Shown here: positions 1-64,000 of the stretch, piece after piece | Layout of the letters: each line of letters begins with the position of its first letter | How positions within the stretch are numbered: the first letter of the stretch is position 1 | Assembly: GCF_000177235.2 (NCBI RefSeq) | Contig: NC_014829.1 | Location: 1,488,001-1,552,000, forward strand | Source of the DNA: Evansella cellulosilytica DSM 2522 | GTDB lineage: Bacteria > Bacillota > Bacilli > Bacillales > Salisediminibacteriaceae | Direction: 5' to 3' | DNA: 64,000 nucleotides | The notes under the pieces: model-generated | The model's input: the letters and a program-made list of their open reading frames with translations, nothing else | Database searches by the model: none | What the model was told of the DNA's origin: nothing | Translations under genes and position numbers: made by a program

Positions 1-1
1 T

Positions 2-940
2 ATTGTTACTAACAATAAAGATATAACAGAGTTTGAGCTACTCATTTTAGACAGAACAGCAACTGCGTTAGCTCAGCATTTGCTTCGTGACTTGTATGTA
101 GAAGAGAAAAAAATGGCACAAGAAAGCGAATGGCTTACAAGCTGGCTTGAAGGGAAATATAGTGATGAAGTACTACATGATCATATATCCTTTATTGATC
201 CTAAGCTGGTCATTCAAGGTGGAGTCGTTTGTGTTTGTAAACAAATGACAATTGCTCACTCGCGAGATATTGACGGAACATATTTTAAATTATTATTTCG
301 AACGGTATTAGAGAGGTACGGCTTTTATCTATTTTCTACGGAAATACGGCATCATGTTATTTTTATCATAGGAGACAAACGACCGGCGGATAATTGGAAA
401 GAACGAATGATGGCGGCATTTAATCGGTTAAACAAAGATAGCTCTGGTAGAATACGAATGTCCAATGTATCAATCGGGGTAGGGAAATATGTGCATGCAT
501 TATGTGATATGCATAAAAGCTATGAAACGGCGAAAGAAACATTACTATTGCAAGAGTCATTAACTAAGGAGAACAGCAGCTATTTTTATGATGATCTCCA
601 TATGTACAGAATAATAGCTTTAACAAAAAAGCATAGTAACTTAACAGAAATCGTGAATGATTATTTAGAGCCTGTCATTGCTTATGATAGAAAATACAAT
701 GGAGATTTATTAAAGACGTTAAAGACATATTTATCATGTAACGGTTCTAAACAGGAAACGGCGAAAAAGCTTTTTATTGTTAGACAAACGTTATACCATC
801 GTATTGATAAGTTGGAAAATTTATTAGGGAATGATTTCATGAGTTCCGAACGACGTGTAGCGATTGAATTTATGCTAGTCGCTTATGATTACTTAACGAC
901 AAGTAAAAATAATAAGCTTCTCCAGTATAATAGAGTTTAA
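2..940 (+). CDS. PucR-family transcriptional regulator, C-terminal part
   Basis: The reading frame is open from the left edge, so the true start lies outside the window. The visible part begins in the middle of the protein. The stretch LDRTATALAQHLL is typical of the end of the PucR N-terminal sensor domain. A CdaR/GGDEF-like middle region follows, and the C-terminal helix-turn-helix contains QETAKKLFIVRQTLYHRIDKL. PucR proteins activate nitrogen-compound catabolic genes in response to a metabolite. An intrinsic terminator follows, and the semialdehyde dehydrogenase and omega-aminotransferase genes lie next on the same strand, so local control of that pair is likely but inferred. The effector cannot be read from the sequence. 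Confidence 0.85.
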   Translation: MVTNNKDITEFELLILDRTATALAQHLLRDLYVEEKKMAQESEWLTSWLEGKYSDEVLHDHISFIDPKLVIQGGVVCVCKQMTIAHSRDIDGTYFKLLFRTVLERYGFYLFSTEIRHHVIFIIGDKRPADNWKERMMAAFNRLNKDSSGRIRMSNVSIGVGKYVHALCDMHKSYETAKETLLLQESLTKENSSYFYDDLHMYRIIALTKKHSNLTEIVNDYLEPVIAYDRKYNGDLLKTLKTYLSCNGSKQETAKKLFIVRQTLYHRIDKLENLLGNDFMSSERRVAIEFMLVAYDYLTTSKNNKLLQYNRV

Positions 941-956
941 TGAATACATTAAGAAG

Positions 957-1006
957 AGAGGTTGACTCAAAAGGTAGATGTTTTACCTTTGAGTCAACCT
1001 CTTTCT
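957..1006 (+). terminator. Intrinsic terminator after the PucR gene
   Basis: A stem of about 19 bp with one bulged A (left arm AGAGGTTGACTCAAAAGGTA, right arm ending in CAACCTCT) has a short AT-rich loop and is followed by TTTC. The core palindrome GAGGTTGACTCAAAAG recurs at 38290-38335. Confidence 0.8.
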
Positions 1007-1135
1007 ATGAAAACTGATTGGAATACTTTATCAAAATGTCCTGTCATTCTTATTTTTTGTTTTACATACTGTCTAATGATTCATGATGAGTCCTAATGGA
1101 TAATGAATATATCACGAGATAGAGGAGGAGTGGAT

Positions 1136-2599
1136 TTGAAGACAATTGATAAGATGGAGGTTCTTCATAATTTCATTGGTGGAGAATGGGTTCGTTCATC
1201 AAGTACAGAACACTTGGACGTAATTAATCCTGCAACGAATGATGTTTTAAGTAAGGTGCCAATATCCTCTAAGGAAGATGTCGATAAAGCAGCGAAAAGC
1301 GCTAGAGTGGCTTTTCAAATATGGAAGAAGGTTCCGGTTCCAAAACGAGCAAGAATTCTGTATAAATACCATCATTTATTAACAGAAAACCACGATGAGT
1401 TAGCAAATCTAATTGTTTTAGAGAATGGAAAAGCGTATAAAGAAGCGTATGGAGAGGTACAGCGCGGTATTGAATGTGTTGAATTCGCAGCAGGAGCACC
1501 TACTTTAATGATGGGAGAGACATTGTCTGGCATTGCGGAAGAAATTGATTCAGAAATGTTTCGTTATCCTTTAGGTGTTGTCGGAGGAATAACGCCTTAT
1601 AACTTTCCAATGATGGTTCCTCTTTGGATGTTTCCTCTTGCAATTGCATGTGGCAATACATTTATTTTAAAACCTTCGGAAAGAACGCCTCTATTAGCAA
1701 CGAAACTAGTTGAAATGTTTACGGAATCAGGTGCTCCCCCTGGTGTTCTAAATGTAGTTCATGGTGCTCACGAAGTGGTGAACGGTCTTCTAGACCATGA
1801 AGACATCAATGCCATTTCGTTTGTAGGCTCTCAGCCAGTTGCTAAGTATGTGTACGAAAGAGCAGCAAGCCAAGGGAAACGTGTGCAAGCACTAGCAGGG
1901 GCGAAAAACCATCATGTCGTCATGCCAGATGCTAATAAAAGTAAAGCGATTCAACATATTATTAGTTCAACTTTTGGTAGTGCTGGACAACGGTGTATGG
2001 CGTGTAGTGCAGTGGTTGTAGTCGGAGATGCGGATGACTTTGTAAGCGAGCTTAAGACAAAAGCAGATGAGTTAACTATGGGCAGTGGGCTAGATGATGA
2101 CGTGCTTCTAACGCCAGTCATTCGAAAGTCTCATCTTGATAAAGTAGTCGGGTATGTAGAAAAGGGAATACAGGAAGGTGCAACACTCATTCGGGATGGA
2201 CGTATGGAAATGGATGAAATTACAGAGGGTTGCTTTTTAGGTGCCACAATCTTTGACCATGTAACGCCAGAGATGACAATCGCAAAAGAGGAGATTTTTG
2301 CTCCAGTATTAAGTATATTACGTGCAGATGATTTGGATGCTGGGTTAGATTTCATTCGGAAATCTCGATTTGGAAATGGTGCAACGATTTATACGAAGGA
2401 TGCTCGTGCCGTTAGAAAATTTCGAGAAGAAGCAGATGCAGGTATGCTAGGTATTAATGTCGGTGTACCAGCAACGATGGCTTTTTTTCCTTTTTCAGGC
2501 TGGAAGGATTCCTTTTATGGCGATCTCCATGTGAATGGAAAGGACGGGGTTAACTTTTTTACGCGAAAAAAAATGATCACATCACGATTCGATTTTTAA
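1136..2599 (+). CDS. mmsA: CoA-acylating (methyl)malonate-semialdehyde dehydrogenase
   Basis: This aldehyde dehydrogenase family member is 487 residues from the TTG at 1136, the usual length for MmsA/IolA. That start lies 7 nt behind a clear AGGAGG at 1123-1128; the in-frame ATG at 1103 precedes the ribosome site and is rejected. Family marks are GVVGGITPYNFPMMVPLWM in the cofactor region and the catalytic Cys287 in GQRCMAC. The family oxidises malonate or methylmalonate semialdehyde with CoA to acetyl- or propionyl-CoA. The omega-aminotransferase 19 nt downstream favours malonate semialdehyde made from beta-alanine. No inositol or valine genes are nearby, so an iolA role is less likely. Confidence 0.88.
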   Translation: MKTIDKMEVLHNFIGGEWVRSSSTEHLDVINPATNDVLSKVPISSKEDVDKAAKSARVAFQIWKKVPVPKRARILYKYHHLLTENHDELANLIVLENGKAYKEAYGEVQRGIECVEFAAGAPTLMMGETLSGIAEEIDSEMFRYPLGVVGGITPYNFPMMVPLWMFPLAIACGNTFILKPSERTPLLATKLVEMFTESGAPPGVLNVVHGAHEVVNGLLDHEDINAISFVGSQPVAKYVYERAASQGKRVQALAGAKNHHVVMPDANKSKAIQHIISSTFGSAGQRCMACSAVVVVGDADDFVSELKTKADELTMGSGLDDDVLLTPVIRKSHLDKVVGYVEKGIQEGATLIRDGRMEMDEITEGCFLGATIFDHVTPEMTIAKEEIFAPVLSILRADDLDAGLDFIRKSRFGNGATIYTKDARAVRKFREEADAGMLGINVGVPATMAFFPFSGWKDSFYGDLHVNGKDGVNFFTRKKMITSRFDF

Positions 2600-2618
2600 T
2601 TGGGAAGGGGGAGCACTT

Positions 2619-3971
2619 TTGAAAACAGTGGATGGACGCTTGAAAGCATGGAAAGACGATGAAAAGTATGTCTGGCATTCGATGAAGCCTTATAACCCTG
2701 AAGCTACCATGATTGCGAAAGAAGCCAAGGGCGCATGGGTAACTGATATAGATGGGAAAAAATATTTAGATGCAATGTCTGGGCTATGGTGTGTAAACGT
2801 TGGCTATGGTCGAACAGAATTAGCCGACGCTGCTTATAGCCAATTGAAGGAACTTGCTTATTTCCCGTTAAGTCAAAGCCATCTCCCTGCCATTCAGCTA
2901 TCAGAAAAATTAAATGACATATTAGAAGATGAGTATGTTATTTTTTATTCTAATAGCGGTTCGGAAGCAAATGAGGTCGCTTTAAAAATAGCTAGGCAAT
3001 ACCATCAGCAAAACGGGGATGATAACCGTTATAAAGTCATTTCAAGATATCGCGCATACCACGGAAATACGATGGGGGCTTTAGCGGCTACAGGACAAGC
3101 ACAACGAAAGTTTAAGTACGAACCGTTAGCACCTGGATTTCTTCATGTTCCCCCACCAGACCTATATCGTATGCCAGAAGAAGAGTGCCGTCCAAGAGAG
3201 TTGAGATCTGTTCAAGCGGTGGAACAAGTCATGACGTGGGAGCTTAGTGAGACGATCGCTGCTGTTATTATGGAGCCTATCATTACCGGTGGTGGTGTTC
3301 TTATTCCACCAGATGGTTATATGAAGGGTGTCAAAGAGGTTTGTGAGTCACATGGAGCTTTATTAATTGTAGATGAAGTGATTTGTGGATTTGGTAGAAC
3401 GGGAGAGCCACTTGGTCATATGAATTATGGAGTGAAGCCGGACATTATTACAATGGCTAAAGGACTAACAAGTGCTTATTTGCCTCTGTCTGCAACTGCA
3501 GTTAAAAGAGAAATCTATGAGTCTTTTAAAGGCTCGGAGGAGTATGATTTTTTTCGTCATGTGAATACGTTTGGCGGTAGCCCAGCTGCATGTGCATTAG
3601 CATTAAAAAATCTAGAAATATTAGAGGAAGAAAAATTATATCAACGGTCAAAAAAGATGGGAGCCATCATCTTGTCTGAGTTAGAATCTCGTTTGGAGAA
3701 TCACCAATATGTTGGTGATATACGCGGGAAGGGGCTGCTAATTGGTATAGAGTTAGTGAAAAGTAAAGAAACAAAGGAGCCTTTAGAAATAGGATTAGTC
3801 AATAAGGTCATTGGAGACTGTAAAGATAAAGGGTTGATTATTGGTAAAAATGGTGTGACAGTCGCTGGCTTTAACAACGTATTAACATTAGCACCACCAT
3901 TAAATATCGAAGAGGAGGATAGCACATTTATTATTGATATATTAGTAGAATGTTTAGATAGAATAGGGTAG
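2619..3971 (+). CDS. Class III omega-amino acid:pyruvate aminotransferase
   Basis: A fold-type I PLP enzyme of 450 residues. The TTG start at 2619 is preceded by GAAGGGGGAG. Visible marks are the pocket Asp252 in IVDEVICGFGRTG, the Schiff-base Lys281 in MAKGLTSAYLPLSA, and NSGSEANEVALK near the phosphate site. This subgroup moves the amino group of beta-alanine, taurine or GABA-like amines to pyruvate. It lies in an operon 19 nt behind the MmsA-like dehydrogenase, which would convert the malonate semialdehyde product to acetyl-CoA. Beta-alanine is therefore the best guess for the substrate, with other omega-amines possible. Confidence 0.85.
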   Translation: MKTVDGRLKAWKDDEKYVWHSMKPYNPEATMIAKEAKGAWVTDIDGKKYLDAMSGLWCVNVGYGRTELADAAYSQLKELAYFPLSQSHLPAIQLSEKLNDILEDEYVIFYSNSGSEANEVALKIARQYHQQNGDDNRYKVISRYRAYHGNTMGALAATGQAQRKFKYEPLAPGFLHVPPPDLYRMPEEECRPRELRSVQAVEQVMTWELSETIAAVIMEPIITGGGVLIPPDGYMKGVKEVCESHGALLIVDEVICGFGRTGEPLGHMNYGVKPDIITMAKGLTSAYLPLSATAVKREIYESFKGSEEYDFFRHVNTFGGSPAACALALKNLEILEEEKLYQRSKKMGAIILSELESRLENHQYVGDIRGKGLLIGIELVKSKETKEPLEIGLVNKVIGDCKDKGLIIGKNGVTVAGFNNVLTLAPPLNIEEEDSTFIIDILVECLDRIG

Positions 3972-4006
3972 TTCGAGAGTGCTATTAAGAGTCGATATAG
4001 ATACCT

Positions 4007-4072
4007 GTTGGGGGAGCTTCAGCGTATGTTTTTCCCGCAGGCGTCTCGTACCCTTTCGTTTCGATCAACACT
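4007..4072 (-). repeat. Dispersed intergenic repeat R1, copy 1
   Basis: Read on the minus strand, this segment carries AGGGTACGAGACGCCTGCGG followed by GAAAAACATACGCTGAAG. The same words recur on the plus strand at 15634-15702. Short GC-richer repeats with this core are common in Bacillaceae intergenic DNA. No coding capacity is seen. Confidence 0.7.
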
Positions 4073-4157
4073 ACTTTGTACAAAACGACGTAATTATGCT
4101 ACTGAAAACTTAATTCGATATTTTGAGTAGTACTCCTATTTTAGAGATTAGAATAAA

Positions 4158-4290
4158 ACTTGGCATTGGAATTTTTTCACCATGTGTACTAGTGAGAAGA
4201 GCACTCACTAGCACCTTAAGAGATACTGGAAATTCCACCGCTTTAAAAACGTAATAACAGCTTCGTGAAGCTATTATTACGTTTTCTTAT
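4158..4290 (+). ncRNA. Candidate small RNA, copy A of a two-member family
   Basis: The element has an outer pairing (TGGAATTT at 4167-4174 with AAATTCCA at 4230-4237) and an inner hairpin (CTAGTGAG at 4189-4196 with CTCACTAG at 4204-4211, loop AAGAGCA). A conserved CACCTTAAGAGA and a strong terminator follow. An element at 13205-13343 has the same order of parts, the same loop word GAGAAGAG and its own terminator. No promoter is obvious, and an untranslated tail or riboswitch-like leader is also possible. The family is not recognised. Confidence 0.45.
4248..4289 (+). terminator. Intrinsic terminator closing RNA candidate A
   Basis: A long stem pairs AACGTAATAACAGCTTC with GAAGCTATTATTACGTT around a very short loop and is followed by TTTTCTT. 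It lies about 280 bp behind the aminotransferase stop, which is far for a simple operon terminator. Confidence 0.8.
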
Positions 4291-4472
4291 GCTTCGAAAC
4301 CCTTGGCCGAAAAGAGCCGAGATTTATGAAATTCATTCATAGTAGTTCTTTTTTATAAACATTATTTAATGCAACCCACTAGTGATTTTTTTCACAGTTC
4401 TTTCTGTTTCTATATTGATATAATAAACCTCTGGAAATTGAATCTTAGACAAAACAGGGGGAACAAAGTATT

Positions 4473-6593
4473 ATGAAAGCTTTATCTATTTTTAAGGTTG
4501 GAATTATGTTTATGAATCGGCTTAGTTATATTAAGAAATTTAGTTTTATATTAGGCCTATTTTTAATTCCCTTTTTAGTAGTTTTATTCATGCTCATTTC
4601 AACTACTAATGAGAGAATAGCTGTTGCGGAAATTGAGAGAGAAGGAATCGAGTACATAAGCGAGTTAAGAAGTATTGTACAAGTAATACAACAACACCGC
4701 GGTCTATCAGTAACTTATCTACAAGGTGGTACAAATGTTAGAGGAGATATAGAAGATAGACAACAACAAGTATCATTGTTGGTAGAAGAAATTGATGCCG
4801 TTAATGACCGCTTAGGTGAGCGATTACAAGTAGAATACCGTTGGGACGATATAAAAAATGGATGGGAAAATATAGAGGAAAATGTTTTTTCCTATAATGC
4901 AAATGAGACAATTGAAATTCATGGTGCACTTATTAAAGACATTGTAGACTTTCAAATGTATATTGCCTCTACATCCAATTTAATACTAGATCCAGATGAA
5001 ACGAACTACTTTTTAGTTGCTGTTCTTCTGCAAGATTTTCCTAATATGGTTGAATATATGGGGATGTCTCGAGCTACAGGAACAGCAGTAGTAAATAACA
5101 AAACGATGACAACTAATGAAAATATCGAACTACTTTTTCATTTGCGATCGATGGAAAACTATCTAGATGCTGGAACAAGAAGCATAAATTTTGCTTTTGA
5201 TGCTAGTCCTGAAATTGAAAATGATATCGGCGATGCTTTTCTGAAAGCGAACGAAGCATCGGAGGCAACGATTGAGCTCATTCACAATAATATATTAAAT
5301 ACGCCTAGTATTACTTTAGACAGTAATATGTTTTTCAATACGATAACGGAGTCCATTGATCATGTATATTTACTAATGGAGGAAGGTACAGCATTATTAG
5401 ACAATCGTTTGGCTGTGGAAATACATGAACTGAGATTACAAAATGGAACAGTGATTGCCATTGCCATTTTTACAACGCTATTAATTATTTACTTCTTTCT
5501 ATCTTTTTATTTCGGAGTAAGAGGAACAATCACCCATATTAAAGAAAAAATGGAGCAGTTTACGAATGGGGATCTTACCGTTAGGACAGAGTTATCAGCA
5601 AAGGATGAGACGAAAGAAATTGGGATAGCATTTAATAAAATGTCAGAGGATTTCATGGAAATGATACAAACTAATAGTCATTTTTCAGAGCAAATCGCAG
5701 CTTCCTCTGAGGAGCTTACAGCTAGTATTGATCAAACAACAATAGCAGTAAAACATGTTACAGAGATTATGGATGAAGTAGCGAACGGGGCTGAATTGCA
5801 GGTTACAAGTTCAAATGAAAGTGCTATCGCTTCAGAAAAAATGGCTGAGGGAATACTAAAAATTGCAGAAAATGCTAGTACGGTTTCCATGTTATCAAAC
5901 AATACGACTGATAAAGCCAAAGCAGGTAGCAATACCGTGAATGAATCAAGAGAACAATTTCAGTCTATTAAAGACTTTGTACTTCAGGTGTCAAAAGTAA
6001 TTAATGACCTTAGTGAGCATTCAAAGGAAATTAGTAATATTACAGGTCTGATTAACGGTGTTGCAGAACAAACTAACTTATTAGCTCTTAACGCAGCTAT
6101 TGAAGCAGCGAGAGCAGGCGAACATGGTAAGGGATTTGTAGTAGTAGCTGGAGAAGTTCGTAAATTAGCTGAGGAAACAAAAACGTCTACAGGAAAAATT
6201 TCAACGATCATCTCTGAAATTCAAGAGTTAGTCTTCCACGCTGTAACTTCTATGGAGAAAGGCACTTTACAAGTGGAAGCAGGAACTGAAATTATGGAAA
6301 AACTAGGTGATGACTTTAATGAGATTGTTTCTGCAATTTCGGAAGTGAGTGGCCAAATACATGAAGTATCAGCAGTTTCACAGCAGTTATCTGCTAATTC
6401 ACAACAAGTTGCTGCAGCGATGAACGACCTATCAAGTATAGCTAACAAAAATTCATCAGCTTCACAGGATGTTGCAGCGTCGACCGAAGAGCAGCTTGCA
6501 ACAATGGAAGAAATAAACTCCTCATCCTCTGAACTAAGTAATGTAGCTTTAAAACTTAGCGAACAGATCAGTAGATTTAAAGTGACTAAATAG
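4473..6593 (+). CDS. Methyl-accepting chemotaxis protein with NIT sensor domain
   Basis: A 706-residue chemoreceptor. A first membrane helix lies near residues 20-45 ([16 protein letters not shown]). An extracytoplasmic helical region of about 280 residues begins with [17 protein letters not shown], the signature of the nitrate/nitrite-sensing NIT domain. The second membrane helix is at about 325-350, followed by a HAMP domain and a long signalling coiled coil. The conserved hairpin tip reads [20 protein letters not shown]. It would pass signals to CheW/CheA. The likely signal, nitrate or nitrite, is inferred from the domain only. The gene stands alone, and its AGGGGGA ribosome site is rather far (about 12 nt) from the ATG. 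Confidence 0.9.
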
Positions 6594-6673
6594 GTTAAGG
6601 GAGACAAATACAGAAAGAAACTAAGAATAGTTACAGAAAACCTAAAAAATACCTTCCCTAGTGAACTGCTAGG

Positions 6674-6712
6674 CTGATGAAAAAGTACATAACTTTTTCA
6701 GTGCTTTTATTT
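6674..6712 (+). terminator. Probable terminator after the chemoreceptor
   Basis: CTGATGAAAAAGT pairs imperfectly with ACTTTTTCAG around a short loop, followed by TGCTTTTATTTG. The rest of the 360-bp gap up to 6953 holds only AT-rich DNA and the promoter of the next gene. Confidence 0.5.
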
Positions 6713-6873
6713 GTATTGAAGTTGCAAAGGGGGACGGATCTCGTTTGCGAAGTAACGTCTGCTTCCTATTCACAAGAAACATTATTGGGTTTTTTTTTTA
6801 AGATAAAGACTCAAACTCCCCTCAATGCCAATGAATTACGAGAAACTTCATAAAAACTTTCCAAACAGAACAT

Positions 6874-6902
6874 TTTTCACGAGAATGTTTGTGAAGTATA
6901 AT
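6874..6902 (+). promoter_or_regulatory. Probable promoter of the CatE-like gene
   Basis: TTTTCA and a perfect TATAAT (6897-6902) are 17 bp apart, 52 bp before the ATG. The spacer contains an inverted repeat, TTCAC-N10-GTGAA, which could be an operator. Confidence 0.45.
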
Positions 6903-6953
6903 ATTACAAACGTTTGAATTAAAGCTTTTTATCTGGTAAAAGGGGGACTAGGC

Positions 6954-7802
6954 ATGAAATTTCACAAGGCACCAGTATCTTTTGTTGGACAAGTTAACAT
7001 AAAGGTACAAGATTTAGAACGATCATTACAATTTTACAAGGAAGTAGTTGGTTTTAAAGTAATAGAGCAAACGGATGAAAGTGCTAATTTAAGTGCAGAT
7101 GGAGAAACGGTTTTATTATCGATAGAACAACCAAAGGATGTTGTGAGAAAGCAAGCAAGAACGACGGGGCTATATCATTTTGCCATTTTATTACCTGAGC
7201 GCTCTGATTTAGCAAACTTCGTTCAGCATTATAGTAAATTTGGATTACAATTAGCGTCATCTGATCATCTAGTAAGTGAAGCGCTTTACTTTTCAGATCC
7301 TGACGGTAATGGAATAGAAATTTATGTAGATCGCGATCATAGAGAATGGCGTTGGCATAGTGATCTAGTGGAAATGACTGTCGATCCATTAGATTTTAAT
7401 GATCTTTTATCAAATAGTAGTGATGAAGGATGGAATGGGCTTCCATCCGAAACGGTTATGGGTCACATCCATTTACACGTTTCAGAGCTAGAGAAAACAG
7501 AAGTATTTTATTCTAAAGGACTAGGACTAGAAGTCGTATGTCGCTTTGGTTCTCAAGCACTTTTTATGTCAGACGGCAAATACCATCACCATATCGGCCT
7601 GAACATCTGGAATGGGGTTGGTGCTCCCACACCTTCACCTAACAGTGTCGGATTGGAGTCCTTTACACTCATGTTGCCAAACGAGGAAAAACGAAACGAA
7701 GTAGTGACGCAACTAAACAAAATTGGGGCTACAGTAACAGAGAGAAAGAATTGTTACATTACTACCGATCCATCCGGGAATAAGATTTGTTTAAAAATTT
7801 AA
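6954..7802 (+). CDS. catE: VOC-superfamily protein, CatE-like extradiol dioxygenase or glyoxalase
   Basis: The protein has 282 residues and two glyoxalase-like beta-alpha-beta modules: residues about 9-120 starting GQVNIKVQDLERSLQFYKEV, and about 165-280 starting GHIHLHVSELEKTEVFYSK. Length and layout match B. subtilis CatE (catechol 2,3-dioxygenase). Candidate metal-site histidines are in GHIHLHV and KYHHHIGLN of the second module. Substrate choice cannot be read from sequence, and many relatives act on unknown small molecules. It is a single-gene unit with its own promoter-like sequence and terminator, with no aromatic-degradation genes beside it. Confidence 0.7.
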   Translation: MKFHKAPVSFVGQVNIKVQDLERSLQFYKEVVGFKVIEQTDESANLSADGETVLLSIEQPKDVVRKQARTTGLYHFAILLPERSDLANFVQHYSKFGLQLASSDHLVSEALYFSDPDGNGIEIYVDRDHREWRWHSDLVEMTVDPLDFNDLLSNSSDEGWNGLPSETVMGHIHLHVSELEKTEVFYSKGLGLEVVCRFGSQALFMSDGKYHHHIGLNIWNGVGAPTPSPNSVGLESFTLMLPNEEKRNEVVTQLNKIGATVTERKNCYITTDPSGNKICLKI

Positions 7803-7807
7803 ATGTG

Positions 7808-7860
7808 CACGGGTAATTTTTCACATCTTTATAGAATGTGAAAAATACCCGTGTTTTTTG
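7808..7860 (+). terminator. Intrinsic terminator after catE-like gene
   Basis: A 19-bp stem (CACGGGTAATTTTTCACAT with ATGTGAAAAATACCCGTG, one mismatch) is followed by TTTTTTG. Confidence 0.85.
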
Positions 7861-7861
7861 T

Positions 7862-7890
7862 TTGACAATATTCCAATGTATCTGTATTAT
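7862..7890 (+). promoter_or_regulatory. SigA-type promoter of the SulP/carbonic anhydrase unit
   Basis: TTGACA at 7862-7867, a 17-bp spacer and TATTAT at 7885-7890. The -10 box is overlapped by the operator at 7888-7905, the usual layout for repression. Confidence 0.7.
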
Positions 7891-7905
7891 ACCGGTAGGG
7901 GTATA
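7888..7905 (+). promoter_or_regulatory. CsoR/CstR-type operator 1
   Basis: TATACCGGTAGGGGTATA; its complement reads TATACCCCTACCGGTATA. It matches the sites at 10233-10250 and 15400-15417 in both half-sites. CsoR-family repressors bind such G/C-tract pseudo-palindromes, and the gene context of the other two sites points to the persulfide-sensing CstR branch. Confidence 0.7.
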
Positions 7906-7966
7906 TGGGGTCAGTCGTAGTGTGTTCGTGTTAAACTAAATCCTCCCCAGAGAAAGGATAGTAAAG

Positions 7967-9661
7967 ATGTCAAAAAAAATGATCCCTGCTTTAGAGTGGA
8001 TAACTAATTATAAACGAGCAGATTTGACTGGCGATTTGTCGGCAGGCTTTATCGTAGCGATTATGCTTATTCCACAGGGAATGGCTTATGCAATGTTGGC
8101 GGGGCTACCTCCTGTGATTGGGTTATATGCATCAACGATTCCGCTATTAATATATGCGTTGTTAGGAACTTCAAGACAACTTGCGGTTGGTCCTGTTGCA
8201 ATGGTATCTCTATTAGTACTAGCAGGAGTTTCGACCATTACTGAACCTGGAACAGACGAATATATTTCTTTTGTTTTGCTCCTAATGCTGATGATAGGTG
8301 TTATTCAGCTTCTTATGGGGCTGTTTCGACTAGGCTTCTTAGTAAACTTTTTATCTCATGCAGTAATAAGTGGTTTTACATCAGCTGCAGCCATCATCAT
8401 CGGGCTAAGTCAATTAAAGCACATACTTGGTATTAAACTTGTTGCGGATAAAAATGTGTTTAATATTATATTTGAGTCTGTGTCAAGATTATCAGAAGTT
8501 AATCCACTACCTGTTACTATAGGAGCATTGAGTATTTTGTTGTTAATTATAATAAAAAAGTTTGTCCCTAAAATTCCTGGACCACTTGTTGTCGTCCTGT
8601 TGAGTATTATGACAACCTCCTTTTTTCAACTTCAGGGGTTAGGTGTATCAATTGTCGGTGACGTACCAAAGGGATTACCGTCATTATCGTTACCTGTATT
8701 GACAGTGGATGCAGTAATTGCACTTATACCTATAGCTATAGCAATTTCTTTAATAGGTTTTATGGAGTCGATTGCGATGGCAAAGGCAATAGCAACAAAA
8801 GAAAAATATAAAGTCATACCAAATAAAGAGTTAGTAGGATTGGGACTTGCAAACATAGGTGGATCATTTTTTGCTGGTTACCCAGTAACAGGGGGATTTT
8901 CACGGTCTGCAGTTAATTATCAATCAGGTGCTAAAACGCCTCTCGCAACAATGATTACAGCTATTTTAATTATGCTTACATTATTATTTTTCACGGAAGT
9001 ATTTTATTATTTGCCTCATGCTGTGTTGGCAGCTATCATCATGGTTGCAGTGTATAGCTTAATTGATATTAAGGAAGCGAAACATCTATTTAAAATAAAA
9101 AAGGCAGATGGGTGGACTTGGATCACTACCTTTATTGCTACGCTTACGATAGGAATTGAGCAAGGAATTATAGTTGGTGTAGTCTTTTCATTGGTAGTTT
9201 TTATTTGGAGAAGTGCTTATCCTCACGTTGCCGAGTTAGGATTTTTAAAAGAAGAGAAAGTGTTTCGTAATATAAAAAGATATCCGAATGCCGAAGTAGA
9301 TCCAGAGGTGTTGATAATTCGAGTTGATGCTTCTCTTTATTTTGCAAACATGTCTTTTTTAGAAGAAAAACTAAGTGAACGTGTCGCTACAAAAGAGCAA
9401 ACTAAATGGATTATATTAGATTTTTCAGGTGTAAATGCTATCGATGCAGTAGCAATACATTCGTTAGAGGAAATCATGACAGATTATAATAAATCGGATA
9501 TTCAATTTCTATTCGCTAATGTAAAAGGACCTGTTATGGACTTGCTAAGGAAAGCTGGATGGGGTGACAGGTATCATGAGAAAATAGCACATTTGTCAAA
9601 CCAACACGCAATGAGTGCAATAAATAATGAAAAGGAGCGTCTAGCTTGTGCAAGATACTGA
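7967..9661 (+). CDS. SulP-family anion transporter with STAS domain
   Basis: A 564-residue membrane protein. The SulP transport core (about residues 15-410, many hydrophobic helices) opens with the family words AGFIVAIMLIPQGMAYAMLAG and contains GFTSAAAIIIGLSQLKHILG. A cytoplasmic STAS domain (about 435-545) contains VLIIRVDASLYFANMSFLEE and WIILDFSGVNAIDAVA. SulP proteins move sulfate, bicarbonate or other anions. The beta-carbonic anhydrase that overlaps its 3' end by 14 nt favours bicarbonate, whereas the sulfur-type operator upstream favours a sulfur oxyanion. Neither can be chosen from sequence. The two genes are probably translationally coupled. Confidence 0.88.
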   Translation: MSKKMIPALEWITNYKRADLTGDLSAGFIVAIMLIPQGMAYAMLAGLPPVIGLYASTIPLLIYALLGTSRQLAVGPVAMVSLLVLAGVSTITEPGTDEYISFVLLLMLMIGVIQLLMGLFRLGFLVNFLSHAVISGFTSAAAIIIGLSQLKHILGIKLVADKNVFNIIFESVSRLSEVNPLPVTIGALSILLLIIIKKFVPKIPGPLVVVLLSIMTTSFFQLQGLGVSIVGDVPKGLPSLSLPVLTVDAVIALIPIAIAISLIGFMESIAMAKAIATKEKYKVIPNKELVGLGLANIGGSFFAGYPVTGGFSRSAVNYQSGAKTPLATMITAILIMLTLLFFTEVFYYLPHAVLAAIIMVAVYSLIDIKEAKHLFKIKKADGWTWITTFIATLTIGIEQGIIVGVVFSLVVFIWRSAYPHVAELGFLKEEKVFRNIKRYPNAEVDPEVLIIRVDASLYFANMSFLEEKLSERVATKEQTKWIILDFSGVNAIDAVAIHSLEEIMTDYNKSDIQFLFANVKGPVMDLLRKAGWGDRYHEKIAHLSNQHAMSAINNEKERLACARY

Positions 9662-10202
9662 ATTAAGGAATAAAAATAAAGACTTTATTCGAAAAATGAA
9701 AGAGAATGACCCAACATTTTTTGATGAGTTAAAAAAGGGACAAAATCCGGATTATTTTATATTGTCATGTAGTGACTCTAGGGTTAGTCCTTCGATTATT
9801 ACACAAATGCCATTAGGGCGTATGTTTGTTCACCGTAATATAGCAAACCAAGTTGTTAATGAAGATGAGAGTTTTTCAGCGAGTCTTTATTATGCAATAA
9901 AATATTTAAAGGTAACGAAAATTATCATTAACGGCCATACTGACTGCGGTGGAGTTAAAGCAGCTTCACTAATGAATGATGATAACGAACTACAAGATTG
10001 GATTATACAGGTGCGCACTTCTTTACCTCATAAAAATAGATTATCCGAGTTTTCCTTGGATGAATTAACGAGATACAATATTATAAAACAAATAGAACGG
10101 ATAAAGGAGCATCGGATATATAAACTATACGGTGCGAATATAGACGTGATAGGGTGTTTATTTCATATAGAGTCTGGTGAACTGGAAATTGTTAATCCCT
10201 GA
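9648..10202 (+). CDS. Beta-class carbonic anhydrase
   Basis: A zinc enzyme of 184 residues that interconverts CO2 and bicarbonate. The zinc ligands are Cys41 in SCSDSR and His97/Cys100 in NGHTDCGG, with the Asp43-Arg45 dyad between. The GTG start at 9648 follows AAGGAG at 9632-9637 and overlaps the SulP gene by 14 nt, which suggests coupled translation. SulP-carbonic anhydrase partnerships, including fusions, are known in bacteria and usually read as bicarbonate uptake or pH handling. Its presence behind a CsoR/CstR-like operator is unusual. Confidence 0.88.
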   Translation: MQDTELRNKNKDFIRKMKENDPTFFDELKKGQNPDYFILSCSDSRVSPSIITQMPLGRMFVHRNIANQVVNEDESFSASLYYAIKYLKVTKIIINGHTDCGGVKAASLMNDDNELQDWIIQVRTSLPHKNRLSEFSLDELTRYNIIKQIERIKEHRIYKLYGANIDVIGCLFHIESGELEIVNP

Positions 10203-10225
10203 GCATCAATAGGGAAACAATCGAC

Positions 10226-10254
10226 TTGACATTATACCCCTATAGGTATAGTAT
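10226..10254 (+). promoter_or_regulatory. Promoter with CsoR/CstR-type operator 2
   Basis: TTGACA at 10226-10231 is followed by the palindrome TATACCCCTATAGGTATA at 10233-10250, which fills the spacer and reaches the -10 region (TATAGT or TAGTAT). Binding there would block RNA polymerase at the DsrE/rhodanese operon. Confidence 0.75.
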
Positions 10255-10316
10255 GAGTATTGTAATTTTCAATTGCTAAGTAAGATGATTTAAAGAATAT
10301 TTTTTTATTTTACAGA

Positions 10317-10332
10317 ATACCTATACCAGTAT
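10317..10332 (+). promoter_or_regulatory. Weaker second operator before the DsrE gene
   Basis: ATACC-N6-AGTAT has the half-site spacing of the other operators (ATACC-N6-GGTAT) with one substitution. It lies in the leader, 28 bp before the start codon and about 83 bp from the centre of operator 2. Confidence 0.4.
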
Positions 10333-10360
10333 AAGTAAAAATGATAAAGGGGAGAATTAG

Positions 10361-10840
10361 ATGTCAGAAAAAAAGAAAACGACAATTATTTTATTTAGTG
10401 GTGACTATGACAAAGCAATGGCAGCTTTCATCATAGCGAACGGCGCTGCCGCTTATGATCATGAGGTAACGATTTTCTCCACTTTTTGGGGATTAAATGC
10501 ATTTAGAAAAGACGAAAATGTACATGTTAAAAAGGGTTTTTTAGAAAAAATGTTTGCAAAGATGATGCCGAGAGGTGCTAATAAGCTTGGGCTTTCTAAT
10601 ATGCATTTTGCTGGTATGGGCCCAAAGTTAATTAAAAATGTCATAAAGAAGCATAATGCTATGCCATTACCAGATCTAGTAGATATGGCAAAAGAGCAAG
10701 GAGTCAAGCTTGTTGCATGTACGATGACAATGGATTTATTAGGTCTTCAAGAAGAAGAGTTAATTGATGGATTAGAATATGCAGGCGTTGGCGCTTACTT
10801 AGCAGATGCAGAAGAAGGAAACGTAAACTTATTTATTTAA
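10361..10840 (+). CDS. yrkE: DsrE/DsrF-family sulfurtransferase-like protein, YrkE-type
   Basis: The protein has 159 residues, with DsrE-fold words AAFIIANGAAAYDHEVTIFS and FWGLNAFRK and the candidate sulfur-carrying Cys120 in VACTMTMDLLG. It is the first gene of an operon with the same order as B. subtilis yrkE-yrkF-yrkH-yrkI. DsrE-type proteins accept or hand on sulfane sulfur with TusA and rhodanese partners. A ribosome site (AAAGGGGAG) precedes the ATG. Regulation by the CstR-like operators upstream is probable. Confidence 0.85.
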   Translation: MSEKKKTTIILFSGDYDKAMAAFIIANGAAAYDHEVTIFSTFWGLNAFRKDENVHVKKGFLEKMFAKMMPRGANKLGLSNMHFAGMGPKLIKNVIKKHNAMPLPDLVDMAKEQGVKLVACTMTMDLLGLQEEELIDGLEYAGVGAYLADAEEGNVNLFI

Positions 10841-10862
10841 AAATATTGGAGGAATAATAATC

Positions 10863-11147
10863 ATGAAAACAATGACACCAGAGGAAGTAGCAATTTTATC
10901 TCATCCTAATATTATTGATGTACGTGAAGTAGAGGAAGTGGAAGAAGCAAAAATTCCAGGTAGCATAAATATCCCTCTTGGATTGTTAGAGTTTCGCATA
11001 CAAGATTTAGATAAGACAAAGGAGTATATAATCGTTTGTCGTTCTGGTGGAAGAAGTGCAAGGGCAACGAAACTACTTGAAATGCAAGGCTTTAAAGTGA
11101 TAAATATGGTTGGTGGCATGCTCGAATGGAAAGGTGACATAGCATAA
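10863..11147 (+). CDS. Single-domain rhodanese-like sulfurtransferase
   Basis: A 94-residue protein with one rhodanese domain: IIDVREVEEVEEAKIPGSIN at the start and the active-site loop CRSGGRS with Cys59. This loop usually carries a persulfide formed from thiosulfate, glutathione persulfide or another donor. It lies 22 nt after the DsrE gene behind GGAGG and is followed 27 nt later by the TusA-rhodanese gene. The operon holds three rhodanese domains in all, plus a fourth in the CoA-disulfide reductase. Confidence 0.88.
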   Translation: MKTMTPEEVAILSHPNIIDVREVEEVEEAKIPGSINIPLGLLEFRIQDLDKTKEYIIVCRSGGRSARATKLLEMQGFKVINMVGGMLEWKGDIA

Positions 11148-11174
11148 ATACTATAGATATTGGGGGAATTGATA

Positions 11175-11726
11175 ATGGGAACGATGAAATATGATCAACT
11201 AGTTGATGCAAAAGGGCTTGCTTGTCCTATGCCTATTGTACGTACGAAAAAAGCAATGAACGATTTAGAACCAGGTAAAGTAATAGAGGTGCAGGCAACA
11301 GACAAAGGCTCAACAACTGACCTAAAAGCATGGGCGCAGAGTACTGGTCATCAATATTTAGGTACAATCGAAGATAACGGTGTTTTAAAGCATTATCTTC
11401 GTAAGGAAAACGAGGAGGAAAAAAAGGTAAGAAAACATCCAAATGTTGCAACGAATGAAGAGCTTCAAGTGAAGCTAGATAACAAAGAAGATATACTCGT
11501 ATTAGATGTTCGTGAAAAGGCTGAGTATACGTTTCACCATATACCAGGCGCTGCATGTATTCCACTCGGGGAACTTGATCGATATATAGGTGACCTTAAA
11601 CGTGATCAATCAATCTATGTTGTTTGCCGTACAGGGTATCGTAGTGATATTGCTGCACAAAAATTATCAGATGCTGGTTTTAAAAATGTTGTGAATGTTG
11701 TACCAGGTATGAGCGAATGGTCATAA
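11175..11726 (+). CDS. yrkF: TusA-rhodanese fusion, YrkF-type
   Basis: The protein has 183 residues. A TusA domain (about 1-75) carries the CPMP motif with Cys17 in LVDAKGLACPMPIVRTKKAM. A charged linker (KENEEEKKVRK) leads to a rhodanese domain (about 90-183) with Cys151 in CRTGYRS. The ATG at 11175 lies 8 nt after GGGGG and is preferred to the TTG at 11160, which overlaps that ribosome site. The fusion allows sulfane sulfur to pass between the two cysteines. The TusA part is nearly identical to the separate TusA at the operon end. Confidence 0.88.
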   Translation: MGTMKYDQLVDAKGLACPMPIVRTKKAMNDLEPGKVIEVQATDKGSTTDLKAWAQSTGHQYLGTIEDNGVLKHYLRKENEEEKKVRKHPNVATNEELQVKLDNKEDILVLDVREKAEYTFHHIPGAACIPLGELDRYIGDLKRDQSIYVVCRTGYRSDIAAQKLSDAGFKNVVNVVPGMSEWS

Positions 11727-11764
11727 TTTTTTTGTGGTAAATATACAATAGGGGGTAATTGTGG

Positions 11765-12892
11765 ATGGCTGTAAGAGAAATGCATGCAAGTGAAGTGGCC
11801 AGAAATGTAATTGAAAAAAAAGAACTGTTTATTCTAGATGTTCGTAATGAAGCTGACTTTTCTGACTGGAAAATTGAAGGAAAGAAATTTAAGTATTATA
11901 ACATTCCATATTTTGAACTTTTAGATGGAATTGAGAATATCATGGGAAAAATTCCTGAAAATAGTCAAGTTTTAGTGGTTTGTGCAAAAGAAGGATCATC
12001 TATAATGGTTGCCGAAATGCTATCAGAGGCTGGTATTGACGTTGCTTATTTAAAAGGTGGCATGAAAGCCTGGAGTGAATATTTAGAGCCTGTGAAAGTT
12101 GGGAAATTAAAAAATGGTGGGGAATTGTATCAATTTGTTCGTCTAGGTAAAGGGTGTCTTTCGTACATGGTTGTTTCTAATGGGGAAGCAGCTGTCATCG
12201 ATGCCACTCGCATGGCTGATAAATTTGTAAACTTTGCGCAGGAGATAGGTGTGAATATTACAAATGTCTTTGATACACATTTACACGCTGATCACATCTC
12301 AGGTGGAAGAAAGATTGCAGAGCTTACAGGAGCAACTTACTGGTTACCTTCGAAGGATGCAGATGAAGTTGTTTTTGAGTATGAAGCACTAGATGGTGAT
12401 AATGAAGTCTTAATTGGAAATTCCACTATTAAGATTCATGCTTTATATTCTCCAGGGCACACAATAGGATCTACTTCTTTTATCGTTGATGATGCTTATT
12501 TGTTAACAGGGGATATTCTATTTATTGATTCTATTGGAAGACCAGATTTAGCTGGGATGGCTGAAGATTGGGTAGGAGATTTACGTGAATCATTGTATAC
12601 ACGTTACAGAGATTTATCAGATGAATTACTAGTTCTACCAGCACATTTTATGATTATTGAAGAGTTAAATACTGACGGTAGTGTTGCTGAAAAATTAGGT
12701 GCATTGTTTACGAACAACCATGGCCTTAATATAGAAGACGAAAGTGAATTTAGAAGAGTAGTTACAGAGAACTTACCACCCCAACCAAATGCATATAAAG
12801 AAATACGTGAGACAAACATGGGGAAAATCACTCCAGACGAAGAAAAGCAACGTGAAATGGAAATTGGACCGAACCGATGTGCAGTAAAATAA
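11765..12892 (+). CDS. yrkH: Rhodanese/metallo-beta-lactamase protein, YrkH/CstB-like persulfide dioxygenase
   Basis: A 375-residue protein with an N-terminal rhodanese domain (about 1-110, Cys73 in VVCAKEGSS) and a metallo-beta-lactamase domain (about 118-345). The metal motif is [11 protein letters not shown] (His172, His174, Asp176, His177), followed by GHTIGSTSF and [15 protein letters not shown]. The family oxidises glutathione, CoA or bacillithiol persulfides with O2 to sulfite or thiosulfate through mononuclear iron. Staphylococcal CstB has a different domain order; this order matches YrkH. The ATG at 11765, 8 nt after GGGGGT, is preferred to the TTG at 11759. Confidence 0.88.
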
Positions 12893-12924
12893 CTAAAAAA
12901 GATAATTTAATGGAGGTTTTTTAA

Positions 12925-13152
12925 GTGAATGCTGATAAATTATTAGATGCAAAAGGACTTGCTTGCCCTATGCCAATTGTACGCACTAAGAAAATGATGG
13001 AGCAATTAGATACTGGTCAAGTATTAGAAATTCATGCTACTGACAAAGGTGCAAAAAATGACTTAACAGCTTGGGCTAAATCAGGTGGACATGAATTAGT
13101 TACAGATCTAGAAGAAGATGGTATCTTGAAATTTTGGATTAAAAAAGGCTAA
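12925..13152 (+). CDS. yrkI: TusA-family sulfur carrier, YrkI-type
   Basis: A 75-residue TusA protein with Cys14 in the CPMP motif (LLDAKGLACPMPIVRTKK). The GTG start lies behind TGGAGG. It is the last gene of the sulfur operon, followed at once by a terminator. It would receive persulfide sulfur from the rhodanese or DsrE proteins. B. subtilis also has a TauE-like permease (yrkJ) after this gene; here there is none, but a SulP transporter precedes the operon. Confidence 0.9.
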   Translation: MNADKLLDAKGLACPMPIVRTKKMMEQLDTGQVLEIHATDKGAKNDLTAWAKSGGHELVTDLEEDGILKFWIKKG

Positions 13153-13156
13153 ATGA

Positions 13157-13185
13157 AATCGGGAGACTATTCTCCTGATTTTTTA
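13157..13185 (+). terminator. Terminator of the sulfur operon
   Basis: AATCGGGAGA and TCTCCTGATT pair around CTAT and are followed by TTTT. Confidence 0.8.
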
Positions 13186-13204
13186 AAAGGTAATATAGTA
13201 GAAA

Positions 13205-13343
13205 TTAGGCGGTGGAAATGATGCCACGCGTAGTGGCGAGAAGAGGCACTCACTACTACTTTAAAGACATGTGTCATCATTTCTTCACCGCTTCTAAGAA
13301 AATACTAAAAACGAGCTTTACAAAGCTAGTTTTTAGTTTTTCT
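13205..13343 (+). ncRNA. Candidate small RNA, copy B of a two-member family
   Basis: An outer stem of about 15 bp pairs GCGGTGGAAATGATG (13209-13223) with CATCATTTCTTCACCGC (13275-13291). An inner hairpin pairs GTAGTGGCGAG with CTCACTACTAC around AAGAGGCA. A conserved TACTTTAAAGACA and a strong terminator at 13304-13342 follow. It lies after the sulfur operon's own terminator, so it is not simply that operon's 3' end. Architecture and loop sequence match copy A at 4158-4290 although the stems differ, which implies conserved structure. Confidence 0.5.
13304..13342 (+). terminator. Intrinsic terminator closing RNA candidate B
   Basis: ACTAAAAACGAGCTTT and AAAGCTAGTTTTTAGT pair around ACA and are followed by TTTTTCTT. 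Confidence 0.8.
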
Positions 13344-13344
13344 T

Positions 13345-13673
13345 AAATAGTGAAAGGCGATGAAAATATGTCCTACGAAGTTTTAGAAGGAAGGTCTTAT
13401 AAATAATGTCAGATGAGAGGAAAGTTGATAAAACTTGTAGTAATGGTATGTGAAGTACTTTAGAAAATACAAGGAAAAGGAAAGGAAAGCAGAAGAAAAT
13501 GCCTCCTATATGACCTGGTCCTTGGCTTTGGCTCCTGGTAGGAGTCTATTTATTGGTAACGCAGTTAATCTTATAAACAGAAGAGGACCGAAAAGAATAA
13601 AAGCAGCTCCGTTCAAATAACGAAGGAGTAACTTAACTTTCAAATCTTATAATTAATGGACGAACGGTATTAC
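13345..13673 (+). other. Gap without a recognisable gene
   Basis: AT-rich DNA with scattered short frames and stops. A 30-codon open stretch around 13510-13620 (WSLALAPGRSLFIGNAVN) has no ribosome site or start and matches nothing I recognise. It may be the remains of a gene. Confidence 0.3.
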
Positions 13674-13713
13674 AAAAAAGGAAGCAGAGGATTAAACCGC
13701 TGCTTCCTTTTTT
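13674..13713 (-). terminator. Terminator of the CoA-disulfide reductase gene
   Basis: AAAAAAGGAAGCAG and CTGCTTCCTTTTTT form a symmetric stem with T-runs on both strands. It abuts the stop codon of the minus-strand gene and could also stop plus-strand readthrough. Confidence 0.8.
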
Positions 13714-15360
13714 CTAGATCTTTGCCATAGAATACGTCTTCCACCCACCATCTAGATTAATCGCATCATATCCGTTTTCTAGTAATATACGTGTTGCTAA
13801 GTACCCGCGGAGCCCAACTTGGCAGTTTATATACACTGTTTCATTAGACTGCAGTTCTCCTAAACGGTCTCTTAATTCACCTAATGGAATATTTTTAGCT
13901 CCTTTAATGTAACCCGCTTCCAATTCAGAAGGTTCTCGGACATCAATGAGTACAGCTCCATACTCAACAATGTCATCAATCTCATGCCATTGAACCGTTT
14001 TGATACCATCCTCAATGATGTTTGCTGCAACATAGCCTACCATATTGACAGGGTCTTTTGCAGAGGAGAATGGCGGTGCATAGGATAGCTCAAGTTCCGT
14101 TAAGTCAAAAACATCTAAATTGCCTTTGATAGCAGTCGCAATCACATCGATTCGTTTCTCAACCCCTGTACGTCCAACTGCTTGTGCACCATAAATTTTT
14201 CCGTTTTCTCTCGAAAAGAGTAGTTTTAAATGAATAGAACTTGCACCAGGATAATATCCCGCATGAGATCCTGGGTGAATATGAACGGCTTCATAGTCGA
14301 CTCCTTGTTTCTTTAAGATTCTCTCATTATTACCGGTAGTTGCTACTGTAAGATCGAATACTTTTACAACTGCCGTCCCAAGAGTTCCTGCATATTTTTT
14401 CCCTCTGCCATATATATTGTCAGCAACAATTCTAGCTTGTCGGTTTGCGGGTCCTGCTAATGGAATCATCGCAGGCTGTTGCGTGATATAATCAACAACT
14501 TCAATGGCATCTCCAACAGCATAAATACTAGCATCTTCTGTTTGTAAAAACTCATTTACTACAATACCGCCACGTGCTCCTAATCGTAAACCAGCATCAT
14601 TTGCTAGTGTGTTTTCTGGTGTTACACCAATTGACAAAATGATCATATCTGTTGTAAGTTCTTTACCACTATTTAAGATGACCTTGCTACCATTTTCTTT
14701 GAAAGCTTTTACGCCGTCTTCAAGTATTAAATGTACCCCATGGGATTTTAATTCATTTTGAACAATCGCAGCCATTTCATAGTCTAGTGGTGCTAACACT
14801 TGACTCGCCATTTCTACTAAAGTGACATCAATACCGAGCTCTCGCAAGTTTTCTACCATTTCTAAACCAATAAAGCCTCCCCCAATAACGATTGCCGATT
14901 TGGGCTTCTCTTCAGTAACGAATGATTTAATCCGATCGGTGTCTGGTACATTTCTCAATGTGAACAAATGATTCGCATTCTCGATGCCTTCAATTTTGGG
15001 AACGATAGGCTTTGCTCCTGGAGATAGAAGCAATACATCATACGATTCTTCGTACGTTTCATTCGTCCTAACATTTTTAACATGAACTGTTTTTGCCTCT
15101 CTATTAATTTCTGTTACTTCCGTTAAGTTTCGAATATCTAAGTTGTACTTTTTGCTCATTCCTTCAACTGTTTGGACTAAAAGTTTTTCGCGCTTATTAA
15201 TGGTGCCTCCAATGTAATAAGGGAGACCACAGTTAGCAAAAGAAACATATTCTCCGCGCTCAAACATTACAATCTCTGCTTTTTCATCTAATCTTCTTAA
15301 ACGGGCAGCAGCAGTTGCACCACCAGCAACGCCTCCGACAATGATAATCTTTTTAGACAT
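13714..15360 (-). CDS. cdr: CoA-disulfide reductase with C-terminal rhodanese domain
   Basis: A 548-residue flavoprotein. The FAD Rossmann motif IIIVGGVAGGATAAARLRR is at the N-terminus, and the single redox Cys44 lies in SFANCGLPYYIGG, typical of CoA-disulfide reductases. A second nucleotide-binding motif (AIVIGGGFIGLEMVENL) follows, then a dimerisation domain and a rhodanese domain from about residue 450 with Cys513 in NCQVGLRG. The fused form is known to reduce CoA persulfide or polysulfide with NAD(P)H. Divergent from the DsrE operon, it has its own copy of the sulfur operator at 15400-15417, so it belongs to the same regulon. Confidence 0.9.
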   Translation of the reverse strand: MSKKIIIVGGVAGGATAAARLRRLDEKAEIVMFERGEYVSFANCGLPYYIGGTINKREKLLVQTVEGMSKKYNLDIRNLTEVTEINREAKTVHVKNVRTNETYEESYDVLLLSPGAKPIVPKIEGIENANHLFTLRNVPDTDRIKSFVTEEKPKSAIVIGGGFIGLEMVENLRELGIDVTLVEMASQVLAPLDYEMAAIVQNELKSHGVHLILEDGVKAFKENGSKVILNSGKELTTDMIILSIGVTPENTLANDAGLRLGARGGIVVNEFLQTEDASIYAVGDAIEVVDYITQQPAMIPLAGPANRQARIVADNIYGRGKKYAGTLGTAVVKVFDLTVATTGNNERILKKQGVDYEAVHIHPGSHAGYYPGASSIHLKLLFSRENGKIYGAQAVGRTGVEKRIDVIATAIKGNLDVFDLTELELSYAPPFSSAKDPVNMVGYVAANIIEDGIKTVQWHEIDDIVEYGAVLIDVREPSELEAGYIKGAKNIPLGELRDRLGELQSNETVYINCQVGLRGYLATRILLENGYDAINLDGGWKTYSMAKI

Positions 15361-15399
15361 ATTATTATCTCCTTACGATAAAGTTATAGTTCGATTACA

Positions 15400-15417
15400 T
15401 ATACCTGTATGGGTATA
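15400..15417 (-). promoter_or_regulatory. CsoR/CstR-type operator 3
   Basis: On the minus strand it reads TATACCCATACAGGTATA and lies about 40 bp before the start of the CoA-disulfide reductase. It agrees with operator 2 at 14 of 18 positions or better and keeps both ATACC/GGTAT half-sites. Confidence 0.7.
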
Positions 15418-15633
15418 ATGTTATTATAAAGTATATAGGATACGGTTAGTTGAAGCAAATTTGAAGCTTTTGTGACGAAAGGAGGAAAGAAACATTGAAG
15501 CATTGTTACGAGATAATACAATAATGATAGAAATTGAAAAGTAGATTGTTTAAAAGCATGAAAGAAGGAGTACCTCCCAAAATGTCATATTTAGTATTCA
15601 ATAGATTATAATTAAGACATTTTGTTCAAAGTA

Positions 15634-15702
15634 GGTTGATTGAAATGCAAGGGTACGAGACTCCTGCGGGAAAAGCAAGAGCTGAAGATCCATCGGGGTG
15701 AG
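15634..15702 (+). repeat. Dispersed intergenic repeat R1, copy 2
   Basis: It contains AGGGTACGAGACTCCTGCGG followed by GAAAAGCAAGAGCTGAAG, matching the minus-strand reading of 4007-4072. It lies in a 680-bp gap (15361-16045) that otherwise holds repeat R2, operator 3 and AT-rich DNA. Confidence 0.7.
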
Positions 15703-15772
15703 GTAGAGAATTGAATAAGGTAAAGATCAACCTTTTTTCACTTCCCTCTTAAAGCCTGGCCAGCGGCACCGA

Positions 15773-15872
15773 GCATATACTTCTAGAATACGCTTCGAGC
15801 TGTCTCGATGGATGCAGCTTCAGAGGGAACTAGAAGAGGAAGAGACAAGCGAGTATCCTGAAGTGAAAATCA
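15773..15872 (+). repeat. Dispersed intergenic repeat R2, copy 1
   Basis: It contains GAGCTGTCTCGATGGATGCA and, further on, AACTAGAAGAGGAAGAGACA. A related element lies next to tRNA-Gly at 41172-41231. No coding capacity is seen. Confidence 0.6.
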
Positions 15873-16045
15873 ACAACAAAGTTAATCCGCAAATTTTTCA
15901 ATGAGAAGATATTTTTTTGAAATTGAATGATGAAATTGAAATTGATTCAATTTGTAAATATTATTTATTTTCATCAAATTTTCATATAAGTGGTTTATTG
16001 TTATGATTAGAACTTTATTAAATGCATAGAGGAAGGTGTCATAAT

Positions 16046-16759
16046 TTGAATAGTGCTGTACAATTGGGACCATTTATTATACAAATTGCATGGATCGTAT
16101 TAGCAGGGGGCTTGGTGACGGGTTACTTATTATTAACATATTCCTCACCGTTTAGGGGTTCTACTTGGTCAGATTTTCGTGAAACGGTAAGTACTAGTAT
16201 AGGGATGTTTATTATGGCATTTTTCTTTGGAACAATTCCTCTTAAAATAAATATTTTTATATCTGATCCATTAGCTGTCATTAGTTACCCAAGTGGAAGA
16301 GCAGAATTATATTTAGCCATCCTATTAATGGTCACGTACCTTTTATATAGTAATGTGAAAAAAAAAGTATCACTGACAATGTATTTACATGGTCTATTAT
16401 ATATTCTTTTACCTACATCTTTTATTCATGCTTTTTTTACGCAAAAGATAGGTCAGAAAATATGGGAACCAGTATCTCATTTTATGCCATGGAGTAATCA
16501 TCCTGTATTTCTGTACATGATGTTCATAAATGCTATTTTACTCATTTGGCTATTGCGTTTAGAAAAAAAACAAATAAATACTGAATCAAAAGTTATCAGT
16601 ATTTATTTTTTATGGGTGCTAAGCCATTTAACTATAGCCCTTGTGGACAGATCACCAATATTTTTTAGTATCCCTATAACTCCCGTGTTTTATTTCGGTT
16701 TATTAATCATTGGGATAGGTGTTTATATCAGTAGACTAGTAAAAAAGAAGGGGAATTAA
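16046..16759 (+). CDS. Polytopic membrane protein of unknown function in the ccdA cluster
   Basis: The protein has 237 residues from the TTG at 16046, 9 nt after GGAAGG; the upstream ATG at 16022 precedes that ribosome site. I count about six to seven hydrophobic helices, the first being FIIQIAWIVLAGGLVTGYLLL. No cysteines and no family motif are seen. The words YPSGRAELYLAILLMVTYLL faintly recall a helix of prolipoprotein diacylglyceryl transferase, but the HGGL catalytic region is absent. It lies 3 nt before ccdA and heads a cluster for extracytoplasmic thiol chemistry, so a helper role in that process is a reasonable but unproven guess. Confidence 0.6.
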   Translation: MNSAVQLGPFIIQIAWIVLAGGLVTGYLLLTYSSPFRGSTWSDFRETVSTSIGMFIMAFFFGTIPLKINIFISDPLAVISYPSGRAELYLAILLMVTYLLYSNVKKKVSLTMYLHGLLYILLPTSFIHAFFTQKIGQKIWEPVSHFMPWSNHPVFLYMMFINAILLIWLLRLEKKQINTESKVISIYFLWVLSHLTIALVDRSPIFFSIPITPVFYFGLLIIGIGVYISRLVKKKGN

Positions 16760-16762
16760 TCA

Positions 16763-17506
16763 ATGGAAGAATTAGCGAATGTTACATCATGGGCTGCTCT
16801 GTTCGCTGGGGTGATATCGTTTATCTCACCTTGCACATTACCTTTATTACCTGCTTATTTATCTTATATAACTGGAATGAGTGTAAAGGAATTAAATATG
16901 AATAAAAACTTTAAAGTACGTAAGAAGTTAATGATACACTCGGTCTTCTTTTTAATAGGTGTTTCCATGATATTTTTAGGATTAGGTTTAGGAATGACTT
17001 ATTTTGGTTCATGGGTACAAGGTTTGTTTGTAGGTGATTCAGGATATCTTATTCAAAGATTTGCGGGGATTTTTATAATTTTTATGGGCTTATTTGTAGT
17101 AGGGCTATTTAAATTTGATTGGTTATTGAAGGAAAGACGTTTTCGTTTCGCTAAAAAGCCAGCGGGCTACCTAGGATCAACATTTGTTGGAATTGGATTT
17201 GCAGCAGGATGGACACCATGTATAGGACCAATGTTTGGAGCTATTTTATTGTTAGCAGCTAGTAATCCATCACAAGGCGCAGTGTACACAATATTTTATA
17301 TAATAGGGTTTTCCTTCCCCTTCCTACTACTTACATTTTTCATAGGTTCGAGCCGTTGGGTTATGAAGTATAGCGGAAAAATTATGAAAATTGGTGGTAC
17401 GCTAATGGTTATAATGGGTATTCTACTCTTTACAGGACAACTTGCGAACATCTCAATTTTCCTTTTACGTCTCATTGAAGGAACTAGGTTTGAAAACTTG
17501 GGCTAG
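16763..17506 (+). CDS. ccdA: CcdA-family thiol-disulfide transporter
   Basis: A 247-residue, six-helix protein of the DsbD-beta/CcdA family. The paired redox cysteines are Cys24 in ISPCTLPLLPAYLSY and Cys153 in GWTPCIGPMFGA. These proteins carry electrons from cytoplasmic thioredoxin to extracytoplasmic thioredoxin-like proteins for cytochrome c maturation, spore formation or other thiol reduction. Its partner is very likely the ResA-like protein encoded 66 nt downstream. The ATG lies behind AAGGGGA, three bases after the previous stop. Confidence 0.9.
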   Translation: MEELANVTSWAALFAGVISFISPCTLPLLPAYLSYITGMSVKELNMNKNFKVRKKLMIHSVFFLIGVSMIFLGLGLGMTYFGSWVQGLFVGDSGYLIQRFAGIFIIFMGLFVVGLFKFDWLLKERRFRFAKKPAGYLGSTFVGIGFAAGWTPCIGPMFGAILLLAASNPSQGAVYTIFYIIGFSFPFLLLTFFIGSSRWVMKYSGKIMKIGGTLMVIMGILLFTGQLANISIFLLRLIEGTRFENLG

Positions 17507-17572
17507 ATTAAATAGTAAACGCACTAATAAACTTACATTCTTATATACCAACGATTGTATGGAGGTTAAAAA

Positions 17573-18112
17573 ATGAAAAAAAATTTGCTAATCGGCGCTT
17601 TGTTAGTAGGTATGATTGTGTGGGCAATAATTGATTCCATTGAATGGAATACTGAAGAAACCGCTAAGGTCGGTGTATCTAACGAAGAGGTAGGAATATT
17701 TATTGGAGATATTGCACCAGATTTTCAGTTAACTACATTGGATGGTGATCGTGTTAAGCTTTCTGATTATAGAGGACAGAAAATTATGCTTAACTTTTGG
17801 GCTACTTGGTGTCCTCCTTGTCGAGCTGAAATGCCAGATATGCAGCGTGCATATGAGGAGAACGACATCATTATTCTTGCAGTTAATTTAACTGAGACAG
17901 AGTCTCGTGTTGAGAATGTGGAAACTTTTGCAGACGATTTCGAGCTAACTTTTCCGATACTTTTAGATGAAAGAACAGAAGTAGCTGATCTTTTTGCTGT
18001 TCAACCTGTTCCAACATCCTTTATGATTGATACTACAGGGCGTATTGAGCATGTTGCAATCGGTCCAATGAATGAAGACATGATAATCCAAAAAATAAAT
18101 GAAATGAATTAA
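17573..18112 (+). CDS. Membrane-anchored ResA/TlpA-like thiol-disulfide oxidoreductase
   Basis: A 179-residue protein. An N-terminal signal-anchor (residues 4-21, LLIGALLVGMIVWAIID) is followed by an AhpC/TSA-type thioredoxin domain outside the membrane: APDFQLTTLDGDRVKLSDY, WCPPC with Cys80/Cys83, and the cis-Pro loop PVPTSFMID. ResA keeps apocytochrome c cysteines reduced. No cytochrome c or cytochrome c synthesis genes are nearby, so another reduced substrate is possible. Reductant would come from the CcdA protein encoded upstream. Confidence 0.88.
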   Translation: MKKNLLIGALLVGMIVWAIIDSIEWNTEETAKVGVSNEEVGIFIGDIAPDFQLTTLDGDRVKLSDYRGQKIMLNFWATWCPPCRAEMPDMQRAYEENDIIILAVNLTETESRVENVETFADDFELTFPILLDERTEVADLFAVQPVPTSFMIDTTGRIEHVAIGPMNEDMIIQKINEMN

Positions 18113-18148
18113 ATATAGAAATTAAATACAGTAAGTCGGTGATGGGAA

Positions 18149-18835
18149 ATGTTAAATCAGCAATTAGTTCAAGTTGTTGAAGATAATGAAATGATTCGAA
18201 ACTTAGTCGAAATTTACTTAAGAAAAGAAGGTTATGATGTGATAACTGCTGTTGATGGTGAGGAAGCGAAGGAACAATTTCTTCAATATTCTCCATGCGC
18301 TGTCATTCTTGACTTAATGCTCCCAAAGCTTAGTGGGGAAGAAGTATGTCGATGGATAAGAAGCCAAAAAAGAAATGAGATATCCATCATAATGCTTACT
18401 GCAAAAATAAGTGCAGAAAGTAAAATAAATGGATTGAGAATAGGGGCTGACGACTATGTTATTAAACCATTTAGCCCGGAAGAACTTATGGCAAGGGTAG
18501 AAGCTGTACTAAGAAGAAGTGGTCAATTTTGCCAAAAAATTAGCCTTAACGGTCTTATAATTCAACCGAGAAAAGGAGTCGTTCTTCTGAACGGAAAACC
18601 TGTAAATTTGACTAAATATGAATTCAATCTCCTTTTTTACTTTATGGAAAATCCTAATATTGTTCTTTCTAGGGAACAGCTTATTCAACAAATACATCCA
18701 CACACAGATGTAGATATATTAGATAGAACCATTGATGCACATATCAAAAAATTACGCGAGAAAATTGAGGATGTCCCTTCGAAGCCGAAGAAGATCCAAA
18801 CTGTTAGAGGAATGGGGTATCGTTTTGTTGTCTAA
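18149..18835 (+). CDS. OmpR/PhoB-family response regulator
   Basis: A 228-residue regulator. The receiver domain (about 1-125) has the acidic pair Glu11-Asp12, phospho-acceptor Asp55 in VILDLMLPK, and IKPFSPEEL near its end. The winged-helix DNA-binding domain (about 130-225) ends in RGMGYRFVV. Its 3' end overlaps the histidine kinase gene, so the two form a two-component pair. The signal and targets are unknown; the neighbouring ccdA-resA and sortase genes are the obvious candidates. Confidence 0.92.
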   Translation: MLNQQLVQVVEDNEMIRNLVEIYLRKEGYDVITAVDGEEAKEQFLQYSPCAVILDLMLPKLSGEEVCRWIRSQKRNEISIIMLTAKISAESKINGLRIGADDYVIKPFSPEELMARVEAVLRRSGQFCQKISLNGLIIQPRKGVVLLNGKPVNLTKYEFNLLFYFMENPNIVLSREQLIQQIHPHTDVDILDRTIDAHIKKLREKIEDVPSKPKKIQTVRGMGYRFVV

Positions 18836-19922
18836 GTGGAATCTGGCAAATAACAATATAGGGTTGTTATGGCGTATGACGGGTCTCAATATCATCCTCA
18901 TTACACTTCTTATCAGCATGAGTAGTATTGTAATATACAATACAGCTTGTACATTACTCGAGGAAATGACGAATGCAGATGAGTCGATGCAGGTATTATT
19001 TAGTGATACGTTATTATCATATTTAATTTGGATCAGTCTATCCATTATTTTTTTTGGAAGCTTAATTTATTTTTCTATTATGAAAAAAATAGTGAAACCA
19101 ATAAAAAGATTAGCAAGGTCTACTAAAGTGCTACAGAATGGCGATTATCCTAGTCCGATAGAGGTTAACTCGCAAGATGAAATAGGTGTGTTGACGCAAA
19201 ACTTTAATCAACTAACCTACATTTTGAAAAAAAATGAACATACACGTAATAAAATGATTACGGATATGGCTCACGAGTTACGTACGCCTCTATCAAATAT
19301 TAACGGTTATTTAGAGGGATTAAAAAACGGAATTATTAGTGGTGATGCTGCGTTATATGAGTCATTACATAAAGAATCAGAGAGACTAATTCTAATGATT
19401 AATCAGTTGTATGAATTAAATGAATGGAATATTGGTGGTAAAAGTAAAACGTATGAAAAAAAGTGTACTAGAGTCGAAAAATTACTCCATGATTGTATAC
19501 AGTTATTCAAACTAGAGCTTGATAAAAAGAACATCGACTTTGAGATACTCACAGAACAATCTATCATTTTTATAGATGAAAAGGGGATCCGGCAAGCAGT
19601 AATAAATCTTGTACAAAATGCAATTCAATACTACCAAGGTGAGGGGAAGATTACTTTACGAGGAGAGATTGTAGAAAATGAGATTATCATTGCAGTAACT
19701 GGTCCTGGGCAGCCTATACCTATTGATAAACGTGATTTGATTTTTGAAAGGTTTTATAGAATTGATGGTTCGCGAAATGATAAAACAGGAGGCGTGGGTC
19801 TAGGATTAGCAATTGTGAAGGAAATAATTGGCACAACTTTTAATGGCAACGTTGGAATTGAATCAGAAAATAATATACACACCTTTTGGTTCTCAATTCC
19901 AAGAAAGTATACGGAGTGCTAG
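18825..19922 (+). CDS. Sensor histidine kinase
   Basis: About 365 residues, assuming the TTG at 18825, which overlaps the regulator stop and follows GGGG; the exact start is uncertain (TTG at 18828 is also possible). Two membrane helices (about 20-40 and 65-88) enclose a short outside loop of roughly 25 residues, too small for a classical ligand domain. HAMP, HisKA with His150 in DMAHELRTPLSN, and an HATPase domain (NLVQNAIQYY, GGVGLGLAIV) follow. The small loop suggests sensing in the membrane or through a partner protein, perhaps thiol status, which is inference. Confidence 0.88.
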   Translation: MLSKWNLANNNIGLLWRMTGLNIILITLLISMSSIVIYNTACTLLEEMTNADESMQVLFSDTLLSYLIWISLSIIFFGSLIYFSIMKKIVKPIKRLARSTKVLQNGDYPSPIEVNSQDEIGVLTQNFNQLTYILKKNEHTRNKMITDMAHELRTPLSNINGYLEGLKNGIISGDAALYESLHKESERLILMINQLYELNEWNIGGKSKTYEKKCTRVEKLLHDCIQLFKLELDKKNIDFEILTEQSIIFIDEKGIRQAVINLVQNAIQYYQGEGKITLRGEIVENEIIIAVTGPGQPIPIDKRDLIFERFYRIDGSRNDKTGGVGLGLAIVKEIIGTTFNGNVGIESENNIHTFWFSIPRKYTEC

Positions 19923-19971
19923 TAAAAGACGGTCCTGTGCCACGAACTTACCTTAAAATAGGAGGGATAGA

Positions 19972-20559
19972 ATGGGAAGATGGATTAGCTTTTTATTATT
20001 AGTAACAGGTCTTATATTTGTAAGTGTGAATTCGTATCAAATATTTGCTGCTAAATCAAAGCATAGTGATTCACTTCAAGTAGCTCAAAAAATCATTTTA
20101 GAATCAGAAGGGAAGGGAAGTGAAGAACTGATAGAAGATGGAATATTGGAAGACATTGAACCAGAGTTAGGTGAAATTATTGGTATCATTTCAATTCCAA
20201 GTTTAAATGATGAATGGGCTATTGTTGAGGGGACAAGAGAAGAAGATTTAGATGTAGGTGTAGGACATTACTTCGGGACTGCATATCCAGCCCAAGGGAA
20301 GCAAGTGTTTTTAGCGGGACATAGAGATACAGTTTTTAGTGAATTAAATGAAATAACCGAGGGGGATATTATTGAAATTCAAATGAGCTATGGTACGTTT
20401 CAATATGAAGTATCAGAAATGTTCATTGTTGATGCAGAAGATAGGACAGTGATAGATTACTCAACTGATGAAGAAGTATTAACTTTATGTACTTGTTATC
20501 CATTTAGGTATGTTGGTCCTGCTCCAGACCGATATATTATTAATGCTACCCCTTTATAA
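19972..20559 (+). CDS. Class D sortase
   Basis: A 195-residue transpeptidase with an N-terminal membrane helix (about 4-24), an acidic linker and a sortase barrel. The catalytic residues are His117 in LAGHRDTVF, Cys175 in TLCTC and Arg187 in APDRYII. Class D sortases attach proteins with LPxTG-like tails to the cell wall; in B. subtilis YhcS recognises LPDTS. No substrate with a sorting tail is encoded in this window. It follows the two-component system by 50 nt and may be its target. The second cysteine, Cys173 beside the nucleophile, is worth noting next to thiol-reductase genes. Confidence 0.88.
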   Translation: MGRWISFLLLVTGLIFVSVNSYQIFAAKSKHSDSLQVAQKIILESEGKGSEELIEDGILEDIEPELGEIIGIISIPSLNDEWAIVEGTREEDLDVGVGHYFGTAYPAQGKQVFLAGHRDTVFSELNEITEGDIIEIQMSYGTFQYEVSEMFIVDAEDRTVIDYSTDEEVLTLCTCYPFRYVGPAPDRYIINATPL

Positions 20560-20954
20560 TAGAGGAAGGGGTGCTCCCCCCATTATTATCCGTAGAATAA
20601 ACATGTTGATCTTTTTCTCCTCGTCATGTACTTCTTCTTGGCCAGAAACGTCGAAAGAAAATCTCCTGATACTAAGTGGACATTATCTCCAAAAAATTTT
20701 TTTATCTAAAAAATCCCTTCCTTTGTTCTTTATATTAGCACTTAAAACACTCTACTAAAACATGCTAATAAAAGTAAGAAAGTAATATTAATAAGTTAAT
20801 AGAAACAGGAACTATGCAAAAGATACTGCTTATTTCAACTGGCACTTTCCTATGAAACTTTAGTAGCATCTCATATTAGTAGCGTATGGCGTGTTATAAT
20901 AATAGATAATATAAAATGTTGAAAAAATAAGAATTGCTATGGAAGGAGCTTGTC
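20560..20954 (+). other. Intergenic gap of about 395 bp
   Basis: It holds a weak GGGG-TGCT-CCCC hairpin just after the sortase stop (about 20565-20582), then AT-rich DNA and the ribosome site of the next gene. No convincing gene is seen on either strand. Confidence 0.4.
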
Positions 20955-21617
20955 ATGAAGGTTGCTATATTTGATTTTGATGGAACGTTATTTCCGAAAG
21001 AAACATTTCCGTTAATGATGAAACATTTAAAAACGCACCCAGTACATAAAAATAAGTATCGTAAATTTATAGGAAGGCTCTTGCCCGTTTATATTGCGTA
21101 TAAGTGTAAGTTATACAGAGAGAAAAAAATGAAGGAATACTCTATGAAATGCTTTCTTTCTTCATTAGGGACAATACGAGAAAAGGAGGTCGAGCAATTT
21201 TTCGAAGAGCTCGCAGCTCATATGAAAGAAAACCTCGACGAAAGGGTAATTAAAAAGCTTGAAGCACATAGAAAAGAAGGCTATTATATCATGTTAGTAT
21301 CGGGGGCATTTGAGCCACTTCTTTATGCTGTAACGGAAAATATTACGTTTGATCGGATAATCGGAACGGTTATTCCATACAAGGAGAACAAGTTAAACGT
21401 ACAAGCTCCTATTTCTCACGTGAATGGGGAACGTAAAAAGGAAAAAATTTTAGAAGCACTTATAGAAAATGAAGTCGATTGGCAAAATAGCTTTGCATAT
21501 GGAGATAGCTATTCAGATTTAGATGTACTGCAATTAGTAGGAAATGCGGTAGCAGTTCAGCCGGAGCCTCGTCTTCTTGAAGTAGCAAAAAAAATGGAGT
21601 GGGAGATCATTTCATAA
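20955..21617 (+). CDS. HAD-superfamily phosphatase, SerB-like (subfamily IB)
   Basis: A 220-residue protein with HAD motif I FDFDGTLF at residues 5-12, motif II in MLVSGAFEPLLYAV and motif IV YGDSYSDLDVL. The cap is helical, as in HAD-IB phosphoserine phosphatase relatives. The ATG at 20955 lies 6 nt after AAGGAG; the TTG at 20934 lies before that site. The substrate is a small phosphorylated metabolite that cannot be named. moaB follows about 115 bp later. Confidence 0.85.
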   Translation: MKVAIFDFDGTLFPKETFPLMMKHLKTHPVHKNKYRKFIGRLLPVYIAYKCKLYREKKMKEYSMKCFLSSLGTIREKEVEQFFEELAAHMKENLDERVIKKLEAHRKEGYYIMLVSGAFEPLLYAVTENITFDRIIGTVIPYKENKLNVQAPISHVNGERKKEKILEALIENEVDWQNSFAYGDSYSDLDVLQLVGNAVAVQPEPRLLEVAKKMEWEIIS

Positions 21618-21731
21618 AAATAATCATATTTGACCTCATTATTAGTAATCGATAATATAAAGTTAAAATAGTAATCGTTACTATTTGATCTAAACGTACA
21701 CTACAACCATTAATAACAAGGAGAATTAAAA

Positions 21732-22244
21732 ATGAGTGTATTTGAACATAAAAAACAAGCACCAAAGCTTGTGAAATGTAAAGTCATAACGGTGAGTGAT
21801 ACACGGACAGAGGAAACGGATAAAAGTGGCAATCTAATAAAAGAGCTGTTAATAGACGGTGGACATGCTATCCAACAATACGAAATAGTGAAGGATGAAA
21901 TGAATGACATACATCTGGCAGTTATGAAGGGGATCGAAAATGAGGAAATCGATGCCATTTTATTAAATGGAGGTACAGGAATTGCATATAGAGATGTAAC
22001 GATTGAAACTGTGCAGAAATTACTTGATAAGGAAATCGTGGGCTTCGGTGAACTATTTAGAATGCTTAGCTATACAGAAGATATTGGCTCTGCTGCCATT
22101 TTAAGTCGGGCCATCGCTGGAGTGAGTAAGCACACAGCTATTTTTTCAATGCCAGGTTCTAGTGGTGCAGTGAAGCTTGCTATGAATAAATTGATTCTTC
22201 CTGAGTTAGCACACGTGATAAGAGAAATAAAAAAAGACATGTAA
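21732..22244 (+). CDS. moaB: Molybdenum cofactor biosynthesis protein MoaB/MogA family
   Basis: A 170-residue MPT-binding fold protein. Marks are VITVSDTRTEETDKSG at the N-terminus, LNGGTGIAYRDVTIETV at the pterin site and FSMPGSSGAVKLAMNKLI. The family adenylates molybdopterin before molybdenum insertion. It lies 40 bp before the molybdopterin oxidoreductase gene, so it probably supplies cofactor to it. The rest of the cofactor pathway is not in the window. Confidence 0.9.
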   Translation: MSVFEHKKQAPKLVKCKVITVSDTRTEETDKSGNLIKELLIDGGHAIQQYEIVKDEMNDIHLAVMKGIENEEIDAILLNGGTGIAYRDVTIETVQKLLDKEIVGFGELFRMLSYTEDIGSAAILSRAIAGVSKHTAIFSMPGSSGAVKLAMNKLILPELAHVIREIKKDM

Positions 22245-22284
22245 GAGTGGAGCAATAAAGTGACAAGTAGCAGGGGGGGATATT

Positions 22285-23382
22285 TTGATTCGTTTAAAAT
22301 GGATTCATCACATACATGGCGTATTGTTTGTTTTATTGCTTCTTTCAGGACTATTTCTTTATTTTCCAACTACGAGAACGTGGTTTAATGAGCTTCGTTT
22401 TCCGCTTGTGCCATTCCATATTTGGACTTCTATTTTGTACGCCACTGTTATATTGTTCAGTCTAAGGTCTGTTTTTAAATACGTAAAAAATAAGCCTTAC
22501 ATAAAATTTTATAATGTAGGTTTCAATGTCACGTTCATTTTTATTTGGATCGTTACTGGTGTTGTTATGTATTTTCATACTTATTTCCCACCAGAGATGA
22601 CAAATATAGCAGTTTACCTCCACGGTTTATTTACTTTTTTATTTATCCCTTGGTTACTCGTTCATACTATAGGACATTTATTTAAGCTCCATCTCCCATG
22701 GCCGAAGTGGTGGAAAAGAAAAGCTCCAGTACCCGAATCTATTGCAGAAAATAAATTAAACCGAAGAGATTTTATTAAGTTTACAAGCTTAGGAGTGTTG
22801 TTTTTATTCATTGGTGGAGCGATAAAGTGGTTTCAGCCAATATTAAACATTACGGACCCAAACGCAAGAAGAGGTTACTTTCGTATATACAATGTGACGA
22901 GCGATTATCCGACATACGAAGATACTGAATGGACATTTACGGTGAGTGGACTTGTAAACAATCAAAAGACATTTACAATGGAGGACATGCAGCAGCTTCC
23001 TACTCACACAATTGTTGATGATTTCCACTGTGTTACAGGGTGGAGTGTCTTAAATGTCGAGATGAAAGGTGTTTTAGTAAACGATATTTTTACGGAGTAC
23101 AATATATCTCCTGAAGGACCTTATGTAACAGCTTATTCAGGTGACAAAGTATACTACGATACTTTTACAGTATCACAATTACTCGATGAAGGTGCGATGC
23201 TCGTCTTTCAATTTGATGGTGAAAAATTGGTACACTCGCAAGGCTTTCCATGTCGCTTGTATCATCCGAAAATGTATGGATATAAGTCGGTAAAATGGAT
23301 AGAGAGGTTAGAATTTACGAATCATCGTGCAAAAGGATATTGGCAAACGTGGGGTGGGTATGATCTTGATGGCTACTTATAG
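22285..23382 (+). CDS. Cytochrome b561-like/molybdopterin oxidoreductase fusion with internal twin-arginine motif
   Basis: The protein has 365 residues from a TTG behind GGGGGGA. Residues 1-140 form four membrane helices with many histidines (HHIHG, PFHIW, MYFHTYF, YLHG, LLVHTIGH), as in diheme cytochrome b561-type domains. A twin-arginine motif NRRDFIK (Arg160-Arg161) then precedes a fifth helix (TSLGVLFLFIGG). Residues about 190-360 are a sulfite-oxidase-type molybdopterin domain with the molybdenum ligand Cys249 in DDFHCVTGWSVLNVEMKGV. The topology places the molybdenum domain outside the cell, exchanging electrons through the b-type domain with quinone. The substrate is unknown. Confidence 0.82.
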   Translation: MIRLKWIHHIHGVLFVLLLLSGLFLYFPTTRTWFNELRFPLVPFHIWTSILYATVILFSLRSVFKYVKNKPYIKFYNVGFNVTFIFIWIVTGVVMYFHTYFPPEMTNIAVYLHGLFTFLFIPWLLVHTIGHLFKLHLPWPKWWKRKAPVPESIAENKLNRRDFIKFTSLGVLFLFIGGAIKWFQPILNITDPNARRGYFRIYNVTSDYPTYEDTEWTFTVSGLVNNQKTFTMEDMQQLPTHTIVDDFHCVTGWSVLNVEMKGVLVNDIFTEYNISPEGPYVTAYSGDKVYYDTFTVSQLLDEGAMLVFQFDGEKLVHSQGFPCRLYHPKMYGYKSVKWIERLEFTNHRAKGYWQTWGGYDLDGYL

Positions 23383-24109
23383 ACCGGTAAAAAAATGGTT
23401 GATTCCGTTAATGGCAATCATTATAGGAGGGAGCGCAGGTTTTTATTTTTTTCCGAGTGCTCATGAATACCATTACGCACAATGGATGCAAATGATAGAG
23501 GAAGCAAAGGAACTTGAATATAAAGTAGAAGGGAAGTATTCTTTTAATGATCAGCCTTCCTTTACTAGTGAGGGGATTTGGTCGGAAGAAAAATCATTTT
23601 TTACGATTTTCTCTGAGCGTACAGATTACTTTTTTCATATATTTATTGAAGAGAACGTTATGTTTGTAGATAGACAGGGTGATTGGAGGCAGGCTTCACG
23701 CCCACATCAAGTATTTGCTGAGCTTTCTCCACTAGATCATCCCTTTAATTGGACTGTGGACATGCTTTCGGATGCAGCAAAAGTTAACTATGAAGAGGAC
23801 GGTAATCAAAAAAAATATGAAGCGATCTTCCATGAGTTTCATCATGTAGATGTGATGGGGTATGAACTGAGAGAACAACGTGATACTCGTTTGGAAATGG
23901 TATTTGAAGATAACAAATTATCTTCTCTTATCATAACTATAAAACCAGTTCGACATGATGAAATAAAGGATAATGATAAATATCCCGAAGTAATGGAGCA
24001 TCTTATTTTCTTTGAAGTAAACGAAAAACAAGAAATTCGAATTGCACCTGAATATGCGCATGAATCAGCAGAGATGGAGTCATTATATTTAAATCATTTT
24101 GAGCCGTAA
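23369..24109 (+). CDS. Membrane-anchored extracytoplasmic protein, unknown function
   Basis: The protein has about 247 residues from the ATG at 23369, overlapping the oxidoreductase gene by 14 nt; the ATG at 23360 is another candidate. One N-terminal helix (about 9-28) is followed by a soluble outside domain rich in beta-strand-like segments (YKVEGKYSFNDQPSFTSEG, FHIFIEENVMFVDRQGDW). The layout recalls LolA-like lipid-binding or sensor lipoproteins, but no motif supports a name. Tight overlap with the molybdopterin enzyme suggests it is a partner or assembly factor of that complex. Confidence 0.65.
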   Translation: MATYRPVKKWLIPLMAIIIGGSAGFYFFPSAHEYHYAQWMQMIEEAKELEYKVEGKYSFNDQPSFTSEGIWSEEKSFFTIFSERTDYFFHIFIEENVMFVDRQGDWRQASRPHQVFAELSPLDHPFNWTVDMLSDAAKVNYEEDGNQKKYEAIFHEFHHVDVMGYELREQRDTRLEMVFEDNKLSSLIITIKPVRHDEIKDNDKYPEVMEHLIFFEVNEKQEIRIAPEYAHESAEMESLYLNHFEP

Positions 24110-24191
24110 ATCATTCTAGTAATATTCCCTAACAAAAAATAGGTCTATTTTGCATGGAGGAATTGTGAAAAAATTAATTTGTTAAAATCGG

Positions 24192-24220
24192 TTGACAGAT
24201 AAATAGAAAACGTTTACATT
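24192..24220 (+). promoter_or_regulatory. Probable lacI-type promoter with operator in the spacer
   Basis: TTGACA at 24192-24197 and TACATT at 24215-24220 are 17 bp apart. The palindromic core GAAAACGTTTAC (24206-24217), a LacI/GalR or cre-type sequence, lies between the boxes, which fits autorepression or catabolite control. Confidence 0.55.
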
Positions 24221-24231
24221 TTAATTAATTA

Positions 24232-24420
24232 GTTAACCGATTTCCAAATCTTCTTCAGTGAACAACACAAAAAATACTGCATATATACAAAACTCTTAGA
24301 TTTCTTCATTAAGTTTATCGATTTCCAAAAGTAGTAATATTGTATAAATACATAAAATATGAATCTATTGATAAAGATTAAAAATAATTTTTTCTCTTTT
24401 AGTTTATCGATTTCCAAATC
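24232..24420 (+). repeat. Three direct repeats in the regulator leader
   Basis: The word CGATTTCCAAA occurs at 24238, 24319 and 24408, preceded by GTTAAC, GTTTAT and GTTTAT. Spacings are 81 and 89 bp, so these are imperfect tandem duplications inside a roughly 220-nt untranslated leader. Confidence 0.55.
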
Positions 24421-24442
24421 CTTCAAAAGAGTGGTGGTAACG

Positions 24443-25459
24443 ATGAAAGTTACAATGGGAGATGTTGCTCGAAAGGCGGGAGTATCAAAAACAACCGTGT
24501 CACGCATCTTGAATGGTAATTATTCCCACACAACTTATGAGACGAGAAAACGAGTAATTAAAGCAATAGAGGAATTGGATTATCGTCCAAATGCATTGGC
24601 AAAAGGGCTGAAATCTGCAAAGACAAACGTCATCGGTATGGTGTTGTCTAACTTGAAAAATCCTTTCTGGGCTACCGTATTAGAGGGCGTAGAGGATGCA
24701 TGCCATAACAAGGGCTATAATCTTATGATATGTAACACAAATGAAGAAAAAGAAAAAGAAGAGGAATACATAAAAGCATTTCAGACAAAACAAGTTGATG
24801 GCATCGTCATCAATCCTACAGGACAAAACTTACCATTATACAAATCCACAGTTAGCAGTATACCTACCGTAGTAATCAATCGAAGAATTCCAGACTTATC
24901 AGCGCATACAGTAATTGCAGACAATGAAAAAGGTGCTTATTTAGCAGTGAGACACCTTCTTAAAAATTCCCGAAAAAACATTGCAGCAATCGCCTTTCAA
25001 AATCCATATGTAAGTACTTGGAAAGATAGGCTAAAGGGGTACCAAAACGCATTATATGAAAAGGGCTTCCTAGAGGAAGCTATTACAATATTAGAGCTAG
25101 AACAAAAGAGTGATAGCGTAAGAGAATCGATCATTCGTTTCATAAAAAACAATGCTAATATTGATGCAATATTCTCAACGAACAACATGATTACTCTTGA
25201 AATAATTGGTGCTATCAACGAGTTAGGTCTAGCAATTCCAGAAGATATTGCCATTATTGGCTATGATGAAACGATTTGGTCGAAGTATTTAAATCCTCCA
25301 TTAACAACGATTAGACAGCCAGGTTATTTAATGGGGAGGATTGCTGTTGAAAATTTGATAAGTGCAATAGATGAAAAAAGAAAGCTTGAAAATTATATAA
25401 CAATGCTAGTTCCAGAATTAATAATAAGAGAATCTTGTGGAACGAAAACAGGTCTTTGA
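24443..25459 (+). CDS. LacI-family transcriptional regulator of the sugar-acid island
   Basis: The regulator has 338 residues from the ATG at 24443; the frame continues upstream to 24359 but LacI proteins start just before the helix-turn-helix. The DNA-binding domain reads MGDVARKAGVSKTTVSRILN, with the hinge helix ALAKGLKSAKT. A periplasmic-binding-protein-like ligand domain follows (NVIGMVLSNLKNPFW, DGIVINPTG, NIDAIFSTNN, IIGYDETIWSKYLNPPLTT). Candidate operators lie in its own promoter and at 25457-25474 and 25488-25502 before the first RraA gene. It probably represses the whole cluster until a transported sugar or intermediate binds. Confidence 0.9.
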   Translation: MKVTMGDVARKAGVSKTTVSRILNGNYSHTTYETRKRVIKAIEELDYRPNALAKGLKSAKTNVIGMVLSNLKNPFWATVLEGVEDACHNKGYNLMICNTNEEKEKEEEYIKAFQTKQVDGIVINPTGQNLPLYKSTVSSIPTVVINRRIPDLSAHTVIADNEKGAYLAVRHLLKNSRKNIAAIAFQNPYVSTWKDRLKGYQNALYEKGFLEEAITILELEQKSDSVRESIIRFIKNNANIDAIFSTNNMITLEIIGAINELGLAIPEDIAIIGYDETIWSKYLNPPLTTIRQPGYLMGRIAVENLISAIDEKRKLENYITMLVPELIIRESCGTKTGL

Positions 25460-25502
25460 GAAAACGCTTTCACTCTTTAAGGGAGGTGAGTAAACGTTTT
25501 TA
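25457..25502 (+). promoter_or_regulatory. Two LacI/cre-type operator candidates before the catabolic genes
   Basis: The first, TGAGAAAACGCTTTCACT (25457-25474), overlaps the lacI stop and has the palindromic core GAAAACGCTTTC. The second is GTAAACGTTTTTA at 25490-25502. Either the local LacI protein or CcpA could bind; the sequence alone cannot separate them. Confidence 0.5.
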
Positions 25503-25566
25503 AGTTAAATAATAGAAGTTAACACACAAAGATAGCTGATAAAAATTTAACTAAAAAGGAGAAGAT

Positions 25567-26277
25567 ATGATGTCTACACAAGAAACGAAAGTTAGCAGAG
25601 AAGAGCTTTTGGAACTTTATGATGATTTAAGAGTAACGGATGTACGAGATGGATTAGATTGGGTTGGGTTACACGGGTATGGCACTGTAGATCATAGTAT
25701 CCAGCCATTATTTAGAACAAAGGTAGTCGGGATTGCTAGAACGGCGCGTTACTTACCTTTTGAAGGTCCAATGACAAATAAAACTGGTGATGAGTATACG
25801 GAATGGGTGAAATGGTACTATAGCGAAGTTTGTAATGATCCGTGGGGAGCAGACATTGAGCCAGGAGATTTCGTTTGTTTAGATGTAGCAGGGGTTGATG
25901 TAGGACTATTAGGCTCGAATAATACGCTTGACTTTAAAGCAAAAGGGGCAAGAGCATACTTAACAAACGGTGGAGGTATTCGCGATACAGACGAAGTTAT
26001 TCACCAAGGCATTCCAGTATGGTCTAAATTTATCTCTCAAGGGATGGATCAAGGTCGTATTAGATATTATGAAAAGGATATTCCAATCGCCATCGGAGGT
26101 GTTGCCATTTATCCTGGCGACGTAGTTGTTGCAGATGGAGATGGCGTTGTCGTTGTTCCGCAAAAGTATGCGGTGGAAGTTGCGAAATTTGCCCATCAAG
26201 AATTGTCTGGTGACAAAGAGGGGCGTCGCAGACTATATGAAAGATTAGGTTGGGATCTAGACGAAACAGTTTTGTAA
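25567..26277 (+). CDS. RraA-family aldolase/decarboxylase-like protein 1
   Basis: A 236-residue RraA-fold protein behind AAAAAGGAG. Family features include TDVRDGLDWVG near the N-terminus, ARAYLTNGGGIRDTDEV around the substrate Arg-Asp pair, and IYPGDVVVADGDGVVVVP near the C-terminus. Members include 4-hydroxy-4-methyl-2-oxoglutarate aldolase and oxaloacetate decarboxylase; others have no known reaction. It carries an extra segment (GPMTNKTGDEYTEWVKWYYSEV) compared with the second paralogue at 27331. It is the first structural gene after the regulator. Confidence 0.8.
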   Translation: MMSTQETKVSREELLELYDDLRVTDVRDGLDWVGLHGYGTVDHSIQPLFRTKVVGIARTARYLPFEGPMTNKTGDEYTEWVKWYYSEVCNDPWGADIEPGDFVCLDVAGVDVGLLGSNNTLDFKAKGARAYLTNGGGIRDTDEVIHQGIPVWSKFISQGMDQGRIRYYEKDIPIAIGGVAIYPGDVVVADGDGVVVVPQKYAVEVAKFAHQELSGDKEGRRRLYERLGWDLDETVL

Positions 26278-26324
26278 GCCTTTGCATTCATTGGAGAGGC
26301 AGATAGTATGTTCATAGAAAATGT

Positions 26325-26358
26325 GTTCATTCAAGGGTGTAGTGACTCTTGAATGAAC
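26325..26358 (+). other. Stem-loop between RraA1 and the dehydrogenase
   Basis: GTTCATTCAAGGG and TCTTGAATGAAC pair with small mismatches around a 9-nt loop; no T-run follows. It may be a processing or stabilising hairpin, or an attenuator, within the 178-bp gap. Confidence 0.4.
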
Positions 26359-26454
26359 TTACAAAAAACGACAATATCTCATTATTATTTTACATGTATA
26401 GTAGATAAAAATCAAGATTTATCATGATCATTTTATATTGGAGGAGATTGATTC

Positions 26455-27315
26455 ATGTCTATCAAGCGTGTTGGTTTTATTGGTCTTGGTGCAATGGGAC
26501 TTCCTATGGCAAAAAACCTATTAAAAAGTGGGTACGAATTACACGTTGCTGCTCACAGAAATAAGCAACCAGTGGAACAATTGAAATCAGAAGGTGCTAT
26601 AGAACATACGTCATTAGTCGAGCTTGTTTCAAATAGTGACGTGTTAATTAGTATTTTACCAACAGATAAAGAAATGGAAAGTGTCTTGCTTTCGGACGAT
26701 GTTCTTAGCAATCTTTCTAAGGAAAACGTTTTAGTAGAAATGACTTCTGGGTCACCAGAAATGATGAAAAATGTGCATGCTGTTTATCAAAAAAAAGGTA
26801 TTCGAGTGATAGATGCGCCAGTTAGTGGTGGAACAGCAGGTGCACAACAAGGAACGCTTACAATTATGGCAGGTGGAGAAGAAGCGGTTCTCGATGAAGT
26901 ACGTCCTGTCTTAGATGCGATGGCAAAGCAAATATACTTAGTTGGTGCAATTGGAGCAGGTAAAGCGATTAAAGCGATAAACCAAATGCTTGCAGGCATT
27001 CATATGATTGCATCTGGTGAAGCGGTTGCTCTAGCAGAAAAACTTGAAATAGACAAGGAAATGGTGAAGCAAGTTATTGGTAATAGCTCTGGTGCGTCAT
27101 GGATGTTAATGAATAAAATTGATAGCTTAACAGAAAGAAACTATGAGCCTGGCTTTAAATTAAATCTTATGAAAAAGGATATTCAAATTGCAGTAAATGA
27201 AGCTAAAGATATGAATCTTCCTTTTGCTAGCAATGCTTTACAGATGTTTAAAGATAAAGAAGGAGAGTCAGGAGAATTAGATTTTTCTGCAATTAGTAAA
27301 GACATTCTGTCCTAA
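26455..27315 (+). CDS. Beta-hydroxyacid dehydrogenase, GarR/3-hydroxyisobutyrate dehydrogenase family
   Basis: A 286-residue NAD(P) enzyme. The N-terminal Rossmann motif is GFIGLGAMGLPMAKNLL. The substrate loop DAPVSGGTAGAQQGTLTIMAGG and the catalytic-lysine helix AGKAIKAINQML match tartronate-semialdehyde reductase and 3-hydroxyisobutyrate dehydrogenase. In this island, where glycerate kinase is present downstream, reduction of tartronate semialdehyde to D-glycerate is the most natural role, though inferred. A good AGGAGG precedes the ATG, and the second RraA gene follows 15 nt later. Confidence 0.85.
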   Translation: MSIKRVGFIGLGAMGLPMAKNLLKSGYELHVAAHRNKQPVEQLKSEGAIEHTSLVELVSNSDVLISILPTDKEMESVLLSDDVLSNLSKENVLVEMTSGSPEMMKNVHAVYQKKGIRVIDAPVSGGTAGAQQGTLTIMAGGEEAVLDEVRPVLDAMAKQIYLVGAIGAGKAIKAINQMLAGIHMIASGEAVALAEKLEIDKEMVKQVIGNSSGASWMLMNKIDSLTERNYEPGFKLNLMKKDIQIAVNEAKDMNLPFASNALQMFKDKEGESGELDFSAISKDILS

Positions 27316-27330
27316 AGGAGAATGACCTAT

Positions 27331-28008
27331 ATGGAAAATATCGGGTTTCAAATCTTACCAATAAACAGAAGACCTAATAAAGCACTGATAGAAAGATATA
27401 GACATATAGCTACCCCACTCATAAGTGATAATATGAGTCGTCTTCAAGGAACTTATTCACATATTCGTCCCTTTCACAAGAGTAAGAAAATAACTGGTAC
27501 TGCATTTACTGTTCGGACACGAGCAGGAGATAACTTGATGGTTCATAAAGCAATTGATATGGCAGAACGAGGAGATGTCATTGTAGTAGATGCAGGCGGT
27601 GATATGACGCAGGCGATTATCGGTGAAATTATGCTCCGCTTAGCTAAAAAAAATGGAATTGAAGGGTTTGTCATCGATGGAGCGATTCGCGACTCTGCTG
27701 CTTTCGAATCACATGATTATCCTTGCTTTGCAAAAGGAGTAACTCATAGAGGGCCTTATAAGGATGGGCCAGGTGAAATTAATGTCCCGATAACAGTAGG
27801 AAATATGATTGTTCATCCTGGAGATATTATCGTTGGTGATGAGGATGGTGTGATTGCAGTTCCGTTAGACTTTGCTGAGGAGCTTATCGAGTTAGCAACT
27901 GAACAGGAAACAAAAGAGCTTGGAATGTTTGAAGCAATTGAAAACGAAACAATCGATCGAAGCTGGGTCGATGAAACGCTTCGTCAAAAGGGATGTGCAT
28001 TTATGTGA
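27331..28008 (+). CDS. RraA-family aldolase/decarboxylase-like protein 2
   Basis: The protein has 225 residues from the ATG at 27331, 11 nt after AAGGAG; the ATG at 27322 is too close to that site. Core words are DNMSRLQGTY, VVDAGGDMTQAIIGEIM, GFVIDGAIRDSAAF with the conserved Arg-Asp, and HPGDIIVGDEDGVIAVP. It is closer to canonical 4-hydroxy-4-methyl-2-oxoglutarate aldolases than paralogue 1. It ends in ATGTGA, overlapping the Ldh-type gene. Two different RraA proteins in one operon may form a mixed oligomer or do two steps. Confidence 0.82.
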   Translation: MENIGFQILPINRRPNKALIERYRHIATPLISDNMSRLQGTYSHIRPFHKSKKITGTAFTVRTRAGDNLMVHKAIDMAERGDVIVVDAGGDMTQAIIGEIMLRLAKKNGIEGFVIDGAIRDSAAFESHDYPCFAKGVTHRGPYKDGPGEINVPITVGNMIVHPGDIIVGDEDGVIAVPLDFAEELIELATEQETKELGMFEAIENETIDRSWVDETLRQKGCAFM

Positions 28009-29108
28009 ACCGTAGATTTCATTGGAAAAGACTAGAAACCTTTTGTGAAAAGCTATTTACAAAGGCAGGATTGCCAGAAAACGATGCGAAAATTGTAGCT
28101 GAATCATTAGTTCAGGCTGATTTACAAGGTACTGACTCACATGGTGTAGTCAGGGCGGATATTTATTTACGAAGAATTCAAGCAGGAATGATAAACAGAG
28201 ATGAAGAGATGGAAGTTCATTACGACGGACCCGTTATCCTTTTAGATGGTAAGAATCATATTGGTTCGGTCGTAGGAAATAGAGCTCTAGAGCTTGCTAT
28301 TGAAGCTACGAAACAGCATGGGACTGCATCTGTAGGTGTAAAGGGATCAAACCACTTTGGAACTTGCTCCTATTTTTTACAAAAGGCAATCAAAGAAAAC
28401 ATCATTATGATTATTGTGTCAAACGCATCACAAACGATGCCACCGACTGGAGGGATTAGACCTTTTCTAGGAACAAATCCTTTGTCAATCGGTGCACCAG
28501 CAGGAAGGTATGCGCCATTCATATTAGATATGGCTACGAGTGTTGTTGCAAGAGGGAAAATCATTAGTGCTGCTCAAAAAGGGAAATCGATTCCCAAAGA
28601 ATGGGCCATTGATAAATTCGGTAATCCGACGACGGTCGCTGAAGATGCGCTAGAAGGTTCAGTTTTACCGATGGCGGGACCGAAAGGCTATGCCATTTCG
28701 ATGTTTATCGATATTTTAAGTGGTGTGCTCACTGGAGCTGGATTTGGTAGATATGTGAACAATATGTATGAGAATTGGGAAGATCCACAAAACGTAGGTC
28801 ATTTTTATATCGGAATTGAAATTTCTAAATTTATGCCAATAGAAGAATTTAAAAATAGAATCGATCAATATTTTGATGAAATAAAACGAGAACCGAAAGC
28901 GCCAAATGTAGAGGAAATACTTATCCCAGGAGAAATTGAACACCGCTGTAGGATAAAAAAAATGACACATGGAATTGAACTCCCACCTAAAGTAGAAGAC
29001 GAACTGAAAAGATGGGGAGAATATTATGAAATCGACATTCATGATGCCCTATTAAGAACAGATGAAATAGTAGATGAAGGGGAGGAAAGTAAAAATGCCT
29101 TTAGATAA
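28005..29108 (+). CDS. Ldh-family (malate/L-lactate-type) NAD(P)-dependent 2-hydroxyacid dehydrogenase
   Basis: The protein has 367 residues from the GTG at 28005 in the ATGTGA overlap with the RraA2 stop. It belongs to the malate/lactate/ureidoglycolate/2,3-diketogulonate reductase family, not the Rossmann lactate dehydrogenases. Marks are LVQADLQGTDSHGVVR, the catalytic His in VKGSNHFGTCSYF, TNPLSIGAP, and AGPKGYAISMFIDILSGVLTGAGFG. It would oxidise or reduce a 2-hydroxy/2-keto acid intermediate. The substrate is not readable; relatives act on malate, sulfolactate, ureidoglycolate and diketogulonate. Confidence 0.85.
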   Translation: MNRRFHWKRLETFCEKLFTKAGLPENDAKIVAESLVQADLQGTDSHGVVRADIYLRRIQAGMINRDEEMEVHYDGPVILLDGKNHIGSVVGNRALELAIEATKQHGTASVGVKGSNHFGTCSYFLQKAIKENIIMIIVSNASQTMPPTGGIRPFLGTNPLSIGAPAGRYAPFILDMATSVVARGKIISAAQKGKSIPKEWAIDKFGNPTTVAEDALEGSVLPMAGPKGYAISMFIDILSGVLTGAGFGRYVNNMYENWEDPQNVGHFYIGIEISKFMPIEEFKNRIDQYFDEIKREPKAPNVEEILIPGEIEHRCRIKKMTHGIELPPKVEDELKRWGEYYEIDIHDALLRTDEIVDEGEESKNAFR

Positions 29109-30255
29109 AATCTTCAGATACGAGTTACCTACAGCGATTGAATTTGGAAATGGAGCTGTTAGAACGCTCGCTAATCATATAAAAACCCTAGGTGGTTCAA
29201 AAGCATTACTCGTTACCGACCCTGGAGTGGAAAAAGCAGGTGTAACACAGAAATTAATAGATGTTTTAAAGGGAAATGATGTTCCGTTTACAGTTTATAA
29301 CGATATTGAGCCGGATCCACACATAGATGGTGTCATGACGGCGCGAGACATTGCACGAAAAGAGGAATGTGATTGTGTCATTGGTGTAGGAGGAGGAAGC
29401 GCATTAGATACAGCAAAGGCTGTTGGATTAATGATCGTTAATGAAGGCCATATTCGTGATTATGTCGGAATAAACCTAGTCCCAAAAAAAGGTGCGCCAG
29501 TTATCGCGATCCCAACGACAGCTGGGACAGGTAGTGAGTTAACAATTTGGTCAGTGATGTCTGATAAAGAGGCAAATGCAAAGTTAAGTGTTGGCAGTCC
29601 ATTTAATTGCCCCGATCTAGCGCTTTGTGATCCGGAATTAACAGTAACACTTCCAGCTAATTTAACGGCATCTACAGGGATGGACGCCCTTACACATGCG
29701 CTTGAGTCTTACGTAAATAAAGCAACCCAGCCAATATCTGAAGGTATGTCCCTTCAATCGATGAGAATGGTTGCACAAAGTTTACGGACGGCTGTTGCAC
29801 AAGGGGATCATTTACAAGCACGTTATGACATGTTATTAGCTAGTTTAATAGCGGCAATGGCTTTTAATCCTACAAGATTAGGTCTTTCCCATGCTTTAGC
29901 GATCCCATTAGGAGCCCATTTTCGTATTCCTCATGGAACTGTAAATGCCATTTTACTTCCTGAGGTCATGAAGTATAACCTACCTGGAAATTTAACGAAA
30001 TATAAGGAAATTGCAAAGCTTTTCGATATGCCAGTGGATGGATTATCCCCTAGGCAAGCAGCAGAGCAGTCGGTCATAGCTGTACAGCAGCTAAAAGAGG
30101 ATGTTGGAATTTTTGAAACATTATCTGATTATGGGGTAACAGAAGAGGATCTTGATTATATTGCAAAAGAAGCAATGCTCTCTGGTAATGTTCCTGTCAA
30201 CCCTCGTCAGCCATCTTTAGAAGATTTAAAGCAAATTTGCCGAAACGTCATGTAA
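29095..30255 (+). CDS. Iron-containing (group III) alcohol dehydrogenase
   Basis: The protein has 386 residues from the ATG at 29095, 9 nt after AGGGGAGG, overlapping the previous gene by 14 nt. Family features are VIGVGGGSALDTAKAVG for NAD(P) binding, PTTAGTGSELT, and the metal ligand region with MDALTHALESYV, LGLSHALAIPLGAHFRIPHG. Iron alcohol dehydrogenases interconvert alcohols and aldehydes or act on maleylacetate, lactaldehyde or glycerol-like substrates. With the aldehyde dehydrogenase 35 bp downstream it could take a terminal alcohol group to a carboxylate. Confidence 0.88.
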   Translation: MPLDKIFRYELPTAIEFGNGAVRTLANHIKTLGGSKALLVTDPGVEKAGVTQKLIDVLKGNDVPFTVYNDIEPDPHIDGVMTARDIARKEECDCVIGVGGGSALDTAKAVGLMIVNEGHIRDYVGINLVPKKGAPVIAIPTTAGTGSELTIWSVMSDKEANAKLSVGSPFNCPDLALCDPELTVTLPANLTASTGMDALTHALESYVNKATQPISEGMSLQSMRMVAQSLRTAVAQGDHLQARYDMLLASLIAAMAFNPTRLGLSHALAIPLGAHFRIPHGTVNAILLPEVMKYNLPGNLTKYKEIAKLFDMPVDGLSPRQAAEQSVIAVQQLKEDVGIFETLSDYGVTEEDLDYIAKEAMLSGNVPVNPRQPSLEDLKQICRNVM

Positions 30256-30290
30256 TGTCATAAAACTTTGTAGGAAAGGAAGAAACTTTC

Positions 30291-31781
30291 ATGTCCGACA
30301 ATAACATGCGAGATTGGATAGCATCCAACTCAGGTCACACATATGCCAATTATATTAATGGGGAATGGATTGACAGCATTAGTGGAAATACTTCGCCTTT
30401 ATACGAATCAGCCATACCAGAAAACGTGCTCGGTCATTTCCCAAGCTCTGTATCTGAAGATGTAGATACTGCCGTAAAATCAGCGAATGCTGCGTTTGCT
30501 CTATGGAAAAAAACATCTGCAACTACCCGTGCTTCGATATTATATCGTTTCGCAGATTTGTTAGAAGAAAACGAAGAAGAATTAGCGTATATTTTGTCAG
30601 CTGAACAAGGGAAAATCCTTCCTGAATCTAAAGGAGAAGTGAAACGTGGCGCAACGGAAGCAAGGTTTGCAGCAGGAGAAGCGCTTCGAGTAGAAGGCAC
30701 AATTAAGCCGAGTGAAAACACTGAAATAAAGGCAGAAGTTGTTCGCTCTCCAATTGGAGTTATTGCAGCTATTGCACCTTGGAACTTCCCTGTCGTAACA
30801 CCAGTCAGAAAAATAGCACCAGCTATCGCTTATGGTTGTACCGTTGTGTTAAAGCCAGCATCAGCAACACCTTGGTCCTCTGTAAAATTAATGGAACTTT
30901 TTGAAAAGGCTGGGTTACCAAAAGGGGTTGTTAATCTCGTAATAGGCTCAGGAAGCAAAGTGGGAGATCCTCTCGTATCTCATCCATTAGTGAAAGGCGT
31001 AAGTTTTACAGGCTCAACTAGCCTTGGCTTACGAATCAACGAGATAGCTGCTAAAAAACTAGCGAAAACGCAACTAGAAATGGGAGGGAAAAATGCTGCC
31101 CTCGTTTTAGATTACGACAATTTAGTTTTTGCAGCAGACCAAATTGTAAGTGCTGCATTTGGGGTGACTGGTCAAAGGTGTACAGCGATAAGTAGAGTAA
31201 TCGTATTGGAAGAGCAATCTAATAGATTAATAGCACTTTTAAAAGAGAAAATGGAAAATATTCAAGTTGGTCCAGCATGGCAAGTAGGGGTAAATATGGG
31301 ACCTGTTATCGATAAAAACCAATATGAATCTGTCGCTTCCTATATAGAAACAGGGAAAAAAGAAGGGGCACATCTTGCTTATGGTGGAGAGCGACTTCAC
31401 ATTAATGAAAAAGAAGGTGGTTTCTATTTACAACCAACGTTATTTACGGAAGTAACTAAAAATATGACGATTGCAAAGGAAGAAATATTTGGACCTGTAC
31501 TCGTTGTTTTAGAAGCTAAAGACGTTGACGATGCGGTTGATATAGCAAATGCAACAGAATATGGGCTAGCAGCTTCCGTCTTTACAAACCGCTTAAATAT
31601 TGCTCATCAAATTTCTGAATCAATCGAAACTGGAATGGTCCATATTAACCATGGAACTGCAAGTCAAGCGCATGTGCCATTTGGGGGAGTGAAAAACTCA
31701 GGTTGCGGTGCATTTTCTATCGGACATTCCAATATAGACTTTTTTACAGTAATGAAGGCTGTTTATACAAAACCTTACTAA
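30291..31781 (+). CDS. NAD(P)-dependent aldehyde dehydrogenase, succinate-semialdehyde/2-oxoglutarate-semialdehyde type
   Basis: A 496-residue member of the aldehyde dehydrogenase superfamily. It has the cofactor region IAAIAPWNFPVVTPVRKIAPA and VVLKPASATP, the catalytic Glu in QLEMGGKNAALV, and the catalytic Cys in FGVTGQRCTAISRVIV. The C-terminal region is NHGTASQAHVPFGGVKNSG. It is hydrolytic rather than CoA-acylating, unlike the MmsA protein at 1136. Likely substrates in this setting are sugar-derived semialdehydes. A ribosome site (GGAAAGGAAG) precedes the ATG. Its gene ends the enzymatic half of the operon before the transporter. Confidence 0.87.
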   Translation: MSDNNMRDWIASNSGHTYANYINGEWIDSISGNTSPLYESAIPENVLGHFPSSVSEDVDTAVKSANAAFALWKKTSATTRASILYRFADLLEENEEELAYILSAEQGKILPESKGEVKRGATEARFAAGEALRVEGTIKPSENTEIKAEVVRSPIGVIAAIAPWNFPVVTPVRKIAPAIAYGCTVVLKPASATPWSSVKLMELFEKAGLPKGVVNLVIGSGSKVGDPLVSHPLVKGVSFTGSTSLGLRINEIAAKKLAKTQLEMGGKNAALVLDYDNLVFAADQIVSAAFGVTGQRCTAISRVIVLEEQSNRLIALLKEKMENIQVGPAWQVGVNMGPVIDKNQYESVASYIETGKKEGAHLAYGGERLHINEKEGGFYLQPTLFTEVTKNMTIAKEEIFGPVLVVLEAKDVDDAVDIANATEYGLAASVFTNRLNIAHQISESIETGMVHINHGTASQAHVPFGGVKNSGCGAFSIGHSNIDFFTVMKAVYTKPY

Positions 31782-31819
31782 CCTAGCGTAATTAATATAA
31801 GCCCTTTCACATATGGGGG

Positions 31820-31840
31820 TAATCACCAACTTGGTGATTA
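31820..31840 (+). promoter_or_regulatory. Perfect 10-bp palindrome before the binding-protein gene
   Basis: TAATCACCAA and TTGGTGATTA are separated by one base, 45 bp before the start codon, with no T-run behind. It could be an operator or an mRNA hairpin; this is a guess from symmetry alone. Confidence 0.4.
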
Positions 31841-31884
31841 TGACAATATGTCAAATAGATTAAATTAAAAGAGGAGGAAGAGGT

Positions 31885-33258
31885 ATGTTGAACAAGTGGA
31901 AGATGCTTTTGGTTGGGGTCATTTCAGTTTTCCTATTAATGGGGTTAGTTGCTTGTGGTGACGATTCAGATGAAAGCGCTTCATCTGATGGTGGTGAAAC
32001 TGAAACAGAGGATAGTGGAGATGATAGCACTGCTGACGACGAGGCAGCTGAAGAACTTGAAGAAGTTGAAATCCGCTTTTCTTGGTGGGGAGACACAGGA
32101 CGTAACGAAGTTTACAATGAAATCGTTGACAGATTTGAAGAGAAATACCCTCATATTACGGTTCAACGAGAGTTTGGTGGCTGGGAAGATTACTGGGATC
32201 GTTTAGCAACACAAATTGCGGGTGGTAATGCGCCAGATGTTATTAGTATGCACCAATTCTATGTATCTGACTATGCACGAAGAGGCGCTTTACGAGACAT
32301 ACAAGAATTAATGGACGCTGGCGTTTTAGACTTATCAGATTTTGAAGATTCTGCAATCGATAGTGGTAAAGTAGATGATACTATTTATATGGTAGCAAAA
32401 GGAATCACGATGCCAGGTTGGGCTTACAATACTGCTCAATTTGATGAATTAGGAGTAGATTATCCGGATCTAAACTGGACTTGGGATGACTTTGTCGAAA
32501 CCGTTCACGCACTAAATGATGCAATGGGCTCTGATGATCATTGGGGAGTTCAAGATATGAGTGGAGGTCAGTTACAACCAAACTTCCGTTACTTTGTTCG
32601 TCAAAGAGGAAATGACTTGTTTGATGACGAAGGGAAGCTAGCATTTGACGAGGACGACGTAAGAGAATGGTGGACAATGTGGGATGACCTTCGTCAAGCA
32701 GGAGCAATTCCAGATGCTGCTACTGGAAACGAGTTTGAAGGTGCACCTCTAGAAGCTAACATGTTTGTTACTGGTAGAACTGCACTCGTTCAAATACCTG
32801 CAAACCAGCTTTACTTATATCAACAGCAGTTTGATGACGGTGAACTTCGTATGGTGAGAATGCCTCATATTGAAGGTGGAGCTAACGGTGAATACATTGA
32901 AGGAGCATATTTAAGTATAGCAGAAAGATCGGATCACCCTGAAGAAGCTGCAATGTTTATAGACTTCTTCGTTAACGCGGAGGAATCAATTGAATTATTT
33001 AAAGTAGAACAAGGACCTCCTGCTGGTACACAAGCATCACAAATAGTTCAAGACTTAATTGACCCAGCACAAGCTCGCGCTGTTGAGTTTATCCAAGAAG
33101 CCCTACCATATGGTGAGTCTGCTCCATATGCACCTACTGGGGTAAGTGAAGTAGAGCAAGCCTTCTCTGACAATGCAGAGGCAATCGCATTTGGTCAAAA
33201 ATCCGTTGACCAAGCTGTGGAAGACTTTATGAACGTCGCTCGTAATGTTTTCCAGTAA
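31885..33258 (+). CDS. Sugar ABC transporter substrate-binding lipoprotein (family 1)
   Basis: A 457-residue lipoprotein. The signal peptide ends in the lipobox LVAC with Cys24. A very acidic Ser/Asp/Glu linker (about 26-60) follows, then a family 1 solute-binding fold (IRFSWWGDTGRNEVYNEIV, APDVISMHQFYVSDYARRG, FMNVARNVFQ at the end). The acidic linker and overall acidity fit an alkaliphile or halotolerant cell surface. It binds a sugar-like ligand and hands it to the two permeases downstream. Many aromatic residues suggest a carbohydrate, possibly an oligosaccharide. Confidence 0.9.
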   Translation: MLNKWKMLLVGVISVFLLMGLVACGDDSDESASSDGGETETEDSGDDSTADDEAAEELEEVEIRFSWWGDTGRNEVYNEIVDRFEEKYPHITVQREFGGWEDYWDRLATQIAGGNAPDVISMHQFYVSDYARRGALRDIQELMDAGVLDLSDFEDSAIDSGKVDDTIYMVAKGITMPGWAYNTAQFDELGVDYPDLNWTWDDFVETVHALNDAMGSDDHWGVQDMSGGQLQPNFRYFVRQRGNDLFDDEGKLAFDEDDVREWWTMWDDLRQAGAIPDAATGNEFEGAPLEANMFVTGRTALVQIPANQLYLYQQQFDDGELRMVRMPHIEGGANGEYIEGAYLSIAERSDHPEEAAMFIDFFVNAEESIELFKVEQGPPAGTQASQIVQDLIDPAQARAVEFIQEALPYGESAPYAPTGVSEVEQAFSDNAEAIAFGQKSVDQAVEDFMNVARNVFQ

Positions 33259-33294
33259 AAAATAATAGCTCTTTATTGAAATATTATACAACCG

Positions 33295-33329
33295 ATCAGA
33301 TGGAAGGGAGATGAACACTTCCATCTGAT
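33295..33329 (+). promoter_or_regulatory. Stem-loop between binding-protein and permease genes
   Basis: A perfect 12-bp stem (ATCAGATGGAAG with CTTCCATCTGAT) surrounds an 11-nt loop. Such hairpins often stabilise the upstream binding-protein mRNA or partly terminate, giving more binding protein than permease. Confidence 0.55.
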
Positions 33330-33348
33330 TGATTAAGGAGTAAATAAT

Positions 33349-34239
33349 ATGAAATCTAAAAAGAGTTTTGTACAAAAAAATTGGGTAGCCTATTTGTTCC
33401 TAAGCCCTTGGCTTCTTGGAATTATAGGATTAACAGCAATTCCGATGGGGGCATCCCTATACTTCTCCTTTACGAGATACGATATGTTTACTTCTCCAGA
33501 ATGGATAGGTTTAAGCAATTACGTTGCTTTATTCGAGGATCAAAAATGGCGGAATAGTGTTAGTGTTACATTAAAATACGTATTTATCGGTGTACCTCTG
33601 CAGTTATTATTTGCTCTCTCGATAGCAGCATTACTGAATAAAGGAATAAGAGGAGTAAGGTTTTATCGAGCCATTTACTATGTTCCATCATTATTTGGCG
33701 GAAGTGTTGCGATTGCGATCTTATGGCGTCAAATTTTTGGAGGTAGCGGATTAGTTAACAACTTTTTAGACTTTTTCGGTATTCAAGGTATCAACTGGAT
33801 CTCAACACCTAGTACAGCGTTGTACACATTAATTGTATTAATGATCTGGCAATTCGGAGCATCAATGGTCATATTTTTAGCGGGACTAAAGCAAGTACCA
33901 ACAGAATTATATGAAGCTTCCTTAATAGATGGTGCTGGGAAATTCAAACAATTTACGAGTATAACACTTCCTCTCATCACACCTATTGTCTTCTTTAATC
34001 TAGTCATGGGAATAATTAATGCTTTCCAGGCCTTTACACCAGCCTATATTGTGAGTGGTGGAAGTGGTGGACCGTTAGATTCTACATTATTCTATACGCT
34101 CTATTTATATCAAAGAGCATTTACACATTTCTCAATGGGATATGCCTCTGCAATGGCTTGGGTATTACTGCTCGCAATTTCATTTGTAACCGCACTTATT
34201 TTCCTATCGTCAAGGAAATGGGTGTTCTATCAACAATAG
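33349..34239 (+). CDS. Sugar ABC transporter permease, MalF-type
   Basis: A 296-residue CUT1 permease with six predicted membrane helices, the first being AYLFLSPWLLGIIGLTAIPMG. The EAA loop for the ATPase reads ELYEASLIDGAGKFKQFTSITLPLITP. It pairs with the MalG-type permease 12 nt downstream. No ATP-binding subunit is encoded in the cluster, which is common in Bacillaceae where one MsmX-like ATPase serves several importers. Confidence 0.92.
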   Translation: MKSKKSFVQKNWVAYLFLSPWLLGIIGLTAIPMGASLYFSFTRYDMFTSPEWIGLSNYVALFEDQKWRNSVSVTLKYVFIGVPLQLLFALSIAALLNKGIRGVRFYRAIYYVPSLFGGSVAIAILWRQIFGGSGLVNNFLDFFGIQGINWISTPSTALYTLIVLMIWQFGASMVIFLAGLKQVPTELYEASLIDGAGKFKQFTSITLPLITPIVFFNLVMGIINAFQAFTPAYIVSGGSGGPLDSTLFYTLYLYQRAFTHFSMGYASAMAWVLLLAISFVTALIFLSSRKWVFYQQ

Positions 34240-34250
34240 AGGTGATTTAA

Positions 34251-35153
34251 ATGGAAACTAGTAAAGCTACGAATACCGAGATTAATATAATGAGAGAAAA
34301 AAGTAAAAAATTAAGGACTAAAAAGAAGAGAAACAAAGTTTTGATACATGTCTTTATCATTGCAGTAGGAACGATTATGCTCTATCCACTGTTATGGATG
34401 GTAAGTAGCTCGTTTAAAGAACCTACTGAGATATTTACTAGCGTTTCCTTTTTTCCTACAGAACTAACGTTTGAAAACTATATTCAAGGCTGGGCTGGTT
34501 TATCCGGAGTTACATTTGGTAAATTTTTCATCAACACCTTTCTTATCGTCACTTTAGCGATTATCGGAAATGTGATTTCTTGCTCGATGGCAGCATTTGC
34601 CTTCTCCCGTTTAAACTTTTCATTTAAAAGAGTGTTATTTGCATTAATGCTCGTGACATTAATGCTACCATTTCACGTAACAATCATTCCTCAATATATT
34701 ATCTTTAATCAGTTAGATTGGGTAAATACGTATTTACCTTTAACATTACCAAAATTCTTTGCTGTAGAAGGATTCTTCATTTTCTTAATGGTTCAATTTA
34801 TGCGTGGAATTCCTCGTGATTTAGAGCAAGCAGCAGAAATTGACGGCTGTGGGCCATTTAGAATTTACTGGAATATTATTATTCCACTTTCTTTACCGGC
34901 ATTAGTTACAACGATGATATTCACATTTATTTGGACTTGGAACGATTTCTTCTCTCAACTATTATATTTAAGTAATATCAACCTATATACTGTTGCATTA
35001 GGGTTGAGAATGTTCTTAGATTCAGCAGGACAGAGCGCATGGGGACCAATGTTTGCAATGTCAACGCTATCGTTAATTCCATTATTTATCGTATTTATCT
35101 TCTTCCAAAGATATTTAATCGAAGGGATAACTGCCGGTGGCGTAAAAGGATGA
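34251..35153 (+). CDS. Sugar ABC transporter permease, MalG-type
   Basis: A 300-residue CUT1 permease with six helices and a long basic N-terminal tail (KSKKLRTKKKRNK). The EAA loop is DLEQAAEIDGCGPFRIYWNIIIPLSLPAL. The ending FQRYLIEGITAGGVKG is typical of MalG-type proteins and is thought to contact the ATPase. AGAGGTGA precedes the ATG. With the upstream permease and lipoprotein it forms the importer of the island. Confidence 0.92.
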   Translation: METSKATNTEINIMREKSKKLRTKKKRNKVLIHVFIIAVGTIMLYPLLWMVSSSFKEPTEIFTSVSFFPTELTFENYIQGWAGLSGVTFGKFFINTFLIVTLAIIGNVISCSMAAFAFSRLNFSFKRVLFALMLVTLMLPFHVTIIPQYIIFNQLDWVNTYLPLTLPKFFAVEGFFIFLMVQFMRGIPRDLEQAAEIDGCGPFRIYWNIIIPLSLPALVTTMIFTFIWTWNDFFSQLLYLSNINLYTVALGLRMFLDSAGQSAWGPMFAMSTLSLIPLFIVFIFFQRYLIEGITAGGVKG

Positions 35154-35331
35154 ATGGGATGCATGTTTGTCAGGTATGTAACGTGATTATATTATAGAAT
35201 TCGAAAAATCCCCATTTCCAGAAAATAGGCAACGACCTAGTCTATGAAAATAGTTAACAACAGATGAATGATGAACTTCAAATCTTTGGAAAGGGTTAGT
35301 ATAAAATATCCTTAAAAGGAGGTATATCTTA

Positions 35332-36315
35332 TTGAAGCCGAAAATTTTTGTTACTAGGAAGCTAAGAGATGAAGTAGTTTCGAAGCTTCGAGATCAATGT
35401 GAAGTTTTCATGTGGGAGGAAGAGGATATACCGGTACCGCGAGAAGTTTTGTTAAAGGAAATAGAGGATGTTGATGGACTTTATTGTTTATTAACAGAAA
35501 CTATTGATAAGGAACTGCTAAATAAGGGGAAAAATTTAAAAGTAGTCAGTAATATGGCTGTTGGTTTTAATAATATAGATGTAAATTATGCTACAGAATT
35601 AGGTGTTGCTGTCACAAATACACCAGGCGTTTTAACTGAAACGACGGCAGATTTTACTTTTTCTTTATTAATGACAACTGCTAGAAGAATTGTTGAGGCA
35701 GAAGCATTTTTGAAGGAGGGTACTTGGAGAACGTGGAGTCCAATGCTATTAACAGGGCAGGACATTTACGGATCTACACTTGGGATTATAGGTTTAGGTA
35801 GAATTGGGGAGGCTTTGGCGAGAAGAGCGGTGGGCTTTAATATGAAAGTCATCTATGCTAACCCGAAAAGGCGTTCTGATCTTGATGAGGAGTTAGGATT
35901 AGAACACGTTGAATTAGAGATATTATTAAAATCAGCAGATTTCGTGAGCTTGTTAACACCCTATACTCCTGAAACTGAAAATCTAATAAGCTATGATGAA
36001 ATTAATTTGATGAAGGAAAATGCTATCCTCATTAATACATCACGGGGTGGGATTGTTAATGAAGAAGCGTTGTTCGATGCATTAAAGCAAAAGAAAATTT
36101 GGGGTGCGGGGTTAGATGTATTTCAACAAGAACCTGTTTCGTTAGACCACCCATTATTATCGCTTCCAAATGTCGTTGCTACGCCACATATTGCTAGTGC
36201 GAGTATAAATACACGATTAAAAATGGCACACTTAGCTGCTGAAAACCTCATAGAAGTTTTAAATAATAACAATCCGAAACATCTTGTTAACCCAGAATAT
36301 ACGAACAACAGGTAG
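35332..36315 (+). CDS. D-isomer 2-hydroxyacid dehydrogenase, glyoxylate/hydroxypyruvate reductase type
   Basis: The protein has 327 residues from a TTG behind AAGGAGG. NAD(P)-binding motif STLGIIGLGRIGEALARRA, the catalytic Arg region NTSRGGIVNEEALFDAL and the catalytic His in VVATPHIASAS identify the family; length and GVLTETTADFTFSLLM match GyaR-type reductases. It would reduce hydroxypyruvate to D-glycerate or glyoxylate to glycolate. The glycerate kinase gene 66 bp downstream supports D-glycerate as the shared metabolite. A 178-bp gap separates it from the permease gene and may contain its own promoter. Confidence 0.87.
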   Translation: MKPKIFVTRKLRDEVVSKLRDQCEVFMWEEEDIPVPREVLLKEIEDVDGLYCLLTETIDKELLNKGKNLKVVSNMAVGFNNIDVNYATELGVAVTNTPGVLTETTADFTFSLLMTTARRIVEAEAFLKEGTWRTWSPMLLTGQDIYGSTLGIIGLGRIGEALARRAVGFNMKVIYANPKRRSDLDEELGLEHVELEILLKSADFVSLLTPYTPETENLISYDEINLMKENAILINTSRGGIVNEEALFDALKQKKIWGAGLDVFQQEPVSLDHPLLSLPNVVATPHIASASINTRLKMAHLAAENLIEVLNNNNPKHLVNPEYTNNR

Positions 36316-36381
36316 AAAACAGTACTTAACATATTGATTCTGACCATTCAATGCGTTTTCTTTATGGAGGAGTAGGTAAGG

Positions 36382-37506
36382 ATGAAGTTTGTCATTGCAC
36401 CAGATTCATTTAAAGGATCGATATCAGCGCAATCGCTTTGCGAAAAGATTGAAGCTGGTATAAAGAATGTTATTCCACATGCTGACGTTGTTAAAGTCCC
36501 CCTCGCTGATGGGGGAGAAGGTACGATCGAGAACATGGTTTATGCAACTAATGGAAGGCTTGTTTCAACAAAGGTTTATCATCCGCTTTTTAAAAGAGTA
36601 AGAGCGTCTTACGGAATATTAGGAGATAATAAAACAGTTGTTATCGACGTTTCTCAAGCTTCTGGACTAACGTTACTTTCTGATGAAGAAAAAAATCCGC
36701 TTCAAGCATCTAGCTTTGGAACGGGACAACTAATTAAACATGCCTTAAATAATGGCTATCGAAGGTTTTTAATAGGCCTTGGAGGAAGTGCAACTAATGA
36801 TGCAGGTGTTGGCCTATTAAAGGCGTTAGGTATGAAGTTTTTAGGAGAAAACAATAAGGAGATTGCTGATGGTGGTGGAAACCTTTCAAAACTCATTGAT
36901 ATAGATGATTCTACCTTTGACAATCGCATTCAAGAGTCAACTTTTCTTGTAGCTTGTGATGTGAAAAATACATTGTGTGGTAATGAAGGCGCATCTGCTA
37001 TTTTTGGTCCACAAAAAGGTGCAACACCAGAAATGGTTACCCATTTAGATGCAAGCTTACATCACTTTGCTACTATCGTTTTAAAGAAAAAAGGGATCGA
37101 TTTATTAACAATTGAAGGTGGCGGTGCTGCAGGAGGAATCGGTGCAGCACTCGTTGCTTTCTGTCAGGCATCTTTGAAATCAGGCATCAATGTTGTCATG
37201 AAAGAAGTGAATTTTCCTGACAAAATACAAGACGCTGACTACATTTTTACTGGAGAAGGAAAGTTAGATAAGCAAACATTGTCTGGAAAAGTAATCATGG
37301 GGGTTTCTAAAGAGGCGAAAACTTTAGGCGTTCCGGTCATTGCTCTTTGTGGTAGTTTAGAGTTGAATAACGAAGAGCTAAAGGAGCTAGGTGTATTATC
37401 AGCATTTTCAATTATGAAAGAACCGTGCGACTTAAAAACTGCGGTGCACCATACAGAGGAATGGGTATTAGATGTAGCTGAAAGAGTAACAAAGCTTCTT
37501 ATTTAA
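36382..37506 (+). CDS. glxK: Glycerate kinase (GlxK/GarK family)
   Basis: A 374-residue kinase opening with MKFVIAPDSFKGSISA, a near-invariant start of this family. Further motifs are LADGGEGTIENMVYATNGR, GLGGSATNDAGVGLLKALG and FTGEGKLDKQTLSGKVI. The family phosphorylates D-glycerate with ATP, mostly to 2-phosphoglycerate, feeding lower glycolysis. It collects the D-glycerate that the GarR-like and GyaR-like reductases would make, and so marks the exit point of the pathway. Ribosome site TGGAGGAG. Confidence 0.92.
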   Translation: MKFVIAPDSFKGSISAQSLCEKIEAGIKNVIPHADVVKVPLADGGEGTIENMVYATNGRLVSTKVYHPLFKRVRASYGILGDNKTVVIDVSQASGLTLLSDEEKNPLQASSFGTGQLIKHALNNGYRRFLIGLGGSATNDAGVGLLKALGMKFLGENNKEIADGGGNLSKLIDIDDSTFDNRIQESTFLVACDVKNTLCGNEGASAIFGPQKGATPEMVTHLDASLHHFATIVLKKKGIDLLTIEGGGAAGGIGAALVAFCQASLKSGINVVMKEVNFPDKIQDADYIFTGEGKLDKQTLSGKVIMGVSKEAKTLGVPVIALCGSLELNNEELKELGVLSAFSIMKEPCDLKTAVHHTEEWVLDVAERVTKLLI

Positions 37507-37556
37507 TCGGCATGTGAGGAAGGGAATATTTAAGGTGTTAGAAAGGGAGAGGTAAT

Positions 37557-38210
37557 ATGCAAAAAAGTGGTTTTTTCGGAGGATTATATGTTGTCTGTGA
37601 GTGGTTCATGAAGTTAGCTTACTTAAACGTATTATGGATCCTTTTCTCATTACTAGGCTTAATCGTTCTCGGTGTGGCCCCAGCTACGACTGCTATGAAT
37701 ACTATAATAAGGCAATGGTTTTTAGGGAATGATAGCATTCCCATTTTCAAGTCGTTTTGGATTACTTATAAAGCTGAATTTTTAAGATCTAACTTATTTT
37801 TTGTAGCACTAACAGTTATTGGTTTTATCCTATATATTGATTTCATATTTTTATCTACGTTACAAGGTACGTGGTATATGTTATTTATGACGGCTTTCAT
37901 TTTATTCACATTTTTATATGCAGTTCTTCTATTATTTCTCTTACCGGTTTATGTTCACTACGAGCTAGAAAAGGGTCATGAATATTTTACGCAAGCGATT
38001 ATGATTGGGCTAGTGAATCCTATTGCCATTATCGGAATGGTAACAAGTATCGTCATCCTCATTTTATTGTTTGCATTTATACCAGCTTCCCTGCTTTTCT
38101 TTGCGGCTAGCGGATTTGGTATAGTTACGATGGGCTTCTCTTATATAACCTTCAAAAAGATAGAAGAGAAGGTAGATATAAATACTACAGAAAACGAAGT
38201 AAAGGCGTAA
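37557..38210 (+). CDS. DUF624 (YesL-like) membrane protein
   Basis: A 217-residue protein with about five hydrophobic segments and the DUF624 words WFMKLAYLNVLWILFSLLGL and GVAPATTAMNTIIRQW. DUF624 genes commonly accompany CUT1 sugar importers in Bacillaceae, as yesL does beside rhamnogalacturonan transport in B. subtilis, but the molecular role is unknown. It lies 50 bp after glycerate kinase and is the last gene of the island before a terminator. Confidence 0.85.
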   Translation: MQKSGFFGGLYVVCEWFMKLAYLNVLWILFSLLGLIVLGVAPATTAMNTIIRQWFLGNDSIPIFKSFWITYKAEFLRSNLFFVALTVIGFILYIDFIFLSTLQGTWYMLFMTAFILFTFLYAVLLLFLLPVYVHYELEKGHEYFTQAIMIGLVNPIAIIGMVTSIVILILLFAFIPASLLFFAASGFGIVTMGFSYITFKKIEEKVDINTTENEVKA

Positions 38211-38289
38211 GTTGAGGGGGAAAAAAGGAGATATATAGTGGCCCGCATTGTGAACTTCTAATCATTGTGCCAAGCTGCCAAGGTTACTT

Positions 38290-38335
38290 GAGGTTGACTC
38301 AAAAGGTTGATTTTTTATCTTTTGAGTCAACCTCT
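38290..38335 (+). terminator. Intrinsic terminator of the sugar-acid island
   Basis: GAGGTTGACTCAAAAG and CTTTTGAGTCAACCTC form a perfect 16-bp stem with a T-rich loop. The tail is weak (TAAACTTTTATT). The stem sequence is the same as at 957-1006. Confidence 0.7.
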
Positions 38336-38400
38336 AAACTTTTATTAGCTTTTGGGACAACCTCTTATAGTGACGTGCTTCGATTGTAGCTATTGCAAGA

Positions 38401-39024
38401 TTAATGAATGATAGAATAGACAAGACTATTCGCGATAATACTGTGTCCTCTTCCGTTTGGGTGAATACCAAATTGGAGTACGCTTTTCCCTTGCTGTCTA
38501 AAGTTGTAATATAAGTCAACATACTTCACGTGTTCGGATTGTAATGAATGGAGAAATTGGTTGAATGCCTGTACCCAATAATTACTATAGTGCAATTGAG
38601 GTAACGGATTGTATAGTCCGATAAATTGAATCGTATACTTTTTGTTTGATGTAGCTTTTATTTTCTTGATTTCTTGAACGATTGCTTGAATATTTTTTTG
38701 ATAAATGTCATATGCCTCTTGAAAGACAATTTGATTATTCACCTTTTTAAATTTCTTGTTTGCTTGAAGTAAGTCGTTTCCACCAATGCTTATCGTTATA
38801 ATGTCCGCATGGAATATAGATTGCCGAATCTGTGGTGTCGAGTAAATCATATGCAAGAGAGTGGCGGAAGGAATACCACGCTTGGCAAAGGTTTGCGTTC
38901 TTACAGGAAGACGGAAATTATATTGTAATAAGGTGGAGTATTGTTCGACGAATCCTGCTTTAGTTAAGGATCCTGCACCAACGGTAAGAGAATCTCCTAA
39001 AGCGGTGTAATTAATTTGCTTCAC
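38401..39024 (-). CDS. SGNH/GDSL-family hydrolase
   Basis: The protein has 207 residues from a GTG behind AAAGGAGAG. Block I is ALGDSLTVGAG with nucleophile Ser12, block III is ISIGGNDLL, and block V is GIHPNGRGH near the C-terminus, where the usual Asp of the DxxH pair is replaced (LQFGIHPN). No signal peptide is seen. Relatives such as YpmR are esterases or lipases of unclear substrate. It is a single gene, convergent with the DUF624 gene. Confidence 0.85.
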   Translation of the reverse strand: MKQINYTALGDSLTVGAGSLTKAGFVEQYSTLLQYNFRLPVRTQTFAKRGIPSATLLHMIYSTPQIRQSIFHADIITISIGGNDLLQANKKFKKVNNQIVFQEAYDIYQKNIQAIVQEIKKIKATSNKKYTIQFIGLYNPLPQLHYSNYWVQAFNQFLHSLQSEHVKYVDLYYNFRQQGKSVLQFGIHPNGRGHSIIANSLVYSIIH

Positions 39025-39389
39025 CTTAATCTCTCCTTTTATTAAGGCTTTTTTAAACAGCTGTTGGTCAATACTTTAAAATAGCGATTACCACTTTCAA
39101 TGCTTCAATACGAATGGAAAAAGCGATGTCAGTTGAAACCAACAGCAATAGTCGTTAATATCGCCTTTCTTAAAGCTATAATATTGTATGGAGAATAATG
39201 GTGAAAAGTTAATGATTTAGACGCTATCTAATCTTTGTGGAATGAATTATTGCACGGGGAATGGTAATGAGAAGAATATAAGTTGTCGCGTCATGCTTTG
39301 AAATACAATGCAATGTACTCTCATCACATAGGGAGGTAGTCTCAAATGGGTGATTTACATATTGAATTTTCTCTGTGATTTTTTACTCT
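39025..39389 (-). other. Gap between the SGNH gene and the tandem array
   Basis: 365 bp of AT-rich DNA. It should contain the promoter of the minus-strand hydrolase. No gene, RNA or strong hairpin is recognised. Confidence 0.3.
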
Positions 39390-39957
39390 AAGGTGAGGTG
39401 AAGTAACCCGGGTTAGAGTGAACCAGGGTTGAAAAGTATCACCTTCAAAACGTGAGAAAACGAGAGCATGAGTGAGTTTGAAGGTGAGGAAAAGTAACCC
39501 GGGTTAGAGTGAACCCGGGTTGAAAAGTATCACCTTCAAAACGTGAGGAAACGAGAGCATGAGTGAGTTTGAAGGTGAGGAAAAGTAACCCGGGTTAGAT
39601 CGAACCCGGGTTCAAAAGTATCACCTTCAAAACGTGAGAAAACGAGAGCATGAGCGAGTTTGAAGGTGAGGAAAAGTAACCCGGGTTAGAGTGAACCCGG
39701 GTTCAAAAGTATCACCTTCAAAACGTGAGGAAACGAGAGCATGAGTGAGTTTGAAGGTGAGGAAAAGTAACCCGGGTTAGATCGAACCCGGGTTCAAAAG
39801 TATCACCTTCAAAACGTGAGGAAACGAGAGCATGAGTGAGTTTGAAGGTGAGGAAAAGTAACCCGGGTTAGATCGAACCCGGGTTCAAAAGTATCACCTT
39901 CAAAACGTGAGAAAACAAGAGCATGAGCGAGTTTGAAGGTGAGGAAAAGCAACCCAC
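39390..39957. repeat. 91-bp tandem repeat array with nested palindromes
   Basis: Six units start their TAACCC word at 39404, 39495, 39586, 39677, 39768 and 39859, exactly 91 bp apart; a seventh decays at 39950. Each unit has two AACCCGGGTT palindromes about 6 bp apart (the first unit has one damaged half), then CACCTTCAAA and TTTGAAGGTG, which pair across about 30 nt containing ACGAGAGCATGAG. Units differ by a few substitutions. The array is GC-richer than its surroundings and has no sustained reading frame. It lies between two minus-strand genes. Function unknown. Confidence 0.95.
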
Positions 39958-39981
39958 GATTAAAAATACCTAAGATTTCTC

Positions 39982-40860
39982 TTAACCATTCACGATACTA
40001 CCACCATTAACATGAATGACTTGTCCAGATACGTAGGAAGAATCATCAGAAGCTAGATAAACATAACTAGGTGCAAGCTCAGCCGGCTGTCCTGGTCTTC
40101 CCATTGGACTTGTTGTACCAAACTCACTTACTTGCTTTGCAGGAAAGGATGCTGGAATTAAAGGTGTCCAAATTGGTCCAGGTGCTACAGCATTAATTCG
40201 AATTCCTTTCGAAACTAAGTTTTCTGATAATGAACGTGTAAAGGCAATCATCGCACCTTTCGTTGATGCGTAATCCATCAATACAGGATTTCCTTTATAG
40301 GCGACAATAGACGCTGTATTAATGATCGTACTTCCTTCACGAAGGTAATTCATCGCAGCTTTTGTTAAGTAGAAGCAAGAAAAAATATTAGTCTTAAATG
40401 TTCTCTCCAGTTGTTCATCTGTGATATCTTCAATATTCTCTTGGTAATGTTGTTCGGCAGCATTATTAATGAGGCAATGAAGCTGTCCAAAAGTTTCAAC
40501 TGTTTTTTTTACAGCTGCTTTACAAAAGGAGGAATCACCAACATCACCTGGGATAAGTAAACATTCACCGCCATATTTTTCTACTTCAGCCTTTGTTTTT
40601 TCTGCATCCTTATGTTCATCCAAATAAAGGATAGCAATTTTAGCCCCTTCTTTAGCAAATGCTATTGCAACAGCTCTACCAATTCCACTGTCGCCCCCTG
40701 AAATGATAGCTACTTTATCTTGTAGCTTACCGCTTCCTTTATAGTTAGGATCATCATATACCGGTTCAGGGTTCATTTCACTTTCAAAGCCTGGCTGGTG
40801 CTCCTGAGTTTGAGCTGGTTGTCCCTTTGATTGTTTGTTTTTTATTTCATCATATTTCAT
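39982..40860 (-). CDS. Short-chain dehydrogenase/reductase, general stress protein 39-like
   Basis: The protein has 292 residues from the ATG at 40860 behind AAGGGGAG; the upstream frame to 40896 lies before that site. A hydrophilic N-terminal extension (about 1-40, rich in Gln, Pro and Glu) precedes the SDR core, as in B. subtilis YdaD/YhxC/YhdF. Motifs are GGDSGIGRAVA for NAD(P), the Tyr-Lys pair in MDYASTKGAMIAFTR, and INAVAPGPIWTPLIP. It probably reduces carbonyl compounds under stress; relatives are SigB-controlled, but no SigB promoter was verified here. Confidence 0.88.
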   Translation of the reverse strand: MKYDEIKNKQSKGQPAQTQEHQPGFESEMNPEPVYDDPNYKGSGKLQDKVAIISGGDSGIGRAVAIAFAKEGAKIAILYLDEHKDAEKTKAEVEKYGGECLLIPGDVGDSSFCKAAVKKTVETFGQLHCLINNAAEQHYQENIEDITDEQLERTFKTNIFSCFYLTKAAMNYLREGSTIINTASIVAYKGNPVLMDYASTKGAMIAFTRSLSENLVSKGIRINAVAPGPIWTPLIPASFPAKQVSEFGTTSPMGRPGQPAELAPSYVYLASDDSSYVSGQVIHVNGGSIVNG

Positions 40861-41054
40861 GTTAACACACTCCCCTTTATACGTTATTTTTATCATGTCT
40901 CATTTTTATGTGATTTAACCAAAACAGAGATGCATCGTACAGCATAAAATCTTTTGGGAAAAAGTTTGACATTTATTACTTGAGATAGTAAAATGTAAAC
41001 TACGTTAAAAAATGTTATTGATTTTTTTAAACTGATTCACCTCACCTCAAAGCA

Positions 41055-41144
41055 AAGCAAGTAGAGGAAGAGACATGTAAGGCGGATTTAAAAACAAGAA
41101 TAATATAAAAAATGCGGGTGTAGTTTAGTGGTAAAACCTCAGCC
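41055..41144 (+). repeat. 90-bp direct duplication, upstream copy
   Basis: This segment is identical to 41205-41294, 150 bp away. It covers the end of repeat R2, an AT-rich spacer and the first 31 nt of tRNA-Gly. Confidence 0.9.
41114..41144 (+). pseudogene. Truncated 5' half of tRNA-Gly
   Basis: The first 31 nt of the tRNA-Gly gene (starting GCGGGTGTAGTTTAGTGGTA) stop just before the anticodon, where repeat-like DNA begins (ACGAGCGTTTACATC). It cannot fold as a tRNA. Confidence 0.9.
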
Positions 41145-41171
41145 ACGAGCGTTTACATCATCGAATGATCT

Positions 41172-41231
41172 ACGAGTTGTCTCGACGGATACGCATCGAA
41201 GCAAAAGCAAGTAGAGGAAGAGACATGTAAG
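41172..41231 (+). repeat. Dispersed intergenic repeat R2, copy 2
   Basis: It contains GAGTTGTCTCGACGGATACG and GTAGAGGAAGAGACA, matching the element at 15773-15872. It sits between the tRNA fragment and the intact tRNA gene. Confidence 0.6.
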
Positions 41232-41263
41232 GCGGATTTAAAAACAAGAATAATATAAAAAAT

Positions 41264-41337
41264 GCGGGTGTAGTTTAGTGGTAAAACCTCAGCCTTCCAA
41301 GCTGATGTCGTGAGTTCGATTCTCATCACCCGCTCCA
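41264..41337 (+). tRNA. tRNA-Gly (anticodon TCC)
   Basis: The acceptor stem GCGGGTG pairs with CACCCGC, the discriminator is T and CCA is encoded. The D arm contains AGTTTAGTGGTAAAAC, the anticodon loop is CTTCCAA (TCC), and the T arm contains GTTCGATTC. A normal 71-nt body. Confidence 0.95.
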
Positions 41338-41456
41338 AAAAACTTAAATTTAACTAACCAAAGTAGTGTTCACGTATAATTGGACGCTACTTTTTCATAT
41401 GTCTAGGATAAAATTGATAAAATAACCTAAAAAAAGTGAGAAAGAAGGTGAAAACT

Positions 41457-42596
41457 GTGGCAAATGCCCAGCTAAAGAAAGAAATTATCGCATACAGTAA
41501 GGATATAGGGATTGATAAAATAGGCTTTGCCACAGCGGATCCTTTTATTACGTTGAAAGGTCGGCTATTGGAGCAGCAAACTCATGGTTTTGAATCTGGT
41601 TTTGAAAAAGGAACGATTGAGGAAAGAACAGAACCTGAACGTTTGCTTCCAGAAGCAAAGACAATCATATCCATTGCATTAGCTTATCCTTCCAAAATGA
41701 AGCATGCTCCCCGCTCAAAAATGGGTGAACGTAGAGGCCTTTTTTGTAGAGCATCCTGGGGAGAGGATTATCACAATATCTTAAGGGAAAAGCTCTCTTT
41801 GTTAGAGAGCTTTATTATGGAAAAAGTCCCTTCAGCTATTTGTTTGTCTATGGTAGATACAGGAGAATTATCTGATCGTGCTGTTGCCGAGAGAGCAGGG
41901 ATTGGTTGGAGCGGTAAAAACTGTGCTATCATTACACCTGAGTTTGGCTCATATGTATACTTAGGTGAAATGATTACTACCCTCAACCTTCCAGTAGATA
42001 ATCCAATAGAAGACCAATGTGGAAGCTGCAATAAGTGTGTTGATGCATGTCCAACAGGGGCACTTGTTCAAGGTGGACAGCTTGACTCCAACAAATGTAT
42101 TGCTTTTTTGACGCAAACAAAAGACTTACTTCCAGAGCAATATCGAAAGAAAATAGGTAATAGATTGTATGGTTGTGATACATGTCAAGTCGTTTGTCCA
42201 GAAAATAAAGGGAAAGACTTTCACCATCATCCTGAAATGGAGCCAGACCCAGAAGTGGTTAAGCCATTATTAATACCACTACTTTCTATAAGTAACCGCG
42301 AATTTAAAGAGAAATTCGGTAAAATTTCAGGCTCTTGGCGAGGAAAGAAGCCAATTCAAAGGAATGCCATTATTGCACTGGCTCATTTTAAGGAAAAGGC
42401 AGCAATTCCTTATCTTTATGAGCTAGTAAAAAAAGATCCTCGACCAGTTATTCGAGGGACAGCGGCATGGGCTATTTCTGAAATTGGCGATAAAGAATTA
42501 GTTGGTCAGCTAGGTGAAGCTTTGGAAAAGGAGCAAGACCCTAAAGCTTATGATGAAATGAAAAAAGCATTGAATAAGTTAGAAACTGTGACATGA
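41457..42596 (+). CDS. queG: Epoxyqueuosine reductase QueG (YhbA)
   Basis: The protein has 379 residues from the GTG at 41457, 6 nt after AAGGTG. It performs the last step of queuosine synthesis in tRNA, reducing epoxyqueuosine with cobalamin and two 4Fe-4S clusters. Visible are MVDTGELSDRAVAERAGIGW in the catalytic domain, the ferredoxin motifs CGSCNKCVDACPTGA and CDTCQVVCPENK, and a C-terminal HEAT-like region (KKDPRPVIRGTAAWAISEIG). It starts the block syntenic with B. subtilis yhbA-yhbH. An ogt gene follows 25 bp later. Confidence 0.95.
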   Translation: MANAQLKKEIIAYSKDIGIDKIGFATADPFITLKGRLLEQQTHGFESGFEKGTIEERTEPERLLPEAKTIISIALAYPSKMKHAPRSKMGERRGLFCRASWGEDYHNILREKLSLLESFIMEKVPSAICLSMVDTGELSDRAVAERAGIGWSGKNCAIITPEFGSYVYLGEMITTLNLPVDNPIEDQCGSCNKCVDACPTGALVQGGQLDSNKCIAFLTQTKDLLPEQYRKKIGNRLYGCDTCQVVCPENKGKDFHHHPEMEPDPEVVKPLLIPLLSISNREFKEKFGKISGSWRGKKPIQRNAIIALAHFKEKAAIPYLYELVKKDPRPVIRGTAAWAISEIGDKELVGQLGEALEKEQDPKAYDEMKKALNKLETVT

Positions 42597-42621
42597 CTTG
42601 TTTGAAGGAAGTGGGGGTAAA

Positions 42622-43152
42622 ATGTCAAAACGTCCGTACATTTATTACTCGGAAATGAATAGTCCGATCGGAATTTTAACAATTGGAAGTTCGTCTCTAG
42701 GTATTTGTTTTATTTACTTTGGATCAATTAAAAGAACATGCTCAAATATTGAAACGTGGTTAAAGAAAAGGTTCGTTAATGCAGAGCTAGTCGAAGATGG
42801 AGAAAAACTAGCCACAGCTATCCAACAGCTTGATGAATACTTTAAAGGAGAACGAACGGATTTCGATTTACCTTTAGATTTAATAGGCACTAAATTTCAA
42901 ACTTTAGTTTGGAATAAGGTAAAAGACGTTGCATACGGAACAACGAAATCATACAAACAGATTGCCGCTGAAATAGGCTCACCCAAAGCAGTTAGGGCTA
43001 TTGGTGGAGCAAATAACCAAAACCCTATTCCTATTATTATCCCATGTCATCGTGTAATAGGTAGTAATGGATCAATGGTTGGTTATGGTGGAGGCCTTGA
43101 TAAGAAAGAGTTTTTATTAAGGCATGAAGGAGCGATACAAAAAATTTCATAG
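42622..43152 (+). CDS. ogt: Methylated-DNA--protein-cysteine methyltransferase
   Basis: The protein has 176 residues from the ATG at 42622, 10 nt after AAGGAAG. The acceptor Cys lies in IIIPCHRVIGSNGSMVGYGG. The helix-turn-helix region SYKQIAAEIGSPKAVRAIGGANNQNP and the tail GLDKKEFLLRHEG are standard. It repairs O6-methylguanine by irreversible transfer of the methyl group to its own cysteine. The gene lies close behind queG and is probably co-transcribed; this insertion is not part of the B. subtilis yhb order as I know it. Confidence 0.93.
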   Translation: MSKRPYIYYSEMNSPIGILTIGSSSLGICFIYFGSIKRTCSNIETWLKKRFVNAELVEDGEKLATAIQQLDEYFKGERTDFDLPLDLIGTKFQTLVWNKVKDVAYGTTKSYKQIAAEIGSPKAVRAIGGANNQNPIPIIIPCHRVIGSNGSMVGYGGGLDKKEFLLRHEGAIQKIS

Positions 43153-43350
43153 AAACATAGAAGTATCGCTGTATTTCAATTTAATAAAAGTTATGAGGTG
43201 TAAAGCTTATGTCTATGATTACGACAGTAATCTGGATATAGGCTTTTTTCTTATTTATATTACCGTACATCAAGAATTTTTGACAATTTATATAAAACCT
43301 TCATTTACACATTGTCCAGTTGAATAGCATAAAGAAGGGAGGGGAAATGG

Positions 43351-44256
43351 ATGAGTATAATTACGGAAATTGTAAAACAGCACATTCAAGGATGCCATGA
43401 GTGCTATGTTAACAGAAGTGAGGTTGATGTTTTTAAGCGATCGGATGAACGACAGGCGATAGAAAGAAAGCATAAAAACTTGGAAAAACGAAAAGCCGAA
43501 ATTGTAAAGAATATTGTAGACGGATCGATTATTAAAGAGCATTCGTATGACAACAAATCTATTATTGATTACGGAGTTACTGTTCAACATGTTATCAAAC
43601 AACACCAACATTTTTACATGGAAGAACAAGTACAATTAAGAAGGGCTATCCTTGAAGAAGAAAAAATTGTAGATGATTATCAATTAAATCGTGAAGGGGT
43701 TCGCCACAATGAAAATACACCGAAAATGAAGCAAATTTTTAATGAAAGAGTCAGAGGCGCTTTAACATATCAATATGATCGCCTTGCTGTTGTAAAATAT
43801 GCAGAAAGATGGTGGAACGATTATAATCCAGAATATAAGCACTTTGAAAACGACTGCACAAATTATATCTCACAATGCATATCGGCTGGCGGTGCAACAA
43901 TGTCCGGATTTCCAGATCGATCAAATGGGTGGTGGTATCAAAATAATCAATGGAGCTATAGCTGGTCCGTTGCACATGCATTGAGATGGTACTTAAGTGG
44001 AGCGAAGGATGGGTTACATGCAAAAGAAGTCTATGACCCGAAAAGGCTGTTAAAAGGCGATATTATATGCTACGACTTTAATGGAGATGACCAGTGGCAG
44101 CATACAACAGTCGTTGTTGCAAAGGATGCGGATGGTATGCCATTAGTAAATGCACATACAACGAATAGTCGAATGAGGTATTGGTCGTATGAGGATTCAA
44201 CAGCTTGGACTCCTAATATTAAATATAAATTTTTTCATATTTTAGATCGAGAATAA
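43351..44256 (+). CDS. yhbB: YhbB-like protein with C-terminal putative amidase domain
   Basis: The protein has 301 residues, with a ribosome site GGGAGGGG 6 nt before the ATG. The C-terminal half (about 145-298) is the Amidase_6-type domain: YAERWWNDYNPEYKHFENDCTN with the candidate nucleophile Cys, QWSYSWSVAHALRWYL, and WQHTTVVVAKD with the candidate His. The N-terminal half is charged and helical (KHKNLEKRKAEIVKN) with no signal peptide. Its position between queG/ogt and trmL matches yhbB. A cell-wall or spore-related hydrolytic role is plausible but unproven. Confidence 0.85.
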   Translation: MSIITEIVKQHIQGCHECYVNRSEVDVFKRSDERQAIERKHKNLEKRKAEIVKNIVDGSIIKEHSYDNKSIIDYGVTVQHVIKQHQHFYMEEQVQLRRAILEEEKIVDDYQLNREGVRHNENTPKMKQIFNERVRGALTYQYDRLAVVKYAERWWNDYNPEYKHFENDCTNYISQCISAGGATMSGFPDRSNGWWYQNNQWSYSWSVAHALRWYLSGAKDGLHAKEVYDPKRLLKGDIICYDFNGDDQWQHTTVVVAKDADGMPLVNAHTTNSRMRYWSYEDSTAWTPNIKYKFFHILDRE

Positions 44257-44370
44257 GACGCAGTGTCATTGCTGCAATTTGTAAATTGTAGTATTCTTAT
44301 AATGCTGTTAATGATGAAAACACATAAGATTTGAAAAAATATATAATAGTAATCAGATGAGGTGAAAGAA

Positions 44371-44844
44371 GTGGGTATACACGTCGTACTACACGAACCA
44401 GAAATTCCCGCCAATACAGGTAATATTGCACGCACTTGTGCCGGAACGAATGCATCACTCCATTTAATTCATCCGTTAGGCTTTTCAACGGATGATAGAA
44501 TGCTAAAAAGAGCTGGGTGTGATTACTGGCCTAATGTTCATGTTGAACATTATGATAATATCGAACAGCTATTTGCTCGATTTCCAGAGGGTGAATTTTT
44601 CTTAATTGAAACGAGTGGTGAGAAGTATTACCACGATTTCGATTATAGTGACTTAGAAAAAGATTACTTTTTTATTTTTGGAAAAGAAACGAAAGGTTTG
44701 CCCCAAGACTTAATCGATAAATACAAGGAGCGGTGCTTTAGAATTCCACAGACAGATAAAATTCGATCGCTGAACCTTTCCAATACAGCTGCTATTCTTG
44801 TTTATGAAGCATTACGCCAGCAACAGTTTTGCAATATCACATAA
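44371..44844 (+). CDS. trmL: tRNA (cytidine/uridine-34 2'-O)-methyltransferase TrmL (CspR)
   Basis: The protein has 157 residues from the GTG at 44371 behind GAGGTGA. It is a SPOUT-fold methylase of the YibK/TrmL type: VVLHEPEIPANTGNIARTCA, LHLIHPLGFSTDDRMLKRAGCDYW, FGKETKGLP for S-adenosylmethionine, and RIPQTDKIRSLNLSNTAAILVYE in the knot. It methylates the wobble ribose of leucine tRNAs. The order yhbB-trmL matches yhbB-cspR in B. subtilis. Its terminator is the insertion site of a group II intron. Confidence 0.94.
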   Translation: MGIHVVLHEPEIPANTGNIARTCAGTNASLHLIHPLGFSTDDRMLKRAGCDYWPNVHVEHYDNIEQLFARFPEGEFFLIETSGEKYYHDFDYSDLEKDYFFIFGKETKGLPQDLIDKYKERCFRIPQTDKIRSLNLSNTAAILVYEALRQQQFCNIT

Positions 44845-44851
44845 ATTGATG

Positions 44852-44885
44852 AAGAGGTGTCCGATATATGCGGGACACCTCTTTT
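44852..44885 (+). terminator. Terminator of trmL and intron target
   Basis: AAGAGGTGTCC and GGGACACCTCTT pair around a short loop, followed by TTT. The group II intron begins immediately after it. Confidence 0.85.
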
Positions 44886-45530
44886 GTGCGCTTGGCAGCG
44901 CATCGAACTAATGGGTGGAAGTCCCTAACACGCCGAAGTGGCGGAAGTGTATAGCTGACAGGTAGTGCATGTCCGCGAGGAAATGTGTGGAGGACCTGAA
45001 GGCGAATCTCGGAACAGACGACTAACCACCATGTTGGCTGACAGAATCGGATAACCTTGCGAAAGATGGGGAAGTCCAGTGCCACAAGAGGGTTCTGTAA
45101 GTTATGAGGACTGGGTTCGAGGGAAAGCTTGATGACGTGACCCAAGGAGATCTCATCATCTCCGCTATGCAGTGGTAACTCTCAAACAAGTCCGTGAGGG
45201 GCGAGTTGGGATTATGGGTGGTGAGAAGTCAGAGCAGGGGATATTAGTGAATAAGCTCGTCGGAAAAGTCGTAATGGCGAGTGACTTAGCATGGCGTTGC
45301 TAAGGCGAGCCCTTACCCAAAAGGAAGGGACTTGATGCGAAGCCCGTCTGTCCATGGAAGAAAAGCAATTCAATTTAGAAAGCCGTCATGTGCCAAGCAG
45401 AAGCCAGTGAGGTGGAGCCTAAGAACTGGGGTCGAATAGTAAGTAGACCGTTTGGGACGGAGTACTTTAGGTAAAACTCGGAAAATGCCGTGTGCTAGTC
45501 ATCCGAGAGAGCCAAGGGAAGGATACGAAC

Positions 45531-46856
45531 ATGAGCGAGAGATTAAATAAGAAGAGTTTTCGTGATGGAGTAAAGTCTACACAAAAGAGAAAATGGTATA
45601 GCTTAATGGATAAGGTATGGGCTATGTCCAACATGGAGGAAGCATTCAAAGAGGTAAAACGAAATCGAGGGTCTGCAGGAGTAGATGGAGTTTCTATCCG
45701 TACTTTTGAACACGGGGTGGAGGACAATGTACAAGTTCTTCAACGTGAATTAAAAGAAAAGGCCTATAGACCGAGACCCGTGAAGCGTGTATTTATTCCA
45801 AAAACGGATGGGACGAAAAGACCTTTAGGAATTCCTACTGTGAGAGACCGTGTTGTTCAAGCGGCTGTACGTCGCATTATAGAGCCAATTTTCGAAGACA
45901 AATTTTTGGATTGTAGTTTCGGATTCAGACCGAATAAAAGTGCACATATGGCATTAGAGAAAATCCGAAAGGATTTAATGGATGGGTATGTGTACGTAAT
46001 TGACGCTGATCTAAAAGCCTACTTTGATACAATCCCACAGGATAAACTCATTCAAGCTGTAAGGGAAGAAGTAGTAGACGGTAGTGTTATTCGGTTGATT
46101 CAGAGTTTTTTACAAGCAGGGGTTATGGATGGAGGAAGCTTCCACCTTACTGAAAAAGGAACACCTCAAGGTGGGGTTATTAGTCCATTACTTGCAAATA
46201 TCTATTTACACCCACTCGATGAACTGATGACAAAACGGGGGCATCGAATCACAAGGTACGCTGATGACTTTGTTATATGTTGTAAATCACAAAAAGGGGC
46301 TGAAAGAGTCCTTAAATCAGTAACTCGCTTCTTAAACGAGGAACTAGGTTTAACGGTTCACCCTGAAAAGACTAAGGTTGTTAATAACCTAGAAGAACCA
46401 TTTCTATTTTTGGGTCACGAATTCAAGGGTGGTTATTATGTTTCTGCATCTCCTAAAGCTTTAAAGAAATTTAAAGAAAAGGTTAAGGAGATCACTAGGC
46501 GAAACCAAACCGTAAACATCGAGACATTGATTAAAGAAAAACTTAATCCATACCTAAGAGGTTGGGGTAACTACTTTGGTCACTTTTATGGGAAGACTAT
46601 ATTCACTATATTTGATGGATGGATACGTAGAAGATTAAGATCAGTTCAATTAAGAAGTTGGAGAAATATTAGGAAATTGCACAGGGAACTGAGGAAAAGA
46701 AAATGGAAAGGAGATCTCCCTAGATTGCGTATGAATAGATGGAGAAGCTCTTTGTCTACCCCAGTACATACTGCTTTACCTAAAGAATGGTTCGTAGAAA
46801 TCGGTCTTGTCTCACTTGTAAAACTTTACAATGATCATCATCCCCAACGGGGATAA
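45531..46856 (+). CDS. ltrA: Group II intron reverse transcriptase/maturase
   Basis: The protein has 441 residues from the ATG at 45531, 7 nt after GGGAAGGA. RT motifs in order are RPLGIPTVRDRVVQAAV, FLDCSFGFRPNKSAH, YVIDADLKAYFDTIP, GTPQGGVISPLLANIYL and the active-site YADD in ITRYADDFVICC. The maturase X domain (about 330-430) includes NPYLRGWGNYFGHF. No HNH endonuclease domain follows. All catalytic motifs are intact, so it may be active. It helps the intron splice and copies it into new sites. Confidence 0.95.
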   Translation: MSERLNKKSFRDGVKSTQKRKWYSLMDKVWAMSNMEEAFKEVKRNRGSAGVDGVSIRTFEHGVEDNVQVLQRELKEKAYRPRPVKRVFIPKTDGTKRPLGIPTVRDRVVQAAVRRIIEPIFEDKFLDCSFGFRPNKSAHMALEKIRKDLMDGYVYVIDADLKAYFDTIPQDKLIQAVREEVVDGSVIRLIQSFLQAGVMDGGSFHLTEKGTPQGGVISPLLANIYLHPLDELMTKRGHRITRYADDFVICCKSQKGAERVLKSVTRFLNEELGLTVHPEKTKVVNNLEEPFLFLGHEFKGGYYVSASPKALKKFKEKVKEITRRNQTVNIETLIKEKLNPYLRGWGNYFGHFYGKTIFTIFDGWIRRRLRSVQLRSWRNIRKLHRELRKRKWKGDLPRLRMNRWRSSLSTPVHTALPKEWFVEIGLVSLVKLYNDHHPQRG

Positions 46857-46864
46857 TCATGGAG

Positions 46865-46935
46865 GAGCCGTATGCGATGACCCGCACGTACGGATCTGTG
46901 AGAGGCGCATGAATAATTTCATGCGCCTACTCTAT
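46865..46935 (+). ncRNA. Group II intron domains V and VI
   Basis: Domain V starts GAGCCGTATGCGATGACC and closes with GTACGGATC. Domain VI pairs GAGGCGCATGAA with TTTCATGCGCCTACTC and has the branch-point A bulged in CTACTC. The intron ends at about CTAT, 16 bp before the next gene's stop codon. Confidence 0.85.
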
Positions 46936-46950
46936 TCGCTTTTACAGTTT

Positions 46951-48228
46951 TCATTTTGTAAGCTGAAGCGTGAAAGACTCAGTAGGTATCTTTGCTGGAG
47001 GAAAGTGCTTCTTAAGAAATGATAATGTTTCAAGCCATGCCTCTTCCCCGGCAATGGCGTTTTCGGTTGAAATTCCACCACCTTTTTTATTTTGTAGATT
47101 AAAATATGGTGTATAGGGAAGCGTTAAAAAATGACCAGCATTTTCATAGCAAATATGCTTAACATCATAAGGGAACTGATTCTCTTTAAGACGCTGCTGA
47201 ATTTTTTCAGCCATATATGTGGATGGCCAAAAAGCATCCTTTTTCCCACTGATCATCATAATTGGACCACGAATTTTTTCAGCTGCAATCATTGCATCAA
47301 ATCTTCCTTTGTTTTCATACCTTTGTAAACTTTTATAGTAAAGACTATTCGATTCTGATTCACCATTTGTCTTCATAAACAAACCTTTTATTCTTGAAAA
47401 CAAATTATTTGTTAGAGGTACGTACGGAAGGGGATGCCCTTTTTCTAGCAAGAATGAACGAGTGTTTTTATTGCCTTCACATTGGAAAACGTGACTTGCT
47501 GGTGAATGAGCAATAACAGCGCGAACACTTCTATTCTTACTTGCAAGCAGTAATGCTAATTCAGCTCCTTTAGACATTCCGAATAAAATGATTTTTTGCT
47601 GATCTGTGCTACGGTGTTCTTTTAGCCATTCAATGGCAATATTCAGTGGTTCAACCGGTACATTCGTTGTTTTGTTTTGTGATGCTCCATTGTAATTTAA
47701 GGAAAGCGCACCGTATCCGTGTGAAGCCAAAAGTGCAGCAATGTCATTCCGCATTGGAGCATATCGGTCTCCTAAAATAATGATACTAGGTAGCTTACTT
47801 TTGTTTTTTGGAGAAAAATATGTCCCATTTATGTTCAGTTCATCAGGTAACTGTTCTTCATGAACATAATCTTCCTTAAACATTCTTGTAATTGTCCTTG
47901 CTTCTTTCCTTTGGCTTTCCTCTGCTTCTATATCGATGTGTAGCGTAAGTTGTGAGATGTCTTCGTTGAAAAGTGATTTGTGCTGTTGTTTTGATTGAGG
48001 GTGCATCTTCCATAATAGCTCAGACAAAATATTACTTTTGCCATCTGCGCTTCCAATAGAAAGCTTGCCATTATCATCAGCTGCCGTCGTCGTCGTCGAT
48101 GTCCACATAACTTGTTCGTACTTCATTTTTAACGTGAGTGTGATCGTTTCATTCGGTTTCAGCCCATCCATGTGCAACTGTAGTGGTTCATCAACTCGTC
48201 CTATGTCAGGATAAAGAAAACATTTCAT
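46951..48228 (-). CDS. Acyl-CoA thioesterase/BAAT-family alpha/beta hydrolase
   Basis: A 425-residue protein. An N-terminal immunoglobulin-like thioesterase/amino-acid acyltransferase domain (about 1-130, LYPDIGRVDEPLQLHMDGL) precedes an alpha/beta-hydrolase domain. The nucleophile elbow is FGMSKGAELALLLASK, the Asp region is MMISGKKDAFWPS and the His is in YENAGHFLTLPYTPY. The BAAT family hydrolyses acyl-CoA or acyl conjugates; in bacteria its substrates are mostly unknown. The gene is convergent with trmL, and the intron ends just beyond its stop without disrupting it. Ribosome site GAGGTGA. Confidence 0.87.
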   Translation of the reverse strand: MKCFLYPDIGRVDEPLQLHMDGLKPNETITLTLKMKYEQVMWTSTTTTAADDNGKLSIGSADGKSNILSELLWKMHPQSKQQHKSLFNEDISQLTLHIDIEAEESQRKEARTITRMFKEDYVHEEQLPDELNINGTYFSPKNKSKLPSIIILGDRYAPMRNDIAALLASHGYGALSLNYNGASQNKTTNVPVEPLNIAIEWLKEHRSTDQQKIILFGMSKGAELALLLASKNRSVRAVIAHSPASHVFQCEGNKNTRSFLLEKGHPLPYVPLTNNLFSRIKGLFMKTNGESESNSLYYKSLQRYENKGRFDAMIAAEKIRGPIMMISGKKDAFWPSTYMAEKIQQRLKENQFPYDVKHICYENAGHFLTLPYTPYFNLQNKKGGGISTENAIAGEEAWLETLSFLKKHFPPAKIPTESFTLQLTK

Positions 48229-48426
48229 TCCTAGCTCACCTCATTTTTTAATTCCTTATATCGTATTCGGACAAGCGCAAAAATAAGACCAAAAAATAAG
48301 AATTGTAAAAAGAAAGTGTATGACGTTTCATCATGTAAGAAAACTTGATTAAGTTGAGGGCACACAAAGGGTGGTAGACTCGTGGTGAGGGGAGTTTTGT
48401 GATAAGGTGTTAAGCTAGACGATAAA

Positions 48427-48463
48427 AAACAACTCTTAAGTAAAGAACTTAAGAGTTGTTTTT
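48427..48463 (-). terminator. Symmetric terminator behind the 29-residue gene
   Basis: AACAACTCTTAAGT and ACTTAAGAGTTGTT pair around a short loop, with A-run before and T-run after, so it works on either strand. It lies 30 bp past the stop of the minus-strand small gene. Confidence 0.75.
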
Positions 48464-48491
48464 AAATAAAACGTAAGTATTATTTTCTTCA

Positions 48492-48581
48492 TTAATGCTT
48501 ATGTGGGTTATCTTCGTATCCAGCAGTAAAGATAGATATTAGAAAGACAACACAAACCCCTAAAATTAATGCAAGTGCCAT
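48492..48581 (-). CDS. Small single-pass membrane protein, 29 residues
   Basis: On the minus strand, an ATG 7 nt after AGGGGGC opens a 29-codon frame: a hydrophobic helix of about 20 residues (MALALILGVCVVFLISIFTA) with the polar tail GYEDNPHKH, then TAA and a terminator. Good ribosome site, start, stop and terminator support a real gene. It resembles in size and build the small subunits or regulators found with oxidases and transporters, such as CydS, but no partner gene is nearby. Function unknown. Confidence 0.65.
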   Translation of the reverse strand: MALALILGVCVVFLISIFTAGYEDNPHKH

Positions 48582-48788
48582 CAAAAATGCCCCCTTTGAT
48601 GTTATCTAAACATAAATATATCACGTTTCATTTATAAAGGGAAGAAAACAACGTCCCATAAATAGTATTACTTCAATTTTTTTGATTATGAATAAAAATA
48701 GTAGGGCCTTGATAAAAGTAGCAAATGTTTTCTATAGTGCTAAATATGATACAGGTAGATTTAAAATTGATTGGATGGATATGTATCT

Positions 48789-48816
48789 TTGATATACACA
48801 ATTATTGTCGTATAAT
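48789..48816 (+). promoter_or_regulatory. Probable SigA promoter of the monooxygenase gene
   Basis: TTGATA at 48789-48794 and TATAAT at 48811-48816, 16 bp apart, 23 bp before the start codon. Confidence 0.6.
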
Positions 48817-48839
48817 AAGAGTAAAGGGGAGGTTATGCT

Positions 48840-49145
48840 ATGTTTGTCGTTTTTAATGAGTTACACGTCCCTGTAGAGGGAAGAGAAAATGTTGCAAAAC
48901 GTTTTGAAAATAGTGCCGATAAGATGAAGAATATACCTGGTTGCTTAGACTTTATGTTTCTGCATCCGGAAGAAGATACCGATTATCAGATAGTGTTAAC
49001 GAAATGGGATTGTAAAGAATCGTACGAAGCTTGGGTAAATAGTGATGAATTTAAAGAAGCGCATAAAAAAAGAAGGGCAAACCTTGATAAAAGCCCGACA
49101 ACTGGTAACAAAATTTCAACATACGAAGTAAAGCATCATTTGTAG
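48840..49145 (+). CDS. Antibiotic biosynthesis monooxygenase/heme-degrading HmoA-like protein
   Basis: A 101-residue ferredoxin-like ABM domain. MFVVFNELHVPVEGRENVAKRF, IPGCLDFMFLHPEEDTDYQIVLTKWDCKESYEAWVNSDEFKEAHK and the terminal histidines resemble the HmoA/HmoB and IsdG group that degrades heme to release iron. It stands behind its own promoter; no Fur-box-like inverted repeat was clearly seen. The YufK-like gene follows by 21 bp. A general ABM role cannot be excluded. Confidence 0.8.
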   Translation: MFVVFNELHVPVEGRENVAKRFENSADKMKNIPGCLDFMFLHPEEDTDYQIVLTKWDCKESYEAWVNSDEFKEAHKKRRANLDKSPTTGNKISTYEVKHHL

Positions 49146-49166
49146 AATGAAGCCAGTGTTATCATC

Positions 49167-49724
49167 ATGAAAAATGCATATTTAACGAGTCATTTCCCAT
49201 TAATTTCAATCGTTATTTTTAGCTTATCGTTCTCGATTTATAGTACACAGGTCATCATATCTTGGTTTGAACAGATTGGATTATATGATGGAATGGTAGA
49301 ATTTTTTTCTGAAAGAGGCATCCATTTAGCGTTACTTTTTTTGTTGTGGTTGTTCTTTTTTATGCTATTTTCAGCACTAAAGCTCATAGCTGATACAGTA
49401 AATGAGCTTTCCTTATTATTCTTTTCAAAAGATAGTGAAGGTACCGATTTAACTAATGTCCGAGGTGGAGCATGGTTTTTCTTAATAGGAAGTATCATTT
49501 CTCTACTAACTATTTTTGATATCAGACTTTTAGTTATCCTCTTTCTATGTATTTGTTTTTTCTATTTTATTTATTTTGTATACAAAGTAAGTTATTCTTT
49601 GTCAAGCATCGGCGTTATTGGTATGATTTTATTTCATATTTTCTTTTGGATTTCATTTATATTGCTAGTACTTTACGCAATGTTAAAAATATATAATAGT
49701 ATCATTGCCAGTTTGCCAATATAG
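49167..49724 (+). CDS. YufK-like (DUF5366) integral membrane protein
   Basis: A 185-residue protein with about five hydrophobic helices. The stretch FFMLFSALKLIADTVNELSLLFFSKD and the length recall the YufK family of Bacillaceae. No catalytic motif is seen and the function is unknown. There is no strong ribosome site; the ATG lies 21 bp after the monooxygenase stop in a weak context, so expression may depend on that gene. Confidence 0.7.
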   Translation: MKNAYLTSHFPLISIVIFSLSFSIYSTQVIISWFEQIGLYDGMVEFFSERGIHLALLFLLWLFFFMLFSALKLIADTVNELSLLFFSKDSEGTDLTNVRGGAWFFLIGSIISLLTIFDIRLLVILFLCICFFYFIYFVYKVSYSLSSIGVIGMILFHIFFWISFILLVLYAMLKIYNSIIASLPI

Positions 49725-49862
49725 GGTTATGTTTTTTTATAGTATTATGACGGGTGAATGTTTTCGTTCACTTGTCTTTTTTTATTTCAGTGTTTGTTAT
49801 TTATAGTCAAGCTAGTAATAGGGGAGTTGTTTTTGCCAATGAGGAAAAGAAGATGTGTGTGA

Positions 49863-50003
49863 ATGTAAGATGGCGCGCGGCCATCTGCCCTTGAGCAAAG
49901 AAAAAGTATTGTGAAGGTAAGGTGGCGCGACGCCAATTGCCTTTGATTAAATAAAAAAGTAAGTAAAGGACAGATGGCGTGCCGTCCCATCTGTCCTTTA
50001 GCA
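49863..50003 (+). repeat. Three 52-bp-spaced hairpin repeats
   Basis: The word TGGCGC/T occurs at 49871, 49923 and 49975, exactly 52 bp apart. Each copy is a small palindrome (GATGGC-GCGCG-GCCATC; GGTGGCG-CGA-CGCCAATT; ACAGATGG-CGTGCCGT-CCCATCTGT) followed by a CTTT and an A-rich stretch. They fill the 350-bp gap between two convergent genes. The copies have drifted while keeping the hairpin. Confidence 0.75.
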
Positions 50004-50075
50004 ATCCTAAAATATAGTAAACGCTCACGCACGAATAACAGCCGTTGCGTCATTCCCATTCGCTCCGAAATCCGA

Positions 50076-51935
50076 TTAATCGATCTTAGACATATAATCG
50101 CGCCACAAATTTAGATGGATATGGTTATAATTTATCGATCTCGGTTGGTCATATCCGATCCAAAGTGCTGAAGTATAGCGATCAGTCATACCAACGAACC
50201 ATAAATCGTTGTAATCGTTCGTTGTTCCCGTTTTTCCGCCGAGATAATTAGAATTAGAAAATGCGGCCCGACTTCCAGTACCTTCAGTCACAACGCGCTT
50301 CATCATTTTTTTCACTTCGTCATTTGCGGCTTTACTCCAAACTTCTTCATGAACCGGCTTCCAGCTATATAGCACATTTCCATTCAAATCGACGACTTGT
50401 TTAATTGCCTTTGGTGAATGATAAACTCCGTTAGTGGCGAATGTTGAGTAAGCTTGTGTCATTTCTAAAACAGAAACGCCATGAGTAAAGCCTCCTAGTG
50501 CTGCTGAAAGGATATAGTCTGATTGTTGGACGCGTTGAAAGTTAAAAGGATCTAAGTAAGAAAAAGCAGTCTCAACACCAATCGTATCTAAAAGACGGAC
50601 AGCCGCAGTATTATAAGAGTGTTTAAACGCTTGTTCCATTTGTACCCGTCCATAAACTGCTCCACCATAGTTTTGAGGGGAGTAGCCATTTTTAGAAAAA
50701 GGAGAAGCATCTACAACGGATGTTTCAGTTGTATTTGTTTCATTTAAATATGGAGCAAAAACAAGTAATGGCTTAATGGATGAGCCTGGTTGTCTATATG
50801 CTTGGAAACCTCTATGAAAATCGAATTTATTGTAATTGGTTCCACCAGTAATCGCGACAATTTCATGGTGGTGATGATCAATTATTGTAGTAGCAGCCTG
50901 TAAACTCGTTTGTGCTAATTGATCGTTGATTGATTTTACAGCTTGTGCTTGTATTTCTGGGTCTAACGCTGTTTCGATAATGACACCTTTTTCAAGAACA
51001 GATTCTGCTCGTTGCTTAAGCTCAAGCGTAATATTGTGTTTTGCTTCGTCCGTGCTTGCGTTATCGATCCTTTTTTTATATCCTTCTTGCTCACTAATGA
51101 GTGCTTCTAGCTCATGGTGAACATATGTGACATAGTCCGGGTGTTTGTCTATTCTGTTTGAGATGTTTAGCGTTATTTCTTCTTTTAGTGCTTCCTCGAA
51201 CGTATCCTCGTCAATTTTTTCTGTTTCTAGCATTTTTGTCAGTATCCACTCTTTGCGAGTATGTGTATGCTCGATGTTTGTCAGTGGGTTAAATTTTTCG
51301 GGATGATTTGGAATGGAGCTAATAAATGCAATTTCAGCCACAGATAACTCATCAATAGGCTTATTAAAATAAAACTGGCTAGCAGCCTCGATTCCATATA
51401 CGCCGTTTTGAAAATAAATTGCATTTAAATATAAAGTAATAATTTCATCCTTCGAAAGCTTGCGTTCTATTTGTATCGCATATAAGAGCTCGCTTAGTTT
51501 TCTTTCATACGATCTGTCATGGGTTAAATATAAATTCCTAGCAAGCTGTTGTGTAATTGTACTTCCGCCTTGAGATATGGAATTGTCGTTAAAATTAACG
51601 ATAAAAGCACGAGTAATCCCTTTCATATCAAAGCCTGGATGCTCATAAAATGACTGATCCTCAGCAGCTAAAAAAGCGTCAATTGCCAATGTAGGAATAG
51701 CATTGAAGGATAATATTACACGGTTTTCACCGTTATAAATTTCAGAAACGATTTCTCCATTTTTATCGACTATAAAACTATTTTGTGATAATGGCATTTT
51801 AGAAATTTTTATATTTTCATCCAGTACCTCATCGATTGGTTTAGTATGTGCCAGTTCCTCCGTAACGAGTAAAAATGAAAATGCAAATAACATAATAAGT
51901 AAAGCAATAAATAGATTCCCGGTTAGTATTCTCAT
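50076..51935 (-). CDS. Class A penicillin-binding protein (transglycosylase/transpeptidase)
   Basis: About 619 residues from the ATG at 51935 (51947 is an alternative). One N-terminal membrane helix is followed by a GT51 transglycosylase domain with AAEDQSFYEHPGFD and GGSTITQQLARNLYL, then a transpeptidase domain with the active Ser in PGSSIKP, SYNTA and GGKTGTTNDYNDLWF. It polymerises and cross-links peptidoglycan outside the membrane. The size is close to B. subtilis PbpF/PbpG rather than PBP1, which suggests a secondary or sporulation-linked enzyme. The C-terminus lacks the long tail of PBP1. Confidence 0.92.
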   Translation of the reverse strand: MRILTGNLFIALLIMLFAFSFLLVTEELAHTKPIDEVLDENIKISKMPLSQNSFIVDKNGEIVSEIYNGENRVILSFNAIPTLAIDAFLAAEDQSFYEHPGFDMKGITRAFIVNFNDNSISQGGSTITQQLARNLYLTHDRSYERKLSELLYAIQIERKLSKDEIITLYLNAIYFQNGVYGIEAASQFYFNKPIDELSVAEIAFISSIPNHPEKFNPLTNIEHTHTRKEWILTKMLETEKIDEDTFEEALKEEITLNISNRIDKHPDYVTYVHHELEALISEQEGYKKRIDNASTDEAKHNITLELKQRAESVLEKGVIIETALDPEIQAQAVKSINDQLAQTSLQAATTIIDHHHHEIVAITGGTNYNKFDFHRGFQAYRQPGSSIKPLLVFAPYLNETNTTETSVVDASPFSKNGYSPQNYGGAVYGRVQMEQAFKHSYNTAAVRLLDTIGVETAFSYLDPFNFQRVQQSDYILSAALGGFTHGVSVLEMTQAYSTFATNGVYHSPKAIKQVVDLNGNVLYSWKPVHEEVWSKAANDEVKKMMKRVVTEGTGSRAAFSNSNYLGGKTGTTNDYNDLWFVGMTDRYTSALWIGYDQPRSINYNHIHLNLWRDYMSKID

Positions 51936-52201
51936 TGTGTGCACCATCTCTTCATATATGAACTAATATTATTTTACCCTATTATTTTATGAAAAAAAGA
52001 CTATTTCTCAATTCTTTACTTGGTTACCTAATATGTAATTTATACCAGTAACAGAAGTATAATATTAGAATACTATTCTTCCTAGATGAAAATGAATGTG
52101 TACGAGTGTTTCATAAATGTAATAGAATCATTGACTATGTGATTGCATAAGATGAACCATGGATGTCTAATAGTACAGACTGGTGTTGAGAGGAGGAAAT
52201 C

Positions 52202-54097
52202 ATGGATATTTTAAACAAAATTCAAAAACACCGGGAAGAGGAAGCAGGATTGAAATGGGAAGGGACATTCGCTGACTACTTAGAAATTTTACGTGAGCGG
52301 CCAGAGGTGGCACAAACAGCTCATTCTCGTATTTATAACATGATTAAGGATGCGGGTGTTGAAGAAAAGGATGGAAGAAAACATTATAAGTTCTTTGAAG
52401 ATCAAATCTTTGGATTAGAAGAATCAATTGAAAGGTTGGTCGAGGAATATTTTCACTCTGCTGCTCGTCGATTAGACGTAAAGAAACGAATTTTACTGCT
52501 TATGGGACCAGTTAGTGGTGGTAAATCAACGATCGTAACTATGTTGAAAAGAGGTATAGAGGAATATAGTCGAACAGATCGGGGGGCTGTTTATGCTATA
52601 AAAGGCTGCCCAATGCATGAAGACCCTCTTCACCTCATTCCACACCATATGAGAGACGAGTTTTACGAAGAGTATGGTATCCGAATAGAGGGGAATTTAT
52701 CACCGTTAAATACGATGCGGCTAGAAAAGGAATACGATGGTCGCATTGAGGATGTAATGGTAGAAAGAGTATTTTTATCAGAGGATAAAAGAGTTGGTGT
52801 TGGGACATTTAGTCCATCAGATCCAAAATCACAGGATATCGCGGATTTAACAGGTAGCATCGATTTTTCAACAATTGCGGAATATGGTTCAGAATCTGAC
52901 CCGAGAGCATATCGCTTTGATGGTGAGTTAAATAAGGCAAATCGAGGACTAATGGAATTTCAAGAAATGTTAAAATGCGATGAGAAGTTTTTATGGCACC
53001 TCCTTTCATTGTCTCAAGAAGGTAACTTTAAAGCGGGTAGATTTGCCCTCATTTCTGCTGATGAAATGATTGTAGCCCATACGAATGAGGCAGAGTATAA
53101 ATCGTTTATTGCTAACAAAAAAAATGAAGCCCTTCACTCACGAATTATTGTTATGCCTGTTCCATATAATTTAAGAGTATCTGAGGAAGAAAGAATTTAT
53201 GAAAAGATGATCAAAGAAAGTGATATTTCGGATGTTCACATTGCCCCTCATGCCCTAAAAATAGCTGCGATATTTACTGTTCTCACTCGTTTGAAAGACT
53301 CTAAAAACGGTAGTGTGGATATATTAAAGAAGTTGAAGCTGTATGACGGACAGGAGGTAGAAGGCTTTAGTTCGCAAGATGTTGAAGAGCTTAAGAAGGA
53401 GTTTGCAGACGAAGGGATGGACGGAATAGACCCTCGTTATGTCATCAATCGAATTTCTTCGGCAATCATTCGTAAGGACTTAAAAGCCATTAACGCACTT
53501 GACGTGTTACGTTCAATAAAAGACGGGCTTGACCAACATGCTTCCATTTCCCAAGAGGATAAAGAAAGGTACTTGAACTTTATATCAATTGCTCGAAAAG
53601 AGTACGATGAAATTGCAAAGAAAGAGGTTCAAAAAGCATTTGTATATTCCTATGAGGAATCTGCTAAAACGTTAATGGATAATTATTTAGATAATGTAGA
53701 AGCGTATTGTAATAAAAGCAAGCTGCGTGATCCATTAACAGGAGAAGAAATGAGTCCTGATGAAAAGCTCATGCGCTCTATTGAAGAGCAAATTGGAATT
53801 TCTGAAAATGCTAAAAAGGCATTTAGAGAGGAAATACTCATTAGAATTTCTGCATTTGCACGAAAAGGGAAGAAATTTGATTATAATTCACACGAGCGGC
53901 TTCGAGAAGCTATTCAGAAAAAGCTATTTGCTGATTTGAAGGATGTTGTTAAAATTACAACCTCTACAAAAACACCAGATGAAAATCAGCTTAAGAAAAT
54001 TAATAGTGTAATTGAAAGGTTAATTGATGAGCATGGCTATAATTCTACTTCAGCAAATGATTTACTTCGCTATGTAGGGAGCTTGCTTAATCGTTAA
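52202..54097 (+). CDS. prkA: PrkA serine protein kinase/AAA protein
   Basis: A 631-residue protein of constant length across bacilli. The start MDILNKIQKHREEEAGLKWEG, the Walker A motif GPVSGGKST at residues 102-110 and the PrkA core KGCPMHEDPLHLIPHHMR are diagnostic. The C-terminal region resembles serine/threonine kinases. In B. subtilis it is made in the mother cell during sporulation, and later work assigned it AAA/protease-like activity. yhbH, its usual neighbour, lies 1.26 kb downstream with a signal peptidase gene between. Ribosome site GAGGAGG. Confidence 0.95.
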   Translation: MDILNKIQKHREEEAGLKWEGTFADYLEILRERPEVAQTAHSRIYNMIKDAGVEEKDGRKHYKFFEDQIFGLEESIERLVEEYFHSAARRLDVKKRILLLMGPVSGGKSTIVTMLKRGIEEYSRTDRGAVYAIKGCPMHEDPLHLIPHHMRDEFYEEYGIRIEGNLSPLNTMRLEKEYDGRIEDVMVERVFLSEDKRVGVGTFSPSDPKSQDIADLTGSIDFSTIAEYGSESDPRAYRFDGELNKANRGLMEFQEMLKCDEKFLWHLLSLSQEGNFKAGRFALISADEMIVAHTNEAEYKSFIANKKNEALHSRIIVMPVPYNLRVSEEERIYEKMIKESDISDVHIAPHALKIAAIFTVLTRLKDSKNGSVDILKKLKLYDGQEVEGFSSQDVEELKKEFADEGMDGIDPRYVINRISSAIIRKDLKAINALDVLRSIKDGLDQHASISQEDKERYLNFISIARKEYDEIAKKEVQKAFVYSYEESAKTLMDNYLDNVEAYCNKSKLRDPLTGEEMSPDEKLMRSIEEQIGISENAKKAFREEILIRISAFARKGKKFDYNSHERLREAIQKKLFADLKDVVKITTSTKTPDENQLKKINSVIERLIDEHGYNSTSANDLLRYVGSLLNR

Positions 54098-54202
54098 CGA
54101 AGCATGAGGAAGTCATCATTGAAGGTGGCTTTCTCTTTTTCTAACAAATGATTCTACATTTTTTAATGTATGCTGCTCGTTTCTATATAGGAAGGTGAAG
54201 CA

Positions 54203-54316
54203 TTGTTCAGTATTGAAAACATTGTCGCTTTTTATCAATTAGACAGGCTAATTAAGAATGGAGAAAAGAAGTCACTTTCCATAAAATACTGTCACAAAGG
54301 AATATCTAAAATATAG
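54203..54316 (+). CDS. Possible 37-residue small protein
   Basis: A TTG 6 nt after GGAAGGTG opens a 37-codon frame (MFSIENIVAFYQLDRLIKN at the start, mixed polar tail) in the 322-bp gap between prkA and the signal peptidase gene. No homologue or motif is recognised. The ribosome site is good, but the frame is short and could be chance. Confidence 0.3.
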   Translation: MFSIENIVAFYQLDRLIKNGEKKSLSIKYCHKGISKI

Positions 54317-54419
54317 GATTTAATTTCTGGTGTTTTCTACATAATAATCGTTTAAATTAACTATATTATGGTAATAATATAACTAATAAATGCAGATTAT
54401 AATTTCGGAGGAGAACATC

Positions 54420-55013
54420 ATGAATATAGATATTCCGGTGGGAGAACAGCCTAAGAGAAGAAGGAAATGGAAAAAAGAATTATTTAGTTGGTTGAAAATA
54501 ATAACAATGATTACGATATTCGTTGTATTTGTACGTATGTTTTTGTTTACAAATTATATCGTTTATGGACAATCGATGATGCCTACAATTGCAGATGGAG
54601 AACGAGTGATCGTAAATAAAATAGGCTATGAAATTAGTGAACCAGAGCGATTTGATTTAATAATATTCCATGCAACGGAAGATACAGATTATATTAAGAG
54701 AGTGATAGGTTTACCGGGGGAACACGTTAAGTATGAAAACGATATGCTATACGTTAATGGCGAGCCTATCGAGGAACCGTTTCTGAAGCCAGGGAGTAAT
54801 GGGTATGACTCAGACGAAGTCTTTACGAAGGACTTTACTTTAGAATCAAAAACAGGGGAGATGATCGTCCCTGATGGTCACGTTTTCGTACTTGGAGATA
54901 ATCGAAGAAATAGTATGGATAGTAGGCAAATGGGCTTTGTAGAACAAGATGTAATTGTAGGCAAAGTGAATGTAGCTTATTGGCCTCCAAAAAAATTACG
55001 TGTTTTCCATTAG
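54420..55013 (+). CDS. Type I signal peptidase
   Basis: The protein has 197 residues from the ATG at 54420 behind GGAGGAG; an upstream in-frame ATG at 54390 precedes that site. One N-terminal membrane helix (about 26-44) is followed by the Ser-Lys dyad: Ser52 in YGQSMMPT and Lys93 in DYIKRVIGLPG. GDNRRNSMDSRQMG is the conserved box E. It removes signal peptides outside the membrane, as SipS/SipT do. Bacilli often have several; its place between prkA and yhbH may mean sporulation-time expression, which is inference. Confidence 0.94.
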   Translation: MNIDIPVGEQPKRRRKWKKELFSWLKIITMITIFVVFVRMFLFTNYIVYGQSMMPTIADGERVIVNKIGYEISEPERFDLIIFHATEDTDYIKRVIGLPGEHVKYENDMLYVNGEPIEEPFLKPGSNGYDSDEVFTKDFTLESKTGEMIVPDGHVFVLGDNRRNSMDSRQMGFVEQDVIVGKVNVAYWPPKKLRVFH

Positions 55014-55099
55014 AGATTGCAAGCATAAATTTAGCTGTATTAAAATCGCGCACGGGTAGCGGAGATTCCCATTTCTATTTAATAAAGGTGGTAAAATCT

Positions 55100-55141
55100 A
55101 AAAAACTAAAACCTAGCTTTATTTCTAGGTTTTAGTTTTTT
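55100..55141 (+). terminator. Terminator after the signal peptidase gene
   Basis: AAAAACTAAAACCTAG and CTAGGTTTTAGTTTTT pair around CTTTATTT and end in a T-run. Confidence 0.85.
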
Positions 55142-55358
55142 TATAGCATTCAAATGATTCATTTAAGCTTGTACTATAAAAAAATGATGAAATTGCTTGT
55201 GTAATTATCAGATTTTTTAGTCAACTGAGTCGTCTTTCTGCATAGAATAAAGTAAGCTCCATTTTAAGCACATCGTGTATGATACAAAACTGTCGTCAAA
55301 GTTATTGTATGTATTTAGTTTTATTATGTGCAAGTCCAAAACAATAGGAGGGAAAAAA

Positions 55359-56522
55359 ATGAAAGACAGTGTAGGTAAAAATTTTGTTGTCTCTCAAGAT
55401 AATTGGTCCCTCCACCGTAAAGGATACCAAGACCAGCAACGCCACCAAGAAAAAGTACAGGAAGCCATTAACAAAAACTTACCTGACTTAGTAAGTGAAG
55501 AAAACATTATCATGTCTAATGGCCGAGATTTAGTTAAAATTCCGATACGTTCTTTGGACGAATACAAAATTCGTTATAATTATGACAAAAATAAGCACGT
55601 AGGTCAGGGCACAGGAGACAGCGAAATTGGTGATGTCGTTGCTCAAGATGGGACACCTCAAAAGGGTCCTGGAAAAGGAGAAGGTGCTGGAGATCAAGCT
55701 GGGGAAGATTATTATGAAGCTGAGGTTTCTCTTGCAGAGTTAGAGCAAATTTTATTTTCTGAATTGGAGTTGCCGAACCTTCAGCAGAAGGAAGAGGACA
55801 ACATTGTCGTTGAAAACATTGAATTTACCGATATTAGAAAAAAAGGTTTAATGGGGAATGTAGATAAGAGAAGAACGATATTAGAGGCTGTAAAAAGAAA
55901 TGCCCTTGCTGGTAAACCAGGAGTAGCACCCATTTACAACGATGACTTACGTTTTAAAACGTGGGAAGAGAAAGTACGACCAGATTCTAAAGCAGTTGTT
56001 ATAGCAATGATGGATACATCGGGGAGTATGGGTAGATGGGAGAAATTTATGGCTAGGAGCTATTTTTTCTGGATGACAAGGTTTCTCCGCACAAAATATG
56101 AAACAGTAGATATTGAGTTCATTGCTCATCACACAGAAGCGAAGGTCGTGAGTGAAGATGACTTTTTTAAGAAAGGAGAAAGTGGGGGAACAATTTGTTC
56201 TTCAGCATACCGTAAAGCGCTGGAGATAATTGATTCGAAATATCCACCATCTAAATATAATATTTATCCATTCCATTTTTCGGATGGCGATAATTTAACA
56301 AGCGATAATCAGCGTTGTCTATCACTTGTGAAAGAAATTATGGATGTTTCGAGCATGTTCGGCTATGGGGAAGTGAACCAATATAATCGTCCTTCCACTT
56401 TAATGAGTTCCTATAAAAATATTCAAGATGAGCGTTTTAGACACTATGTTTTAAGAGAAAAAGCGGATGTGTATAGAGCACTAAAATGGTTTTTTCGTAA
56501 AGAAGAATCGATGGTTCATTAA
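55359..56522 (+). CDS. yhbH: Sporulation protein YhbH (UPF0229)
   Basis: The protein has 387 residues from the ATG at 55359 behind TAGGAGGG; the frame upstream to 55275 lies before that site. It starts [22 protein letters not shown], has a Gly-rich linker ([16 protein letters not shown]) and a von Willebrand A-like domain with the metal motif [13 protein letters not shown] and the word HTEAKVV. YhbH/YeaH proteins are co-inherited with PrkA and, in B. subtilis, belong to the sporulation regulon. The biochemical role is unknown; a PrkA partner is likely. Confidence 0.94.
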
Positions 56523-56530
56523 TATTAATA

Positions 56531-56580
56531 AAAGATGGGTGCTTTAAGAGTTAGTAGACTACTTAAAAGCACCCATCTTT
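56531..56580 (+). terminator. Bidirectional terminator between yhbH and the GGDEF gene
   Basis: AAAGATGGGTGCTTTAA and TTAAAAGCACCCATCTTT pair around a 13-nt loop. The right arm runs into the stop codon of the convergent minus-strand gene, so both genes share it. Confidence 0.8.
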
Positions 56581-58882
56581 AATTGATTGAAGAATATATT
56601 TGAAATGTGTTTTTAAGCTTTTTCGCACAATATAATGCAGTATCAGCCTTTTTTAGGAGCGATTCAAGGTCATTAGAATCTGCTGGAAAGCTGCTAATCC
56701 CTACACTACAAGAAATAACACTTTTATGTTGGCCATTAATGGAATAAGGTAATTCGATAAACCTAATTAATTTTTTTACATACGCTTCTATCTCGATTGG
56801 ATCTGTACTATTGAAAAGTACAGTGAATTCGTCACCACCAAGTCTAAAAATAGCGTTAGCTTTGGCATTTCCGTATAAAAGCTCATGCTCTAACGGATAG
56901 CTCGTTTTCCCTAAGATAAATGTAATTCTCCCTGCTATTTGTTGCAGTAAGTCATCCCCTGCAGCATGCCCGTACATATCATTTACTGGTTTGAATCCAT
57001 CCACATCAATGTAAAAAATAGAGAATGGTTGTTCCTTCTTTATCGCACTTTTTAAACTGCGATAGAAAAACCTACGATTAAATAGTTTTGTTAGTGGATC
57101 TGTATCAGCATAGTATGCAAGTTTTTTTATTAATTCCTGAGATTCATCCATGAGAAAAGCGCCTTTTAGTGCAGCGATGATTTGTACCCAATAGGAGATA
57201 AGGGTATTTGTTTGATTTTCACCAGGCTCCATTACGATTAGTGCAGTTTCGGATTGGTTAAGCGAATGAAGCATGACAACAAGATCAAAGCGTTCTTCCC
57301 TTTTTCTATTTACAAAATGGGCAAATACATCGGCTACTTGCTTTTCGCTTATATTTTTAGTCTCGTCATCATAATAGCTGAAAACTAAACTATCGTCATG
57401 TAGTTGCTCATTTTTAGACAAATGTAGGAAACAGCTAGGTATTTTTAGCCATGTCATTGCGTTTTCCATCACATGAATAATTTTAGGTAACGAATAAGCA
57501 GACATGAAGGATTGATTAATAGCTTTTAATACTTTATTTATTTTGTCTGTTGATATAAAGTCTAATATTGTTTGGTGGTTTGAAAAATCCTTGACGATAT
57601 ACTTTGCAGCAAACCAAATTTTTTCCGCTCTTATATTATAAAGTTCATTGTCACTATAATATGGGAACGTTGCCTCTTTTAAAGCATTTATGAATTCTTG
57701 TAGTGTCGTTTCCCGATATTCGTGATTATGCCTTTTTAACTCATCCTGAAGAATAGGTAAAAAGGCATCCGTTTTTTCCTCTTTAATATCCGCTAGGAAT
57801 GTATTAATGACCTTATCAAAATTTATATTTAAAGATGGAAATAAGGATGATAAATGAGCTGCTAAATCGACTACCGATGCATTTTCGCTGTTATAAAAAA
57901 CTGTATCGTACTCAAAGCGAGGTGCGCTATTGATTGAACAACCACAAGAGTCACGATATACAATTTTTGTCGGTATTTCTGTCAATAACGGTGCCTTTCC
58001 TTCATTTAATAACCTCACAAGAGTTTCACCACTAGAGTAACCGAGCTTTTCAAATGGATAATCTATCGTTGTTAAACTAGGTGAAGAATAAGCAATTGAT
58101 GGGTGATCCTCATAGCAAACGAGCTTAATATCCTCCGGTACTCTTATTCCACGATCTTGAAGATATTCTAACGCGTATTTCCCTTCGCTTGCAGTCATGA
58201 CAATTACTGCATCAATATCAGCTTGTCGTTCATTAAATAGAATGTTGAAGGCAGCATTAATACGCATTACACTATCGTTTATACCTTCTATTTCCTTATC
58301 GATTACTATATTTTGATCATATATTTGGTAAGCCTGCATTGTGTCTATAAAACGGTCAATTCTCTTATCGAACTTTCTAGGGGCGATAAGAGCAATGTTT
58401 CTGCATAGGTGCTCCTCAATCAAGTGTTTCGTCAGCTCACTAATATATTGACTACCGTGTGTATAGACACTAGTAATATTATCGATGTCTTTACCTACAC
58501 TAATGATAGGGATATTTTCAAATGCTTGTTGTAACAAGTGAATATTACTATCTTCAGCGTCTTTCGACCAGCCAATAAAAATAAGACCATCAATAGCAAA
58601 ATTTTTTACTATTGTTTGCAGCTTATCGTATTTACTAGAAGCTTGAAGCCTATTATCGGATTTATTCAAGTTATTTTCTAGCCTCATGCCATGCAAGTCT
58701 GATAAGTGTTTAAAACTATCTAAGTTTTCATTCTCTAATTGACTAATATAAACTAAATTTACACCATATTTCTCTGCAGCTTGTCTCATTCCTTGAAAGA
58801 GCAAACTTTCCACATCGAATGCAACGTTTGCAGAAAGAAATCCAATTGTAAACCTTTTCTTTTTATGTTGGTGGTGTAGCAT
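56579..58882 (-). CDS. Diguanylate cyclase with LacI-type ligand-binding sensor domain
   Basis: A 767-residue protein. Residues about 10-325 form a LacI/periplasmic-binding-like fold (FTIGFLSANVAFDVESLLFQG, IDGLIFIGW, DAVIVMTASEGK, KLVCYEDHPSIAYSSPSLTTI) with no helix-turn-helix and no signal peptide, so it senses in the cytoplasm. A middle region (about 340-590, partly GAF-like) and a C-terminal GGDEF domain (about 595-765) with YADTDPLTKLFNRRFF and the intact active site FRLGGDEFTVLF follow. The RxxD inhibitory site is not seen at its usual place. It probably makes cyclic di-GMP in response to a sugar-like ligand. Confidence 0.87.
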   Translation of the reverse strand: MLHHQHKKKRFTIGFLSANVAFDVESLLFQGMRQAAEKYGVNLVYISQLENENLDSFKHLSDLHGMRLENNLNKSDNRLQASSKYDKLQTIVKNFAIDGLIFIGWSKDAEDSNIHLLQQAFENIPIISVGKDIDNITSVYTHGSQYISELTKHLIEEHLCRNIALIAPRKFDKRIDRFIDTMQAYQIYDQNIVIDKEIEGINDSVMRINAAFNILFNERQADIDAVIVMTASEGKYALEYLQDRGIRVPEDIKLVCYEDHPSIAYSSPSLTTIDYPFEKLGYSSGETLVRLLNEGKAPLLTEIPTKIVYRDSCGCSINSAPRFEYDTVFYNSENASVVDLAAHLSSLFPSLNINFDKVINTFLADIKEEKTDAFLPILQDELKRHNHEYRETTLQEFINALKEATFPYYSDNELYNIRAEKIWFAAKYIVKDFSNHQTILDFISTDKINKVLKAINQSFMSAYSLPKIIHVMENAMTWLKIPSCFLHLSKNEQLHDDSLVFSYYDDETKNISEKQVADVFAHFVNRKREERFDLVVMLHSLNQSETALIVMEPGENQTNTLISYWVQIIAALKGAFLMDESQELIKKLAYYADTDPLTKLFNRRFFYRSLKSAIKKEQPFSIFYIDVDGFKPVNDMYGHAAGDDLLQQIAGRITFILGKTSYPLEHELLYGNAKANAIFRLGGDEFTVLFNSTDPIEIEAYVKKLIRFIELPYSINGQHKSVISCSVGISSFPADSNDLESLLKKADTALYCAKKLKNTFQIYSSIN

Positions 58883-59070
58883 GATTATAGCACCTCGATA
58901 TTAATATAGAAAAAATGTAATGTAAGCTCTACTATTAAGTCTCTTTCTTTTAGGTAATTTTACCTGAATCACGATACTTTTCCTAGTACTATTTCACTTG
59001 AAATAAACTGTGTATTCGCCACTCCCGTACATGAAAATAGGAAGAAAGAGGGCGCTAGGTTAAATTCCTT

Positions 59071-59117
59071 AAAAAAAGGTATCACAAAAGATTATACAAA
59101 ATCTCTTGTGACACCTA
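59071..59117 (-). other. Hairpin with a T-run on the minus strand
   Basis: AGGTATCACAAAAGATT and AATCTCTTGTGACACCT pair; on the minus strand seven T follow. It resembles a minus-strand terminator, yet no minus-strand gene lies to its right. It is the only clear structure in the roughly 400-bp divergent gap 58883-59281. Confidence 0.45.
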
Positions 59118-59281
59118 AATGAATGACAAAAATGCGCATTGAGCTATTGCGAAAAAAAGCCTTTACATGATATTATAGAATTCATTTGAAAAATGAATGT
59201 TTGGAATTAAACATAGTATACCAAATACAATTTTACTAAAAGATGGTCAACATGTCAAATGGCATAAAGGAGTGTTAAGTG

Positions 59282-61621
59282 ATGACCGGAAGAAGTAAGG
59301 ATTGGGAGTTAGAAGAAAAAAGATTGTACGATGTACATGAACAAATCCATAAAAAGATGGAACAGCTTAGTGAAAATGTTGGTGACTTAAAAGAAGGTAT
59401 TATCGGTTTAAGAAAAACTTTTTGGGACGATGTTACTGTAAACTTGGATGATGCTCATGAGGTTGGGGAAACGTTCACAAGTATTAAACAACAAACTGAG
59501 CTCTTGTCAGAAAGAGAACGCACACATAAGCAAGCATACGACCAAATGAGAAAATTACTGAAGCTAAAAGATTCAGCGTACTTCGGAAGAATAGATTTTC
59601 TAGAGGTTGGTGAAAGCAAGGAAGAAGAAGTGTATGTAGGGATTGCGTCTTTAATGGATGAAAAGGATGAAGATTTCTTAGTCTATGATTGGAGAGCACC
59701 TATATCTAGCTTATACTACAATTATTCTCCAGGAAAAGCTCGATATGAAGTACCTTCAGAAGTGATAGAAGGTGAAGTGACGTTGAAGCGTCAATATATT
59801 ATCGATCATGGGAAATTAAAGAGTATGTTTGATACTGGTGTCACGATCGGTGATGATCTACTTCAAGAGGTGCTTAGTAATAATGCTAACACTGAAATGA
59901 AAAATATTGTTGCGACAATACAAAAGGAACAAAATGAAATTATCCGTAATGAAAAAAGTAGATTTTTATTTGTACAAGGTGTAGCTGGTAGTGGTAAAAC
60001 GTCAGCAGCATTACAGAGAGTAGCGTATTTACTGTATACATATAGAAAAAGTCTGACAGCGGATAATATCATGCTTTTTTCTCCTAATTTGTTATTTAAT
60101 AGCTACATATCAACTGTCTTACCTGAACTAGGCGAAGAAAACATGAAACAGATGACTTTTCAATCTTATTTAGAAGAACGGATTGGATCAGATTATCACC
60201 TAGAGGATCCTTTTACACAAATGGAGTATTTGTATACCGCTAGAGGTGAGAGTGATTATGAACTAAGGTTGAAATCTATTCAGTTTAAATCATCAATACA
60301 ATTTAGGAAGTATATTGATGAATATTTAACTCTTCTTTCCAAGGAGATGCTTCTGTTTCATCCATTATATTTTAGAGGGGAATTATTTATATCGGAAGAG
60401 GAGATTGAAAAGTATTTTTATGAACTTGACGCTTCTTTACCAATTTCAAATAGAATGAATCTATTAGTTGAATGGTTACTCCTTGAAGTGAAGAAACTAG
60501 AAAAACGTGAAAGAAGGAAAGATTGGCCAATTGAGGAAAGCGAATTACTTGATAAAGAGGATTATTTAGAGGCATACCGACAATCGCAAAAGGGTGGAAG
60601 GCATAAAGAAGATACCTTCGATGACTTTGATCGTGAAGAGAAGGTATTAGTAAAAATGATTGTGAAAAAACACTTACTACCTTTGAAAAAAGCAATTAAA
60701 GGTTACCGCTTTTTAGCGATAAAAGCAATGTATCGTCAGCTTTTCACTAGTGAAGTCACTCATAAGCTTTGTGCTGATGGTCTTCCAAAAGAATGGAACG
60801 ATGTTGCTGACATTACGGTAAGAAATCTTGATAAAGAATCGTTATATTATGAGGATGCGACGGCATTTCTATATTTAAGGGATCAGCTAGAAGGAAAGAA
60901 GACATACACTACGATTAAGCATGTTTTGATTGATGAAGCACAAGATTATTCATTATTTCAATTTGAATATTTAAAACAACTATTCCCTCATAGTCGCATG
61001 ACAATATTAGGGGATTTAAATCAAGCAATTTATGCGCATTCAATCGGGGGAGAAACACTATTATCCCATAGAGAAAGTGATCTTGAAAAGATTCAACAAA
61101 TAACCTTATTGAAAAGTTATCGTTCTACACAGCAAATCGTTCATTTTTCAAAAGGGTTAATCGATGGGGGAGAACATATTATTCCGTTTAATCGAAGTGG
61201 ATCCCTCCCAACGTTAACAGTTGTAGAAAGTGATATGATGCTAAAAAAACAAATTACTCTTTGTGCTGAGCAGTTAATAAGAAAGGGTAATAAGACTATT
61301 GCAATATTATGTAAAACGGAAAAAGAAAGTGAAGAAGCTTACCACTTATTTAAAAATGAATTAGATGTACATTTGTTAAATAAAGATTCTCATACTTATA
61401 AAGAAGGTATTCTCATTATGCCAGCCTATCTGTCTAAAGGAATCGAATTTGATGCAGTTATTATTTATAACGCTTCGAACACTGAATATGAACATGATTT
61501 AGAGAGAAGGCTTTTTTATACTGCATGTACACGAGCAATGCACGAATTGCACATCTATTCCTTGGGAAAACCAACCAACTTTTTTAAGCATGTAGAAAGA
61601 GGTTCGTATAGTCAACGTTAA
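59282..61621 (+). CDS. helD: RNA polymerase recycling motor/UvrD-like helicase HelD
   Basis: The protein has 779 residues from the ATG at 59282 (GTG at 59279 is an alternative), behind AAAGGAG. An N-terminal coiled-coil arm (about 8-90) is followed by a split UvrD-type motor: Walker A GVAGSGKTSAALQRVAYLL, DEAQDYSLFQFEYLKQLF in motif II, GDLNQAIY, and CTRAMHELHIYS near the end. HelD binds RNA polymerase, removes nucleic acid and helps recycle stalled enzyme. It is a single gene closed by a strong terminator. Confidence 0.92.
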   Translation: MTGRSKDWELEEKRLYDVHEQIHKKMEQLSENVGDLKEGIIGLRKTFWDDVTVNLDDAHEVGETFTSIKQQTELLSERERTHKQAYDQMRKLLKLKDSAYFGRIDFLEVGESKEEEVYVGIASLMDEKDEDFLVYDWRAPISSLYYNYSPGKARYEVPSEVIEGEVTLKRQYIIDHGKLKSMFDTGVTIGDDLLQEVLSNNANTEMKNIVATIQKEQNEIIRNEKSRFLFVQGVAGSGKTSAALQRVAYLLYTYRKSLTADNIMLFSPNLLFNSYISTVLPELGEENMKQMTFQSYLEERIGSDYHLEDPFTQMEYLYTARGESDYELRLKSIQFKSSIQFRKYIDEYLTLLSKEMLLFHPLYFRGELFISEEEIEKYFYELDASLPISNRMNLLVEWLLLEVKKLEKRERRKDWPIEESELLDKEDYLEAYRQSQKGGRHKEDTFDDFDREEKVLVKMIVKKHLLPLKKAIKGYRFLAIKAMYRQLFTSEVTHKLCADGLPKEWNDVADITVRNLDKESLYYEDATAFLYLRDQLEGKKTYTTIKHVLIDEAQDYSLFQFEYLKQLFPHSRMTILGDLNQAIYAHSIGGETLLSHRESDLEKIQQITLLKSYRSTQQIVHFSKGLIDGGEHIIPFNRSGSLPTLTVVESDMMLKKQITLCAEQLIRKGNKTIAILCKTEKESEEAYHLFKNELDVHLLNKDSHTYKEGILIMPAYLSKGIEFDAVIIYNASNTEYEHDLERRLFYTACTRAMHELHIYSLGKPTNFFKHVERGSYSQR

Positions 61622-61643
61622 CTTAATACAGATGGCCCGTTAA

Positions 61644-61693
61644 AAAAGAAGCTTTATCCTAGTTTGTTATTTAGGATAAAGCTTCTTTTTTTC
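61644..61693 (+). terminator. Terminator of helD
   Basis: AAGAAGCTTTATCCTA and TAGGATAAAGCTTCTT pair around GTTTGTTATT and end in TTTTTCTTT. Confidence 0.88.
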
Positions 61694-61699
61694 TTTCGA

Positions 61700-62118
61700 G
61701 TGCTAAATCAATAATAAAAACGCTTCATTTTTCAGTTGATTTAGATTAAGTTACGTTATATATTAAGTATATAATAATTATAAAATTACTTAAATTTCAT
61801 TAAATAAATTAAGTAATTATACGGTTGAGAGTTTGCTTTTTACTTACAATTGAAATGGTAGTGGTTTATTTCTAAATACATACAACTATTGTTTACGCTA
61901 CTGCTATATTTTGTTCGATATGGCAAATACAAAAATAGTGGGGGGGATTTTACAGTTATATTTTCGACTTTAGATTGAAGGGTCATTACCATTTCAGCGT
62001 GAAACAATAATCGTCAGTCATAACGGTTCTTTGAGTTGTCTACTAAATATTGAAACTACGCATTGTTATGTAAGCGCTTTATGCTTTTCGTTATTACATC
62101 GTATTGAAGGAGGAAACT
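61700..62118 (+). other. AT-rich upstream region of the mannanase gene
   Basis: About 420 bp without a gene. It holds an inverted repeat (AATTACTTAAATTT with AAATTAAGTAATT, about 61783-61820) of unknown role and a cre-like site at 62069-62082. The length is generous for a promoter region and could include binding sites for a mannan-responsive regulator. Confidence 0.45.
62069..62082 (+). promoter_or_regulatory. cre-like CcpA site before the mannanase
   Basis: TGTAAGCGCTTTAT fits the catabolite-responsive consensus TGNAANCGNTNNCA except at its last C/A pair. It lies 37 bp before the start codon, where CcpA binding would repress. Confidence 0.6.
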
Positions 62119-64000
62119 ATGAAAAGGAAATTTAGAAAGAAACTATCGATTGTCTTAGTTTTTATTATGATTTTCTCTCTATTACCAACGAGTTATACTG
62201 CAAATGAAGAAACAAGGGTGCTAAAGATGTCTAACCCTGATGCTTCAAAGTATACGAAAGAGCTTTTTGCATATTTACAAGATGTTGGAAGTGACAATGT
62301 CCTATTTGGGCAACAGCACGCAACAGATGAAGGGTTAACTATAAAAGTGGAGAATGGAGATTCTAATTTTGTTGGTTCAACACAGTCTGAAGTGAAAAAT
62401 GCTGTTGGTGATTATCCAGCTGTTTTTGGTTGGGATACAAACAGTCTTGATGGTAGAGAAAGACCTGGGAATCCGATAAGTGGTGAACCACTAACGCAAG
62501 AACAAAGAACGCAAAATTTAGCTAAATCAATGATTACAGCTCATGAGTTAGGTGGAATCATAACGTTAAGTATGCACCCTGATAACTTCGTTACAGGTGA
62601 ATATTACGGCGACACAGATGGGAATGTTGTTAAAACAATTTTGCCGGGTGGAGTACATCATGATGATTATAATGAGTGGTTAGATAACATTGTAGATTTA
62701 TCTCATTTAGTTGTAGATGAGGATGGGCACCATATTCCAATCATTTTTCGTCCTTTCCATGAACAAAATGGTTCTTGGTTTTGGTGGGGAGCAAGTACGA
62801 CTACTCCTGAACAATATAAAGCTATTTTTCGGTATACTGTTGAATATTTAAGAGAGCATGGGGCGAATAACTTCTTAATTGGTTTTTCACCAAATGGTGC
62901 CTCTGCTGGTGATTTAGAGCAATATCTAGAAACATATCCTGGTGATGATTATGTAGATATATTAGGAATCGATAGATATGATACTAAATCGAATGCGGGT
63001 TCTCAAGAATGGTTGACTGCGGTCGCAAAAGACTTAGCAATGATCTCAAAAGAAGCGGAGGATAGAGGGAAGATCTCTGCTTTCACTGAATTTGGTTATA
63101 GTCCTACAGGAATGAATGAAGAAGGTAATAACCTTCAGTGGTGGGAAGATTTACTTTCTGCAATTATGGATAACCCAGATTATCCAGAAGCAGCAAACAT
63201 TGCTTTCATGTCGACATGGGCAAACTTCGGTTTTCCTAACAATATGTATGTCCCATACAGGGATATTCATGGTGACTTAGGTGGAGATCACGAACTCCTT
63301 CCAACATTTGAGGAATTTTATAACGACGAAAGTACGCTATTTTCAGAAGAAGTAAAAGGTCAAATCTATCATTCTGGTAAAACACTCGAAACTGCTGAGC
63401 ATGATAGTAAAATGTATACGTTATCACCGACGGACGGTGATACAATTACAGAAAACAAAGTGACGCTTTTGACAAGAGTGGTTAATGACGATGATGCTAC
63501 TGTAACTTATAGTGTCGACGGTTCTGAAGAAGTAGAAATGGAGCTAGCAGGGAGATATTATACTGCTGACTGGATTCCAAATGCATTACAAAACGGTGGT
63601 ACTGCAAATATAACAATACGTCACTATGACGGGAACAATAATGAGGTAAGTAAAGAGGTCATCCGAACTTATTTGAGAGTTCCAGAGATCTTAGTAGAAG
63701 AAATTACGTTTGATGATAGTATTGAAGGTGCTCTTAATAAAGGGACATGGCCAGAAGTGGGAGTTGAATTTGAACTTTCTCATGAAAAGCTTGGTGGAGA
63801 TGGGAAACTTGCACTCTCTGTTTCAGGTATGCCTGAGGATGAATGGTGGCAAGAATTAAAGATAGGATTTGAGGATTTATCCCACGTTAATTTTGACGTA
63901 GTAAACCAAGTTAAATTTGATGTATTACTTCCAGAAACTGTTGCCGATGGTGCGATACTAAGTACAGTATTAGCAGCTGATGGCAATACAAAATATGGAG
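62119..64000 (+). CDS. Secreted GH26 beta-mannanase, 5' part
   Basis: The frame is open to the right edge, 627 codons so far. A signal peptide (KKLSIVLVFIMIFSLLPTSYTA) precedes a GH26 catalytic domain (about 35-400): FGQQHATDEG, acid/base Glu215 in FRPFHEQNGSWFWWG, and nucleophile Glu324 in FTEFGYSP, 109 residues apart as is usual for GH26. An Ig-like module (about 435-520) and the start of a beta-sandwich resembling a CBM27-type binding module (from about 525) follow. It cleaves beta-1,4-mannan outside the cell. Strong GAAGGAGG ribosome site. Alkaliphilic bacilli make enzymes of this type. Confidence 0.93.
   Translation, partial: MKRKFRKKLSIVLVFIMIFSLLPTSYTANEETRVLKMSNPDASKYTKELFAYLQDVGSDNVLFGQQHATDEGLTIKVENGDSNFVGSTQSEVKNAVGDYPAVFGWDTNSLDGRERPGNPISGEPLTQEQRTQNLAKSMITAHELGGIITLSMHPDNFVTGEYYGDTDGNVVKTILPGGVHHDDYNEWLDNIVDLSHLVVDEDGHHIPIIFRPFHEQNGSWFWWGASTTTPEQYKAIFRYTVEYLREHGANNFLIGFSPNGASAGDLEQYLETYPGDDYVDILGIDRYDTKSNAGSQEWLTAVAKDLAMISKEAEDRGKISAFTEFGYSPTGMNEEGNNLQWWEDLLSAIMDNPDYPEAANIAFMSTWANFGFPNNMYVPYRDIHGDLGGDHELLPTFEEFYNDESTLFSEEVKGQIYHSGKTLETAEHDSKMYTLSPTDGDTITENKVTLLTRVVNDDDATVTYSVDGSEEVEMELAGRYYTADWIPNALQNGGTANITIRHYDGNNNEVSKEVIRTYLRVPEILVEEITFDDSIEGALNKGTWPEVGVEFELSHEKLGGDGKLALSVSGMPEDEWWQELKIGFEDLSHVNFDVVNQVKFDVLLPETVADGAILSTVLAADGNTKYG

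What the first reader, a model, noticed from the sequence alone, without database searches (positions are those of the whole stretch)
39390..39957. 91-bp tandem array in which every unit carries two SmaI-type palindromes and a long hairpin
Six units repeat at an exact 91-bp period with a decaying seventh. Each unit joins a double AACCCGGGTT palindrome to a CACCTTCAAA/TTTGAAGGTG hairpin whose loop carries ACGAGAGCATGAG. In an AT-rich genome, about a dozen CCCGGG-type sites in 550 bp is extreme. Substitutions fall mostly in spacers and loops (AGAGTG versus AGATCG; TGAGTGAG versus TGAGCGAG), while palindrome arms are kept, which hints at selection on structure or protein binding. It does not fit CRISPR, a coding repeat or a known terminator. 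It could be a multi-site protein-binding array, a structured RNA array or a recombination hot spot.
Basis: seen in the sequence. Interest (0 to 1): 0.75.

Follow-up and report, generated by a model that had tools for sequence, protein, structure and literature searches.

The report
Replication-oriented tandem repeats of a transposase
The 91-bp repeat is one of eleven such arrays spread over this bacterium's chromosome, all pointing the way DNA is copied, and they most likely belong to a domesticated single-strand transposase whose gene sits beside one of them; related species carry the same kind of arrangement with different repeat letters.

Summary
The array is real: 6.2 copies of a 91-bp unit at 39390-39957. 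It belongs to a family. The genome (4,681,672 bp, the published size of Bacillus, now Evansella, cellulosilyticus DSM 2522) holds 11 such arrays with 78 full units. In 11 of 11 the GA-rich strand is the replication leading strand. The array at 4384 kb lies 216 bp 3' of a RAYT-like (Y1/HUH, REP-associated tyrosine transposase) gene. In two RAYT clades (Evansella, Salipaludibacillus and kin) 7 of 11 genes have an 89-103-bp tandem array just 3'; the other four have palindromic sequence there; 1 of 110 other RAYT-like genes has a comparable repeat. Repeat letters differ between lineages. In two sister species 16 of 17 multi-unit loci follow replication with the same polarity; at least 11 loci are shared, mostly with different copy number. 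Own arrays tend to start at one point of the unit (7 of 11 at positions 2-4) and end anywhere. Best reading: a REP/RAYT-type system without the GT[AG]G tag whose repeats live as head-to-tail satellites. Mobilisation is inferred. Compensatory stem evolution was tested and not found, and replication polarity is not cleanly separable from gene orientation.

The parts
39390..39957 (+). Array of 91-bp units, GA-rich strand on +; starts at unit position 4, ends at about position 23 (6.2 units)
   Evidence: TRF; sequence split into units; edge alignment
39478..39568 (+). One complete unit: dyad (positions 1-62) plus GA-rich linker (63-91); further unit starts at 39569, 39660, 39751, 39842 and (partial) 39933
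39478..39539 (+). Dyad of that unit: arms TTGAAGGTGA / TCACCTTCAA around two AACCCGGGTT palindromes 16 bp apart
   Evidence: folds as ssDNA at -21.2 kcal/mol for the unit
39405..39414 (.). First AACCCGGGTT palindrome of the array
39421..39430 (.). Second palindrome of the first unit, with one changed base (AACCAGGGTT)
38401..39024 (-). Flanking GDSL-type lipase/acylhydrolase gene (context)
39982..40896 (-). Flanking SDR oxidoreductase gene, its 3' end 25 bp from the array (context)

Best explanation
The array is one member of a REP-like satellite family tied to a RAYT (TnpA-REP, a domesticated IS200/IS605-type Y1 HUH transposase) encoded outside the window at C1:4383360-4383932, 216 bp from the array at 4384 kb. 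Shown: the 11-array family, its unit design, orientation, preferred start point, intergenic position, and the pairing of this RAYT type in related species with repeats just 3' of the gene. Inferred: the RAYT recognises the palindromic dyad as single-stranded DNA and acts with fixed polarity, which would give a preferred 5' edge, a ragged 3' edge and one orientation relative to the fork. Arrays then lengthen, shorten and homogenise in place by slippage or unequal recombination and are inherited at fixed intergenic sites, often just after transcription terminators, where they do little harm.
For: 11 of 11 arrays with one polarity relative to replication. Array 216 bp 3' of a Y1_Tnp gene. 7 of 11 RAYTs of two clades with an 89-103-bp array within 600 bp 3', against 1 of 110 others; in all seven the strand in the gene's sense is CT-rich (by eye). 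The own unit is found in no other genus genome beyond 3 weak partial hits in G002, so repeat letters change with the lineage. Sister species: 16 of 17 loci with the same polarity. 7 of 11 own arrays start at positions 2-4 (0 of 200,000 simulations reach this). Homogenisation: 7.2 differences within, 17.3 between arrays.
Against: Binding, cutting or movement not shown; no empty site found (3 of 3 loci sought in a sister genome were occupied). No GT[AG]G tag in the unit consensus. NCBIfam REP_Tyr_transpos matches only below its cutoff (49 against 80 bits). The clade limits for the 7-of-11 count were drawn after the arrays were known, and the array label needs 5 changes on the tree. Dyad folding is weak in Evansella sp. 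AB-P1 (z -1.7) and S. aurantiacus (z -2.2). Gene orientation alone would give 11 of 11 with probability 0.12. One locus (L145/L168) and one relic (745.9 kb) run against replication.
Confidence: 0.65

Rival explanations
1. Neutral satellite: tandem units spread by ordinary duplication and slippage; the neighbouring RAYT is coincidental or no longer involved.
For: Copy number differs clearly in about seven of the shared loci of two sister species; units homogenise within arrays; no compensatory changes.
Against: 11 dispersed arrays with one orientation and a preferred start; palindromes kept in 77-78 of 78 units for nine of ten self-pairs; RAYT-repeat pairing in other species. Slippage alone does not disperse arrays.
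Confidence: 0.17
2. Host protein-binding array: the double palindromes are sites of a host DNA-binding protein and the arrays mark replichore direction or organise the chromosome; the RAYT only spread them.
For: Near-invariant double palindromes and uniform polarity.
Against: Only 11 arrays, unevenly placed, with 2 to 16 units; palindrome letters differ between sister-level lineages and even between arrays of G003/G005, which is unusual for a host site. No candidate protein found; none was searched for.
Confidence: 0.1
3. Structured RNA array: the units act as RNA hairpins behind terminators, protecting or ending transcripts.
For: 10 of 11 own arrays lie 3' of a co-oriented gene; units fold well as a strand (DNA parameters).
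Against: A terminator-like site precedes 20 of 34 arrays; no compensatory changes and a stem broken in three arrays; the window array is antisense to both neighbours.
Confidence: 0.08

Closest known systems
REPtrons: RAYT/TnpA-REP with REP or REPIN repeats (PMC6006769 passages and section 12; PMC3733652 and PMC8266576 passages)
   Same: Y1 HUH transposase gene flanked by palindromic repeats that are dispersed between genes, with a repeat family per transposase
   Different: No GT[AG]G foot in the own unit; head-to-tail arrays of 89-103-bp units rather than singletons or inverted pairs; repeats seen only 3' of the gene in the seven cases; Bacillota
Tandem GI/GIII REP arrays of Pseudomonas fluorescens SBW25 (PMC3116915, passages)
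   Same: Tandem REP arrays, forward near 2 Mb and reverse near 4 Mb, that is one orientation per half of the chromosome
   Different: Other phylum, 112 + 72 bp spacing, two REP types alternating; no shared sequence claimed or tested
IS200/IS605 transposons (IS608, ISDra2; PMC6006769, passages)
   Same: Transposase superfamily; action on the lagging-strand template gives a reason for orientation
   Different: Repeats are non-coding and tandem; no copy of the gene moves with them in this genome as far as seen
CRISPR arrays (recalled)
   Same: Tandem repeats with partial dyads
   Different: No unique spacers; whole 91-bp unit repeats

Membership tests
REPtron (RAYT + REP) | Gene for a Y1/HUH transposase | tested here: met
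   PF01797 in 5 of 5 clade proteins; H-Y-H motif invariant in 5 of 5; nucleophile tyrosine not identified by a call
REPtron (RAYT + REP) | Transposase passes the curated REP_Tyr_transpos model | tested here: not met
   Own protein 49 bits against cutoff 80; the model matches 5 of 5 clade proteins at E <= 0.001, their scores were not all shown
REPtron (RAYT + REP) | Repeats beside the gene and dispersed in intergenic DNA | tested here: met
   Array 216 bp 3' of the gene and 10 more arrays
REPtron (RAYT + REP) | GT[AG]G tetranucleotide at the foot of the palindrome | tested here: not met
   None on either strand of the tandem consensus of 78 units
REPtron (RAYT + REP) | Transposase cuts its REP as single strand | not testable with these tools
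   Needs protein
BIME / REPIN | Two REPs in inverted orientation forming a larger hairpin | tested here: inconclusive
   Each unit is a dyad with two palindromes inside outer arms, but the repeats run head to tail and the palindromes are themselves symmetric
CRISPR | Constant repeats separated by unique spacers | tested here: not met
   The whole 91-bp unit repeats; linkers are similar
IS200/IS605 element | Mobile gene with its own ends in several copies | tested here: inconclusive
   One copy of this gene type; other own-genome matches are at most 36% identical; ends were not searched for

The most novel reading that the evidence does not exclude
A domesticated Y1 transposase builds tandem satellites in a polar, replication-coupled way: it cuts at one preferred edge of the dyad on fork-exposed single strands, and units are added from that edge with imprecise termination, in the manner of rolling-circle HUH elements. 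The arrays would then be RAYT-made, strand-specific structures on each replichore rather than products of slippage.
Probability: 0.2. Interest if true: 0.8.

Novelty: new variant of a known kind. Interest (0 to 1): 0.5.

Why it matters
How RAYTs spread their repeats is still open. This family gives clean material: few arrays, one orientation, a preferred start edge, a small intact RAYT beside one of the two longest arrays, and related species in which repeat letters and transposase have both changed. In the papers seen, tandem REP arrays with one orientation per chromosome half were described for Pseudomonas fluorescens SBW25; this would extend the pattern to Bacillota.

Tried and rejected
CRISPR, coding repeat and Rfam RNA were rejected. 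Phage or plasmid link: no match for the array in 50,697 phage and 72,556 plasmid records (records of this or a very near genome may be left out). Compensatory change within the genome: looked for, none (own count in Python, one L041 unit with an extra palindrome is in the 78). Empty-site test: three loci were sought in the sister genome and all three were occupied, so no insertion junction was obtained. First genome-contig scan with the single RAYT: no relatives; the second, with an alignment, kept the best 80 loci of at least 544. PDB sequence search with the RAYT alignment: 0 hits at 0.001. No structure prediction was run.

On recheck I changed two things. L158 (G005) and L284 (G003) proved to be one shared locus, and L160, L161 and L163 share a flank that in L160 and L163 is the 3' end of rRNA genes, so these three count as one locus; my first tally of 19 sister loci became 17. 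L160 had looked like an array running against both neighbour genes; its 5' neighbour is in fact a co-oriented rRNA operon, so it no longer speaks for replication over transcription.

Left out of the orientation counts: sister-genome places with a single or short match. By L141, L144, L162, L166 and L172 agree with replication, L153 disagrees, L148 and L150 are undecidable. The own relics at 1612.5 kb (agrees) and 745.9 kb (disagrees) are left out too.

Literature: absence claims rest on the listings only; the library lacks most subscription journals. A cited paper on transposon orientation and the sliding clamp (PMC3971601) was not held.

Full report
WHAT IS THERE. The array at 39390-39957 is real: period 91, 6.2 copies, 96% matches. 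It holds 11 CCCGGG sites; the rest of the window holds none. It lies between a GDSL lipase gene and an SDR gene, both on the minus strand.

THE GENOME. The window is C1:1488001-1552000 of a single 4,681,672-base contig. That is the size printed for Bacillus cellulosilyticus DSM 2522 (PMC3617157, passages seen); the present name Evansella is from recall, with named Evansella relatives. dnaA starts at base 139. GC skew in sampled stretches turns from mainly plus to mainly minus near 2.45 Mb.

THE FAMILY. A search with the unit finds 11 arrays. On the + strand: 878.8, 1028.9, 1527.4 (window) and 1630.2 kb. On the - strand: 3104.9, 3762.1, 3835.0, 3932.1, 3950.3, 4384.2 and 4525.1 kb. Together they hold 78 full units, 74 distinct. 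AACCCGGGTT occurs 164 times in the genome, the letters read backwards 0 times; 100 places were listed. Outside the arrays I saw a degenerate unit at 1612.5 kb and a fragment at 745.9 kb. In nine genus genomes the own unit matches only its own genome, apart from three weak partial hits in G002.

ORIENTATION. All 11 arrays have the GA-rich strand on the leading strand. One-sided chance is 0.0005 at p 0.5. But 93 of 113 long ORFs sampled in this genome are on the leading strand, and if arrays merely followed genes the chance would be 0.12. The window array runs with replication and against both neighbours; the other ten lie 3' of a co-oriented gene.

UNIT AND CONSTRAINT. Positions 1-62 form a dyad: outer arms TTGAAGGTGA and TCACCTTCAA around two AACCCGGGTT palindromes. 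Positions 63-91 are a GA-rich linker. As ssDNA the window unit folds at -21.2 kcal/mol, z -7.7. Of eight units folded, from seven genomes, z ranged from -7.9 to -1.7, weakest in Evansella sp. AB-P1 and Salipaludibacillus aurantiacus; in AB-P1 the inner part looks like a direct repeat rather than two palindromes (by eye). In the own genome the ten palindrome self-pairs are kept in 77-78 of 78 units, except one at 74 of 78. No outer-stem pair changes on both sides; pairs 6 and 7 are formed in 63 of 78, owing mainly to the arrays at 1630, 3105 and 3932 kb. So inside this genome the evidence favours constraint on sequence over constraint on pairing. Units differ by 7.2 positions within and 17.3 between arrays: homogenisation in place.

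EDGES AND POSITION. By alignment 7 of 11 arrays start at unit positions 2-4 and one at 87; three start later (18, 19, 34), and by eye these have degenerate sequence before them that again begins with AGGTG. In 200,000 simulations 7 of 11 never fell in one 3-position window. Ends lie at 12, 20, 23, 28, 42, 42, 46, 49, 64, 67 and 70. A terminator-like hairpin with a T-run lies within 150 bp on the 5' side, same strand, in 20 of 34 arrays (11 own, 23 from two sister species, several of them the same locus in both), against 3 of 34 on the 3' side same strand, 8 of 34 on the 3' side opposite strand and 5 of 34 on the 5' side opposite strand (own simple detector, no genome-wide background). In the own genome it is 7 of 11, the window array not among them. 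No own array lies between divergent genes (0 of 11).

THE TRANSPOSASE. The array at 4384 kb lies 216 bp 3' of a 191-aa ORF that matches Y1_Tnp (PF01797, 1.3e-12) and, below cutoff, REP_Tyr_transpos. Homologues occur in 9 of 9 genus genomes held. Just 3' of the closest ones TRF finds 101-bp arrays in G003 and G005, an 89-bp array in Evansella sp. AB-P1 (G006), 91-bp arrays in S. aurantiacus and S. neizhouensis, and a 103-bp array in G028. Among 121 distinct RAYT-like proteins gathered, 8 have a 75-135-bp repeat of 1.9 copies or more within 600 bp 3': 7 of 11 in two clades and 1 of 110 elsewhere, the latter 78 bp, 1.9 copies. Some of the 110 loci have short flanks, and the clades were delimited after the arrays were known. 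The four clade members without an array have unit-like or palindromic sequence there (by eye); the other loci were not searched systematically for palindromes, and one of them, L078 (G002), also has a hairpin there. On the tree the two clades have support 95/85 and 100/100; the array label needs 5 changes, and 20 of 500 shuffles are as low. The copy in E. vedderi (G008), and probably that in G026, lies beside an atpC-like gene as in the own genome (by eye).

SISTER SPECIES. G005 (dnaA at 1.929 Mb) and G003 (dnaA at 1.138 Mb) (skew) carry many arrays whose units measure 86, 101 or 131 bp, that is one, two or four palindromes per dyad. Flanks of shared loci are 84-96% identical in their main pieces; 11 loci are shown to be shared, with clearly different copy number in about seven. 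The six loci seen in one species only were not sought in the other, except through these comparisons. Counted as one lineage there are 17 multi-unit loci by my tally: in 16 the GA-rich strand is leading, in one (L145/L168) it is not. Three of the 16 (L156/L171, L157, L158/L284) lie near the terminus in G005; without them it is 13 of 14. Chance for 16 of 17 is 0.00014 at p 0.5 but 0.057 against the sampled gene bias of 212 of 280. In G003 five matches (L160, L162, L163, L172, and L161 by flank) lie at the 3' end of rRNA operons or their copied flank. By the nearest gene, three of 28 loci (window, L145/L168, L158/L284) are not 3' of a co-oriented gene, against one of 28 that defies replication; this does not separate the two causes.

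INTERPRETATION. The findings fit a REP/RAYT-type system whose repeats persist as tandem satellites. Literature seen: tandem REP arrays, forward near 2 Mb and reverse near 4 Mb, in P. fluorescens SBW25 (PMC3116915, passages); TnpA-REP classes with atypical repeats lacking GT[AG]G (PMC6006769, section 12); action of Y1 transposases on the lagging-strand template (PMC6006769, passages). Inferred and not shown: recognition, cutting, movement, and that replication rather than gene orientation sets the polarity.

LIMITS. One genome per species is held, so strains could not be compared. Genes near arrays are simple ORF calls. Array lists in sister species come from searches with one or a few units and need not be complete. 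Orientation of the most diverged arrays rests on the GA-rich linker.

Noticed in passing
window 49858-49979: 2.3 copies of a 52-bp repeat with G+C-rich palindromes (around GGCGCG) in an intergenic stretch; a further palindromic stretch follows.
   Followed up: partly
window 39347-39379: A possible 10-codon ORF after an AGGGAGG motif just before the array on the + strand.
   Followed up: no
window 45492-46856: ORF that looks like a group II intron reverse transcriptase (by eye; no family search made).
   Followed up: no
L046 4051-4956: SIR2-like gene (PF13289, 2.3e-10) with a below-cutoff AbiH match, 159 bp from the array at 3932 kb.
   Followed up: no
L071 968-1085: 38-bp tandem repeat, 3.1 copies, upstream of the own RAYT.
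   Followed up: no
L143 4554-4800 (G005): A dispersed repeat of about 250 bp; the search of G003 returned about 40 matches to it.
   Followed up: no
L160, L162, L163, L172 (G003): Array units at the 3' end of rRNA operons, so copies may be duplicated or converted together with ribosomal operons.
   Followed up: partly
L148 4291-4694 (G005 1256290-1256693): A 104-bp tandem array, 3.9 copies, of unrelated sequence.
   Followed up: no
G000 C1:1612546 (L279) and C1:745868 (L039): Degenerate single units of the family outside the 11 arrays, one with and one against replication.
   Followed up: yes
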